64,000 bases of DNA. Source: Oxyruncus cristatus. Taxonomy: Eukaryota > Chordata > Aves > Passeriformes > Cotingidae. How positions within the stretch are numbered: position 1 is the first letter of the stretch; every line of letters starts with the position of its first letter. Shown here piece by piece: positions 1 to 64,000 of this stretch. Location of the stretch: positions 318,672-382,671 of the forward strand of contig VXAY01007412.1 of the NCBI GenBank assembly GCA_013399855.1, written 5' to 3'. A program made the position numbers and the translations under genes. The notes beneath the pieces are model-generated. The model had not been told where the DNA came from, made no database searches, and was given only the letters and a program-made list of their open reading frames with translations.

Positions 1-574
1 CCCACGGCCGGGGGGCGGCCACCGCCGAGCTCGGACGCGGCAATTAGTACAGCGTGTTTAATCAGCGAGTCCTCAGGCGCGGGGAGGAGGGGAGAGCGCT
101 GCCGGCGTAGCCGGGGGTCCAGCAGCCGATGGGGGCAGCTGCGGAGCTGGGCAGCTCCTGCCGGTACAGCCGCGCCGCTTTCCCGCAGCCGCCGCCGCGC
201 TCCTTCGGGGCGGGAGCTTCGGGGCTTCGTCCAGCGGTGCGCCGTGCAGGTTCCCGAGCCGCGCTGGTCCCCCAAACCGTGCTGCTCGCCGAGCCTGGGT
301 GCCCCCGGCTGTGGAGAAGCGGGACTCGTGAGCCGCCCAGCGGCGTCCCGCCCGCCTGTTCCCGCCCCGGCCGGGCCCCAGCACAGCCCCGGCAGCGCGG
401 GGGGTCCCTGGTCCCGGCCCTGGCCCCGGCTGCCGGCAGGTGGTGGCTCCTTAGCCTGCCCCACTGCCCCCATCCGCTCGCTCTCTGTGCGTTCAACTTC
501 CCCTTAACTTCGTCCCTGCCCGTTTGTTCAAGCCCCCTCACTGCTGGCCCTCTCACCTCAGAGCCCCTCCAAAT
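1..574. other. CpG-rich block, probable 3' UTR of the CNP-like gene
   Basis: Strongly GC- and CpG-rich sequence (roughly positions 1-470) lies directly downstream of the CNP stop codon on the minus strand. A minus-strand ATTAAA at 57-62 is a possible variant poly(A) signal, which would make this block the 3' UTR. Alternatively it is a CpG island for a leftward gene starting beyond the window edge. The open frames here are not recognisable proteins and are explained by high GC content. Confidence 0.45.
57..62 (-). terminator. Possible variant poly(A) signal (ATTAAA) for the CNP-like gene
   Basis: ATTAAA on the minus strand, 513 bases after the CNP stop codon. It is the only poly(A)-signal-like hexamer noticed between the stop and the window edge. 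The downstream cleavage context cannot be judged this close to the end. Confidence 0.3.
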
Positions 575-2352
575 CTAACACCCCAAACCACTGAAGGTCC
601 CGATGCGGTCCAGTTTCAGCCCAAAGCAACCCCTGGGCATGGCCTTCCAGGCCCAATCTCCAGGCAATGCCCACTTGCGACTGGCGAGGGTCTTGCGCCA
701 GAGGGAAGGACGGGCAGCTCTAGCCCCAGATGGGAGGAAGGGGAGCGTGGAGGAAAGCAGCTGAGGACCAAAGCTGGACCCCTCCTTTGTGTCCTCTTCG
801 GCCAGTGTGGACTCAGGTTCCAGGGGCAGCAACCGTGAAAGGAGCATCTGGGATAAACAGAAGGAAGGGGGGTGGTGGGGTGAGAGCAGAGATGCCTTTG
901 CTCCTGGCTCTAAGGTTTGTAGCCCCTTGTACACCACTGCCCACACCCTCCTTAGGCCTCTGGCAGGACCTAAAGTAATGCCTGTGCACAGCACTGTGCC
1001 TGTGACATTGCATCCAGACAGAGGGAAGGGCTAGATCACCAGCTCCTGCTGTCTGAAATGACTTTGCTGTCCAAAACAGCTGGCAGGCATCTGCTGTGAG
1101 CCTCTGCCTGCGTGCAGATTGTCCTGCTCTTGTCAAGCCATGTACTTCCCTCCCAGTCCTGGATTTGGAAAGTAACAGGCTTCAGTCCTTGCTCCTCATG
1201 TGGATGCTGAGCACCTCTGTGTGTTCAGGCTGCTGTGTGGCATTTCATTTTTTCCAAAAGGCTGGTGGGAAGGATGGACCTGCCTCAAATACCTCCTGGT
1301 AAGAGGGAGAGGCAGGAGCAGAGCAGGTGTGAGGAAGGGCTACTCCCCATCCTCTAGATCATCTTTGCTGATTGTACACCCCCAGCACTGCTGAAAGTCT
1401 GCAGACAAGGATTGAGGGGTGCATTGGGCACAGTAGAGGCACAGCATGGCTGCCCTGGGAAGCAGCCTGTGGTAACCGTTCCTCATCTGTCTCTCACAGG
1501 GATGCTGAGCTGAGGCTGAAGATGCCTTTGTGCAGCTCTTTGCGGTAGCGAGCTAACTGAAGCAGACACGGGCATCTTCAGCGAGGAGTGAAAGTGGTGA
1601 GTCATACCAGGATCAGTCTTGTGATTTTAGTTCATGTCCTGACTACTTCCCTGGAGCTTTCCCAGGGTTATGTGAAGGCAAGGTGTTGGGGTTCAGGTTA
1701 GGGTTTGGGTAAGAGGGAGCTGGGTAGATTTGAAAGCCAAAAATATTATTGCTGCAACTACTGAGTATAAAAGGTTTACTCAAGTGAAGAAGCCTTTAGC
1801 TGGCATCCTGACAGGGGCTCTTGGCCTTAAAGAGTGTCTGCTGAGGGGCAGTACTGAGCTTAGGAGCAAAAATCCTGGCCAAACAGGATACATCTTCCCT
1901 CTGAAATGTCAGAACCAGGCATTGAACATGATGGGAGATACAACTTTCTGGTCATTGCTGACACAGAGCAGGGTTAGACAGGGCCAGGCTCTTTACCGTT
2001 AAAACCCTCTGCAGAGCACTAAAAACTTTTGTGTGTTTCCCGTCTTAAAATGCTGGTGCTCTTTAGGAGCTGGGTTATAAAGCCACCCTAGAGCTAAGGC
2101 TGCTGGACTGAAGGGGAGGGAGCAGTGAGAATAGACAGCAGCCTCCAGTAGTTGAAATCTGGGACCACCACTCATTCGAGGTTCAAACACAATTTCCCAA
2201 AACTGTTTCTCCACTTCTGAAACCTCCCTCAGCTCTCTCCCACTCCCTCCTACCTGTAGCCTTTGTCTTCGTAAGGACACAGTGTGAACGCTGGCAGAGA
2301 GCAGAACCAAGAGGAGGAAAAATGAGCAAGGCCATGACTGGAGCCCCAGCAT
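575..2352 (-). CDS. C-type natriuretic peptide precursor, CNP-1-like (2 exons)
   Basis: Prohormone of a secreted C-type natriuretic peptide, a family that signals through natriuretic peptide receptor guanylyl cyclases. Two coding exons: 2254-2352 (33 codons; ATG at 2352; CAG|GTAGGA donor) and 575-847 (90 codons plus TAG, after a pyrimidine-rich TTTATCCCAG acceptor). The junction is phase 0. The 123-aa product has a hydrophobic signal peptide (about residues 1-24), a weakly conserved pro-region, and a C-terminal 17-residue ring CFGLKLDRIGTFSGLGC (Cys107-Cys123). The protein ends at the second ring cysteine, with no tail, as in CNPs and unlike ANP or BNP. The core FGLKLDRIG is diagnostic. Chicken is reported to have CNP-1 and CNP-3 genes. 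I assign CNP-1 from the position beside NCAPD2 and the lack of a tandem partner, which is inference; no symbol is given because naming varies. No typical multibasic site directly precedes the ring. Confidence 0.93.
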
Positions 2353-2433
2353 CTTCTTCTTATCCCAGGGCTTGTGGGAGGTGAGGCAGGACATGCAGCA
2401 TCCGTGTCGAATGCGGTCCCTGCCCCTCTCTGT

Positions 2434-2440
2434 CTTTATA
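2434..2440 (-). promoter_or_regulatory. TATA box of the CNP-like gene
   Basis: Minus-strand TATAAAG lies 82 bases upstream of the ATG at 2352. This predicts transcription start near 2404-2410 and a 5' UTR of about 55 bases. A focused TATA promoter without a CpG island fits a tissue-restricted peptide hormone gene. Function is inferred from sequence and spacing only. Confidence 0.7.
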
Positions 2441-5400
2441 GCTTTGGTTCTGGACGGTGCCTGGCCCCCAGCTCCCTGCTGATCCACCCCCTGGAGCTCC
2501 TTAACCTTTCAGCCCTTTTGTCCAGGGTGATATATTTCAGGGTGAGCTCAGCAAGACCCCTTCCTCTAAAGAAAAAGGACACAAAGGTGTTTACTGAGTG
2601 TCTGGGAAGACTAATGTCTTCAACTCAATTCACTCAATGTGAGTTGAGCTGCTGCTGCCCAGGACCTGGAGGTATCTGTCAGGGTCAGGAATGGGGTGAC
2701 ACTTTGAAACATGTACCAAAGGAGGATATTGAAGGCTGTATTGTGTAATGGTATTGAACATACTCCTTGTAGGCAGAGTGCTGTTACTGCTGTTTCTCTA
2801 ATCACCATGAGCATGAACTACAGCTCAGCTAGGAGTGGGCACACTGCTGTCTGCACAGACCAGACACAAATTCAGCTCTGTGACAATATGGGCATTTAGT
2901 TTTAGTATTTGTATTTTGGTGAGACAATTGGCATGGGAATGAAGAGCTCCTGCTGCAGAAGGTGGGTGAATTCCAGTACTATATGGAATTTGTAGCAGTA
3001 ACAGGACTAGTACTAGTGGGCATATAATTTGCAGGCTGGTTGTCCTAAGTCACCATCTAGAGGACTGGGTGAGTTTCCAGAGGAACCGTCACAGAAAAGA
3101 CCTTGTTGAGGCTCAGCTTGCACTTTCTCAAGCTCAGCCACACAATGGAAGCAGGACGGCAAGGAGCAGATTTCTACCTCCTAAATCTTCTGGCCATTAG
3201 TTCCCCCCCTTTGTTTACCTCTCCCATTTTACTGTAGTTTCTCACCAGTTGAACAAGGCAATGAGGTCACTGTTTAGAGATCAGGGTGCAGAAGTCAGCC
3301 TGGGTGTGAAGACAGAAACTAATCAGGAAAGTTTGTCAGGGGAGAGGAATGGGGGGACTGTACCCCAGTACAGGATTAGTAATGGGTGTCCTGGGTGAGT
3401 TTAACACCACCTTAAACTTCCCTTTCTTCAGTACTGTTGCACAAAGCAGTTGGGTCAAAACTTGACAGGAAGTGTTCTGCTGCCTGCTTTTGTTTATTTT
3501 TTACAAGGAGAGAAGAAAATTGGAAAAAGTCTTTTATTTTTTTCAAGAAGAAAACTAGAAGAAATAAGTCTTTTGCAGACATAACAAAAGTCACAGTTCA
3601 GATATTTGCTCTTCCTGCCTCCCTCCCTCTCTCCGTTCCTTCCTTCCACACTTGCAGATGCTGATTTGTGGGTCCCTTTCTTCGCTGCCCAAGGACCCAG
3701 AAAGTTTTGCGAACCGTTTTGCAACCAGTCCATGAGAAGTGAGTAGGGGGCATCACTCTGGAGCACTGATGCTGGAAGCAGGAGACACTTCGCACAGGTG
3801 GGGATATCCAATTTTGTTAGCTCCACCTGGTATCGGTGACCCATGTCTGGTGTTGGTTCCACAGCAATGCAATGCTCTGGTGATCCTGTCCCCTGCCACC
3901 CCCTCACCTGGCCCAGCACACGGAGGGGCTCCCTAGGTCCCTGCTAATGTCCTTCACCAAGACCTTTCATAGAGAACGGGATTACTTTCATACCAGCCTT
4001 TTAATCTCCACAGCACAGGTGAGTGCTGGAGAGTCATGGGATGTGCTGTCCACGTGGGCATTCAGACGAGGTGCCTGGGCACAAACAGAGTGTGGGATGT
4101 GTGCGCAGCCATGTGCCATGTGCTGGGTGCAGCAGGGTATGGAGTATTGTGATGGGAGAGATTCAGAGGGGTGGAGAAGGAGGAGGACAGGAAGTGAGCA
4201 CGTGTTCATTCCACATGCAAGATGTCCCAGAGGATGCTGTTCTGTACTTCCCAGTCACATCTGACCATCCAGAAAGAGCTGAGTCAGCCTGCCAGAGCAC
4301 TCATGCTGCTGGCAAGAGAGCCGCAGGCAGGTGCATCTCGGGTTGAACACAATGGTTGCAGGAGTCAGGTCTTTCCTGAGTGAAAGGTAAGTACAAAAGC
4401 AACAACACTTTGATACAAAATGTAGCAGCAGCATGACCTGGCATCCTCTGAATGTGGTGGCCCCCGTACTGCAAGAATGCCAGAAATGTGTTTGCAACTG
4501 CTCCAGAATTCCAATCCACTTGCACAAAGACTGAGCCCTGCAGGGGTGGACAGGCTCTGAGATCTCAAGTGACAAGTTCCCTCCTTAGGTCCAGCAAAAG
4601 CTGGGGCTGGCAAGCGGGAAGGAGCCATCACTGTCCCCTACCAAACAAGAAACTTCAGAGACTGCAGAAAATCCACAAATTTTCTTGCAATTCTTGCAAA
4701 TTCTTGCAAATCCAGCAAAGCCTGGATAAAGTGGTGCTTAATCACTCAGGTGCTGTGATGTTGCAGCTGCTCTGCGTCCCAGATCCTTGCTGGGACTGCA
4801 GTAGCACTGAATAGTTGCTCTGACATGTCCTGGCAGTGACTGTGAAATGAAAAGGCTTTGGCAGACGAGTCCCCAATTGCCCCAGTTTTCTCAGACTCAA
4901 ATAGGTTATTGTCCTTCTTTCCTCTCTGATGCTAACAAGTTTCCTCTATAAAAACCCTTCCCCCTCTGATGCTAGAGCACTGATTTGAGAACTTGCAAGA
5001 CCACCAGAAAAGTGGTCTCCTGCTGAATCACAATCAGTGTTTTACAAACAGTTGCTTATATAGGAAAGGAGCAGGGCAACTGCAGAGTGGGAGGACTGGG
5101 AATTGATTGAGGTACCCTGAGGGAATGCCCCTCGGCCCATGGTGATGGAAAGGGCTAATGGTTGCTGCAGGCTCTAGAAGCAAGAGTGATATTCACATTA
5201 TTCCACTGGTATCATTTGTAGGAAGGAGTTCAGAGCAGCCATGGTCAGGAGTCCCTCAGAGAATGGAACCACTGATCTTGGCACTGAGTAATCCCACTGC
5301 CTCAGAAGCAAGCGAGTGGCATTAGTTCTTCAGTAGCAATTCCTGGTCATTGTGGCAGCCACCAAAATATCTGTTTGTAAGGAACAGAAGGGCAGCAACT

Positions 5401-7540
5401 TTAAGCAGCAGCCACTGTGTAGCTGTCCAAACCCTTCTTGGGTTTTGCCTCATCTTTCTGTAGGACTTCTTTATCTATGACACAGGACTGCTAATTTTTC
5501 CAATGTCAGGAGATGACAGTGAGGAGAGGGGATGCTCTACCTGAAGAAGTTGCAGAAAGGGACCAGCTGGAACTCCCACTCACTGACTTTCTACTCTCAC
5601 TTGTCCAGGCAGCGCAGTGTCCAGGACAGAGCAAAAGACAGACTGCAAAGCAGTGAAGAAGCCACTGTGTTACTCATTCAGCAACTGCCAAACCCTCCTT
5701 CCATCTGAGAAAGGTGCCTGCACAACACTCCTGAAGGAAGTTTAATCCCTTGTTCTGGAAAAGCATGGCCTGAAGGTGAGCCAGTACGCAAGAGTTTTAT
5801 GGCCACCTTCTTTCCTCTATCCACCCATTCATATTTCCCCTACTGCAGTATTGTCAACATATTATCTCACAGACATGCAAGATTGATTGCACAGGCTCAT
5901 AAAACCTTCAGCCTGAGCAGACATCCGTATATGCCGCCCTTTTCTTTTTTCATTCCCCTATGTGAGTGACAAACCCCGTGGGTGGTAGGGGAATCACGTA
6001 CCGTGTGCATGACTGTGTCATAATTACTGCTGCCGCCTCTGCCTCCCGTAGCCTTCATTTTATCAGGGAGGAAGGGAGAGAGGGACAATATTGCTGTAGC
6101 TTTCTGATCTTTGTATTTCACGTGATTGTCCTGTTGCTACTGTTGTGCTCTGGAGTTGCAGTGTATCTGTATTGGTATCTGGCTCTTATGCCAGTGGTGG
6201 CAAGTGGGCAGGTATTCTCACTGTGCCATGGAACTCAAGCGTGGTGTTTGGTCCACATGGCCCACTCCAGTAAATACACCTGTTACCTCATCACTCCCCC
6301 CATTCTACTTGTTTCTACATGCATTTAACATGTTAACATGTTTAACATTTAATATGTCCATTGAGGTATCGGCATGAAAAACCACAGGCCCAGGTCAGTG
6401 CAAAGCTATGCAATTACTAATGACTTTTTTTTTAAATAGGGATCAAATTAAGCTACAGCAATCTTTTATTGCTAGTTATGCAGCCAGGCCAGAGGGGACC
6501 TGAGCAGCATGCTCTACTTCCTGGGTGAACCAAGGGTAACCCCAACAACTGTGGGAACGTGGTAGATCCTCGGAGACAGAGACTGCAGAAGATCTGAAGG
6601 AACCTGGAGAGAGGAGGAGGACCTTTCCTGTCCCTGCCCAGCTAGTGACTAGTTTGCTTTCTAGGGAGCTGACAGGTAAGAGGAAATAATTCTGTATTAA
6701 TAGCTCTGGGACAAATGCCAACGTGCCTCTGAGACAGGAGGTTAAAGGTTATTTATGTGATTAACACAAAATCTAATTTAGGGCACTTCATGTTCACAGG
6801 GCAGTTCAAAGAGTGTCAGGACTGACTTGAACACTGATGTGGCATTCCTAGAAGAAAAGAGTGTAAGTGCCACTCTTATTTGAAATAGCAGCAAATACAT
6901 TCCAAAAAGCAGTGAAACAACCAATGCTATCAGTATATGTAGTGACTTGGTCAAATCAGAGTTAATTATTAAAAGTTAAAGTTTTTAGTGTTGGGTTGTT
7001 TTTGTTTCATTTTTTTAAAACTTTTAAAAGATTTATTGAAGTTTATTGAAGCACTCTAGTCTAAGCTAACCTTTCTCTCTCTTTCTCCACACCCCCAATC
7101 CCTCAACTCTTCTTTGATGAGGTCTGTACAAGAAAAAGATGCAGGTAACTTCCCCTCAGAGCCCTGCTGAGCTTTACAGGGCAAGAGCTTCTAAAAGGAT
7201 CAAACATAAAAAGGCCTAAACCTAGCAAAACCGTATTGGTCTTGTGTTGAGAGAAGCTGAATAGGTTATTATAAGCACGTACAAAATGAGAAAGGAATGA
7301 GCAGTAGTTTGGCTCTTCTTAGAAAGAGTTTCTTTCAAAGATTTTTTTTTTTTTAATAAAGCAGCTTACTCTCGTCTGCAAAGCCAAGGCAAAATCGGTC
7401 AAAGTGGCAGCTATGTTCAGCACTGCCTTTCTTCATGGAGATACCAAAAGACAGGATTGGAATTGCTTTAGCCTAGTGTTAACTTCCATTTTGTCCTCAT
7501 TTAAAGCACTGTCACATTATGGGGTAGTTCAGACAAGAGA
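2441..7540. other. Intergenic, no gene recognised
   Basis: This 5.1-kb spacer separates the CNP-like gene from the NCAPD2 3' end. I saw no exon with protein similarity and no GAPDH sequence, although GAPDH follows NCAPD2 in mammals. Small items: a 12-bp perfect palindrome of ACTAGT units at 3006-3017, a short direct repeat at 4682-4710, and AT-rich stretches around 6960-7060 and 7320-7360. Confidence 0.6.
4682..4710. repeat. Short tandem repeat, about 10-bp unit x 3
   Basis: Three near-identical copies of TTCTTGCAA(A) in direct tandem. No function is suggested. Confidence 0.7.
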
Positions 7541-7564
7541 AGGCGACTGCTGCAAAGGACGAGT

Positions 7565-7570
7565 TTTATT
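7565..7570 (-). terminator. NCAPD2: NCAPD2 poly(A) signal
   Basis: AATAAA on the minus strand, 30 bases past the NCAPD2 stop codon (7601-7603). It predicts a very short 3' UTR of roughly 50-60 bases. Confidence 0.65.
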
Positions 7571-7600
7571 TTTAGTTAAAGACAGTGGCAGATGGTTCCC

Positions 7601-10600
7601 TCAGCGCAGCCGGCGGGCTGAAGATCTGGTGATGGGAGTTGTTTTGGTGGGGGTTTCTTCCTCTCTTAATTCTGCCAATAGCTCTAAAGAGAGTAAAACG
7701 TGTCAATAACCAGCACTGCACTGCCTTGAACAGAGAAATTCTCCAGGCAATCTCCACAGTGCTCTGAAGCCCATTACCAAAGGAACATCCCCGTTGGGCC
7801 AGATCTCTAGTCCTTCTCCCCTTTCACCTTTCAAGGGCACACACAGGATGCCTTACCGTCCTCAGAGCTGTTCTCCTCGTCACTGGAGAAGGTGATCACA
7901 GCTTTTTTGCGTGGACGGCGCTTTTGGGCACGCTTCTGGTTTCGGAGGGTGCGAGACTGGGGTGTGACAAAATCATCATCATCCCTGTTGGCTGGGCTCA
8001 GGGGCTGGTGGCACGAACCTGTCAAGAAAAAGGGGGGGAAAAAAAAAAAAAGAGAAAGGTAGCAGCCATTCTCTGTGGAAGGGTAAGGAAAAATCCCTAG
8101 GTGTCTCTGCTGGACTGCAGGGCCATGGGGAAGGCTGCAGCCTCACAAAAGGAACATACTTCTTATTGGTTTCTGCTTGGCTGGCACTGACATTGGAATT
8201 TGACTGCCTTCCTGGCACATCTCTGTTGAATCCAGCCCTTGGTTTCGGGAGGCAGACAGCTTCTGCTCCAGCTCTTCAGCTAGAGCCTGATGGAGATGTA
8301 AAACAGCGTGGGGGGGGGGAAAAAGAGAAAGTGAGGGGAGAGAAATGTTACATCCATACCAGAACTGCCATCAATTTAAATAAATAAATTGATAAATTGT
8401 TAGGGGTGAGTAGTAGTCTGTTTAAAATGGAAAGCCGCAGGGTTTTCCAATCAATATATGCAAAAAGCAGTCGCTTTTCTGACCTGGACACTTGTCCCCC
8501 ATCCTTACTTTAGCCTCAGGTTTGACACCTGCTCTGCGGAATCGAGCCAGCACAGTTTGGAAACAACTGTAGACAGCTGGATCTTGGAGCTTATCCGCAA
8601 AGCAGTCAAAGTTGTCCTGCAGCTTGTGAAGGCCCCGTTCTGAGACTGGAAGCAGAGTAAGGCAGTGGGACAGATCCCGGTATTGACGCTCCGTTCTGAG
8701 AAAGACAAAGATCGCCATTAGCTCTTAGAAAAAGAGTGTGAGGGTGAGCACATCTCACCTAGACACAAAGTGTTTCCTGCAGGTGCTTCTGCCTTGCAGA
8801 ACACGAGATTCAGGTTGTTCTGTTACAGCTCAGTGACAGGGTGCCGTGCCATACCACACACAACCACCATTGTATTCCAAAGACACTGATTTAGTGTCTG
8901 TCAGGAAAACATCAAGGCTCCATTGCTGAAGAACACAGTCACTTGTTTAAAAAGTATCACAAGTTATTGCTGACTAGGAAGAAAAGATGACTTAGTGAGG
9001 GCAGGACTCCTTGAAGGGCCTTATTTCAACTGAATAATAAAAAACCCCTGGATGCTCATTTTTGCATGTTTGAGATGATCTCAAGCAGAAGCTGTATTTG
9101 ATGTTCTCTCTCTCTCTCTTTCCTGGCCAGAACGGGACATAAGGAAGATCATATTCATTAAGTCATAAAGTCAACAAATAATAACTGCTGTATCAAAGAA
9201 GGACTACATTCAAATTCCAGCAAAAGTTATAGGAAAAAAAACAAAGGGAAAGAAACCCCAAAAGCACAAACTATTAATGTGGCTTACTGTGATGGAATGG
9301 GAGGGGAAAAAAACAGGGCCAAAGCCCCTATTATTAATATACACAAAGCAGAGGGCCTGAAGTCCGTCCTGCATCTGCTCTCTGAGAATGCTCTGCTCAA
9401 ATCCAGACAGATGGAGAACAAAGCTGCAGCATCCAGGTATTTCCATCTTTAAAGTCTGAATGATACTTGGCAAGTTGCTACATTTGGAACTCCAAAAATG
9501 CTGAGGAGGGTGATAGTAGCTGCAAAATCTTTTCTGATAATCTCCTATTTCAACCTGGAGTGAAAGTCTTGCTTTGGCATTACCAGTAGTGTTCATCAAG
9601 CTGATCATCTTTGTGGACATTTTACTAAAGGCTAGAGACAACTTACACAAAGATGGTTATTTACAAATGTTGTGTGGAGAGCTCACCAGCGTTCCTGGGA
9701 GGCAACCTGGGAGAGAGGGACCACTCTCCACTCCAGCTCAGGAAACAAAATCCGAATATTTTGGGAAATATGCAACTCCCTGAGGCAGCTGAGCGGGTCA
9801 TGTGCCCAGGCACTGTGTACAAATGGCCAAGATAAGCAGATACAGCTTAAATCTCAAGGGCAAAGCCACAACAATGGGAAAGGAAAACCACAGGAATGGA
9901 CGAAGGCAGGGTGCACCAAAGCCAGTGGAAGTTAAACATTGGAAGCACATGACAGGCAGGCAAATAAATTTCTGTTACCTTTCTTCTTGGGGGGGGTGAG
10001 GGAGGAAGGGTACACCTGGGTTACAGCTTGGGGAACAGGCAAAAAGAAGCAAAAAACTCTAAAACCTAAAAAGCAAAATGATATCCCAGACTCATGGGGT
10101 GGGTCCTGCACTATATACTCTGTAATGAGCACAAGGAGCAATGCATACATGTCTTCCAGACAGAGCAGAGCAAAAGCCTAAGTGAAGCCCTTGCATAATT
10201 AAAAAAAAAAAAAACACAACCCCAAAACAGAGTCCCAGGCATAGAGTTAGTACTGAGCAGCCCATGCACATAGAACAAGGACAGGCCTTTATCAACTTCG
10301 TAGTTGAGATCACCCCAGACAGGACTGCTGGGGAGATCCCAGCTTCTCAGTTGAACACACTGATTTCCTAGCTGAGCTACAAGGAGAAGGACCTGTGGAG
10401 AAGGACCAAAAAGATACGTAAACCCCACACGTGGGATGTCTCCTTGCTCAGCTGTAATGTAGATCTAAACTGTCACAAAACTTCTTCCTTAAAAAAGGAG
10501 GGAAGAGGGGCCAATCACTGCCTTAATTTATACATATTTATTCATGTATTTTTAGGAGGAAGGTAGTTAAAAAAAAAAGGGGGACCTAATCCAGGTTATG

Positions 10601-13600
10601 TTAGCATTTGTCACTTTGCCATGTAAAGATTATGATGGGAACAAGTTACAATTATCACATACAAGCTTGTTTCCTCTAACAATTCCTAAGAAGCAAAAGT
10701 GCTTGTCAGGAAAATTAAGATTACAACCCAACCTGGCAGTCCGGAATCGCTGACAAAGTTTCTCCACCAAACTCTCTGTCTGTTTGTCTTTTGTAATATA
10801 TGAGAAGAGATGTCTGCAAGGGAAAAAAAAAAGGCAAAGTTGAGAGCCCAGAGAGGAAACCCCATTTCAGGTAGGAGTGGTCTGAAAAGGCGGCAGTGCA
10901 GACTTCCTTCCATCCAGCTTTAAGAGCAGGCAACACTTTCAGATGATCTCCTCACTTCACAAGTTGCACTGACAGACTAGTATGTCTGAGAAGCAGACCT
11001 TGAGAGGAGCATTGTGGCACGCAGTATTTTTCCCCCCTTCAAAACCATTCTTGTGACTTTTTCGTTATTAATTTGCTAAAAGCGTGTTTTATTTTGAATC
11101 AATGCAAAAGTGAGCATTACTTGGCACTAAAATGGGAACAAAGCCTAACAGAAGTTAAATGCTAACGTAAATCCAATTTTTTCTTAGCTTCTTGAGGAAT
11201 AGAGAGACCTGGACTTTCACACGGCTAAGTACTTGTGCATTTTGCACTATGTCATCACAGAAATCACTGAATAACTTCTGTTTATTAAGAAGGTCCTGCT
11301 GCCCTCCATTTTTCTTGTACCAACATTTCTGTTAACTTAAGCTCAGTCAGGTTGCCACTGGCCTTGATATAACTGCTCTAAAGCACCTCCTTGTTCAGTC
11401 TTTGTTATGTCTACAGCATTCACTCCAAGCTGTTTTTCCAAGATACAGAACAGAGACAGCATTCTCAAGAGTCCTTCCTTTGCAGTTGTTCCAGCATCAA
11501 TTCATCGTTAACTTAAGTGACCAGAACTGTGGCAGCACTCCAGGCAAGATGTCACCAGCACTACCAATGCTTCCCTATAGCAGAAAAAAATTTGACTGCT
11601 AAAGCAGGAAGTGGAATGTATCTCTAACTTGAGCCATAGTTTTACAGAAGAGGTTAAACAACTTTTAAACATTCAACCCTATGCTTGTTATGCTAGTTTT
11701 CATCTCAGCTATCACCACTGTAACCCTCTCACTCTTCAAGGACTGATGGTGCCCCCATTCCCCCTGTGTTTTTTACACCTCCCTATTCTCCAGTTTGGCA
11801 AATATCCCAGGAGCATAAGGCACTGCTTCATTCTTAGCCTGTGCTTTTGTCCACCATGGTTTCCAAGTTAAACCAGATCCTCTTCACTTTGGAAGGATTT
11901 CATATAGTGCTACATGGGGAAACAGTTCAGTTTCAACTACTATTTCCTTTTTTCCCATTTAAGGGATATCATGTGGTGTGATAATTGATAATCAGGTCTT
12001 CTTGAAAATTATTTAGACTAATCTGATACCTGCCTCCTTTGTTAAATCAGTACTGCCTTTTCTCTCATTTGCCAGATACATGCAGTTCTCTCCCTGCATG
12101 TTGCTGGAAATCAGAAAAGTCCATCTATAGCTTTCTTAACCCCACTAATCACACTTTATTGTGAGTGCTACACTTAGTATTCTATAAGTCTTTGGTAACA
12201 CCTCCAGTCTGACATTTATTAAAAATGGTACTGAAAATTCCAGAATTATTTGGGATTTTTCTACATGTTGCCTCTTGTCTCTCTATGATGGTTTGCTTCG
12301 ACTTCAGACATTAACTTCCAGTTCGACATGTGCTGTCAGGAGCCACATGCTGTATTTCCCAGTATTTCACATTACCCTCCTTAATGAAAGCTGAAGTAAA
12401 TTATCCATCTACTTTTGCTGCCATAAATTATTTTCAGTCTCAATTTCAGCCTCAGTAATAGGCTTTTCTGTGTTTTGCCGTTCCTACCTGTCCAAAATCC
12501 CATCCCTCTTCCTAAATGCACTGGATTCTCACAGATAGAAAGGCTAGTTGAAAAATCACAGGAGATTTTATTCTTCTTCTCTTCAGCAATAGCAATACTT
12601 TTGTCCAATACTCCCCTCTGTAATCCATAGGGATTCAAGCAACTCAGAAAACCCCCCACGTGGTTAAGTTTCAGACATGAGAGGAAAATTTCTGTACCTT
12701 ACTAATAAAGACATTATTTGTGTTGTCTATGAGCAACCAATAACCTCAGATTGAAACATTCCAATGTCTCTATACTATAGAGGAAGGCTTTCTTGAAAAA
12801 ACACAACAAAACACAAACCACCAAAAAAACCCACCCCAGACCCAAACCTGTAGTTATAGTTACTAATAACTACAGATTTACTAAAACTGCTTACAAAAAT
12901 CCATTAGACCACCAACATGACAAATGCAGTAGAGTCTTAAAAACCTGTTGTGTTTTCCCAGTGTTGCATATCCATATTCCCACGCATAAAACCAACTATT
13001 TTCCTCTTCTAGAAGGAAAGTAATTTTGAGTTAGTGGTAACTCTTTGTAGAGCCTCCCCTCACCCCCAGCTATGTGGTTTTAGAATCAATTCCCTTCAGC
13101 ATGAATTCATTTCAAACACAGACTGAAAAAGTTAGATCAAGGAGAATAACTGAAAAAGCACTTTGCATATGTCACTCTAGTTTTTCTTCTCTGGATTTGG
13201 CACCCCCTTTGCATAAACATAGTCCTGGTCCTAAGATTTATTTAGCCTCAGAATACCTCATGATAGTGTGGAAGGATTCCTCCTCTATGCTGCAGTTAGG
13301 ATTGGAGAGATGACTGATTATGTCTGGAAGCAGGTTATAGATGGCATTATCCTGTGCAGAACACAAGTTTCTACATGAGATACAGAATTAAAAAGGATAC
13401 CTTGAGTCAAGCCAGTTAAGCTGCCCACTTAAAATTACTTCCTTTTTCCCCATCCCAAATCTACTGACAGAAAACACCAGCTTTTTGAAACGAGCTGTAC
13501 ACAGCCAGCCAAACCTATCCAGGACTACTTGGCTGAAGCTAAGGGGGGAAAAAAAATCAGCCAACCAACAAGCTGTAACTGCAACCCAGCCTCATCCTCT

Positions 13601-16600
13601 TTGGCGGACTTGGATGCAGTTTCTTTGCTTTCCAACCTTGTCAGAACCCAATGAAAAAAGCTTCCTGATAAAAGAAACAGCATTTCAGTTCAAGGAACTG
13701 CTTCCCATCTTGCCTGAAAAGGTCCAGTCCATATTCACTTTCCCACTGCTTTTACATAGTTTTGTCATACACACTGCAGAGATAGCAGGTCAGCACAGTC
13801 AGGTGGCTGGCTCTGCTTTACCGGAGCAAATGAAGACAGAAAAGCCCCAGTGTCACTGCAGCCTCTCAGGCAATAAATGTCAAACTCTGAAGGGCCCATG
13901 TGAGGCTACACTTTGAATGAACAGGGGGTAACCCATACTGTTCTTACCTGCTTGGGCTAAACCTGCTTCAGTTAAAGTATCTCAATGTCACACAGCCAAA
14001 AACGACTTGAAAAAGTTTCAGAGAAGGTGCCTGATCATAAGGTCAGGGAACTCTACTGTAAGGCCTAAAGGTAAGCTGCAGAAAACTGTTCCAAACCCTG
14101 TTCTAGGCACACACAAGAAAGCAAAGGGACAAGGCACTGTTTTGGAGCCTGCCTTTCAGTGTGAATGGACGAGATCGAATTCAGCAACATCAGGCAAAAC
14201 TTGTAGTGCGAAGTTTCTTTTAGCTACTCTTATTTGGGCAACACAGAGGGACAGACAGCTGCTCTGCACCACTAACACACCTCTCCAGGACTCATGTCAT
14301 TCACTGATCCAGCCTCCAACAGCCCTTCCCTGTTCTCATCAAATAAGGTCCCTGATCATCCACTTGCCTTGTTGGAGAGTTCACTGAAAAAGTTCTGAGC
14401 CACTCCCACGATTGCCTCGTCTGGGTCTATCAGCAGAGCTGCCATTTCGCTCACTTGGCCCTTCACCTTCACCATGTCTTTGAGGATGAGGTGAGTCATC
14501 ACGAGTCCAGCTGTCTGCCTCACACTGGGGCAGGGGTCCTGCAACCTGACAGAAACAAAGGCTTACTGCAGGAAGCAGCGGAGTGAGCATCTCTAAGTTA
14601 CTGATACTCCTGACAGCCTACTCCATAGCCAGATCTGTTGTCTTCCTGCACAATCTTCAAATTTGGTTCCCGGGGTCATTCTCGCGTTCTGGAGGTGCAG
14701 TGTCACCCTTCCACAGAGTTTTCATCACCTGTCTCTCCCAGCAATGAGTGTAGCATTACCTGCCATAGAGATGTGATGTCCATGGCTCCACCAGGTTGGG
14801 GAAGCGGATGGCCAGATCTCCTGCTGCAATAATGAGGTTGGATCTCACACCGGGCAGAGTGGACTTCTCCATCATTGTGAACAGCAGACGCAAGTGAGAG
14901 TCACAGAACTCAGAGCTGACAAGATAGGGTATAGGAAAGAAGGGATAGATACCAAAATTCCATCTCTCAGAGAGCAGAGAAACAAAAACAGTTAAAGAAA
15001 AAAGTAATTTATGAACACTCTCCTGTGTTTGTTCTTTCGTTGGAAAGGGAGTTGCAACATTTGCTTGTGCTTAATACTAGGAAATCTGGGAAAAGAACTC
15101 TGGCATGGCTCAGTGGTACCTGATCATGCAGAGTTTGCCAAGAGTTAGGGCTGCAGCAGCTGACAGTGCTGAATCACTGTAGCGTCCAGGATTGTTGCAG
15201 ATCTTGAGCACCAGCGGAACAAAGGCAGAGAACAGGTGCTTCCCTAGAGAGTGGGGTTAAAGACAGTGAGTATGAGGGCACTGTTTGTGTATCCCACTGT
15301 AAAAACAACTACTCAGTTTATCCCAGAACTGCTGCAAACTACAGTAACTGGTTGACTCACTTTCACCAAGAACAACCACCTGCAGAGAGGCAGAGCAAAG
15401 AAACAGCCTACATGGAAACTGACACCAGGCCAAAAATGACTGTTTCCTTCTGAAGAAAACAGCCTTCCTCCTTCAGGATACCCACCATACCTGTTCTTTC
15501 ACACAGGCAGACAGAGCCAGTGCTCCTTGGTGGCAGCCACACTTACCATCTAGAAGTTCCGTCTCACAAATATTGCAGATGAGCTCGGCCTCAGTATCAT
15601 CAGCTGTGGCTCCCATGAGGTCCAGCTCCTCCTCCATAGTGGTCTCGTTTCCTGTGGTCTGTGCAGAAAGGAAGATTGTAAAAAAGATGTCAGGCAACAA
15701 TAATCCCTTTCTTCACAAAGTTCTCTTCTCTCGAGTGTGAGGTATATGCATATTACCAGCCACACAACTAGAATGGAGAACAACGGACTGATGGAGATTT
15801 TATAACCCACTTTTCCCCCAAGAACTCACTGAAGTAGTGAAGGGTAGTCCAAGATTTGCCAGTCCACATGCCACAGAACACTAACCACAGAATCACATAG
15901 TAAGGTTGGAAGGGACCACAGCAGGTCATCTGGTCCAACCTCCCTGCTCAAGCAGGATCATCCTAGAGCACATGGAACAGGATTGCAGCCAGACGGTTCT
16001 GGAATATCTCCAGTGAGGGAGACTCCACAACCTCTCTGGGCAATCTGTACCAATGCTCAGTCACCCACACAGTTAAGTTCTTCCGCATGTTTAGATAGAG
16101 CTTCCCGTGTATCAGTTTCTGCCCATTGCCTCTCTTCCTAGTGGTTGGCACCACCAAGAAGAGCCTGGCTCCATTCTCTTGACACCCTCCCCTCAGACAC
16201 TTATAGACACGGATAAGGTCCCCTCTTAGTCTTGAGACTGAAGAGGCCCAGCTCTCTCAGCCTTTCCTTGTAAGAGAGATGCTCCAGGTCCTTAATCATC
16301 TTTGTTGCTCACTGCTGGACCTGCTCCAGGAGCTCCATGTCCTTCTTCTACTGAGGAGTCCAGAATGCAAAGAAAGCTTAAGCTACCAATGCTACTAAGA
16401 TGAGGCAGACTTAGGACACATCTGGCATCAATGTAGGAGTCCCGTACAACTTGAGGGACATTCAAATCCTAAACACAAGAAGTTCAAAGCAGCCTTTAAA
16501 TTACTGGTCTCATGAGCAAGATTGTGGGAAACGTTATAATAGCAAGGCAAAAGTAACACAAGGGAAGAAAAGAGACATGGGTGTTGCAGTGGGGACCAAA

Positions 16601-19600
16601 TCTGTATCGAACTGCTGCTTTTTGGAAAATCTCATAGTAATCTCCTCCTGTGTGGAAAATGGTAGTGACACGAATAAGCAGGTGGATGAGGAAATGAACT
16701 ACAGAGTTCTCTTGGCATAGCAGTAAGCATCTAATAGAGACTGGATACCTACAACATTTTTCTCTATTCCTACCCAAGAAAGTCAGCCTCATTACACTCT
16801 GGAAAATGTTCCAAGGTAGACCTAACTAAACAGGGCATTTCTATCACACAGATCCTGTTAAGAAGGCTCCTATTAAGCCTTCATCATTACATCTAAGAGA
16901 GGACTAGATTCAACTCCCAAGGTTCTGGATCAGGGTTCCAGAACTTGGGGCACAAATGGGTGTTCTTCTAGCAGCAATTGCAAAAGATTGCATTGGTAAG
17001 AAAAGGGGTGATGAGTGAAAAGGAAATGTTTACCTGAAACAGGAAGATAAGCATGGCCAGGACTTCACCCTTCATTCCCTCCCCTCTGCCTCTCTAAAAC
17101 CCAAGACCAATGTGAGAGTTTTACTGAATAGGGTCACTCAAGGACCTCAGCTTTCCCTGTCAATCCTGACCAACACGTGTCTGTTTCTACTTCCAAAGCA
17201 CACATTACCTTGGACCTTGTGCAACCTTAGTAGTGCATTCTCCAGAAGTCAGCTGTAGCTGGGACACTACAAGAGCTGCTCACAGGAAAGAACCCTTGGT
17301 TCTCACCTGGGATCTCCGCTTCGTTTTGCTGCTGTCAGAATGTTTCTTGTTATTCTCCTCTTTGAGGACGCGGCGTCTGCCTAGCTCTGCACTCACGGAC
17401 ACTTCCAAATGTGCTACCTGCTGCATTGCCACTTGTCCCACAAGGGACACCAGGTGTACCAACATGAACGTGGGGAGACCGGCAGTACCACCAGAGTCTC
17501 TGCTGGGAGAATCCCCTGGATCTAAAGGAGAAAAATTAGTACAGTTCAGCGTTTATCTAGACCTCTTCCCCATTAGTTACTGCCAAGTCTCACTGTATAG
17601 CTCATCTCCACGCTCCACAGACTCCCTCGCAGCACTTGCACCCTTCCATGCCAGCACCTCCACTAGCCCCTCAGCTCTATTCTCCAGCAGTTACTCTAGG
17701 CCACCCAATTTCAGCACTGGAAACCATAGTTACAGATTTCCTTTATCAGCTTTTTTCTCACCAGAGTTATGGCCATCAGCCTCCTGCAGCTTCTCCAGAA
17801 CTTGCTGACTGCACACTCGCAGGATGTGGGCACATATCTCATCTGCCCCTTCTGCCAGCTGGTAGATGAGTGTTACTGCTGTATCCATGAAAGGGATCCA
17901 GTGAGTACTTGGCTGGGCAAAGCCTGAGGAGAAGAGGGAGCAATGGACCACATATACCAGTGAGAACACAGGCAGCCCAACCTTATCACCAAACCTACTG
18001 CTAACTTGAGCTCACCTTTACTCACGGTCTCACTCAGGCAACCAAAGAGCATGTGATTCTGTGGCAGTCGGAAAGGTGCCCTGTTCTTCTCTGCTGCTGG
18101 CTGCAGAGAGAACAGATGAGTTACTCACATAAGAACAGCATCTGAGATTCCCCCCATGCCCTTCCCAGTACTTAAATCTTGCTGTGTGCACGATGCTAAT
18201 CAAACCCATGCTAGGCTCGTGGCAGGGACATCCAGTACTGCTCTGCAACTAAACATACAGCAGAGACATTACTGTCACTTTTGAAGGCATGGTGACAGCA
18301 GTGAGTGGATTTAAAGCTTGGCCAAATGATGATCCCAGGCCAACCCAGACAGTTCCACTATTTCACCTTAAATCAAAATAACTCTTTTGAAATCTCAAAA
18401 GGGTTCTTTTAAAATCTGGTATTATTTACTCTTTCTCCACAATGAAGAGGGAAACCTCTAGAGCATTTTCAGTCATCAACAGTAAGCCAACTAGAAAATC
18501 CTTGCCTAGCGGTATTCCAGAACTGTAAGTTTTTGTTTAAAAGCAGAATACCATCAGAAGAAATAACAGAGCATAAGTCTGGATCCACAACCATCTCACA
18601 CTTAGGCTGTTGCATATACTCTGTATCAGTCCCACCACATTTTAGGTTGACCATAAGATAACCTAGAGAACGACTAAACTGACTATGTACCCAAGCTGCC
18701 CCAGCACATCTTTACCCACCTGATGAAGATATACTTGACCAAAACAGAGGGTTTACCAGCTTTCTGTAGCTGGAAACAAAAATTTGCAATTCACAACAAT
18801 CTGTCATGGGTTTTAGTAGCAAGGGAGGGCTACAAGGTGGCTTCTGTTAGAAGCTACTAGAAGCTTTCACTGTCCTATGAAGAGCCAATGATAGCCAGCT
18901 CCAGGAGGGAATTTCCTGCTCCTGGCCAAGGCTGAGCCAATCAAATGCACTTCTGTGATAACATATTTAAGAATAAGGGAAGAGAAGGTTGTGCCGCAGA
19001 GGAAATTCCAGGACGAGAGAGTAAGCAGTCATCAAGGTCATTGCAGCTGGAGGAGCAGGGGAATAAGGGGGGGCCTTCCCCCCCCAATCCCCCAGAAGCA
19101 GGGCAAAGCTGACCCCCCCGCAGCCCATGCGGGAACAAGTTGGGTGCATGAAGAGGCTGTGACCCCATGGGAGGCCCGAGACGGAGCAGAGTCCTGCTGG
19201 AGACCTGTGGCCCATGGAGAGAAAAGCCCATGCTGGAGCAAGTTTTTCTCGAGTAGGACTCGTAGCCCTGTGGGGTTACAGCTTATCGGTACAGCTTATC
19301 TGTGAAGGACTGCACCCCATGGAGGAGTGACCCACGGGACAGCAGATTGGGAAGAACTGTTGCCCAAGGGATGGACTGACGCTGGAGAGGTCCATCAAGG
19401 ACTGTCTCCCATGGGGAGGGACCCCACGGAAGCAGGGGAAGGACTCAGGGAAGGACTGTGGCCCCCCTGCAGCCCGTGGTGAAGACCATGGTGAAGCAAG
19501 TTGTCCCCTTGCAGCCCATGGAGGACCATCAGGGTGCAGAGCCCCCCCTGCACCCCATGCAAAACAACTGCCTGTGATCCCCCTTCCCCATCCCCCTGCA

Positions 19601-22600
19601 CCACTGCGGGGAGAGGAGGGAGAACTTGGAAGGAAGCAGGGGTTGGGTGGGGAGGGAAGGTGTTTGTCTAAGACTATTTTATTCTTTTACTCTTTAGGTC
19701 TTATTCTGTTAGCAATGAATTTAGCTTTTAGTCTGTTAGTAATAAATCTAAGTTTTATTTGCACTCAGTTTGTTTTGTCTTTTAATAACAGCCTTTCTTT
19801 CAGTCCTGAATGCTACTCATTTTGACAGTGAAGTGGTTTTAAGGGGTCCCTGGCATCTTGACAGGGTCAAACCGTTTCAGTTTTGGTGCCGAAACCTGTG
19901 AGGGACTATCAAGAGGCAGTGGCCAAATCAAACCCTCTACAATTCTGTACTGAATTTCTGGTCGGGAGGGTGGCCAGGGGAGAGAGAGGAAGAGCTACTA
20001 CAGTCGGTCAAATATTTTTAGTTCTGTCCCTTCTCACATACAAACTTAGCTGCAGACTTCAGTCAAACTAAAACTGAATTACATCCAATTGCAGAACATT
20101 TAACAACGTTGTGAAACACATTAATTCATGAAGTTCCTGCAGCAACATCCCCAGCAGAAGGGGTAAACACAGAATGATGGTGCTGTGTGAAGGAGGGCTG
20201 CTTTTATGACAGAACTCCTGAACCAAAATGCCCCAAATGCTTGAGTCAAAAAAACAGAGAGGTTTTTTTTAACAAGTGCATTAAAAAAAAAATTATAAAT
20301 TGTTTCCCAGGCAAAGAAGCCATCAACCATCATGTTGTTCTAAGTACAACATGGACAGGTTTGAAAACCTTTCATGTTTTATATTCTGCTGTACAGCTGA
20401 CAACTCCTGAATATCAATTAATAGGGAAGGCAAAAGAATCACACCACCAGAAAACATCAGCAGAGGAAAGGGCTTCACGGTTGAGAAAACACAAATCAGT
20501 TTAGAACTGGGAGTCTGAAAAAGAGAATTGAAAGGAAAACATATTTTCCTGTGCACTGAACTCTTTACTAATTGAATTCAGCCTGTTGCCTAATGAAAAT
20601 TCTTTTATTACATGTTCACTGATGTGTGCTAAGCTTTCCAGACAGGGCTGCTGAATGGTCTCAACCTACTTAATTTCAAAATCTGTAAAAATTTAATTAC
20701 TTCTCTCTCCTCTCAGTGCAAACCATTTCCTCCCCTTCTTTGTTTCTGGATGACCTCAAGAACAAACCAAGAGTCTCACCTTAGGGTGACTGGCAAGTTT
20801 GGAGATAACATTGCATACTTCTTGAGTCAGGTGATAGTCTTCACACGCCTTCTCAGACAACCCTACTGTTATCAAGATGTCCAGGTTGCTACCTATGATC
20901 TCTGGATTCCCTCTGTGGAATAAAAGGGAAGGGAGTATTACATGAGGTGCTGCCGAAAGTTTACAGAAGTATGGATAACCAAGATAAATACTTCTCGTGC
21001 CTTCTGGAAGGCAGTCGTTTGAGTAACAGGGAAAAGAAAATAAAACCCATCCAATGGCTCAAGATATAGCTACAGGAACAGCAAACAATATTCCACAAAA
21101 GCCAGTGTAATCCATACTCTGCTAAGAGATGTGGTTCTCCAAAGTGATCAACACTGGGCAGAGCCTCTTTGTAAAGGAAGAAGATTCTTGACTCTTCTTT
21201 CTTATCAGAAAAGAGCAAAACTTATAAGAGTAAGACAAAGAAAAATGTTTCAAAATAGAAAAGAGCCCAAGAGCTCAGGACTGGTGACATGTGCAATTTT
21301 CTCCCCTACTATGGGAAATAAAACAATAACATCATCCAAAGAAACCCCCCCAAACCCCACACCCACCCATTCCCCTTTCTGCTTGTGAAAGAACTTTAGG
21401 ATCATCATTATGCAGGCCTATTTTTGACTGATGAAGAACTGAGGTAGGGACAGCGAGAAACAATCAGCAGGTAAGTTGAATGCCAAAGTGTTACTGGGCT
21501 GGGAAACTGAGGAAATGAAAACCTTATAATGCAGATACGTTCTTTTTGCTCCCATAAAGTGAAACAGATTCATTTCCCTTTGTGCTAAAAGCTTCAGACA
21601 TCTCTACTCAGCAGCTTCTCACTGTTCTTATTCAAACACAGACAAAGCTGCCGAGCTGTGACACGGTAAACTCTGAGAAGGGATGGACATTCAGAACACA
21701 AGGAAAATAATGTCATACTCATTCAGAGGCTGTGCTGGTGAGACCCAGCACAACTTTGTTTAGTTCCAGGCTTTGTTACCCCATGATAGGGTTGCTATGT
21801 TTGAAGTTACAAAACAAAAGGGTCAGCTGATGCAGCACCCACAGTTCTTCAATAAAAATCGACTGCCTGTACATCCTCCCACTCACAGAATTCGACCTGG
21901 CCCCAGGCTCACCGCGCCATCATCCCCAGCAGCATCACAGCAGCACGTCGTTCCAGTGACGAGCACTGAGATTTTTCCGTGAATTGCTCCCAAAGCAGCT
22001 GTATCACAGCAGGCTTTATTTCATCTTTCTGCACAAACTCAGAGACCTGTAAAAGAAATGCAATTAAAAAACTAGGGGGAGGCAGAGGAGGATGGACTTC
22101 AAACCAAACACAGTAACTGCAGCGACTACTATTTTAACAAAAAAGACATCTAGAATCACAAATACAATCCAAACCCAGGCAAGGTAGATACTCACTATTT
22201 CTTCTAAGCACTGTATCGTTCCTAGTGATGCATCCACCATGATAACAGAGAGAGAATGCACCAGGCTCTGGGCCTTGGCCCTTTGAAAGGTGAAAAATAA
22301 TAAAAAAAGAAATCAAAGGTAAAGAAAAAGCTACTGTCACAATTACTATCCTATTAGAGAGCTGAGAACATCTGCTAGGTAACAGGGCTAGTCCCCGGGA
22401 ATAGGAAAACTTTCCCCACCACAAGCTTGAGTATTCCTAGCCACCCAGCTCAAGTGCCAGTGAGTGTGACAATGGGCTCAAAAGTCCATTGCCTTGTGCA
22501 CCAATGCTCCTCCTGGTGCTCAAAGACCCAGCCAGAGGCACTCAGCAGCCACTTCCCAGTTTACTCGCAACCACAAGTCAAAGTACGATTCCCTAGACCA

Positions 22601-25600
22601 TAGGAAACTGAAATCAATCTCTCCATGAACAATTAAGGCCAGAGCTCAAACTGCAGGAGAGTTGTCTCCAAGCAATACTGTCAAAAAGAAATAAGAAGCA
22701 GTGAGTGCTTTTTATTGCCCTGAGGTACAAATGAGGGTGAGGTATGGTGCATCTCACTAGGGATCACACTTAACCTATTGCACGTGTATCCAACAGGATT
22801 TACAAGTGGGCAAGGGCTAAAAAAAGGGCAAGTCCCAGAGTAAAGTGGTACCCAGCTCCCAAGTCCAAATCCTCAAAAAGGATAAATAAAAAGACCCCTT
22901 AACATCCTCTCATCTAACACACATAGAAATTTGTTAGAAAAAGATTTAAGATCATTTTGACTGAAATACAAATAGAAGTCTGTGTGAAAGCACCCAAATG
23001 ATAATAACAACTAACCTTCAATAGTGTGAAGAATAAAAAAAATGGTGTATTATTGAAAAATCAAGGACACAACAAGGACAGCAAGACTCCCAGCAAACCC
23101 TGAGGAATGTGTTGTGTACATCAGAAGCAGAATGCTTACACTTGGGTAAGGCCACAGGATGCACAACTTGCCAGCAAAAAACCTCGAGCTCTGGTAACAG
23201 AAATACAGCTCCAACTTCAGACCACACTGTATACCATTCCCCTTCTTATCCCAATAGGATGAGCAAACTACAGTTATAAGAAGCCCAAAATGGGGAAACA
23301 GACACTGGCCAACAACTTTGACCATAGAGGGTGAAGTATACAAGACTCTTGGACACAGGATGACTCTGTAACAGCAGCTGACTCCTAAAGGGCTGAAACA
23401 GCCATTCAAAAAAATTAGTTAACTGCTGCCAATCAAGAACCCTTCTGGCAAGAGAGACATTCACAACTGACACCCCTTGTTCCCTATCATATAGGGACCC
23501 TTCCCAGATAATTGGGCATATGCATCTTGGGACAGTGCTTTGTATGAGAGTGAAATTTATGAGAACAAGTGTGAGTGCCTGGTAACAGTTTAATTTAAAG
23601 TAATTTTCAGCATGTCCTTTCATAAGCTCTCAAATGGAGTCTTGCTGCATGAATTTCCTACACACGAACACTATAACAATCCAAGAGCAGAAGCTCAGCA
23701 GTACATCCTGCAGGAAGGCTGGGATACCCAAATATATAACCTTTTAGTTCTCTTCCTGTCCATACTCCATTCCTAAAGCAGAAGGGGAGATGGGGGGGCG
23801 GGGGAAGAAGAAATAAAAACCCGAAACAAACCCAAAACATCTTCTGCTTAGGAAGTCCCATACCTCTCGGAATCCTCACCGGGGCTCAGGTAGAGTTGCC
23901 TGTAGGCGTTCAGCACGGCCTCCTTAATGCCAGGCTCCTTTGACCATATGAGGGGGAGCATCCTGCGGACTCCAAGCAGTGCCTGGGGCACACCACACTG
24001 CGAGACCGTCACAAAGAACTCAATGGCTTCCTGCACCACTGCAGAGGGAACAGTTGCATTAGTGCAGTTCTTTCCCAATTCCCATTAGAGAGGCCACTCA
24101 AACAAATTCACAGGGGTACTGCTCTCACAGCAAACTCTACAAGCATCTAAAGATCACTGCTAACGTCTGCAGAGGGCTCAAGTCAGAATGGGATCACTAG
24201 TACACAGATGTAGACGTTCCAGAGAAAACAGGCACAGGTTAACAAAATTACAGCTAAATCTCATGTGATATGTTTAGGAAAATATCTGAAAAAGAAAAAA
24301 AATTCTCTTCTGGGAAACAGTAGATTTGGGAAGGAAAAAAAAAAAAAATCTCAGGGTCGCAGCAGACAACAGCTGAACCTTAAGTCCCAGTGCAATCTTA
24401 TAACCAGAATAACTAAGCTATTGATGTACAAATGGGCTCTGGAATAATGCACTTGATTCCAGCTTGACTACTCCTGAAATAAACTGCCCAGCCTCCTGCT
24501 CATAAGACAAGAAAAGATGAATACAGTATTCCCAAGAGAGCCAAGGCAGTGATCAAAGAAGCTGTACAACAAACAGTTCATAGTCTGACCTCTGGTTAAG
24601 TAGGAGCTTTTACCAGTATAAGCCCCAATTTCCAAATCTGAATTAAGAACATCTATCAGAAAAGCTGGTATGCTTTCCCTGCCTCCAGTCACACCAGAAG
24701 ATATAAATTTGCAACAGAAAAAAAATTAAATCTTCAAATATTAAATCTTTAATTACAAAAAACTAAATCTGAGCACACACATTCGTTAGTACCAGCCCCT
24801 CATCCAGCAGTGTACTCTCTCCAAATGGAGACAACGTCTCACAACATCTCCACTGTCCAGACACTGAATTTGCCTTCCTTACACTGCATCATAGGACAAC
24901 AGGGAGATGGAAAGTTAGTAAAGTCTGCACAGCCAGAAAAAAAAAACCCCACAACCAAAACCCAGGTGTTTAAGTATCAGGTAGGGGCACCCTATTGGCC
25001 TTGAACTTCAAATGACCTGTAAAGACGCTGAACTCAGGAGTTCATTTTTGTGTGTGCAAATAGCTAGTGACATCAAACCTTGCTGGGGAAGCCCACATGC
25101 TTATCACAAGTAACATATGAGCCCTTAACACAGACGAAGCCTCAGAAGTGTTTCCATGAAGCCAGGGCACTGTTGCGCCAGACCCATCTTGTCCCAGATC
25201 TGTGCAAGTGGATGTGCTGGAGAGGGAGTCATGCCCCTCTGTACTCCAGCTCCCTTGGAAATGCCAATTCATGATAAACACTTCAAAAAAGTCTAAATGG
25301 TTACAGTTCTCATTTTAGATATGAACAGCTGAATTAACTCAAAGGCTGACTCATCAGCACCTTTCACTACAGCACTGAACAGGACCAGGCTACAGCTCAC
25401 GTTTAGCTATAGAATAAAGTTTGAAGAAAGGTGAGCTGGATGAGAACAGCTGCTTAGTGCCCCTCTTGTGGCCAGCATAACACCTGAAGCTGTATCAGGG
25501 CACTGAGCACATAACAAAGCCCAGCTTCACTGGCCATGCTTACTTTGGGAGAACCTCAGACAGGATGATGAACATACATCCCTCCCCACAGGAGGCAGGA

Positions 25601-28600
25601 TGGCTTCCACAAGTGAAGGCATTTTGGTCACCTGGCTGGTGACCAATAAAATGGTTCAAAACCATTTTATTTCAAATGTTTTCAAAAACATTTTTTAAAA
25701 CATTTCAAAAAACATTTCCAATTTTGACATTTAGAAAATGGATTCCCAAAAAAATCCATTCATGCCCTATTCAGCCCCTTCCAGACACTCATTTAGATAG
25801 TGACTGCTTTTCCAATATCCTGGAAGTGCCTGTGATACCTGCTCAGTGAAGAGCATCTCCTCCAATCTTTTCCCCTTCTCCTGGAGCTCCACCACTACAA
25901 CATCTCCTCTCCAGGAAGGGGAGAGATCTGGAAATGCTGAATGGGAAAAAAGCACTCCATGGTTATTTCACATACCTGAGACAGAGTTTTCATACATCAG
26001 CTTGCTGATCAGGTTCAGAGCTTCTGAGATTTTCACTGAGAAGCTGTAAGCATCTTGCAGGTATTGCACCAGCATCTCCTGTTTGACCAGCTCTGTTTGA
26101 GACTGCTCTTCCTGTACAACTTCTTTGGTCTTATGACTACTGTTGTCATTTGGAGGATCCTCACTGTTCTCTCCTGGGCATGAACCTGCATAGCACACTG
26201 ATTTGTGAACAGTACTGAAGACACAAAAGAAATAGGCAAGCTTCAGAGCATTTTAACCCTTCCCTCCCCACCACATAGTGACACCTTCCACAAGCCAGGA
26301 TACAAACGTCCAAATTCTGCCATTAGATCTAACTACAAAATCTCAGCATGCTCTAGGGCAAGTTCCAGTACTACAATGAGATGCTCCACAGACATGCCAG
26401 CTTAGTACAGGGATGTAGAAAGGCCTGGTCCAGTTGGGGTAAACTTCATTAAAATGCTGAAGGGGTTAATCTGAAGTTGACAGCTCCCCAAAGATGGATG
26501 AGGCACTAAAAGGGAAGCAGGGTAGAGTAGGGAGAAGGCAAACACTACTACTCCCTAGCAAAATTTGTGCAAGTGTGGAAAGTTGACAAAGTTAAGAAGA
26601 TTTTTAGACAGTAGACTTCTGATAGAATTGTGGTCAAAGGGATTGGCTAAGTAACCTTATGCTGAAACAAATATCAAACAAAGCACATGAAGTCTTGAAA
26701 ATACACCCAGAGGCTCAAGCCCCAAATAAACAAGACTTTGCTTGAACCAGATTCTTGGTCAAGGCTAAGGGTAAGCATTATGTGCCCCCACCTGTTCAGG
26801 AAGCAGAACTCCTGACTAATTCACACAGGACAGAATGGTGTGAATGGGTAACACTGGCTTCACTCCCCTCAGCAAATATTACATAAGGTAAAGCATCAGA
26901 AATGCACTTCTACTGGGAACATGGAACTGTTCTGACCAGAAATGAAGTAAGACCAATGTGATCCAGCCAAAATCAGATGGGTAAATGATCCAGAGATGGT
27001 GCAGCCTTATGAGCTGTCAAACACACACAGAATGAGCTCCAGAGGTCAGAAGGAGCGACAAGGCATTCCAGAGGGTTTTGGTCTAGTTCTGGCATCATCT
27101 TGGACTTAAGGAACAGACAGAATGATCTGAAATAGTTACCTATGTAAAGTCTCTTCAGAACATCCAGGATTGTTGCCTCTTCATTTTCCTCCATGGGGCC
27201 ACTGAAGGGCTCCTTCCCTTGGAAGCGACACAGGGCCTTCTGTGTAAGCTGGGCTGCACTCCTGAGAAGAATATCGGCAACTCATCAGGGCAGAACACAA
27301 GGGAAACCTTCCAACTCTGCCCTGAACACGGCAGCTCCTAGCAGCATCTTCTGCTGGGTGGCCATGTCAATCTCTTCCTACAGATCAATGTTATTGGAAA
27401 TCACCCCTCCACCCTGGAGCTCAAACCTTTCTTGAACAGAGAATATCCCTTGGGATAAACACTCTCAAACTACAGAGCCTTCTTACTTGTAATTCAGCTT
27501 CCTCAGCAGCCCAGTGATTTGCTCCACTGTACTCTCCACTGTTTCCTTAACTTCCAGCACCTCCTCTTCCCTTTCCTGCAGTGGTTGAAGGAGCTGATGT
27601 GTGGCAGCCCTAACTTCTGGCAGCATTGCTTTCCACTCTTCCTCTGGGGTGATCACTGGAGCTACTTAAAAAACAGAAGGAATGAAGAACTCAAAGACTC
27701 GAGTGACACCTTAAATGGCGAGAAAAACTCACCTGGAACTTAAGAGTTCTACTTCCACCACTCCCTCCCCCTGCAGGCACTATTTTCATTGCTGATCCCA
27801 CCCAGACTACAGTGAGAATAAGACAAGAAGTCTAGCATAACAAAGAAACCACTGAAGGCAAAGGAAAAAAAAAAGGCAGGTAAGAGAGAACCATCATTTG
27901 TTTAGCCTTGGACTTGCCGCTACCTACAAATTGGGTTTAAATTAATATCTGACCAAAATTATGGCTCAAGCAGTCCTAGAGTGGTTGAAAATGGAAACCT
28001 GGGAAAGTGTTCATAGGTATTTTCAGTTCTTACCCCGAAAATAGGATATTTAACTACATGGACTGTTGATGTAGACATGGATATTACTATGATCCTTTTA
28101 TAACACCACTATACGAAAACCTGTTCTGAGTTTAATTCCAGTTATCTGGTCTCACCATCTCACACAGCTAAGATCTGAGACAAAAGCCATCACAACCTAG
28201 GAGCAAATTTAAGATGAGGAAAAGTAAACTCTGGACTGCCCTGGAAAGGAGAAAAATGAAGAAAGGAAATTACCTGCTGTGGATCTGACACGGTCCCTCA
28301 TTTCTTGCAGTTTCTGCACTTCTTTCTTCAGTGCCTTGTCCAAGTCAGCACAGCTTAGCTGAAGATGCCAGGAAGAGAAGAAGAAATATGTCACTTATCC
28401 TTTCTTTCTGAAATGCCAGAATTCTCCTTTCTCTTCCACTCCCTGCTTTAGTAGTTGATCCCCATAGATAACCCTGTCTTGGGAAACTGGAATAGTAGAC
28501 ACTGGCCTCGATCCTAGAACAGGAACTGCTGCAAATTGCTAGTCTAAGGCCCAGAAACTCAAAAGGAGGTGCAGCTAAACAGAGAGCTGCAGCTCCATGC

Positions 28601-31600
28601 AGAATATTCTAAAAAAATTATTCTGATCCTAAGGAAAGAAACCCCACAGTGGATTCAAATAAAACTGCTGCAGGTTTTTACCTCGATCAAATACATCCCT
28701 CCTGGCCTTCAGTGAAGTTACCAGTTACACTAAGAGAAAATAACTGGGACTACAAGCCTGAGACTACAAGATCTGGACCTGGGAAAATGACAAAGCTCCC
28801 ACCTGCAGAGTCAAAAGCTACACTGTCCCTCCCACAAGACACAGAAAGGCTGCTCCCCAGGCTATAGCACACTACAGATATGTGGCCTGCAAACAGACAT
28901 ATGGCATATCCATCACACTAATCAGAATTACCTTGCAGGAGAAGGGGTTGTTGGACAAAAACGCAGCCAGGAGCTGGATTGCATTTTTAACTACTATGAC
29001 AGATTTGTCATTGAGACGCCCAACAGCCAGTGATACCACAGACTGGAACTGAGTCAAAGGCAGGGCCTAGCACACAATGAGAGCACAGACAAAGTTATCA
29101 AGGAGGCTTAAAGACTTGGGAAAAGTTATTTTACTGAAGATCTATTCACGTACTAAAAGGTACATATTATAGATTTACAGAAAAGTCTCGGTCTGAAGGG
29201 ATCTCTGGTATCTTCTTGTCCAGCCTCCACTGAAAGCAAGGACTTAGGTTATACAGGGTCCTGCTGAGTCTAGTCTTAGCATATCTAGCAAGGGTGATGT
29301 TCTCCCATACCAGTGGCTAAAAAGAGGCTGCATACTGTGCTCTTTCTTCTAGTTTTTCCCAGTAATGAAGAGCACCATTTAATTTGTGCCCCCAGTTCCC
29401 TCACCCCTAGATGTTTGGTCTCTTGGAAAAAAGGAACTGCAGAGTACACAGGAACAATACCTTTCTCTGTTAAAACTTTAGTCTCTCTAAACAAAAGGCA
29501 GGGTGGCAGAAATTCCCTCGGAAAACACAACAGGGGAAGGGATGAGGGAGGCAACACCTTTTCCCCAGCACGGACTTACCTTGCACTGAACGATTCGAGT
29601 GAAAAGCTGCAGCACGCGGCTGCGCACGAAGCTGTGGATGTCACACACGTGGGCCTGCAGCATACTCAGGAACTTGTCCCGAGTACCACGGGCAGCCTCC
29701 TCCAGCTGGTTACCATTCAGCACCTGCATCAGTGCTTCTGCCATAGCTGCCAGAATGGCATTTCGCATCATGTAACTCTGCAAAGAGTAGAGTTGTTGAA
29801 CCAGGAACAGACAAAAAGACATCACTTGATATGCCAAGGGATGGCCCAGAGTTTGGGTCTTCCAAGTCCCAGGCTCCAGCCTTAAGTGAGTTTTTTTTAT
29901 TATGGACATTGTATTAAACTTGGATGAACATAGCTGTGCCTGCAAGACAGAGTAACCTCCCCCATGCATACAAGCCAAGGGAGGTGGTGTTGTTCAGACT
30001 GGAGAAGAGAAGGCTCCAGGGAGACTTTATAGCACTTTCAAGTTCCTAAAGGGACTACAAGAAAGCTGGAGAGGGACTTTTTACAAGGGCAAGTAGTGAT
30101 AGGACAAGGGGGAATGGCTTCAAACTGAGAGTAGGTTTAGATTGGATATTGGGAAGAAATTCTTTACTGTGAGGGTGGTGAAATACTGGAACAGGTTGCC
30201 CAGAGAAGCTGTGGATGCCCAGTCCCCGGAAGCATTCGAGGTCAGGTTGGATGGAGCTTTGAGCAACCTGGTCTAGTGAAAGGTGTCCCTGCCCATGGCA
30301 GGGGTGTTGGATATAGATGACTTTTATGGTCCCTTTTAAGTCAAACCAGTCTATGATCCTAATCCAATCCTGCTGTACAGTTAGGTCCACAGAGGCCAAG
30401 AACTGATGTGAGAAACACTTAAGGCTTTTAAGGGTAGTTAAGAGAAGGTAACACAATGACAAACTTGTTAAGTACTGAAGACCAAGAGACAACAGCTGGG
30501 AGCTCAGACCACTAAGCAGTCTCCCATTCTCTGACATCCAACTGTGACAACCAGGCAGTAGATGTCATGGTTTCTGTTTCCTTTGCATCATTTAGGTAAG
30601 GGAAGAACGTGTTCCACAGGGCAGGTTTTGGCTACTTGAGCTCTGTGAAAGAGGTTCTGTTTTCAGACAGAAAAACTGGATAGCAGCACCTCCACCACTT
30701 GACTTCTCTGGACAGGTAACAATGCGGAAATGTACCTCCCCATCCAAGTGGTGCAGGAGAACGCTCATGTGGGATAGCACTAGGGCTGGAATCTGTCCGG
30801 TCAGTTCAGTTATAAAGGCAGAATAACCCTTGACTCCAGAAGCCTCACGAGCCAATTCCTGCGGACATTTCTGTCCAATTTCCCTGCAAAGAAAGATGAA
30901 ACAAGGAGTGGCGCGCCTCAAGTTGCTAGGGATAGAAGGACAAGCATCAAGGTATTTCTCTCACCTTAGCAATTCACCCACCAGACTTTTCAGACCATAC
31001 TCTTTAGCCCAGAGGCTCACGGCCTGTGCAAACACAGGGGCTACATGTTCAAAGTGCTGCAGCATCTGTGTGATCTTCAGAGTGGCACCTTTCACACGAG
31101 ACAACGAAGAAAGAGGTAAGCAAAAGTAACTGGGAATGGCTTCAGGAAGAAGGCAGAAGAGCAGGAACTCACTGAACATTTGGCTGCAATGAATCAGAGC
31201 TCCAGCGAGCAGATGTGTCACAGCCTCCCGTGTGGCACGATACCTTTGAAGACCGATACTTGGATTCTCCAGGATACGGTAGCAACTTCCCATCATTAAG
31301 CTAAAGCCACAGAAGACAGACAGCAAACCTGTCACAACTGGAACCAACACCATTCTACCACACCACACTAGGCAAACATTTCTATCAAACCAAAGAGATT
31401 CTTCAATATCCTCCAAAAATTAGCAAACAACATCTGAATTTTTGAGGAAAGGAAGTGGTTCCTATACACACAGATTTTGCCTCAAGCTGGTTTCCTCAGT
31501 TTCCCAATGATCTGCACCTTCCAGATGACTGTAATACCAACTCATTGGTAGATTTAACATTTAACCCTCCCTTCCAGGGAACCACTCACTCATCCCACCT

Positions 31601-33443
31601 CTACATCTACTCCATCCCATACCTGACAAACTCTTCTTCCACTGATAAACCACCCCAAAGCTGACGGAGATCCAGCTGCAGCACATGAGTAAGCAGCTGT
31701 AAGACTGGCTCCCTCTCCTCTTCCCAGAAGGATCCAGAAGTCTTGGCATGGTTCTTCTTGTTCTAGAAAGGAGATTACACAATGTGATACACCAAAAAAA
31801 TAAATCACCAACCTGCTTCCCTTGAAAATTAATGTCTGTTAATTCTACAGCATTAAGAGACACACAGTGATATGCATGAGATCACAGAATCACACTGGAC
31901 TTCCCCAAATTCTTCTCTCTCAGCTCAAGCTGCCCCACTGTCCAGTGCAGCTCACAGCTGGCACCCATAGGCAGCAGGACTGAGGCCAGCACTGGTGTCT
32001 CCCATGGCCTAAGGATATACCTGCATCCACCGCCTTCATCTCTTCCCACAGAAAGGAACTCATGAGAAAATACTGGCACACTAAGTACCAGCTAGACACT
32101 GAAGAGCAAAACAAAAAGGTCTGGGCATCCAAGTCCCTGCTGATGTTTAGACATGACTGTCCATTTGTTTTCCATGCACAGTTTCACAGAAACACCAGCA
32201 CTCCACCTTACGCACTGCTCTTACTGGCATTAGGCTTAAACAAACCCAGCTAAAACATCTTATAGATGTTCAGCAAGCTTAAAAATTTTTCTGATGTTTT
32301 TCATCTTGTTTTTCTCCCACTCCCCTCACCCACCTTCCCACCAGGATCTGCCTCCAACAAACTGTTCTTGCGGGTTTCCATTTCAAAGGCATCCACCAGA
32401 GAAGTCAGGAGGTAGCAGTTCATCTTAAGAGCATTGAGGTGAGCAGCACGGTCTTCTTGGCTCAGCCTAGAGTCACTCAGGATGCCAGGAAGTTCATTGG
32501 AATGATGGGACACCACTGAAGAGAGGCAGAAAGTCATGAGCACTCCTTGCCAGGCCCCTCAGCCATCCTCTCTTTTAGAGGCTTAGAGCAGTCATCAGAT
32601 TACCAAAGATGTGTGCTCACATCTCACCAGCTGTAACACAGGCTGCCCCCTACAACCCAAACCTTGGACATGCTGTCTTATCCTATCCCCACAGCCCTTT
32701 GTCAGCTCAGAGAAACACTCACTCTGAGCTGATGCACCCCGAAGATGTATTTTCCAGGGATGTGGGCTGGAGGATTTTCTGTCGGTCTGCCCTTACAGCA
32801 AACATGCACAGCTCAGCATCGTCCACCAAGATTACAGACCCGTATGACAGGAGTGGGCTGAGGGTGCAGCCCAGCTGGCCGAGTCACATTAGCCTTTATA
32901 TCATCATTGAGCTGCCAGAGGAAAACAACCTCTCCCTTAGTCCTGCTTGGGCCAGTAACAGCGGATACCCACCGTTCACCATCAGCTCCAGGGCGTCCTC
33001 CTTGACAGCGGAGCCCACAGTTCGGAAGTGGCTGCGGGGCAAGCACAGTGCGTGAGGGCAGTGGGCAAACAGCGCCCGGCGGAGGGGCGAGAGCCCGCCT
33101 CTCCGCCTCCCCCCTCCGCCCGCTACCCCCAGTACTCACTGGAGCACGCTGTACACGGAGTCGAAGTGCTGCAGCACGGCCAGCCCGCCCCGCGCACGGA
33201 GAGCGGCCCGGAAGGCTGCGGGAAAACACGGGGAGGGGCAGAGGGCACACGGCCGTGAGCCGGCGGCAGGACCGGGCCAGGCCGGGACGGGGGATACGGA
33301 GACAACTTACCTGCGAGGGCGGGCGGCAGCTCACGGACGGGCAGCACCTCCTGCACCACGTAGTGCCCGCGGCCATCGCCCCGCAGCAGGTCGGCGGCGG
33401 CGAGAGGCAGCTGGAACTGCGGAGCCGCCACCGAGTCCGCCAT
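7601..33443 (-). CDS. NCAPD2: Condensin I complex subunit D2 (31 coding exons)
   Basis: CAP-D2 is the HEAT-repeat regulatory subunit of condensin I, which compacts chromosomes in mitosis. Coding exons in transcript order: 33311-33443, 33140-33215, 32973-33031, 32334-32515, 31623-31762, 31173-31300, 30965-31088, 30736-30883, 29580-29777, 28932-29066, 28274-28358, 27487-27664, 27140-27261, 25976-26185, 23864-24038, 22196-22280, 21913-22046, 20780-20912, 18016-18100, 17762-17923, 17307-17521, 15547-15658, 15120-15243, 14760-14915, 14368-14545, 13257-13351, 10733-10813, 8509-8695, 8160-8286, 7857-8018, 7601-7683. All phases agree and total 4212 nt (1403 aa; human is 1401). The protein is helical HEAT-type throughout, with the conserved Cnd1 region near residues 1060-1240 (for example [20 protein letters not shown]). 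The tail is acidic and basic, with a likely NLS ([11 protein letters not shown]) and Thr-Pro sites at T1341, T1387 and T1392. Start: ATG at 33443 in a CGGCCATGG context. Intron 25 has a GC donor, and exon 12 has a NAGNAG acceptor. Confidence 0.98.
9105..9118. repeat. (TC)n microsatellite
   Basis: Seven TC dinucleotides in NCAPD2 intron 27. Confidence 0.8.
11380..11860 (-). mobile_element. Possible degraded CR1-type LINE fragment
   Basis: In NCAPD2 intron 26, plus-strand text around 11518-11575 (CCAGAACTGTGGCAGCACTC, then a GTCACCAG motif) resembles the reverse-oriented 3' part of old CR1 elements. It is strongly diverged and the ends are not defined, so this call is tentative. Confidence 0.35.
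13352..14367 (-). other. NCAPD2: NCAPD2 intron 25, GC-AG type
   Basis: Exon 25 ends ...AACAAG and is followed by GCAAGT (minus strand; GC at 14367-14366). The intron ends ...TTCTGCACAG before exon 26. No GT donor nearby keeps the frame and the conserved protein junction ELSNK|DNAIYN. GC donors with an otherwise strong AAG|GCAAGT consensus are a known minor class. Confidence 0.9.
15887..16366 (-). mobile_element. CR1 LINE 3' fragment
   Basis: Plus-strand text opens with ACAGAATCACATAGTAAGG and GGTTGGAAGGGACC, then TCTGGTCCAACCTCCCTGC, the hallmark of an inverted avian CR1 3' end. The element therefore reads on the minus strand, the same direction as NCAPD2, within intron 21 (15659-17306). It is 5'-truncated, as usual. 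Confidence 0.93.
18802..19879 (+). mobile_element. Endogenous retrovirus LTR (about 1.08 kb)
   Basis: In NCAPD2 intron 18, on the strand opposite the gene. It starts TGTCATGGG and ends TTTCA (TG...CA). It has a CCAAT box at 18937-18941, an AT-rich TATA-like stretch (ATATTTAAG) at 18963-18971, and AATAAA at 19741-19746. A GC-rich central part has repeated CCCATGG-containing units (about 19040-19570). It is followed by a primer-binding site and perhaps 150-200 bases of leader. No gag, pol or env sequence is visible, so this is a truncated or decayed copy. Confidence 0.82.
19884..19896 (+). other. Retroviral primer-binding site, tRNA-Phe type
   Basis: TGGTGCCGAAACC is complementary to the 3' end of tRNA-Phe including CCA. 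It sits four bases after the LTR terminus, the normal position. The match covers 13 bases, then diverges. It fixes the LTR boundary and orientation. Confidence 0.75.
25645..25671. repeat. Perfect 12-bp inverted repeat with 3-base loop
   Basis: AATAAAATGGTT, CAA, AACCATTTTATT in NCAPD2 intron 14. It is followed to about 25720 by AT-rich imperfect repeats of ACATTT/AAAACATTT. It could form a hairpin or be a relic of a MITE-like element; no target duplication is visible. Confidence 0.85.
29170..29240 (-). mobile_element. Probable CR1-like remnant
   Basis: A short stretch in NCAPD2 intron 9 (GGTCTGAAGGGATCTCTGG, then CTTGTCCAGCCTCC) resembles the inverted 3' end of an old CR1 copy. It is too short and diverged for a firm call. 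Confidence 0.35.
29990..30360 (+). mobile_element. CR1 LINE 3' fragment
   Basis: Contains TGTTCAGACTGGAGAAGAG, AAATTCTTTACTGTGAGGGT, GGAACAGGTTGCCCAGAGAA and GCAACCTGGTCTAGTG, then a decayed 3' end (CCAGTCTATGATCCT). Sense CR1 3' region in NCAPD2 intron 8, opposite to the gene. Confidence 0.93.
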
Positions 33444-33688
33444 GGCCGCCACAGCTCAAAACAGCGCGCGCGGCTCGCGCTCGCCCCGCCCCCTCCACGG
33501 GCCTATCAGAGCCCGGCGGCCCCGCCGCGCGCCCGCGTCGCGCCCAATCGCGGGCCCCACTGCGCTCGCGGCCGTTAGCCAGACGTCACCGGCGCGTCCC
33601 TGCGCTCCCCGGCGGAAGGGGCCGCACCGCCGCCCGGCCCTTCCTGACCCTTCCCGTCCCTTCCCTCGGGGCACTGGCGGTCACCCCG
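33444..33688. promoter_or_regulatory. Divergent CpG promoter, NCAPD2 / MRPL51
   Basis: Only 245 bp separate the NCAPD2 ATG (minus) from the MRPL51 ATG (plus), inside a CpG island that extends over both first exons. Visible elements: a GC box (CCCCGCCCC, about 33484-33492), a CCAAT box at 33544-33548, a CRE-like GACGTCAC at 33582-33589, and an ETS-type CGGAAG at 33613-33618. There is no TATA box. The same head-to-head pair is found in mammals. Confidence 0.85.
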
Positions 33689-34315
33689 ATGGCGGCAGCG
33701 GCGCTGCTGCTGCGGGCGGCGGGCCGGGCCCTGCTGGGCCGGGCTGGGCCGCTGATCCGTGCCGAGCGGGGAATTAGCGAGAGCGGCGGGGCGCACTGGG
33801 CGCCCGTGCGGCCCGGTCTCCCCGTGCCCCTCTCCTCGCCCCTGGCGGGGCTCACCCGGCCCATCCTTATCAGGGAGCCGCCGAAGCGCAAGCCGGTGGA
33901 CCGCTGGACAAAGAAACGGGCCTTGTTCGGGGTCTACGACTACGTGGGGATCCTGGGTAAGACAGACAGCCCGCCGGGAGGAGGGGAGGGAGGCTGCACC
34001 CACCTGCGGGCTGGCGCCTCCTCCAGCAGCCAGAGGGCGGGGAGGATTTGGGCCGGCTGCCCTAGGAACAGCCTCCTCCAGAGCCTGGCTTCACCTCTGT
34101 CTTCCCTCCTGTTCTCAGGCGGCTTCCAAATCCACCCGAAGAATCTCATCAAGGGGCCCACGTGGCTGCGAGGCTGGCGGGGGAACGAACTGCAGAGGTG
34201 CATCCGCAAGAAGCGGATGGTAGGCGATCGGATGTTTGCAGAGGATCTTCACAAACTGAACAAGAGGATCCGGTACTTGTACAGGCGCTTCAATCGCACC
34301 GGGAAGCACCGCTAG
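33689..34315 (+). CDS. MRPL51: Mitochondrial large ribosomal subunit protein mL51
   Basis: A component of the mitochondrial 39S ribosomal subunit. Two exons: 33689-33956 (ends CTGG|GTAAGA, phase 1) and 34119-34315 (after TTCTCAG). Together they encode 154 aa. The N-terminal half is Arg/Ala-rich and fits a mitochondrial targeting sequence. The conserved part starts near [20 protein letters not shown] and continues through [20 protein letters not shown] and [20 protein letters not shown] to a basic end. It is longer than the human protein (128 aa) because of the N-terminal region. The start is the first ATG after the shared promoter; I noticed no better downstream candidate. Confidence 0.98.
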
Positions 34316-34353
34316 GGTTCGGGATGTGGAGCGTGGATTTGTGGCACGGTCAG

Positions 34354-34359
34354 AATAAA
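34354..34359 (+). terminator. MRPL51: MRPL51 poly(A) signal
   Basis: AATAAA 38 bases after the MRPL51 stop codon, followed by T- and GT-containing sequence. It implies a very short 3' UTR. Confidence 0.85.
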
Positions 34360-34384
34360 GACAGCTTTAACTCAATTGGGTTCC

Positions 34385-36240
34385 CAGTGCTTGCTACAAC
34401 CTTTGCTGTGTGTTTCTAGCCTGCTCCCAAGGTCCTGCTGCTGCTCCAGCCCTGAACTCCTCTGTGGAGGTTCTTTTGTGCCCCCTCAAGCATTTCTGAC
34501 ATACTTGTTGCAGACATCTGTTACAGCCTGCATGCCTGAACTTGACCCTTGGGTCTCTATTTTATGGCCAGGTTTCTAGCATCCTTTTAGTCTCTTAGCC
34601 CCATGTTCTCGCAACCTACTTGACAATTCCAGTATGCTCCAGCTTAGATTTTTCCTCATAACCAAATTTTCAAGTCAGTGCCAAGAGTGCCTGCTAATAT
34701 GTCTTCCTACTCATTGCTTTCTCCCTGGCCCTCTGCTTATTTGTGATTAAGTATGAATGATCCAAATGTTAGTTGAAGTGCATCAAAACTTGTCTTAAGA
34801 ATGGGATATTTCTCCTGTTTCACACTTAGGATGACTTAAACCCCTACTAATGACATTTAATGGCCAAATTTATAATTTAATGGCCTTTCATTTATAATTT
34901 AGTCAGGATTTGCAAAAGTAATTCAGGTATTTAACTGTTTTTAAAAACTCTAGCTGCTAGTTTTCCATAACTGTTACTGGTTGCTTTAGAGGAGAAGTTA
35001 CAGTCAGTCACAGCTGACATCCCTCTAGTCCAGCATCACAAAGACCATTGTACACTTGGGAAAAAACCGTAGGATGAGCAGGCACTTGCCTACCTCTTCT
35101 CCCGTAGTTGTTAATTTGGCTGCTAAGTAATCTGCTGACTTGATCTATCTTGCTACAGAGCAACACTGCTCTGTCTCCAACAGCACTTGGTTGGGAATGA
35201 ATGGAAAGAACTTTCTTTAGGTCTAAGCCTGAGAAAAGTGAAGCCAAACTCTATTCAAACAGCTGAAGTTCACATGCTCAGGAGCAGGGTGGCAGACCTG
35301 TGGGAATTGCCAAAAGGTGGTGTGAATTCAGGAAGCATGCACAGATCCAACTGGGGACTGAGTAAACACCTGTAAGAGAGCAGCTGAGGGTTATTGCATA
35401 TGTAAACCAAAGGTGTAGCAAATCCTTGACTGCAAATATGTCAGAAACAGGAAGAGTGTCAGAGCGAGTACCTTGTACCCTTTGTCATCTCCTAATCCCT
35501 AAGCACTAAGCTGGCAAGGGCTCTGTGGCCACTACTTCCATAAGCTCTGTCTTTGGTTATTTGCAGTGGTTATTGGAACAGTCCTTGGACTGCGGTGGGA
35601 AGGTTGCCAGGCTATAGAAGCTTCTTCCATAACTTGTCCCTTTGCAGCTTGACTGAAGGCTTATCTTAAAAACCTTCAGTTCTGCTGAGCCCAGTGCTAG
35701 TCTGCTCCCATCTGCAAATCACCTGGCTCAAGTCACAACCTTGTATTAAGTGTTCACCTTGTAGCTGTGGTGTTTTGGTTCCCATGCTGTCCTCTGTAAC
35801 ATATCTGTTTTGTGTATCTACTAATCTATCAGGTCTGATTCTAAAAACTATGAATGCCCTGTATCACCTTATGAAAGGAAAAAGTAGTTCAGTCTAAGTG
35901 TGAACCCACGCTTGTCACCCTACTCACCACGCCAAATGCTCTATGAAGAGACTTCTTGTTCCAATATGCTCCTGCCTCCTTTTTTGTCCTGAATTGAAGA
36001 ATCTTCCCTTCTAATCCATCAGCCTTCTCCAGATCTTTAGAAGGAAAAAATGCAAACACGTTGTTGTTCTCGGGGCTGATGCAGGAGCCTCATTTCCCCC
36101 GCAGGCTGCAGAAGATCAAACGGGACTTGTTCAGGTTCCCTTTCATGCCGTGCTATATGGTGGAAGTGGGCCAGCGACACCATCTCTTAATTGCAAGGGC
36201 AGCGGCTTCAACAGAGCCAACAGGCACACTGCGGAGGTGG
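34385..36240. other. Intergenic MRPL51-VAMP1, no gene recognised
   Basis: 1.9 kb of AT-richer unique sequence. No conserved exon and no clear repeat were seen. Confidence 0.6.
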
Positions 36241-36810
36241 GGTTACGGAAGCGCTCCGCAGTCCCCACCACTACGGCACGCGCCGGGATGAGCTCCAAGG
36301 GGAAAACTGGACAGGGCGGGTAATCATGCTCAGGCTGTGCGTGACCGACACGGAGCGCGGCGGACCCGCTCCGGGCTGGCGGGGCCGGAGGGTGCAGCGC
36401 CTGGCCAAGGGAGAGCACGAGATCGGGATGGGGATAGGGATGGGGGCCGAGTCACCCCCGGTTCCGCGTCACCCCCGGTTCCGCAGGGGCGGGGCGGGGC
36501 CAGCGCGGGGGCGGGGCGCCGAGCCGCGCTGCTATTGGGCGGCCCACGGGGGAGTCACCGGGGGCGGAGCTTGTCCTCGCGGCAGTCCGGGGGCGGGGCC
36601 GAGTGAAATCGCAATCGCGAAGTGCTGATTGGCTGAGAAGGAGCCCGGGGGCGGAGCCGATCTGTCGCTCCCGGCGGAACAACTTTTGGTTGGCTGCTGA
36701 CCCTGTGGGCGGGGCCCGGCCGGCTATAAGTGCGGGTGGTGGGATTCTCCCGCTGTCGGTGCGGAGCTTCAGCTGTGTGTCCGTCCGTGGGTTGTCGGTC
36801 CTTCCCGGCC
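36240..36810 (+). promoter_or_regulatory. VAMP1: VAMP1 CpG-island promoter
   Basis: A CpG-rich island that continues to about 37560. It contains many GC boxes (GGGGCGGGG-type, about 36485-36600 and 36705-36715) and inverted CCAAT boxes (CTATTGGG near 36531, TGATTGGCTG near 36625). A TATA-like CTATAAG at 36724-36730 lies 81 bases before the first coding base. A start near 36755 would give a short 5' UTR. Confidence 0.75.
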
Positions 36811-39135
36811 ATGTGAGTGTCCGACTGACAGACTGGCTGCGGTGGGCGCGGCGCGGGTGCGGTGGCTGGAGACTGAGGGAGTGGAGTCAGCACAGAGCCC
36901 GCGTCCCGACCGGCGGCGATGGGGCCGAGTGGCGCATTGCAGCAGCCGCAGGCAGGGCTGCCCGCAACGTCCCCGGGTGATCCTGCGCTCCCGTCGGCTT
37001 CGGGTGGATGGGTGGGTGGGTGCGTGGGCCGTGCCCCTCTGGTGATGCGTGGGGCTGGCGCGTCAGCCTCCCGGCCGGTGCCAACCTGGCCGGCGGCCAC
37101 CGCTGCGCCCAGCCCGGGGGCTGCTGCGTCCCCACGGGGTGCCCCCGCGCTGTCTCCCCGTTCCCGTTTCTCCTCCTTCTTCCCTGTGTCGCGGTCACCT
37201 CTGTGCGGCCCCCCTGCACTGGCGCACCCGTACGCCCTCGCGACCGATCCCCGCAGCCCCCTTGGGTTTGTCGCTGCTCGGGGCTCTCCCACGAGCCCGC
37301 CTGCTCCTGGTCTGGGGGGATCCAGGGCTCGCGGTGCTGCTGCCAAGCGCTGCTGAACACACGAGGCATCGGGTAGATTTGCGGGGTTGCCGCTCGAGCG
37401 GTCTCTTTGCCCATGTGTGTCTCTCCCTAGGTCTGACCCAGCTCCGCAGCCTGCTCCCGGGGCCCCCGAAGGGGGAGCCCCCGAAGGAGGAGCTCCTGAA
37501 GGAGGAGCCCCCAGTGCGGGTCCCCCTGGGGCTCCCCCCAATCTGAGCAGTAATCGCCGCCTGCAGCAGACCCAGGCCCAGGTGCAGGAGGTCAGTAGCT
37601 CCGCCAGCCCTGCTGGCTTCCCATTGGATGCCTGGACTCTTCTCCCACTGCTCTGCAGTAGCGGTGTTCTTGACAGGTGTCTGTCGCTGCGGGGTGGTTC
37701 TTCGTGTCACGCATTAATACTTCAATACTCAAAAATAGGGTGGCAAACCCATAAAGAGGCTGGAGGAGAGACTGGGTTTTGTTTAAAAGCTGCCTAATTC
37801 TAGAAATTACTTCCAAAGAGCAGGCCAGTTAGGTGGTTTTTTTTATTTTTAGTACTTCATATCGTGCATCTCTTATGGAAATAAAGCTATACGGCATCCA
37901 GGACAGCTCTTAATCCCTGCCTGCTGCTTCAAGGGAACAGTGTGTGTGCGGTGGGATGTGGGGGGACCCTTGCCTGGCTTCCCGGGATCAGTTCCTGCAG
38001 CTTGGCTGCTGCCGTGCAGTAGCGCCTTTGTGCCTCACTGGGGCAGCAACACGAAGCTCCGAAGTCAATTTTGCAGTTACCGGGGAGCAAGCATGTCATT
38101 CCTCTCATGAGGAGAGTGGCTTTGGCTTGCTGATGGATTTGGGAGCTTTTAAAGGCAGGTGAGAATTGGGGGGTTTAAACGTTAGTTATTGGCCGAGTTA
38201 CTCGTCTTACTTTTTCAACTGTCTTTACCAATACAACTCCTGCTACTATTCTTCCTTCTGCAGGTGGTTGATATAATGAGTGTAAATGTAGAGAAGGTGC
38301 TGCAACGAGATGAGAAACTGTCAGAGCTAGATGACCGGGCAGATGCACTTCAGGCCGGTGCCTCAATATTTGAAAGTAGTGCAGCAAAACTCAAAAGGAA
38401 GTACTGGTGGAAGAACTGTAAGGTGAGTTTCCTAGTGCCATGATCTCCTTCAACAGAAGGAAACTGGGCTACTCCTCTCCTGCAGGGCTTTGCAAGGATA
38501 GTTGGGGCTTAATGACAATTTCAAATGCTTAAGATTCTTTCACTGTAGAAAGAGTTTGAGGCCTTGGCTGTCATGCCTTCAGGGCCTCGCTTATGTTCCC
38601 TGGCCATCAGGGAGGATGTGAACTTGTCCATCTGTTCTGAGTATTACTCTTTGACAATCTTTTTCTCCAGATGATGATCATGATGGGAGTGATTGGTGCC
38701 ATTATTGTGGTGGTGATTGGAAGTAAGTACCAAAAAGCACAGGCTCAAGGGTGAAGAAACACCAACTCTAGACTATTTTAATTTTTCCTTTTTGGTTTGA
38801 GATCTCAAGGGTCTTAGTTGCTATAGGTGTTAACTTCAGTCCCTGGGGAAGGGAGTTGGGGAAGTCCTGGAATTCCCTCACTTATTGCAGAAATAGCATG
38901 CTTTACATAGTAATAGAAGAAATTTGGGATGCCATCATTGTAGAAATGGGAAATTCTGCCTGCAAGGTCAGGTAAACCTGTAAGTATGAGGGACCTCTTC
39001 CCTGGAGTGGGCGGGTTGGCAAGTCCCTTCCCTGGTGGGTAATTTGGAGGTCTCTGAGGGACCTTTGGTGTAACTTGCCCTTTTCTTTCCTTTTTTTTCC
39101 CTATTGCTTTGTCTCCAGTCTACTTTTTTACTTAA
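36811..39135 (+). CDS. VAMP1: Vesicle-associated membrane protein 1 (synaptobrevin-1)
   Basis: An R-SNARE of synaptic vesicles that pairs with syntaxin-1 and SNAP-25 for exocytosis. Exons: 36811-36812 (only AT of the start codon), 37431-37590, 38264-38422, 38671-38722, 39119-39135. They total 390 nt (129 aa; human is 118). The N-terminus is Pro/Gly/Ala-rich with three GAPEG repeats. The SNARE motif spans about residues 42-101, with the zero-layer Arg at R79. A juxtamembrane [12 protein letters not shown] follows, then a transmembrane anchor at about 108-128 ending IYFFT. Exon 1 ends AT|GTGAGT, and exon 2 begins CTCTCCCTAG|GTCTGACC, so the ATG is completed by splicing. Ile89 replaces the Gln usual in VAMP2 before Phe90. 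Reading through the exon 4 donor gives an alternative C-terminus ([11 protein letters not shown], stop 38752-38754), like the intron-retention isoforms known for this gene. Confidence 0.97.
37462..37505 (+). repeat. VAMP1: In-frame GAPEG tandem repeat in VAMP1 exon 2
   Basis: Three 15-nt units encode GAPEG (the first as GGGGCCCCCGAAGGG, the next two diverging at third positions). They account for most of the extra length over mammalian VAMP1. Confidence 0.85.
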
Positions 39136-39625
39136 ATGTAGCTCCTTCAGTCTGCAACCTACTGTCCCCTATCACCTTGCCTGTCTGTTCTTGCCTCCAA
39201 ATCTTTCCTTTCCTTCCTTTCCCTTTCCTTCCCTTCCACCTAGCTTCTTCATTGATTTCTTTATTGGTTTTAATCTGTCTTCTGTATAGGACTCTGAGCT
39301 GCTTACTAAACATTGCTAGACTTTTCAACAGTTGCTGCAGCTTTAGGGAGGGTCCTCTATGTTTAGAGGAAAGGGAAATAAGGAGGAGTGGGTAGCTATT
39401 TGCTTCTGCTCTTCTGCAGGGAATTTTGGGGGTTTATTTTCAGCTGTGAGCTTGTTAAATAGTGCCTGTGTGAACTCTTGCAAAATAAGAATGCCTTAAT
39501 GCAGTGCCTTTGGGGATGAAGGACTTCAGCATGTGAGATTCTTTAGCGTTGTGCCTAAAAAGAGTGGCAGCATGACTTAAGCTTTTCACTGAGCTTCTGA
39601 AATAAAGGCTAGTTAGTGATGACCA
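39136..39625 (+). other. VAMP1: VAMP1 probable 3' UTR with candidate poly(A) signal at 39600-39605
   Basis: Sequence after the YFFT stop codon. It includes a pyrimidine tract (39204-39238, CTTTCC units) and the first clear AATAAA, in GAAATAAAGGC, about 465 bases past the stop. Later AATAAA motifs (41945, 42175) could serve longer isoforms, so the UTR end is uncertain. Confidence 0.4.
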
Positions 39626-42600
39626 GTGACTGTGAGCCATCTGACTAAGCTAGATGTAGTGATGTAGATTTCTCTAGCCGTGGAGAGACGAGAACTTAAA
39701 TGATTTATTCTGCCTGTCCTTATTTTCAGATGACTTGGTGTCTGAACACAGCCATTTCAGGTTTTATAGAGGAGAGCCTACATGATTACCTCAGTCAAGT
39801 GCAACAGGCTAAACACAGTTAAGTGAAAAGTGCATTGTTGTTATCTAAAAGGCATGTGTAAGAGTAAAGTCTCTCCCCAGAAAGAACAAAAGAACAGTAA
39901 TAAGTCTGGTGGAAGTTGTCAAATGTTCCTTTCATCTATGCACACACAAGCCAGGATCCTGTAGCTTTCTATCTTGTAGCTTCCTAGAAGGAAGGCTTTG
40001 AGGTAATGGCAGAATGGGAATGGGTGTTTTGCTTTTGTGTTGCGGGGTTGAATGTCAAAGGAAGCTCACTGCTGTAGCAAATGGAGGTGAAGAGGACTGG
40101 AGGTATTCCAGATGAAACTGAATGAGCTGCACGGCTTTCTGATTGAGAGTATCTGTTCCATTTCTGCTGCCACAGAACCCTAGCTTTCAGCAGGAGTAGG
40201 AAAATACTTAAAATGGTTACTTAGGTATTCAAAGGGAAATGCTGCTTTAGGCATGGATACTGCAAAATGACATCAGATGTTCCAGTTTGGCAACTTAGGT
40301 CTCTAGAGATCTATCAAACTGAAATCCTCCAACTTGCTGTGGGTTTCTCCTGAATTTAGATCCAGGGTGATCTTTGCTGTAAGTGAACTTGCAGTGCGGA
40401 ATGCTCTGTCATTCTGTAAGGAATCCCCTTGTTCTTCTCCATCAAAAGTAACAAGAACTGTGAATTGCTTCAATGTGTTGTCAGACATGGCGTTAAATGA
40501 GCTGCCCTGTTTCTGTAGAGTCTTCCAAGGAATGTGTATCTTGTCTTTCAATTTTTTTTTTTTTTTTTTTTACAAGCTGAGCTGTAGCCTGTAATCTAGA
40601 CTGGAAAGAGGGTGCTTCTTTAACTTAGAAAGCTCTACCTCTGTTCTAGAATACTCCGGAATCTATTTAGACTTAAGAGGAGGTGGGGAGAACATCACCA
40701 GAGTTCCCAGATGGGAGCAAAGTACGAAAGATGGGAGGAGCAGATGCTTTTTGTTTCATTGGTGTGCTGGGGAAGCCCCTTTCCTCCTCACTGGGCATCT
40801 GGCAAGGGGTTAGGTTTTGCATGCTCACTTCCATGCCCTGGCATTTCATTTGCTCAAGTTCATCTCCCTGCAATCCCATTCCTCTCCACCTCGGGGGAGG
40901 GCAGAGATGAAGATCTGGAGTGAAGCAGCCCACGTCCCCTGAGCACTTCCCTAATTCCCTGTGGAACTGAGATGTGATGGATGGTCGGAAGTGCATCTAC
41001 TGAAGAGGAGCCAGGGCCTGCTTGTGCTACGTACTGCTGTCATTTTAGGGGGTAGGCATACAAGCTTGAGGCCCCCAGACCAGCAATTCTCTCGAACTCT
41101 TCTAAACAAGCCTTTGGTGCCCCATTCCTCCTGTCTCTCTGGGGGCTGAGGTTCCCCCTAGGCTCTCTCTTTCATCTCTTTCTCTTAGATGTTGTATGTT
41201 GCCTCCTCCTGTGCTGCCTTTCCCCTCCTTTGTCTCTGCGCATGGGCAAAACAAATCACCAAGGCCCTCTGAGTAAAAGCGAGGGACTCTGCTGCCCGCT
41301 GCATTGCAGCCACTTACGCACGTGCAGTTTATTTTCTTCATTTATAAACACAACTGTAATCTCCTCCGGCATGTTCTAGAAATCAGCTCATGTACTTTTA
41401 ATGGTCTCTAAGAACTCTAAGAAACACAATTCACCACCTAACTGAGTCTGTCTGGTCTGTCAGTGAGTGGGGAGGGGCTGCGAAGCCAAACTGTTTTTGG
41501 AGTGTCTTTTTTTTTCTTTCTTTTTTTTTTTTTTTTGGTGTCACTCCCATAGCATACACATACCTGGAATTCTGGCCCTCAAAGCAGTGGCTGGTTTTCC
41601 ACTGAAAAATGATGGGAGCTCCAGTTGTGTTGGACTGACTCTGGTAAGTCTGTAACAAAATGTATGAACCAGCAGCTCTGGGGGAACAGGCTGCCCAAGC
41701 CAACTCTGCGTCCAGCCACCAAACATCCTGCTGCTGTGTCCTATTCAGGGGACTACCTTCCTGGGCATTCGAGTGTTGTGTTAGTGGCAGCTCTAGCTCT
41801 CAGGCTGTGTTGTCTCTGGGTTTCAATAACCTCAGATCCCTCAGCCCAGAAAACAATTCTCCATTGGTGTTGGAAAATAAGTTCAGGATCCAAATGAGCT
41901 CCAAGAGTAGGATCTTGTTCACAGCCTATCTTAGAGCATAACTGGAATAAAGGTAAGTGCCCCATTATTTTGCTTCACTGTACACTTGAAACTCATTAAA
42001 AAGAAATGACAGATCTTTGTCCCGTGCGGACTTATTTTAAAAGGAGGTTCTTGTGCCCTTATCTGCCCCTACTGGTACAAAGGTTAGGTTGTAAAACAGT
42101 ATTCCCTGTAGCTTGGGGTTCCCTTATGATCAATCTTTGTCCAGTCTTAAATATAACCAAAATCATACCAGAACAATAAACACACCAGAATAATTCAAAA
42201 TGGTGAATTTGGAGCGTGTCAGCTAGACTAGTTCTTCAAAGATGAAAGCTTTCCTGAGAAAGGAGGGTGTCTGGACTGGCTGGTGGATTAAAGCAGCATG
42301 TACAGTCTAAAATTTCACACAGTTCAGGCCTGCATAACCTGAACGAACTAGTCATGCTACAATTCCTGCCAATTTGTGTGTTGTCTTCCTGTCAGTTCTC
42401 AGCCTCATTCATGTAGGGGGATAGGGAAAGTGTTTCTTTAGGAAACAAACAGATGTATTTTTAGACTATTCACTGAGCAGTCACAAAGTCTCCAGCCAAA
42501 CCTGGGGACTTGAATGCTCATTTTCCAAAGCTGGCCAGCTGCTCTGGAGCACAGAGCTGGAGCTGAACATAGTGCTGAAAGTTGCCCCAGGGTTGAGCCC

Positions 42601-42892
42601 AGTCCATGAGTCATGTTGTGGATGCTTGCAAAGAGTTGCACATCTAACCATAAATCCTCTGCCAGGCATTGGAAATACCATGCTCTTCTGGGAGCTCACC
42701 TTCTCAGGTGCCATCCTTTAACATATCAGCATTTCTGCTGCTCCTGCAGAGTCTGTTAACTTGGAAAAAATGTGGTTTTAAATGTGCTCTAAAGGCAAGG
42801 CCAAGGCTTTGGGAGAATGGTTCTTCATAGGTCTACTTAAAAATTCAAGCTCTGCCTTTAAACATGGAACATGTTTAACATGCCTTTGGACA

Positions 42893-43050
42893 TTGCTGAG
42901 AGAAGTTGTGGATGCCCAGTCCCTGGAAGTGTTCATGCCAGGTTGGCTGGAGCTTTGAGCAACCTGGTCTAGTGGAAGGTGTCCCTGCCCACAGCAGAGG
43001 GTTGGAACTAAGGTGATCTCTAAGGTCCCGTCCAACCCAAACTATTCTCT
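42893..43050 (+). mobile_element. CR1 LINE 3' fragment
   Basis: Contains GAAGTTGTGGATGCCCAGTC, GAGCAACCTGGTCTAGTGGA, and a sense 3' end GTCCCGTCCAACCCAAACTA. About 160 bases, 5'-truncated. Confidence 0.92.
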
Positions 43051-43805
43051 GCAACATGCAGCTCCCATATCATCTCTTTCATCCTGATGCCTCTAGATTT
43101 GGTGGAAGAAAAGCCTCAACTATACTGCTCTGAGGTGGTATGCCTTAAACCTTCATATTTCTAGATGCCTGAAGCATTGCTCTGGCCTTTCCTGAGGTCT
43201 CTGGGCACTGATCAAAACAGGCTGCAAGTTCTCATCAGTGGTGGGGTTTGTGGTCTCAGCTGGAGAGTAACCAAATGATGGTGGGGAAGGCAGATTTTTC
43301 CTCAGAGTAGAAATGTAGCATCAACATTTGTTTAATGGACCTAGCTTTCCTGTGAAGGGGCAGAGGTCCCTGCTCTGATGTATCCACTGCAGTTGGAAGC
43401 CTTAACTTGGTGAAGAGAAGCAATAGTGGGGAGGTATAGAGGTTTTATGTTTGTTCTGACCTCTTAGCAAATAATTACTCTCTGAGATGTAAGAGATAAA
43501 GATATAGGTCTTACAAAGAGGCAACACAGCTGTGACTGTTGGGTACTTCAGCCTCCATACTTCTGCTAATCTTTGACCTTTTTTTTTTTTGCCAGAGATA
43601 GAGTGAAACACCTATTCAGAACACCCTTACTTGCTCAAATATGATCAGCCCCTTAACATCCTTTCCTTCAATGCATAGACCCACTAAATGATTTCTGCAG
43701 AGGCCAAAATGGCACTTTCTTTTCATATTCTTTCCTGCCAGGCTTCTTTTCCTAAAGACTTTGTACTATATTTTTTAATAAATTTGTTGTAGTCTCCAAA
43801 AAAGG

Positions 43806-43852
43806 GTTTTTTTTTTGTTTGTTTGGGGTTTTTTTGGTTTTTTTTTTTTTTG
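43806..43852. repeat. T-rich low-complexity tract
   Basis: About 47 bases of T runs broken by G, on the plus strand. Similar but purer T runs occur at 40552-40573 and 41511-41537. They may be poly(A) tails of old minus-strand retrocopies, but no adjacent retrocopy was recognised. Confidence 0.8.
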
Positions 43853-46800
43853 GTTCATTGCTTTTAAGCATGTACTTGAAAGCTGAAGGCATTTTCCTCT
43901 CTTGTGCTCACAAGCCTCCTTTAAATATTGCACATTGGTAAGTACAAAGAACTGCAAGACTGAACACAGTCATCCCTCTGGTATGTTGCTGATCTCTGTG
44001 GTTCCCCTCTGTCCTTTTATCAACAGCACTGCTGCCCTTTTCATTCCTTGATGTAGCCCATCTCCGTCCCTTAGCTTTTAATGAACCTGTCCAAAGAGCC
44101 TGGTAACCCTTTCCTCAAATTCATTCTTGTTTTGACCTTAGTCTAGGAAGACAAACCTTGCACCTATTTATTTGTCCAGCTTCCCTAAACCCTCCAGTAA
44201 GCAGAGTTTAGTTCATCTAAATGTACTGGTTATTTTCCCAAGTGATGGTTTTTTCATTTTTTTTTCTAGCTTTCCTAGACACTTTTGTTGTACTTCCATG
44301 CATTTCCTCTATTACCTTAATTCTTATGGAAAAACAACAGTTTTGATGTCTGTCAAATTGTGACTATTGCACTCTGGAGGCACAAGTTTTCAGCCGATAG
44401 CTGGGTATGCCTGGCTATGCCTCTGTCCTTGTATTTCCTGCCTTCTCAACCACCCTGTGCTTAGTTTTCCTCCTTCATGGAGGGTCTGACCCATTCTTTC
44501 CTTTCTCCTGGTACTTCTTTCCATTGCCCCAGTCTCACTACACTTCAAATTTCCTTAGAGGTTCTCAGATCCTCTGAAGTCATCTGATCTCATGGTTGGA
44601 GTCCTCAGAAACTTCAGTATCCCTACATTTTCCAGACACTGTATCCCTTTTCTGTGCTAGCACATGATTTCCAGATGCTCTTAACACTCAATCAGCTTGT
44701 AAATGTCTGCCAGCTCCACAGTCCCACAAATGCTGGGGCCCTTTATACCCCATCTTTGCAGGTTGTTCCATATCCAAAAGAGCCCACCTCTCTTTCCTTG
44801 TATTTCAGCAGTATCAAACACTTAAACAAATCTATCGTTTTCAAGCCCTAAACTCTCATCCCTCTTCCTCCTCCGTAATTTCTCCATCGTATAAACATTC
44901 CTTTTTCTCACCCTTAAATACACGGAACTGCCCATTTCCGTGCTGCTTACTCCTGCCGAACAAACCACTCTAACACTCCAACTTACCCACAAAATGTTTT
45001 CTCTTCTCCTGCACTTTCCTTTCCCCTTCGGGCCCTTGTATTTCTACTTCTCTGCCTTCCTCCTGCACGACAGGTGCTCCCAGTCCCAAAAGACACAACT
45101 TGTTTTTCTTTAGTGTCCTGTGACCTTCAGGTGCTCTTTGCATGTCTTTCATGTCCTCCAAATAATTGTGCTATGCCTCTAACATATCTAAGACTACTGT
45201 GCATTTACATCCCCTCAGCTTTCTCCTTTGGTATAAAAATCCACCCCAGCTCAGACCTTGAATTTGTCTTTTGCTGGCCTGCAGGTCCCTCTAAACACAC
45301 ACTTTCTTCCCTTTTCTCTGTTTTTTTCATGTTCTCAGTGAAACGCTCCCACTTTCTGCACTCTCACCCCAGCACTGCTGGACTTGCCTCTTGTTTTCAG
45401 CCAGACCAAGCTCACTGTACATCTGTTGAGCTGATAATTTGTGGTCTTGTCAACCGACAAGAAGTGTAGGGATATTTCTGGGAGGATCACCTGATTTCTC
45501 TCATGATAGCAATTTTTGCACTGATTCTCGGGATAGGGAGGGCTAATCTACTTACCAACTTGCATAACAGCTGCTTCACGTTTGTACAGGCTTTTAAATC
45601 TGGATTTACAGCTATTGGGAATGGTGCCTTACTTTGAGTTCATCAGTCAAAGCTCTTGTTTTTGTTTTTTGGGGTTTTTTTCCCCCCTCATTTTAACACT
45701 TCTGCAGAAGACAAAGAATATGATGCAAGCTTCCCCCAGGGAATACATCACCACCTTCTACAGCTGTATTTCTTTATGATGAAGAGAACTCAGTGTTTCG
45801 AGTAGTTTATGCCTCTGATTAATCTTTCTTTAATCACCCAGTTAACTGTGTGTGATGCAGCAGGTCTCATCGATTTTATGGTTGTTAGAAGGTACCATGT
45901 GATGTGAAGAATCATGTCTTACTCTTTGGATATTCAGGAAAGGTCATGCTCACCATATGAATCATCATACATTTATGATATACAGAGACTGTTTTAGGTG
46001 CTGCACCTGCTCTTTCTCCTTTACTTCTCTATCTGCCTTTCTGGTTTTAAATGTGACCAAAGTTACTTTTAGCAACTAAACCTAGCTTTTAGCTCTGCCT
46101 CTTGGGTAGTGTTTTTACAGAATATGAAAGTCCCTTCATTTAAGGCAGCTTAGAGATTTCATTCTTTAATTACTCTTTTTTCTTCATTTAAAATCACCCA
46201 CAGACACAGAAAGCGGACTTTTTTCATGTTTGCAGATGACCCGATTTTTTCCAGTGACAGCCTCCAAAGAGGAATATATGTTCCCATACCTCTAAGTGCC
46301 TGTTGCAGGACTCTTCCTCCTGCTGGGCTGCCACCCTTGCTGCAGGTCAGTCCCTGAATTCCTTCCTTCTATTCCCAGCAGAAAGACATCTTCACTTTCA
46401 AACAAGGGTCATGAGCTGAGCACCGGGATAAAATTTGAAAAACCGTGAATATTTGTGCAATAAAGAATAGAGAGTTTGTGTATGTGAAGAAGAGTAAAAT
46501 CACTCTCTGCTGGGAATTGAAAAATGCATTTATGTAACTGAGGCAAGAGCAATACAATCAGCCTGTGTTTAGTATCTCAAAGGGAAAAATTAGGCAACAA
46601 TTTATGGACTGCAGTAAACCCCTCCAACTTCCCCAGGGCAGTGTATCTACCTTAATTTCTAGAATAACTTAAGTTTTTCTTTTGTTATGATTAACTAGTT
46701 TTTAAATTCAAAAGCTGCTGTTCGCAATGTGATTGGGTACATGGTACCACAGGTCTTTGCCTAAACTATATGCTTAAATTCTGGTATCTGTGTTTGTGTC

Positions 46801-47797
46801 CTGTGAAGTGGATAATCATGTTTGTTAAGGACATCACCCTTGCTCTCTTGATACCCCATAAAATGCTGTGTAAACACCATTGCATCAGAAGTCTGAATAT
46901 TTGTAAGAAAAGAGTATGGCAAGCTTACTGCAAGAAATAAGATGTGTTCTCTCATGCAAAGGTCCCCAAATCAGTTCCCGAAAAGAGGACCATCTATGCC
47001 TATGTGATCCAGTTGAATAAGATAAGGCTTTAACTGGAAGGATTTTTGACTAAAGCCTGCAATACTTTTGTGCTTCAGTTAGGAAGAAGAGCCTCAGTAG
47101 AGTCTCTGTGGGTGGACCAGGCAAGGGTTGGGCTGAGCAGAACAGGCACTGCGGGACATGTGCTCTTCTGATCTTTTGTGGAATCCCATGATAGCAGAGG
47201 TACTGTTTGGGATTTTTGGAGGGTGTGCATAATCCTGCTGAACTCTCTTTGTTTCCCTCATGAAAGCAGGGAGGGCCAAGCAGATGTTGAGATCAATTTG
47301 TCCTAGACCTGTTGGCAAACATTTAAATCTCTGGATGTACATGTACGGTGCATCACAAGGAAGGGAGGCGATACACCCAAGATCTACCAGTGCAGTACAG
47401 GCAGCTTGAAAAGGGAAACCTGGCTCTGCCAGAGGTGTTTTTTCCTGGACTTGGGAGTGGCAGCAAGCATCAACCACCTCTCCAGAGAATTGTGCATAGT
47501 AATGGTTGAGATTATGTCAGTGGGTTTTGTTTCAAGTACCCTCTTCTCTGAGGGAGAAGGGGGTGGGTGGCACAGCCTTGGGATCAGAGCCACATATTAG
47601 CAACAAGAAAAGAGCAACCAACTTCCAGCCTTAGGGAGAGCTTAACAAAGCTCATCACGTTGAGAGATTAGTACCCCAGCTGAGGCTCCATTCCTGTCCC
47701 TTGTCATACCACAGAGGAGGCCAGTCACACCTGCCAAACCTTTTTAATTAACAACAGACCGGAATGGTGGCAGCATCCTTGTTGCAGGGAAAAGCAA

Positions 47798-47814
47798 GCA
47801 TGCATGCATGCATG
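47798..47814. repeat. (GCAT)n microsatellite
   Basis: Four GCAT units in tandem, followed by CA/TG-alternating sequence. Confidence 0.85.
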
Positions 47815-48101
47815 TGTAGGTGCACACATGCACAGAGTGTAAGGAAATCAAGAGGACATCTCCCCCATACATAGACTAGATCAGCTCTTGTCCGTGGTGA
47901 TCCCCAGAACAACAGTATTTTATGAGACCAAAGAATTCACCTACAGTAGTGAAAGCAATGAACCCAGGCCAACCACAGAGCAGACTTCTGCTATTGTCCA
48001 GGTGCAGCACCCAAGAAAGAAGGAAACACAGGTCCCACAGGCAAAGTGTGCAGCCTTTGCTCCAATTGCCACGCATCTGAATGGTGGAATAAGCTGCTGC
48101 C

Positions 48102-51100
48102 TCAGTCGTGTCCCACCTCACCATCCCTGCTTGGCCCACGTGGTTCCAGGCTGTTATAGGATGGCAACGTGGTCACTACAGCCTCAACAGTAAAGCGATG
48201 TGGAGCACTGAGACCTGGTGTCTCTTCCTGGAAAGCAGTGTTATCATGACTGTTTGGAGAAGGTCCTGGTGGAGAGAGCTTCTGCCTGGAACGGAACCAG
48301 CGGAAGGCCAAGATAAAGGTGATGGCGATGAAATCCAGAATCAGCTCTGCAAGTTCCATCACAGACAGGACAGAGGATCCAAACCAGAGACTCCACTGGT
48401 TCCCAAGCTGGGACAGCAGAGTCACTACCTGCAAGAGATGGAGGAAGAGCAGTGAGGACAGCCCTCATTCAAGAGTTTTGCCTCCCTGCTTTTTCCCGCT
48501 AGCAGTTCCCCTGTGGTGCTGAGGGGTTCTCACCCTGCCACATGGAAAGAGACTGGATAGCCAGCAATGCTGCTGGAACAAACACGTGCCACTGTGGAGA
48601 GCCATCGTGGGGGAATGGGTGGCTAGAGAAGATATGGTGATAAAGTGTGTACCGTGAAGGCTGGAGACTCCCCGTTGGTCTTGTAGTTCCACTCCTCAAA
48701 AAAGATATTCACTTTGGCAACTCCATTCCTGTAAATGGAAGGTGAGGCTCAGTAACCCCAACTCCTCAATCCCTGCATTTCTTCACCAAGGGTAATTTTC
48801 TTCTCTGTCTCCTTCTGCCCCTATCCTTCTCCCACACGTACCACCCGGAGGCTTTTTCTCATCTCTGCAGTTCCCTCATTCTGCACTGAATGTAATCTTT
48901 GGTACTTACAGTGCACTTCTGAGACTGCACTGTGAAACCCAATGTTTGTGGCAAAAGCTTCTGCCAGCTCTCCTTCCCAATGTTCCATGAGCACGTACTG
49001 TGATTCCAGACCACATGGCAGGTGCCTGGGGCTTGCTGTTTTCATACCAACATCTGACCCCTTTCAAATTTTTCGCTTGGATCCCCAGCCCTTGCTGAAG
49101 TCTCAGAATATATCTACTCTGACTCAAATCCACTGGCCTTGTCCACAGGTTCCATGCCTGATCTCTTCCCATCATTGATCATTTATTCTGAACTCTGACA
49201 TTCCCAAAACACACACACTCCACTGGGATGGTTTCTGATTTGGACACAATCTCTGTTTAGGGGCTCTCACCTCTTGGATGTGATGTTGTATTTGTTCTGT
49301 TGTGAAAGCATGTAAAAAACCCAGTCCTGAAATGAAAGTGCAGTAAATTGTGTTACATGATCACAGTCACATCCTGTAGGTTTAGTACCAGTTGAGGAAA
49401 GACTAAACAGGAGGTGGGAGCAGTGCTGAAGAGCCAGGACACCCTCTCCTTACCTCTGAGACAGCAGAAGGCCAGCGGGAGTATCCAGCTGACAGCTGGT
49501 ACTGTGTCATTCTGGAAGACGAGAGGCTGTGTTAGCTGTTGAATCTGTGGGAGCCACAGGGCCAGGTCTTGCCATTTCCAGGCGCACCTGGAGATTCCCT
49601 CCCATGCTGAAGTTCTGCCCATTTTCCACTGTGCAGAATGCACAGTCCTTGGGAGCTCACCCCTAAGCTGACCCTGATGTTCCTTGGTCATTTTGGCGTC
49701 CTGATGGGAGATACACCATTTTGGGTGGCAGCTTAGCTATTGACTCAAGCTTTTGCCCTGGCCAGTGAATGCTTTCCAACAGTTCTAGGAATAAAGAGTT
49801 TTCAGTCTTCCTGACTGACTGATGATCAAACTTACTTGCAAGGTTTCCTACATTTGTGGAAACAGCCCAGCACATCAGCTTTGAATTCAGCCAGGAGTTT
49901 GTAATAGCAGTAGCCTGAACAGCAGAGAAAGTAAATCCAGGTAAGCTCACAGTATCTTTATATAAAAGGCGATGTGTGACAGTAAGGGGAATCCAGAGAA
50001 TGTTTCCTCCACAAGCTCCAAGGGACAGACCATCCAAGACAAGAGTGTCCTTTGGAAGTTCCCCCCAGGAAGCTCATTGAAGACAGTAAGATGTACTGGG
50101 GCAGGGGGGACACCTAACAGGTTCAGATGGGCACGAGTTTTACTGTTCCTTCTGTCCACTTACCCCAAGATATGTGCTTTGTGTAGTCACAGTACTCTGC
50201 TCCTTCGGGTAAGGGGTAGAAGTAATAGGCACAGCCACAGCGCTCGACCACGTTCAGCTGAAAGCAGGAGCGAATGCAGACCTGGGAGGCACATGAGGCG
50301 GAAAAGGCTGAGCAAGGAAACCAAACCCACTGCAGCCTATTAACATACTATTAACATCATACTATTAACAGAGCCCACGGACAAGCATGGCCCTTAGGGA
50401 ACTAAAATATTTCAGGAAAGTAGGGAAACAAGCCAGCACAGGACCAGTGACAGTGAGTTACCTGTTCGGTGTAGCGGGATGAGTACAGATTTTGCACTGG
50501 CACGTCACTGCCATCCTCTGTGCAATCACTGTAACTGCCCCCAAGACGCACAGTCATCTCCTGGAATAGCAAACTGTCATTGCACAGAACAACTGGCACT
50601 TTGCTGTCCTCTTCCTAAGCTTCCATGCCACAGGCTGCTCGACCATCAGTATCTACTCTTTATGCTTTCCTCAGGATGCTTCCATTTCATTGTTCACTGA
50701 TAAAGTGCAGCCAAATCTAGTCCGTAAGCTGCTCTTCTTCCTCTCCCTCCACTCCATGTGATTAATCCCCTCCCTTAAACACGCACTGGGTCTATGACAA
50801 CCCATCTGTATCTATGCACCAAGTTAAACTTCCCCATAGGCTCACATCCACAGGTCTTTCCCCTGCTGCTTCCTTACCTTTCTCATGCTGATGGAGGTCT
50901 CGATACCAGGACGCACGTTGAAACCCCCATCATCCATGAAGGCTGGCTCATTCTGATCATGCACCATGACCCTGGCTCCTGTCACCGTGGACAACAGAGG
51001 GATGAAATCATTCTGTTCGGTGCGCACCACCAGAGAGAGACCTGAGGAAACGTCAAAGAGCAAGGGAGGTCATGGCTGGCTGTGGTGTGGGAGAGTAGGG

Positions 51101-54100
51101 AGAACACAATGGTTAGAAGCGAGTCTGTAAGAGATAAAGGAAGAGATAGACATCAAACTGGGCTGCACCGAAGCTTGGCAGCAATAGAGGGTGGCTGGAG
51201 GGAGTCCAGAGACAAAGCTGGAGGCTCCAGAAGAGGCCAGAGAAAGCCATCACCGTGGCTTAGGAAAAGCAGAACTGGGAATTGAGAGAGATTTCATTGA
51301 GTGACTTGGAGTCAGGTGGAAGAAAAATCTGCAGATCTGGCTTTAAGAGGTTTCATGGAGTTTAGGAACACAAGCTGGTCAGTTGCTGGAAAGAGGGAAA
51401 TGGAGAAGGAGGAGGTAAAGACCAGGCTCTCAGGAGCACAGCACTATGGCTCAACATTTCAGGAAGGGCCAGCACAAGTCCAGAGGGAGCAACGTAAGGA
51501 TCAGACACTGATGGGAGAGAGAGAGTTCAATGGGCATCAGTGAGGGACAGCCCTGTCCTCGAGACAGCTGTCCCCACATGGGCAAAACCAGCTTGGGCAA
51601 GACAGAGCAGGGCTGCAATCTGCCACCGCCAGTATTAAGCAGAGCAGGATGCCCCTAACTCCTAAGGAAAATAGAGCTAAGTGATACTCCTTACTCACCA
51701 AAGAGTGCCTCTCACCCACCATTATTGATCCCAGGCAGCGAAGATGTCCACAGGCTGCTGCTGTTGTCATTAAAGGTATAGCAGTTCCCATACAAGGGAT
51801 GGTGGAAGTGGGTGTAATTCCTGAGAGGGGAACAGAAACATTCACACAGTGTGAGACTGCAAGGACTGCAAGACCAAGAGGAAGGGCTTTATGAAAGAAA
51901 CAACTCTGTTTTCTATCAGCAGGGAGAGGGGCTAGCAGATGGGCAGTATTTGTTGTGTAAACTCACCTGAACAGGGAAAAGCAATTAAAATGTACTGTAA
52001 AAAATGTCCTGGAGCTGGACAGGTTTTTATGCCGTGTTTTCCATACTGCTATTGAGGGCCCAAATAGGTTTTAGCAGTACTAGCAAATACTGCATTATCT
52101 TCCTAATACTGAAGAATATTTCAACCCCTTTTCCTCCCTAGCTGATGGGTGTAATTCCACTACCTGTACTACCTCTTTTTTGACCAATAATAGCAGGAGA
52201 AAAGTAGAATTTTTTTTTACTGTCTTTTTGTATAAACTCTCTCCTGTCCTCTTCCTGTATGTGGGCTGATATGTACCACTTTGCTGCACAGAGAGTAAAA
52301 AAAAAAATACTTTTAAACTGTACATCGGTACCCACCCTGGCATTTGTACCAGTGGGTTACCGGTTCATTTGTGTGAAACCCAGGAAAAGGCAAAACCATC
52401 CTTTGAGGTTCATATTTGCAGGTCACAGAAACTGTGGCCCTGATACGCACAACCCACAGTAAAGACTCAAGAAAGATCATTTGAGACAATGGGAAGTGAA
52501 CAAGGAACGAACCCACCTTGAAAAACAGGTTCTTTAATGTGGGTTCCTTGATTCCCCTCAAACCCAGGCACAGAATGAGTGTTTTCAGGAAGACTTGGTG
52601 GGATGTTTCCACTACTTACGCCTTGTCGCATGTTGCTTCATTAAAGCGGCAAGCATAGATAAAATTCTCAAAGTCAGACTCATCCAGGGCTTTTGCATCA
52701 GGCACCTGGGCCAGGATATTGATATAGTGAAAGCTGTACCATTCCCGCACGGCATCCACTCCTGAGGAGTACGCCTGATGGAAACAGTCCTTGTTGTTTT
52801 CACTGCACTGTTGAGAAGAAGAAAACCAGCTGTGTCAGAGAAGTCTTGTCCGGGAGGCAAGGCTAGCCTGTGGAAGAGCTGTTCTCCCTCAGCACAGGCA
52901 GGAGATGACTGAGGGAGTGGAAGAGCTCCACAGGGTTCCTGCGCTTGACCAAAAGGTCATCAGCAGGAAGCGAAAGAGCAAACGCAGGGCAGTTCCTTGG
53001 TGGAAGGGAAATGCCAGGTGAATAAGCAAGGCTGAGTAAAACCCAGGAAGCAGAAAGTCGAAGTGAGGTGTGCTAGATGATCTGCACATAAATTCTGCCT
53101 GGTATAAAACCAGGAGCTTTAAATTCTTGAGTGGGGAGCCCTTCCCTCAGGGTGTGTCCAGAAAAACTTCTGTGATCCTGTGGGAACTCCAGTTAACTGG
53201 CAAGCGATTAGCTTCAGTCCTTCAGTGCCTTTTTAAATGCAAACACAGATACCCTAGGGCGAGGAAGCTGCTACCTAGGAGTAAATGCGACCATGACCAC
53301 ATTTCAGGTGACCCAGGACCATCAAATACTTTACCCCTTTGAATTATTGGGCAATGCAGGCAGCTGATGCTGATAAACTGCTCTCCAAAGGCAACTGCAA
53401 GGCTGATGTAGCCTTCAGGAAGGACAAAGTTTCCCTGCTGTACCTAGGAAAAGATGGACAGTAGAGCGGACAAGTCCCCTTGGGGCCTGCATGGACAGGG
53501 ACTGGTCTTATGGAACAGGATTGCATTGGGCAAAGAATTCAGCTCTTCTTTTATCTGTCATTAGGAAAAGCCAGTGCAAATTAATTGGACTCCTACAGAG
53601 GGAAATGCACGGGCAACAGTCTAACAAGACAGAAGTAGCTAGGCAGAGACTGGAGTGGGTAGGGCACAGGATATCTAGGGATCTCACCAGAACAAAGCCA
53701 ATTTTCCAGTCATTCTTGTCCACTGAGGGACTGTTCTCCGGCAAGTTGACTAAGTTATCCCGCTTCTGCCTCCGCAAAGGATGGCGCTGGACATGGTGGA
53801 GCAGGCTCCTTGAGCTACGCTTTTGCGTAGACGGGGTGGACCAGTCGCTTTGTGGCAGAGACATGTTGTAGTCATAAAGGTCTAGCAGTGTCTGACGGGT
53901 GATTTGGTCCAGCTCATCCAGCTTCTTTCGGATGGCGCTGTATCTATACGGTGGGGAGAGAGGACTTAAGTCTAGCAGGTTTAGGGCTGGGTGCACATAA
54001 ACAGCTCTGAATAAGACATGCAGCAAAGTTTTACTGGGGTGATTCCGGACATTGCTGCCACCAGCTGTAAATCTCACCCCTTGCTGCAGGCTATCGTCCT

Positions 54101-54707
54101 CGTAGGAGTGAAGTAAATCTGCTTTAGCCCCGTGGCAGTTTATATTGCAGCCTGCTAGCATACACCACCAAGTAGAGCTGCCTAAACTAACATGCCTTAC
54201 TGTGAATGGCAGCAAAGGCCCGTGAAAAGGTGTCCTTTCCACCGGCACCGCTACCGAAATGGCCCCTCAAGGACCGTGAGGAGAATAAGAGAGCATGCTT
54301 TTATCCTACACCCGTTAAAGTCAAGGCAGTCAACAGCTCTGGAAGTCTATTTCTTACCTGTATGGATTGAGGGTGCACAGCGTCACGGCTGGGAAAGTCA
54401 GCCTGTCAGAGTTCAGGTTGAGGTTGAGGTTGACAGGGTAGCTGAAGTACTCCCTGTAGAGGATCCCAAACTGCCAGTACATTAAGCCGAAGGTGAGAAA
54501 GAAGAGAACAGACCAGAAGGCTGTCTTCATCTTATTCTTTTTGGAGCACACCAGGCGAATAGCCCCATGGATGGTTGTGTTGCTGCAGAAGAACTGGAAT
54601 AGCTCCTGGTAGGAACTGTAGAATTCGATGAGACCCTCCCGCTCCTCTTCTTTCTGCAGCTGCTCCTCTTCTTGCTTACATTGTCTCGTTTTCTCCCCTT
54701 CTGGCAT
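48102..54707 (-). CDS. SCNN1A: Epithelial sodium channel alpha subunit (12 coding exons)
   Basis: Pore subunit of the amiloride-sensitive Na+ channel in epithelial apical membranes, assembling with beta and gamma. Exons: 54358-54707, 53688-53943, 52620-52807, 51720-51820, 50878-51041, 50462-50560, 50164-50281, 49836-49914, 49454-49511, 49271-49326, 48653-48728, 48102-48428. All phases agree: 1872 nt, 623 aa (human is 669). The gating HG motif is H47-G48, TM1 is about 60-84, and [14 protein letters not shown] follows. Basic furin-type sites KRSSR and RRQKR lie near 158-162 and 174-178. The extracellular domain is cysteine-rich. TM2 is about 532-560, with selectivity filter G532-S533-S534. The cytoplasmic tail has LPSY at 603-606 where mammals have a PPxY motif. 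The first reported open frame begins at GTG; the first true ATG is 54707 (MPEGEK). The gene is convergent with VAMP1. Confidence 0.97.
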
Positions 54708-54731
54708 CTTCCCTGCCTTCACAGACCCACC
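54708..54731 (-). other. SCNN1A: Possible SCNN1A 5' UTR segment with upstream splice acceptor
   Basis: The minus strand reads ...TGTGCTGTAG|GGTGGGTCTG before the ATG. A splice acceptor at 54732-54733 would place a noncoding first exon farther right, perhaps in the gap or the CpG block. The pyrimidine tract is only moderate. Confidence 0.35.
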
Positions 54732-54921
54732 CTACAGCACAAACTCAGAATTAGGGGGTCACCCTGTAAGACCGTGGCTCCGGGTGGTTCTTCATCACCA
54801 TCTTCCCCAAACCTCGGTGTTTTCACCCCCTCCTCCCTGACCCCCATCCCAGGCTGTAGGTCCCCCTCCCATATATGACACGGGGTAGATCCTTCCCCAT
54901 CGAACAGTCCCCGCATCCCTC

Positions 54922-55154
54922 NNNNNNNNNNNNNNNNNNNNNNNNNNNNNNNNNNNNNNNNNNNNNNNNNNNNNNNNNNNNNNNNNNNNNNNNNNNNNNN
55001 NNNNNNNNNNNNNNNNNNNNNNNNNNNNNNNNNNNNNNNNNNNNNNNNNNNNNNNNNNNNNNNNNNNNNNNNNNNNNNNNNNNNNNNNNNNNNNNNNNNN
55101 NNNNNNNNNNNNNNNNNNNNNNNNNNNNNNNNNNNNNNNNNNNNNNNNNNNNNN
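54922..55154. other. Assembly gap (233 N)
   Basis: Unresolved bases next to GC-rich sequence, just upstream of SCNN1A. GC-rich promoter sequence is a common cause of such gaps. Any frame spanning it is meaningless. Confidence 1.
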
Positions 55155-55610
55155 CTGTCCCTCCTGCCTGCCCCCTCCTGCCCCTTCCCCTTCCCCCGGG
55201 CGCCTCTCCCGGGGAAGAAAAGCCACTTGAAAGTCTCAAGTGTCGGCGGCTGGGGGACCGGGGACACGTCGGGGCAGTGACCTTGGTGGTGCCGGCGGGG
55301 GTCAAGACGCGGCCGCCGCGCTGCGGGCGGGCAGCGGGGCCCCCCCAGTGTCCCCCGAGGGGAGCCCAGCCCCGGCCAGGTACGGCTGCCGAGCAGCCCG
55401 AACCTCCTCCTCCTCCTCCCACCCCCTCCGGCAGGGACGCGGCGTCCCAGCGAGCCGAGGCGATGCAGACAGAAAGTTGGCAGCACCGGTCCCCGGGGCA
55501 GCCGCAGGCAGTGCCGGCCGGCCGGGAACCCCCCCGCGGGGGCGGCAGGACTCGACGGGCGGTGAGAGCTCCTGCATGGCTTTCATGGCCATATTGTGCT
55601 TTCCAAGGGC
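55155..55610 (-). promoter_or_regulatory. SCNN1A: CpG-rich block, probable SCNN1A promoter / noncoding first exon
   Basis: A GC- and CpG-dense stretch (for example around 55290-55345 and 55500-55560) sits 0.5-0.9 kb upstream of the SCNN1A ATG on its strand. No protein is recognised in it on either strand. Assignment to SCNN1A is by position only; a rightward noncoding transcript is possible. Confidence 0.5.
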
Positions 55611-56439
55611 AAAGCCGAGAGTTTTGGGTGAGATCCGCGAAGGGGATGGGGCTGGGACAGAGAAGGCTGGGGGTGACTCGGTGATACACGAGTTACCGCA
55701 TCACCTTTGCTGGTTCCTTAACTAAAGCAGTCTTTCGCATCCCGAACTACGTGGCCCAGCCATGAGTGGGAACTTGTTTTGCTGATTTGTGCCTGGGAAA
55801 TCAAGGCCTCCCAGCATTACCCAAAGCCTTTCAGTGTTTCCGCAGCCCATGGAAATGAACACCTGTAGCCAATGTGACCAGAAGTCTCTAACACTGCCCT
55901 ATCATTATAACCATGAAAGTTCTTTACTGATCTTTTCTCCCAATGATTTTCCGTCTCTCTCTGAAGTTTTCACTTATTTCTTTCCTTTCTGGATACCTCC
56001 TTCAGAAAAGTCCACGTTCAGAGTGTTCTCTCGCTGAATTTCGATCCTTATTGGAGTTTGCTCTGGTTTGGTTAGTGACTCAAAATACGCAGCCACTTTC
56101 ACCTCTTCGTGTTGCAAAATACCATGCTTGAAAAGGGCAAGCTATACACTTTTGAGGCCAGCAGTTAAGTGACAGTGTGCCTGCAACAGCCTTGTGACAG
56201 GTGCTTGTTACAAGTCTACAGCTGCAACTTGGAGCTTTCCGCTAGCTCCATTCTCTGACAAAAAAAAACAACAATGCAGAGCAAAAGCATTGTTTCTCCT
56301 GCAATTCTAAACTTAGTTATAACTCCAGTAACTCATTTTTGAACTTTCATCAAAGATGAAAGTTGCAAAAAGTGGGAGGGATGAGGGGAATGAACCGATA
56401 CTGTATCAAATGCCTCTTAGAAAGCGGCTTCCTCAGAGC

Positions 56440-56957
56440 ATTACTACTTCCAGCTCTGAGGCCCCCTACATGGGAAGGATGTGGTCCTATTGGAATGAGT
56501 CCAGAGGAGGCCACGAAGATGACCAGAGGGCTGGAGTACCTCTCCCATGGAGGCAGGCTGAGAGGAGAGAGGTGGGGTTGTTCAGCCTGGAGAAGCAAAG
56601 GTTGCAGGGAGATCTTATTGCAGCCTTACAGTACCCAAAGGGGCTGCAAGAGAGCTGGAGAGGGACTTTTTATAAGGACATGTAGTGATAGGACATGGGG
56701 GAATGGCTTAAAACTGAAAGAGGGTAGGTTTAGGTTATATACTAAGAAGAAATTCTTTACTATGAGGGTGGTGAGACACTGGAACAGGTTGCCCAGAGAA
56801 ACTGGACGGTCCATCCCTGGAAGTGTTCAAGGCCAGGTTGGATGGGGCTTAGAGCCACCTGGTCTAGTGGAGGGTGCCCCTGCCCATGGCAGGAAGGTGG
56901 GAACCAGATGATCTTTAAGGTTCCTTCCAACCCAAACCATTCTACGATTCTATAATT
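56440..56957 (+). mobile_element. CR1 LINE 3' fragment
   Basis: Opens with CTCTGAGGCCCCCTACATGG and GAGTCCAGAGGAGGCCACGA, continues with TTGTTCAGCCTGGAGAAGCA, AAATTCTTTACTATGAGGGT and CTGGAACAGGTTGCCCAGAG. It ends TTCCTTCCAACCCAAACCAT then TCTACGATTCTAT, the typical CR1 terminus. This is the longest and best preserved CR1 in the window (about 0.5 kb). Confidence 0.95.
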
Positions 56958-59900
56958 ACAAGTATCCTTCTGGGTTGGACTGATGGTCTGTGCAGCTCTG
57001 TATTCCATCTTGGACAGTGCCAGTAGGAGATGTCATTTAGTGGAGGGATGTGAGCTCCTCTGATTTGTGCCACTTCTGTGTTTTATGCATTCAGACAGAC
57101 CTGGATACTAACAATTATGCAGCATCGGTGCTTGCAATTACCAGTGTAACCTATGGAGCTATAATCCAGTCACTTCACAGAGAGCAACTTGTTTGACTTA
57201 CATTATCATAATTTCCTGAAATTACTTGAAGAGACTAATACTCAAAAACTGCTTCTCTCTTACTGGAATTGTGACTCTATCTCATTGGAATGACAAAAAT
57301 TATTTTGCCCCTGAAAATGCCCCTTTTATACTCCTTTAAATTAAGAGCAGCCACAAAGCAACTATAGCCAAATTTGGTAGCACTCAGGCATTCTATGATT
57401 TCCACAGTATTTAAAACTGTCTTTTTTGAAGAAAATTAATTTAGAAACACAGTCCTTTTTGCTGGTGGAAGACAAAGGTAACTTACATGTTTTGGTTTCT
57501 TTCGACTTGAGGAATAATAAAAATTTGAACACCTGGACTGATTTGCTGTATCTGAATGACAGTCTAAAGCAATTTTTTCAGAATTTTGTCATGACTGACA
57601 ATTTCCATCATCATGTTGTTTTGGAGAACTTTTGGCCTTTGCTGTTTTGGATGTGAATAGCAGATGCTTAGGGCATGGATGCATGTATTGTATGTTTCAT
57701 TTTTACATGTAGACACGATATACATCATATACCTCTGTATCTCTACATACACATGCATATTTAAGTGCATATTTGTTTTTCAGAAGACTTTACCCATATA
57801 TTGTATTTTTTTAAAAAAAGAATTAATAAGACATTTACTGTCTCTTTCACGATTTCCAGTGGCCATGGAAATTGCTGTCATCCAAGCAATTCCCCTTTCC
57901 CACTTTATCACGCCAGTGAGCTGCTCAGACTGTCGTGCACTATCTGCTGTTGTGGGGCACCTCAGAGCACGGATCAGCCCTGAGGTGACTTCCAGTAGCT
58001 TCAGTCATGCGAATATCATGCTTTGGCTGTTGCTTTGTAAAAGTCCCTGTGTTCCCATGGTCACACAGATGTGCTGCAAATCGATTGCCAATGCACAAAG
58101 GAACTCAAAATTAATTTTTAACATTGCTACATATACAATTACCACTTGGTTCCCCAAATACCTTAGAAACAATGCAAATAAGAAATCTTCTGTTGCCAGC
58201 TGAGCTCCAGTCTAAACCTCTATTAGAAGAAGATCAGAATTTGCTGACTCTTCAGGGTTTGTTGGTTTTTTTTTATTGCTTACACCTTCCCAGCTTCTGT
58301 GCTATTTTTTTTTTTTTTCCCAGTATGTACATGAACTGGATCTCTAAAGTGACCATCTTGTGACTCAGATTGTTGTGATAAATGGTAACTTTTTCCTCAG
58401 GAACACTTCACTGTAACAGAAAATATTGGCATGGAATTATTAGTGCAGTTTGCAAAAGCAGCTGCTGTTGATAATTTAGGTGATTATGTACACTCCTGTC
58501 TCAAGCTTCTATCATGCACCGGTCTTCTGAGCATTTTGCCCATCCACAACTTTCTGGATATTTCCCTGTATTGACCTATCAAGGTGACTCACACCTGATG
58601 GAACTGGTTTAGACACTGATGGTTATTGCCCTCACTCCCATTCAGGCTCAGCAATTATCGGATAATTTGTCTTCTGAAATCCCAAGTCTTGCATTAGGAT
58701 GAAAGATCTTCCATCAGGCACTACAAATCCTTTCTGGAAGTTTTGATTCATAGTATTTACTTCACCTCTAACAACATTTTAAATCCAAGGAGCTTTATAC
58801 TGAAAAGATCCCTGCCACTCGGTTCCTTCTCTTATGAAATGGAAAGCGCCCTGTTGTTCTGGGCAGTGCTTCTGTATATTACATCTTCATAAGCTGAATG
58901 CATGATTGCTTTTTATTGCTACTGAACAACCTTTGAATAAACATGAATCATTTTTTATGGCACCAAATTTGAAATGCTTCCTTACCACCTACATCTATTA
59001 TCTGCCCAGGTAGGAATGTGATAATGATCTGTAGTACACACAATGTTTTAAAACAGAACAAACTTCTTTTCAACACACTGCTACTGTGGTGGGAAAAAAA
59101 AGTCTCCCCCTATCTGGTATGGATGCCAAGTGTAAAAATTATACATGTTTTTGAACTACTTGATAGACCTTTGATCAATTTAATTCTTTTGTGTACCTGT
59201 ATGTGCAATTGTATTTTCCTTCTCCTACAAGGAAGAAGCCAGTGATTATTTCTGGATTATCTACTTCTGCTTGTATTTTTCTGCATTAAAACTAGCAACA
59301 CAAACAGTCAAGGAACAGCATCATGGATGTTGCTATATGTTTAAGTGTTTGGCCAAAGAAGCACCAGCTCAGTAGGTGATAAATTTGGGTAAGCGTGAGG
59401 TTACACATTGGACCACTGTTGTCTTCAACAGGGAGATATTTATGCAGGTTGCATGGACTCCCTTGAGGCAGAGGTGGTGATCTCTAAAGAGAGTTATTAT
59501 TAAAAAGCCATCAGGGATTTGCAAACTAATCTAATGGGCCATTGAATGCCTTCTGCCTTGCTGCTGATGTAAGCTACCAGGAAACAGTGATGTCTGTCCC
59601 AAATAACCAGTGATACCACAGCAGCAAGAACATGTCCATGTACATACTTCCATTCCTTCGAGTCCCGAGGAGGCCAATTTTCATACATTTATTCGTTTTT
59701 ACCTTGTAGGAGCAGAGTGGCTGTAGGGAGCCATTCTGGTGAAGCTAAAGGGAGCCCTGGGGGAAAATCGAAGTAATATGTGTTATCTCTATCTTTCAGC
59801 ATGAAAGATGGGAGACTATCAGGTAGAGTCATGAATATGTAGGACTGAGAAAATCCTGCTGGAAACTGTGTGGAGGGATCCCAGTCTCTCTTCCTAGGAG

Positions 59901-62600
59901 AATGAAGTCTCTCTCCTGAAGAACATGACTGGACTCCGGAAACTCAAGTGGATCCTCTTCCATTGCTGCTTTCATGCTGTAATGCAGAACAAAGCCTGGA
60001 GGAGAGCCTGGATAGTGGCTACTCATGCTCTGCCTCAGCTGGAAAATCTGAATTAGCTTTTGAAAAATGTAGCTGACTCCCATCTGTTGTCCATATTGCA
60101 GAACAAGGGATATTGCTTCCTGGAAATGGATCAGTCAGGGTGCTGAAGAAGCCCAGTGACCCAGACACTTTAGCCATTCTGCTTTGCATCCAAGTCAGCT
60201 GCCATCCTTGCTACTCATGGCCTGTCATCCTCCATGAGGGAATCACTGAGAGCTGAGAATGGGCCTTCAAACTCTACCTTTGCCGCCTATTCCCTCATGT
60301 AGGATCACTCAGCCAGGATGACAGCTCCTCAGATACTGATCTCAGTCTGATCCTACTTCAGTGGGGCCAAGTGTGGAAATGCCAGATGAAAATTCCCGCC
60401 CACTGGCACAGCTAAGCTAACACCCATCTGGAAGCTGGGTGGGCAGTCCAGGCTGGAACAGCAGCGAGCAAAGCTATAGCACCGATTTCTCTGTTTGCTT
60501 TGTCTTGAGGGGCAATTAATAAGTGGGCAATCAAGATGGAGCCTCCTTGAGATCCCCCCACCCTCCCCTGCTCTCCCCAGCTGAAGTCTTTAATTTCCTC
60601 ATTCCAACCCTAACAATATAACCATTATCACAGCCACCTGACTCCCGGCGCCTCTGTCCCCACCCCTTTCATGATCTCTCCTGCCTGTTCCTGGAAATTG
60701 GAGGCAGAAGCAGCCACCTCAGACCAGTTTTTCTTCCGGCAGCTGCTGTTCCCCAGCCAACAGAGGTCACAGGGCTGGGGCTGGTCGCCCCGTGAGCCCA
60801 GTGCAGTGCCCGGCACCGCACTGCTTGAGGGACACAGGTGCTGGCTGCTGCCTGCCTGCAGCTTTGTAAGAGCAGACAATAGGACAAACTTGCTTATGTT
60901 TAGCTTGATTTTTCACAATGCCGCATGTAATCCTCCAAATGCCCCCTCCGCCCCCCAGTCACTCCCATCCCAGTGGTTTCGTGTTGCTTCTGCCTCTTGG
61001 CTCTGCTCTGGTGATGGTGATTTCCCCTCCTCTGCAATATAAGCCAAAAACTATTTCCTTTAAAGAGGATCCAAATGGAATTAAGGCCTTAAGAAGAGAA
61101 GTTAATCTATAATGCCATTTCTTTTATGAGTAAGGCCAGATTTCATAGTCAAATGGCTTAAGGGAGCACTTCACACCACACCCTTCTCAAAAGGAAGAGA
61201 AGGCAGGATCACCTCCCTTTTCCATCTCCCTTTTAATTGTTCTGATACGTTCAATTCATTCCTCTGCTTGAGAGGCTTTATGTCTTCCCTCACAGGTTCT
61301 CAGGCTAGCAGTGATGGAATTGGAAATGGCCTGAAAGTTCCGGAATGGTCCATGAGGCAAAGAACCTAACTTTTTTTTCAAAATGTAGCTTGATAAATTC
61401 AAGTTAAGGACTAGGTGACAGGATACCCTTTGGTGTTGTCTTGGGTTTTATAGTGAAGTAATCTGAGATTTATCCTCTGTAGGACCTGGAATGTCTGGAT
61501 TATTATCTTAATTTTTTTTCTTTTTTTTTTTTCTTTTAATTGTTTCTTTTAAGTAGAAAAGGTTGGCCAACAAACCACGAATCTTAGTCAAGCCATGTGA
61601 CCACTTCTAGTGATGTTGAGAAGAGTGGGATTTCATCGCTATATTCATTGTCCCATTCTGTCAACTTTTCTTTTAATCAAGACTGCAGCTGCTTCAGGTA
61701 AATCTCACATATCAAAAAGCTTATGTTCCAGGGCAAATTTTGGGGTCATGAAGGAGTTTTCGTCAAGTAAAAAACATAGGTTGTGTTTTTAGAGAAACAA
61801 TCTTTCCCTGTAGCTCAAAAAACAGTCCACTTCAAGGAGTCCAGGGCCTTTTGCCTTCCAAATCCTCTGCCAGTAAAGAATCTCAAAGTATTTGCCTTCT
61901 GGTATGAGGCTGTGCATATTTATCAGCTGAGGCAATTGATCTTTTGTGCTAAGGACTTAATAAGGTCTTGATGGTATTTCATGGGAGGGCAGGTCTGTGA
62001 GGACGATTTAGCTATGTACAAAAGTAAAAAGGAAGGGGGAAAAAAGCAATTCATAAAGAAATCAATACTAAGCAAACCTGGGACTTCAGAAGTGTTTGAG
62101 AAAGGATGGAAAGAAAATGGTCAAAAATACGTTTGAAAACAGGGGAAGTAGCGGGAGATGAATGGAAAGAACAGTAGTAAATGAACTGAAAAAAGGAGAA
62201 GGAAACCGTGTCCTCCTTCTCAGCGAACTGCACCTGGCTGTGGTGGGAAGGCCTGTATTGCACAGTGACACTGAAATACCTGCTGGTGAGTTATATATCT
62301 CCCAGAAGATGACACAAGCAAGACAGTTTGCAGCATAGGAGGCTGAGGTTAGTCCACAAACTCTTAAAACAGTGACATATTGCCTTTCCTGCCTTTGCAG
62401 TCATTTTTCCTTCCTTTGCTGCACCTTTTTATATTTTCATCTTCATCACCTGAATTCGCTCTCCGTCACCCTTTGCCACCCTTACTAACTGGGCATGCTC
62501 ATGAACAATGAGGTGAACACCTTTCTTGTGGGACACATAAACCATTGTTCAGAGGGGTAAGGGAAGTTACCAAAAAATCATCTATCAAAAAAAGCTGGAC
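56958..62600. other. Intergenic, no gene recognised
   Basis: 5.6 kb of mostly AT-rich sequence. Open frames are short, lack splice-supported neighbours and match no family I recognise. A GC-richer patch at about 60540-60990 contains the longest of them, without a clear signature. Confidence 0.55.
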
Positions 62601-62639
62601 ATGTCTACAATTGGAAAATTAGAGAAGGATGTAAACTTT

Positions 62640-63115
62640 GGTATGTTGCATATAGCAAGGCAGCAAGTCAGGTCAAACAAAGCTTCATGGTACAACTAGC
62701 GAAAGGAATCAAAGCTAGCATTAGATCTCAGGCACCTGCCAGATGTTCTGAAGGGCAAAACAGTGATCAGGCTGTGTGAGGAGCGCACAACAGAGATAAG
62801 GCAATTGCAGACACCTCTGGAGCTGTGTTGACTGATGAGATTAGCGAGATCAGGGTGGCAGAACCCATTCTTCGGCAGGGTGGGGCTTGCCAATGGACGT
62901 GTCTGAAATTGAAGTGGCTGTGGAAAAGGCTGTTAACACACTGACAAAGTGAACAGTAGCAACTCGCTGGGAGCAATGGCATTTGTCCAAGAGTCTTAAA
63001 GGATCTCAGGAGTAAAATAGCTGAACTGCTCCAAGCAGCACGTAACCCAGTGTTTACAGCCAGCGCAGTACCTGAGGAGGGGAAAGGTGTGAATGTAATG
63101 CCCCTGCAGGTGGCC
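62640..63115 (+). mobile_element. Fossil CR1/L3-type LINE reverse-transcriptase fragment
   Basis: Around 62970-63110 the plus strand, allowing frame breaks, translates to pieces like GICPRVLKDLRSKIAELL and then AVPEEGKGVNVMP. These resemble the CR1/L3-type RT segment reading DGI-x-P-x-VLKEL ... VPEDWK-x-ANV. There are many substitutions and breaks. The 5' limit is approximate. Confidence 0.55.
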
Positions 63116-63525
63116 AGTTTGTCCAGGGCCAGGTGGTGGAAGGGTTTCTGGGACTTGTTTGGGCTTCAGATGAAGATAACATGAATTAAAAGATGAGAGG
63201 TAAATACAGCTAGAGTCTAAGAGAGTCTGGAGCAGCCTGGCACACCACTCCAGGGTCCCCAGCGGGCTATGAAATCCATACAGTCATCTGTGAACCTGAG
63301 GGAGGTGTGTGTGCTGTGGTCCACCTCCTGAGGATTTGGATGCGTGTCTGGATGAATGTTGCCTGGTAGTGTTATGGGTGATCAATAAATTTGCTCAATC
63401 AAACAGAAGTTGGTATAAGCACATTGAAATGGTTAAAAGTTGATGCTTTAATAGCAGGCCCAGACTTGCAAAAGGGAGGGGAATGGGGCTTCTGCTTGCT
63501 GAATCTAACATGTTATGTTTTATCT

Positions 63526-63969
63526 TGTAATGTTGCAAATGACTAACCCTAGCGACAGTTGACCTTGTGATTCTGTAAGTTCTTTGTTCTAAGTATCTTA
63601 ATAGAATGCATTCACAAGTGAGGAGTGAAAGATTGCAACTGCAACAATTTATTGGAAGCTTCATGGACTAAACCCCCCCTCGGACTGAACCCCAGCAACG
63701 GGACCTAGCAACAAGCCCCAGCAACAGGACAGAGCCCGCGAAACCAGAACCAATGTTCTGGAAGCCTGTGAAATGGAGTCCAATGATAGATTTGAGGGGG
63801 GAGGAGAGTAAAAGGGGTATAAAGATGAGTGCTGACTTGTACTCAGCGTTGACTGCTGGCGGAACAGGAGGTTCCCCCGGTCACCCAGCGCGCTGATTTG
63901 CTCATTTGTCTTTTTAATAAACTTTTCCTATCTTTTTAAATTACAATATCTGGTCCCTTGACTATAACA
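63526..63969 (+). mobile_element. LTR-like unit at right edge
   Basis: Begins TGTAATGTTGC and ends CTATAACA (TG...CA), about 444 bp. It has CCAAT boxes near 63750 and 63780, TATAAAG at 63818-63824, and AATAAA at 63916-63921 about 95 bases later, the usual U3-R-U5 arrangement. A repeated CAGCAAC motif lies in the U3 part (about 63692-63728). Possible internal sequence is cut off by the window end, so 5' LTR, 3' LTR and solo LTR cannot be told apart. Boundaries are provisional. Confidence 0.65.
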
Positions 63970-64000
63970 GTAGCACTGGAGCCAGCTGGGACCTGTGGAG

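Follow-up and report, generated by a model that had tools for sequence, protein, structure and literature searches.

The window, a stretch of 64,000 nucleotides of Oxyruncus cristatus DNA, harbors a two-exon C-type natriuretic peptide gene on its minus strand. The gene is located within the NCAPD2-GAPDH interval, and we are highly confident that it is the bird C-type natriuretic peptide 1 (CNP1), the orthologue of CNP-1 from ray-finned fish. Avian CNP1 as such is an already known, ordinary gene. Here, we describe its structure, its neighbors, its relation to the other natriuretic peptides of the same genome and the likely processing of its product.

Gene structure and the natriuretic peptide ring

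The coding sequence consists of exon 1 (2352-2254) and exon 2 (847-575), joined in phase 0. The features of the gene are the following:

2435..2440, minus strand: TATAAA box, a hexamer match about 83 nt 5' of the start codon
2254..2352, minus strand: coding exon 1, residues 1-33, with a signal-peptide-like stretch (judged by eye) and the start of the propeptide, ending in RLQ
848..2253, minus strand: phase-0 intron, GT...AG, 1406 nt
575..847, minus strand: coding exon 2, residues 34-123, with propeptide, RK site, CNP ring and TAG stop
575..673, minus strand: predicted 32-residue mature peptide, codons W92 to stop, 3' of the putative cleavage site R90-K91

Exon 1 has 99 nt (33 codons) and is followed directly 3' by GTAGGAGG; exon 2 has 273 nt (90 codons plus TAG), with ...TTTATCCCAG directly 5' of it. 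The spliced product has 123 amino acids, MLGLQSW...GCFGLKLDRIGTFSGLGC*, and the C-terminal end of this prohormone reads ...PRGCFGLKLDRIGTFSGLGC, followed by TAG. An earlier note had proposed two exons 1.4 kb apart and a TATA box that give a 123-aa prohormone with a CNP ring. The GT/AG splice sites, the complete phase-0 frame, the length of the intron and the Pfam match described below bear this out, and the limits set in that note fall on the stop codon (575) and on the TATA box (2440). The TATAAA at 2440-2435 is likewise present, as one of 19 occurrences of this hexamer on the minus strand of the window, and is weak evidence when taken alone. An in-frame ATG at 2394 would extend the prohormone by 14 residues; the MLGL start used here is found in 14 of 17 aligned homologues.

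Membership in the natriuretic peptide family is evident from the C-terminus. Residues 104-123 match the Pfam ANP family (E 6.3e-12, 45.9 bits with a cut-off of 27), and the best PDB match of the product is the C-type natriuretic peptide in 1jdp (residues 103-123, E 7.7e-6). The 17-residue ring of the family (PF00212), CFGxxxDRIGxxSGLGC, is present. The second ring cysteine is the last residue of the protein (GLGC, then TAG), and this tailless end is that of a C-type peptide. Zebrafish CNP-4 is described as an exception to the tailless rule in the available text of PMC10454581.

Genomic neighborhood

NCAPD2 is the upstream neighbor of CNP1 and is encoded on the same strand. Further features of the window are:

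14359..14562, minus strand: NCAPD2 exon (Cnd1 domain) in an open frame, 69 bits, with condensin complex subunit 1 as PDB match
33056..34315, plus strand: MRPL51 coding sequence in an open frame, 115.5 bits, divergent from NCAPD2
38186-38440: synaptobrevin match, probably VAMP1
50845-51069: ENaC-type match, probably SCNN1A
54922-55154: assembly gap of 233 N

The names VAMP1 and SCNN1A lean on what we take to be the human gene order. The adjacency to NCAPD2 that had been claimed from the sequence alone is upheld by the Cnd1 domain and by the PDB match of the same exon. A putative NCAPD2 frame at 29487-29993 had no match in the PDB at E 0.001, and one of three frames around it matched Cnd1_N in Pfam, below the cut-off. 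Downstream of CNP1 and on the same strand, a GAPDH exon (99.7 bits) lies beyond a run of 2,696 N at the window edge, and additional GAPDH exons past this edge were recognized by eye. The frames that follow GAPDH presumably belong to IFFO1; Pfam returned no match for the one such frame that was searched. We know of no natriuretic peptide gene in the mammalian NCAPD2-GAPDH interval. Among the papers listed on CNP together with synteny, NCAPD2 or GAPDH, none appeared to deal with the CNP1 locus.

Homologues and the relation to fish CNP-1

Of 151 candidates from a protein search with the 123-aa product, 100 were homologues at E <= 0.001; most are gene predictions, in clusters that are not independent of each other. 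By name, 90 of these are from birds, one is from Crocodylus porosus and nine are unnamed. The top full-length homologue is 95% identical to Oxyruncus CNP1, and most named homologues are labelled ANFC, ANFC2 or C-type natriuretic peptide 1-, 2- or 3-like. Homologue search and alignment thus identify the gene with the avian CNP1 of other birds: length, exon junction, ring and propeptide are shared at up to 95% full-length identity and we noted no marked difference, a likeness that rests on bird homologues other than the chicken entry A9CDT5. The residues of exon 1 and the junction are also matched in bird homologues. CNP1 is named in the accessible text of PMC2873334 for zebra finch (Entrez 100226912) and chicken (UniProt A9CDT5). 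According to the accessible text of PMC8203102, chicken CNP1 lies on chr1; its RNA-seq fold change is -5.17 (p 0.024), and its promoter methylation shows a non-significant change (p 0.23). The idea that such a gene is easily missed by automated annotation does not hold, given the 90 bird-named protein clusters and the published genes of zebra finch and chicken.

The exon 2 start motif was found in 92 of the 102 proteins scanned (P0001-P0102), and RLQ stands immediately before it in 77 of these 92 (followed by M in 65 and by V, T, I or R in 12). Some homologues diverge upstream of the exon 2 boundary and have different N-termini with an identical junction point; this divergence exactly at the exon 2 start marks the same exon boundary again. 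P0072, P0078, P0082 and others join alternative N-termini to exon 2, and some of them are named isoforms. In Oxyruncus the frame stays open 5' of exon 2 (575-1030, with an extra part at 848-1030), and an intronic start lacking a signal peptide may exist in window positions 848-1030. P0093 from Aix galericulata, which is named GAPDH, opens with CNP1 exon 2 and departs just before the last cysteine. It is probably a gene-model fusion of the neighbors CNP1 and GAPDH; a read-through transcript is possible.

The relationship to fish CNP-1 is best seen in the propeptide. A profile search, with scoring confined to the 7987 candidates that had the most words in common with the query, gave 452 proteins at E <= 10, the best 120 of which were listed. 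Among these matches the next named ones after birds, crocodile and unnamed proteins are the CNPs of paddlefish and sturgeon (E 1.4e-10), which cover 97% and 92% of the query. The names given in the best 120 of the 452 include none from mammals, turtles, lizards or amphibians. We then compared an archosaur profile (17 rows) with a fish CNP-1 profile (7 rows) by hhalign after removal of the ring. Without the signal peptide the probability was 70% (E 3.9e-5, 25 columns), while nine control pairings, likewise free of the signal peptide, stayed at or below 2.7% (E >= 0.017). In the controls each profile was paired with the CNP-3, BNP and CNP-4 pieces of the Oxyruncus genome and with eel CNP-2; one further control set the reversed archosaur profile against fish. 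Except for this reversed profile, the controls are single sequences and hence weaker. With the signal peptide retained the probability rose to 88% (E 2.8e-6, 86 columns), a value to be read without a matched control. The propeptide is thus like that of fish CNP-1 outside the ring, and the label CNP-1-like given to the gene at first reading is justified.

Fish CNP-1 (from eel, sturgeon, gar, a characin and others) shares with the bird gene the ring, the tailless end and, N-terminal to the ring, a related LAxxK block. The two differ within the ring, where the fish CNP-1 examined has SM, SL or SI and the 18 rows of the homologue alignment have TF or AF. An eel brain study (PMC4175612) includes, in its accessible text, CNP-1 entries among the changed genes. 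In the text available of PMC10454581, mammalian CNP has zebrafish CNP-1 and CNP-4 alike as its likeliest orthologues, and the bootstrap values are low; therefore, the divide between CNP-1 and NPPC is not clean in sequence trees.

A duplication specific to birds that post-dates the split from mammals has been suggested in PMC2873334, in the available text of which CNP1 was found solely in avian genomes. We consider this improbable. Crocodylus porosus also has CNP1, the CNPs of paddlefish and sturgeon are the next best named among the matches listed, and the ring-less propeptide profile matches fish CNP-1 and not the CNP-3, BNP or CNP-4 pieces of the same genome. Because this profile still matches fish CNP-1, the sequence evidence on balance supports CNP1 as an old CNP-1 paralogue rather than an avian-specific duplication. 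If CNP1 is an old CNP-1, its loss in mammals would follow and is plausible.

Even less probable is a chance frame, or a copy in decay that is not expressed: the ring, the splice sites and the reading frame are intact, full-length identity to other birds is as high as given above and an RNA-seq change of chicken CNP1 has been published (PMC8203102). Since the exon junction recurs among the database homologues, chance is excluded and, judged by sequence, the coding frame is that of a real gene.

Other natriuretic peptide loci in the genome

A search of the whole 1.04-Gb genome found at least four places with a natriuretic peptide ring. The loci other than CNP1 and their neighbors are:

C1507: BNP-like and CNP-3-like exons, 8.7 kb apart
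C2226, 1098414-1098506: NPPC/CNP-4-like ring exon, from the genome search
C2226, 907-977 kb: five matches to the RNB domain (presumed DIS3L2), about 121 kb away from the NPPC-like ring exon
C2226, about 1.113 Mb: COPS7B exon, about 14.5 kb from the NPPC-like ring exon, on the side opposite the RNB matches

The BNP/CNP-3 pair is named from sequence and linkage only. On C1507, some 17 kb away from the CNP-3-like ring exon, lie frames that look by eye like a guanylyl cyclase catalytic domain (L014:1-2998). CNP-3, which adjoins BNP, resembles CNP1 in ring type and in the missing tail, but it is a separate gene at another locus with a different propeptide, and we rejected CNP-3 as the identity of the gene in the window.

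The COPS7B exon scores 129 bits to 7b versus 97 to 7a. We take DIS3L2 and COPS7B to be the neighbors of human NPPC. CNP1 is not in this slot, which on C2226 holds a separate natriuretic peptide gene. CNP1 and NPPC (CNP-4) have the ring type and the missing tail in common. That CNP1 is the ordinary NPPC (CNP-4), relocated in birds, would fit a ring almost the same as that of CNP in 1jdp, but the separate NPPC-like locus at C2226 1098414, with its RNB matches and COPS7B exon nearby, effectively refutes it and leaves it the least probable of all readings. CNP1 is therefore not a relocated NPPC, and the earlier claim of a paralogue distinct from NPPC stands on this second locus with its DIS3L2- and COPS7B-type neighbors. 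The upstream part of the NPPC-like exon lies inside a run of 2,197 N, and this gene may therefore be missed in gapped assemblies. The term NPPC is absent from the main text, as available, of the zebra finch paper PMC2873334.

Prohormone processing

Processing of the fish type, with a basic pair before the C-terminal 22-mer, was treated as a variable trait and not as definitive of CNP. The fish set comprised 15 of the 16 named fish proteins among the matches listed, with eel CNP-2 left out. The archosaur set comprised the 99 proteins with a ring out of 102 (7 unnamed); three ring-less intron read-through frames were dropped. All 15 fish proteins have KK, KR or RR immediately before the 22-mer, whereas 96 of the 99 archosaur proteins have no basic pair within 15 residues before the first ring cysteine. 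The remaining three are P0056, where RR immediately precedes the ring, as well as P0089 and P0095, in which deletions shift the sequence. Further upstream, the LAxxK block also contains a basic pair in 14 of the 15 fish proteins, as judged by eye. In archosaurs, positions -17/-16 before the ring cysteine are RK in 91, RR in two and other in six of the 99, and position -6 is K in 94.

Oxyruncus CNP1 itself lacks the fish-type pair and has a single K101 before the 22-mer, with R90-K91 further upstream. Because the basic pair before the 22-mer is missing, a 32-residue peptide set free at R90-K91 is the likely product; release of the 22-mer at K101 would be the less likely course. A broader proposal is tentative, and we hold it to be somewhat doubtful: archosaur CNP-1 may have lost the basic pair of the 22-mer, and the upstream site, present in a looser form in fish, would then yield an N-extended CNP of 32 residues, rich in Trp, whose behavior toward receptors or in clearance might be altered.

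Proposed mode of action and implications

Peptides of the CNP family act on the guanylyl cyclase receptor GC-B (NPR2) and raise cGMP. In Oxyruncus, the TATA promoter would drive a two-exon CNP1 transcript, the product of which would be secreted. The precursor would be cut at the basic site R90-K91 to give the 32-residue hormone, in which one disulphide is expected to close the 17-residue ring. CNP1 may then act on GC-B as other members of its family do.

Thus, we describe a bird in which four natriuretic peptide loci were found; CNP1, in the NCAPD2-GAPDH interval, is one of the four. We argue for CNP1 as an old vertebrate paralogue and against the avian novelty put forward in one paper. The missing 22-mer site matters for the measurement of CNP in birds, since assays for the 22-mer may overlook the real product.
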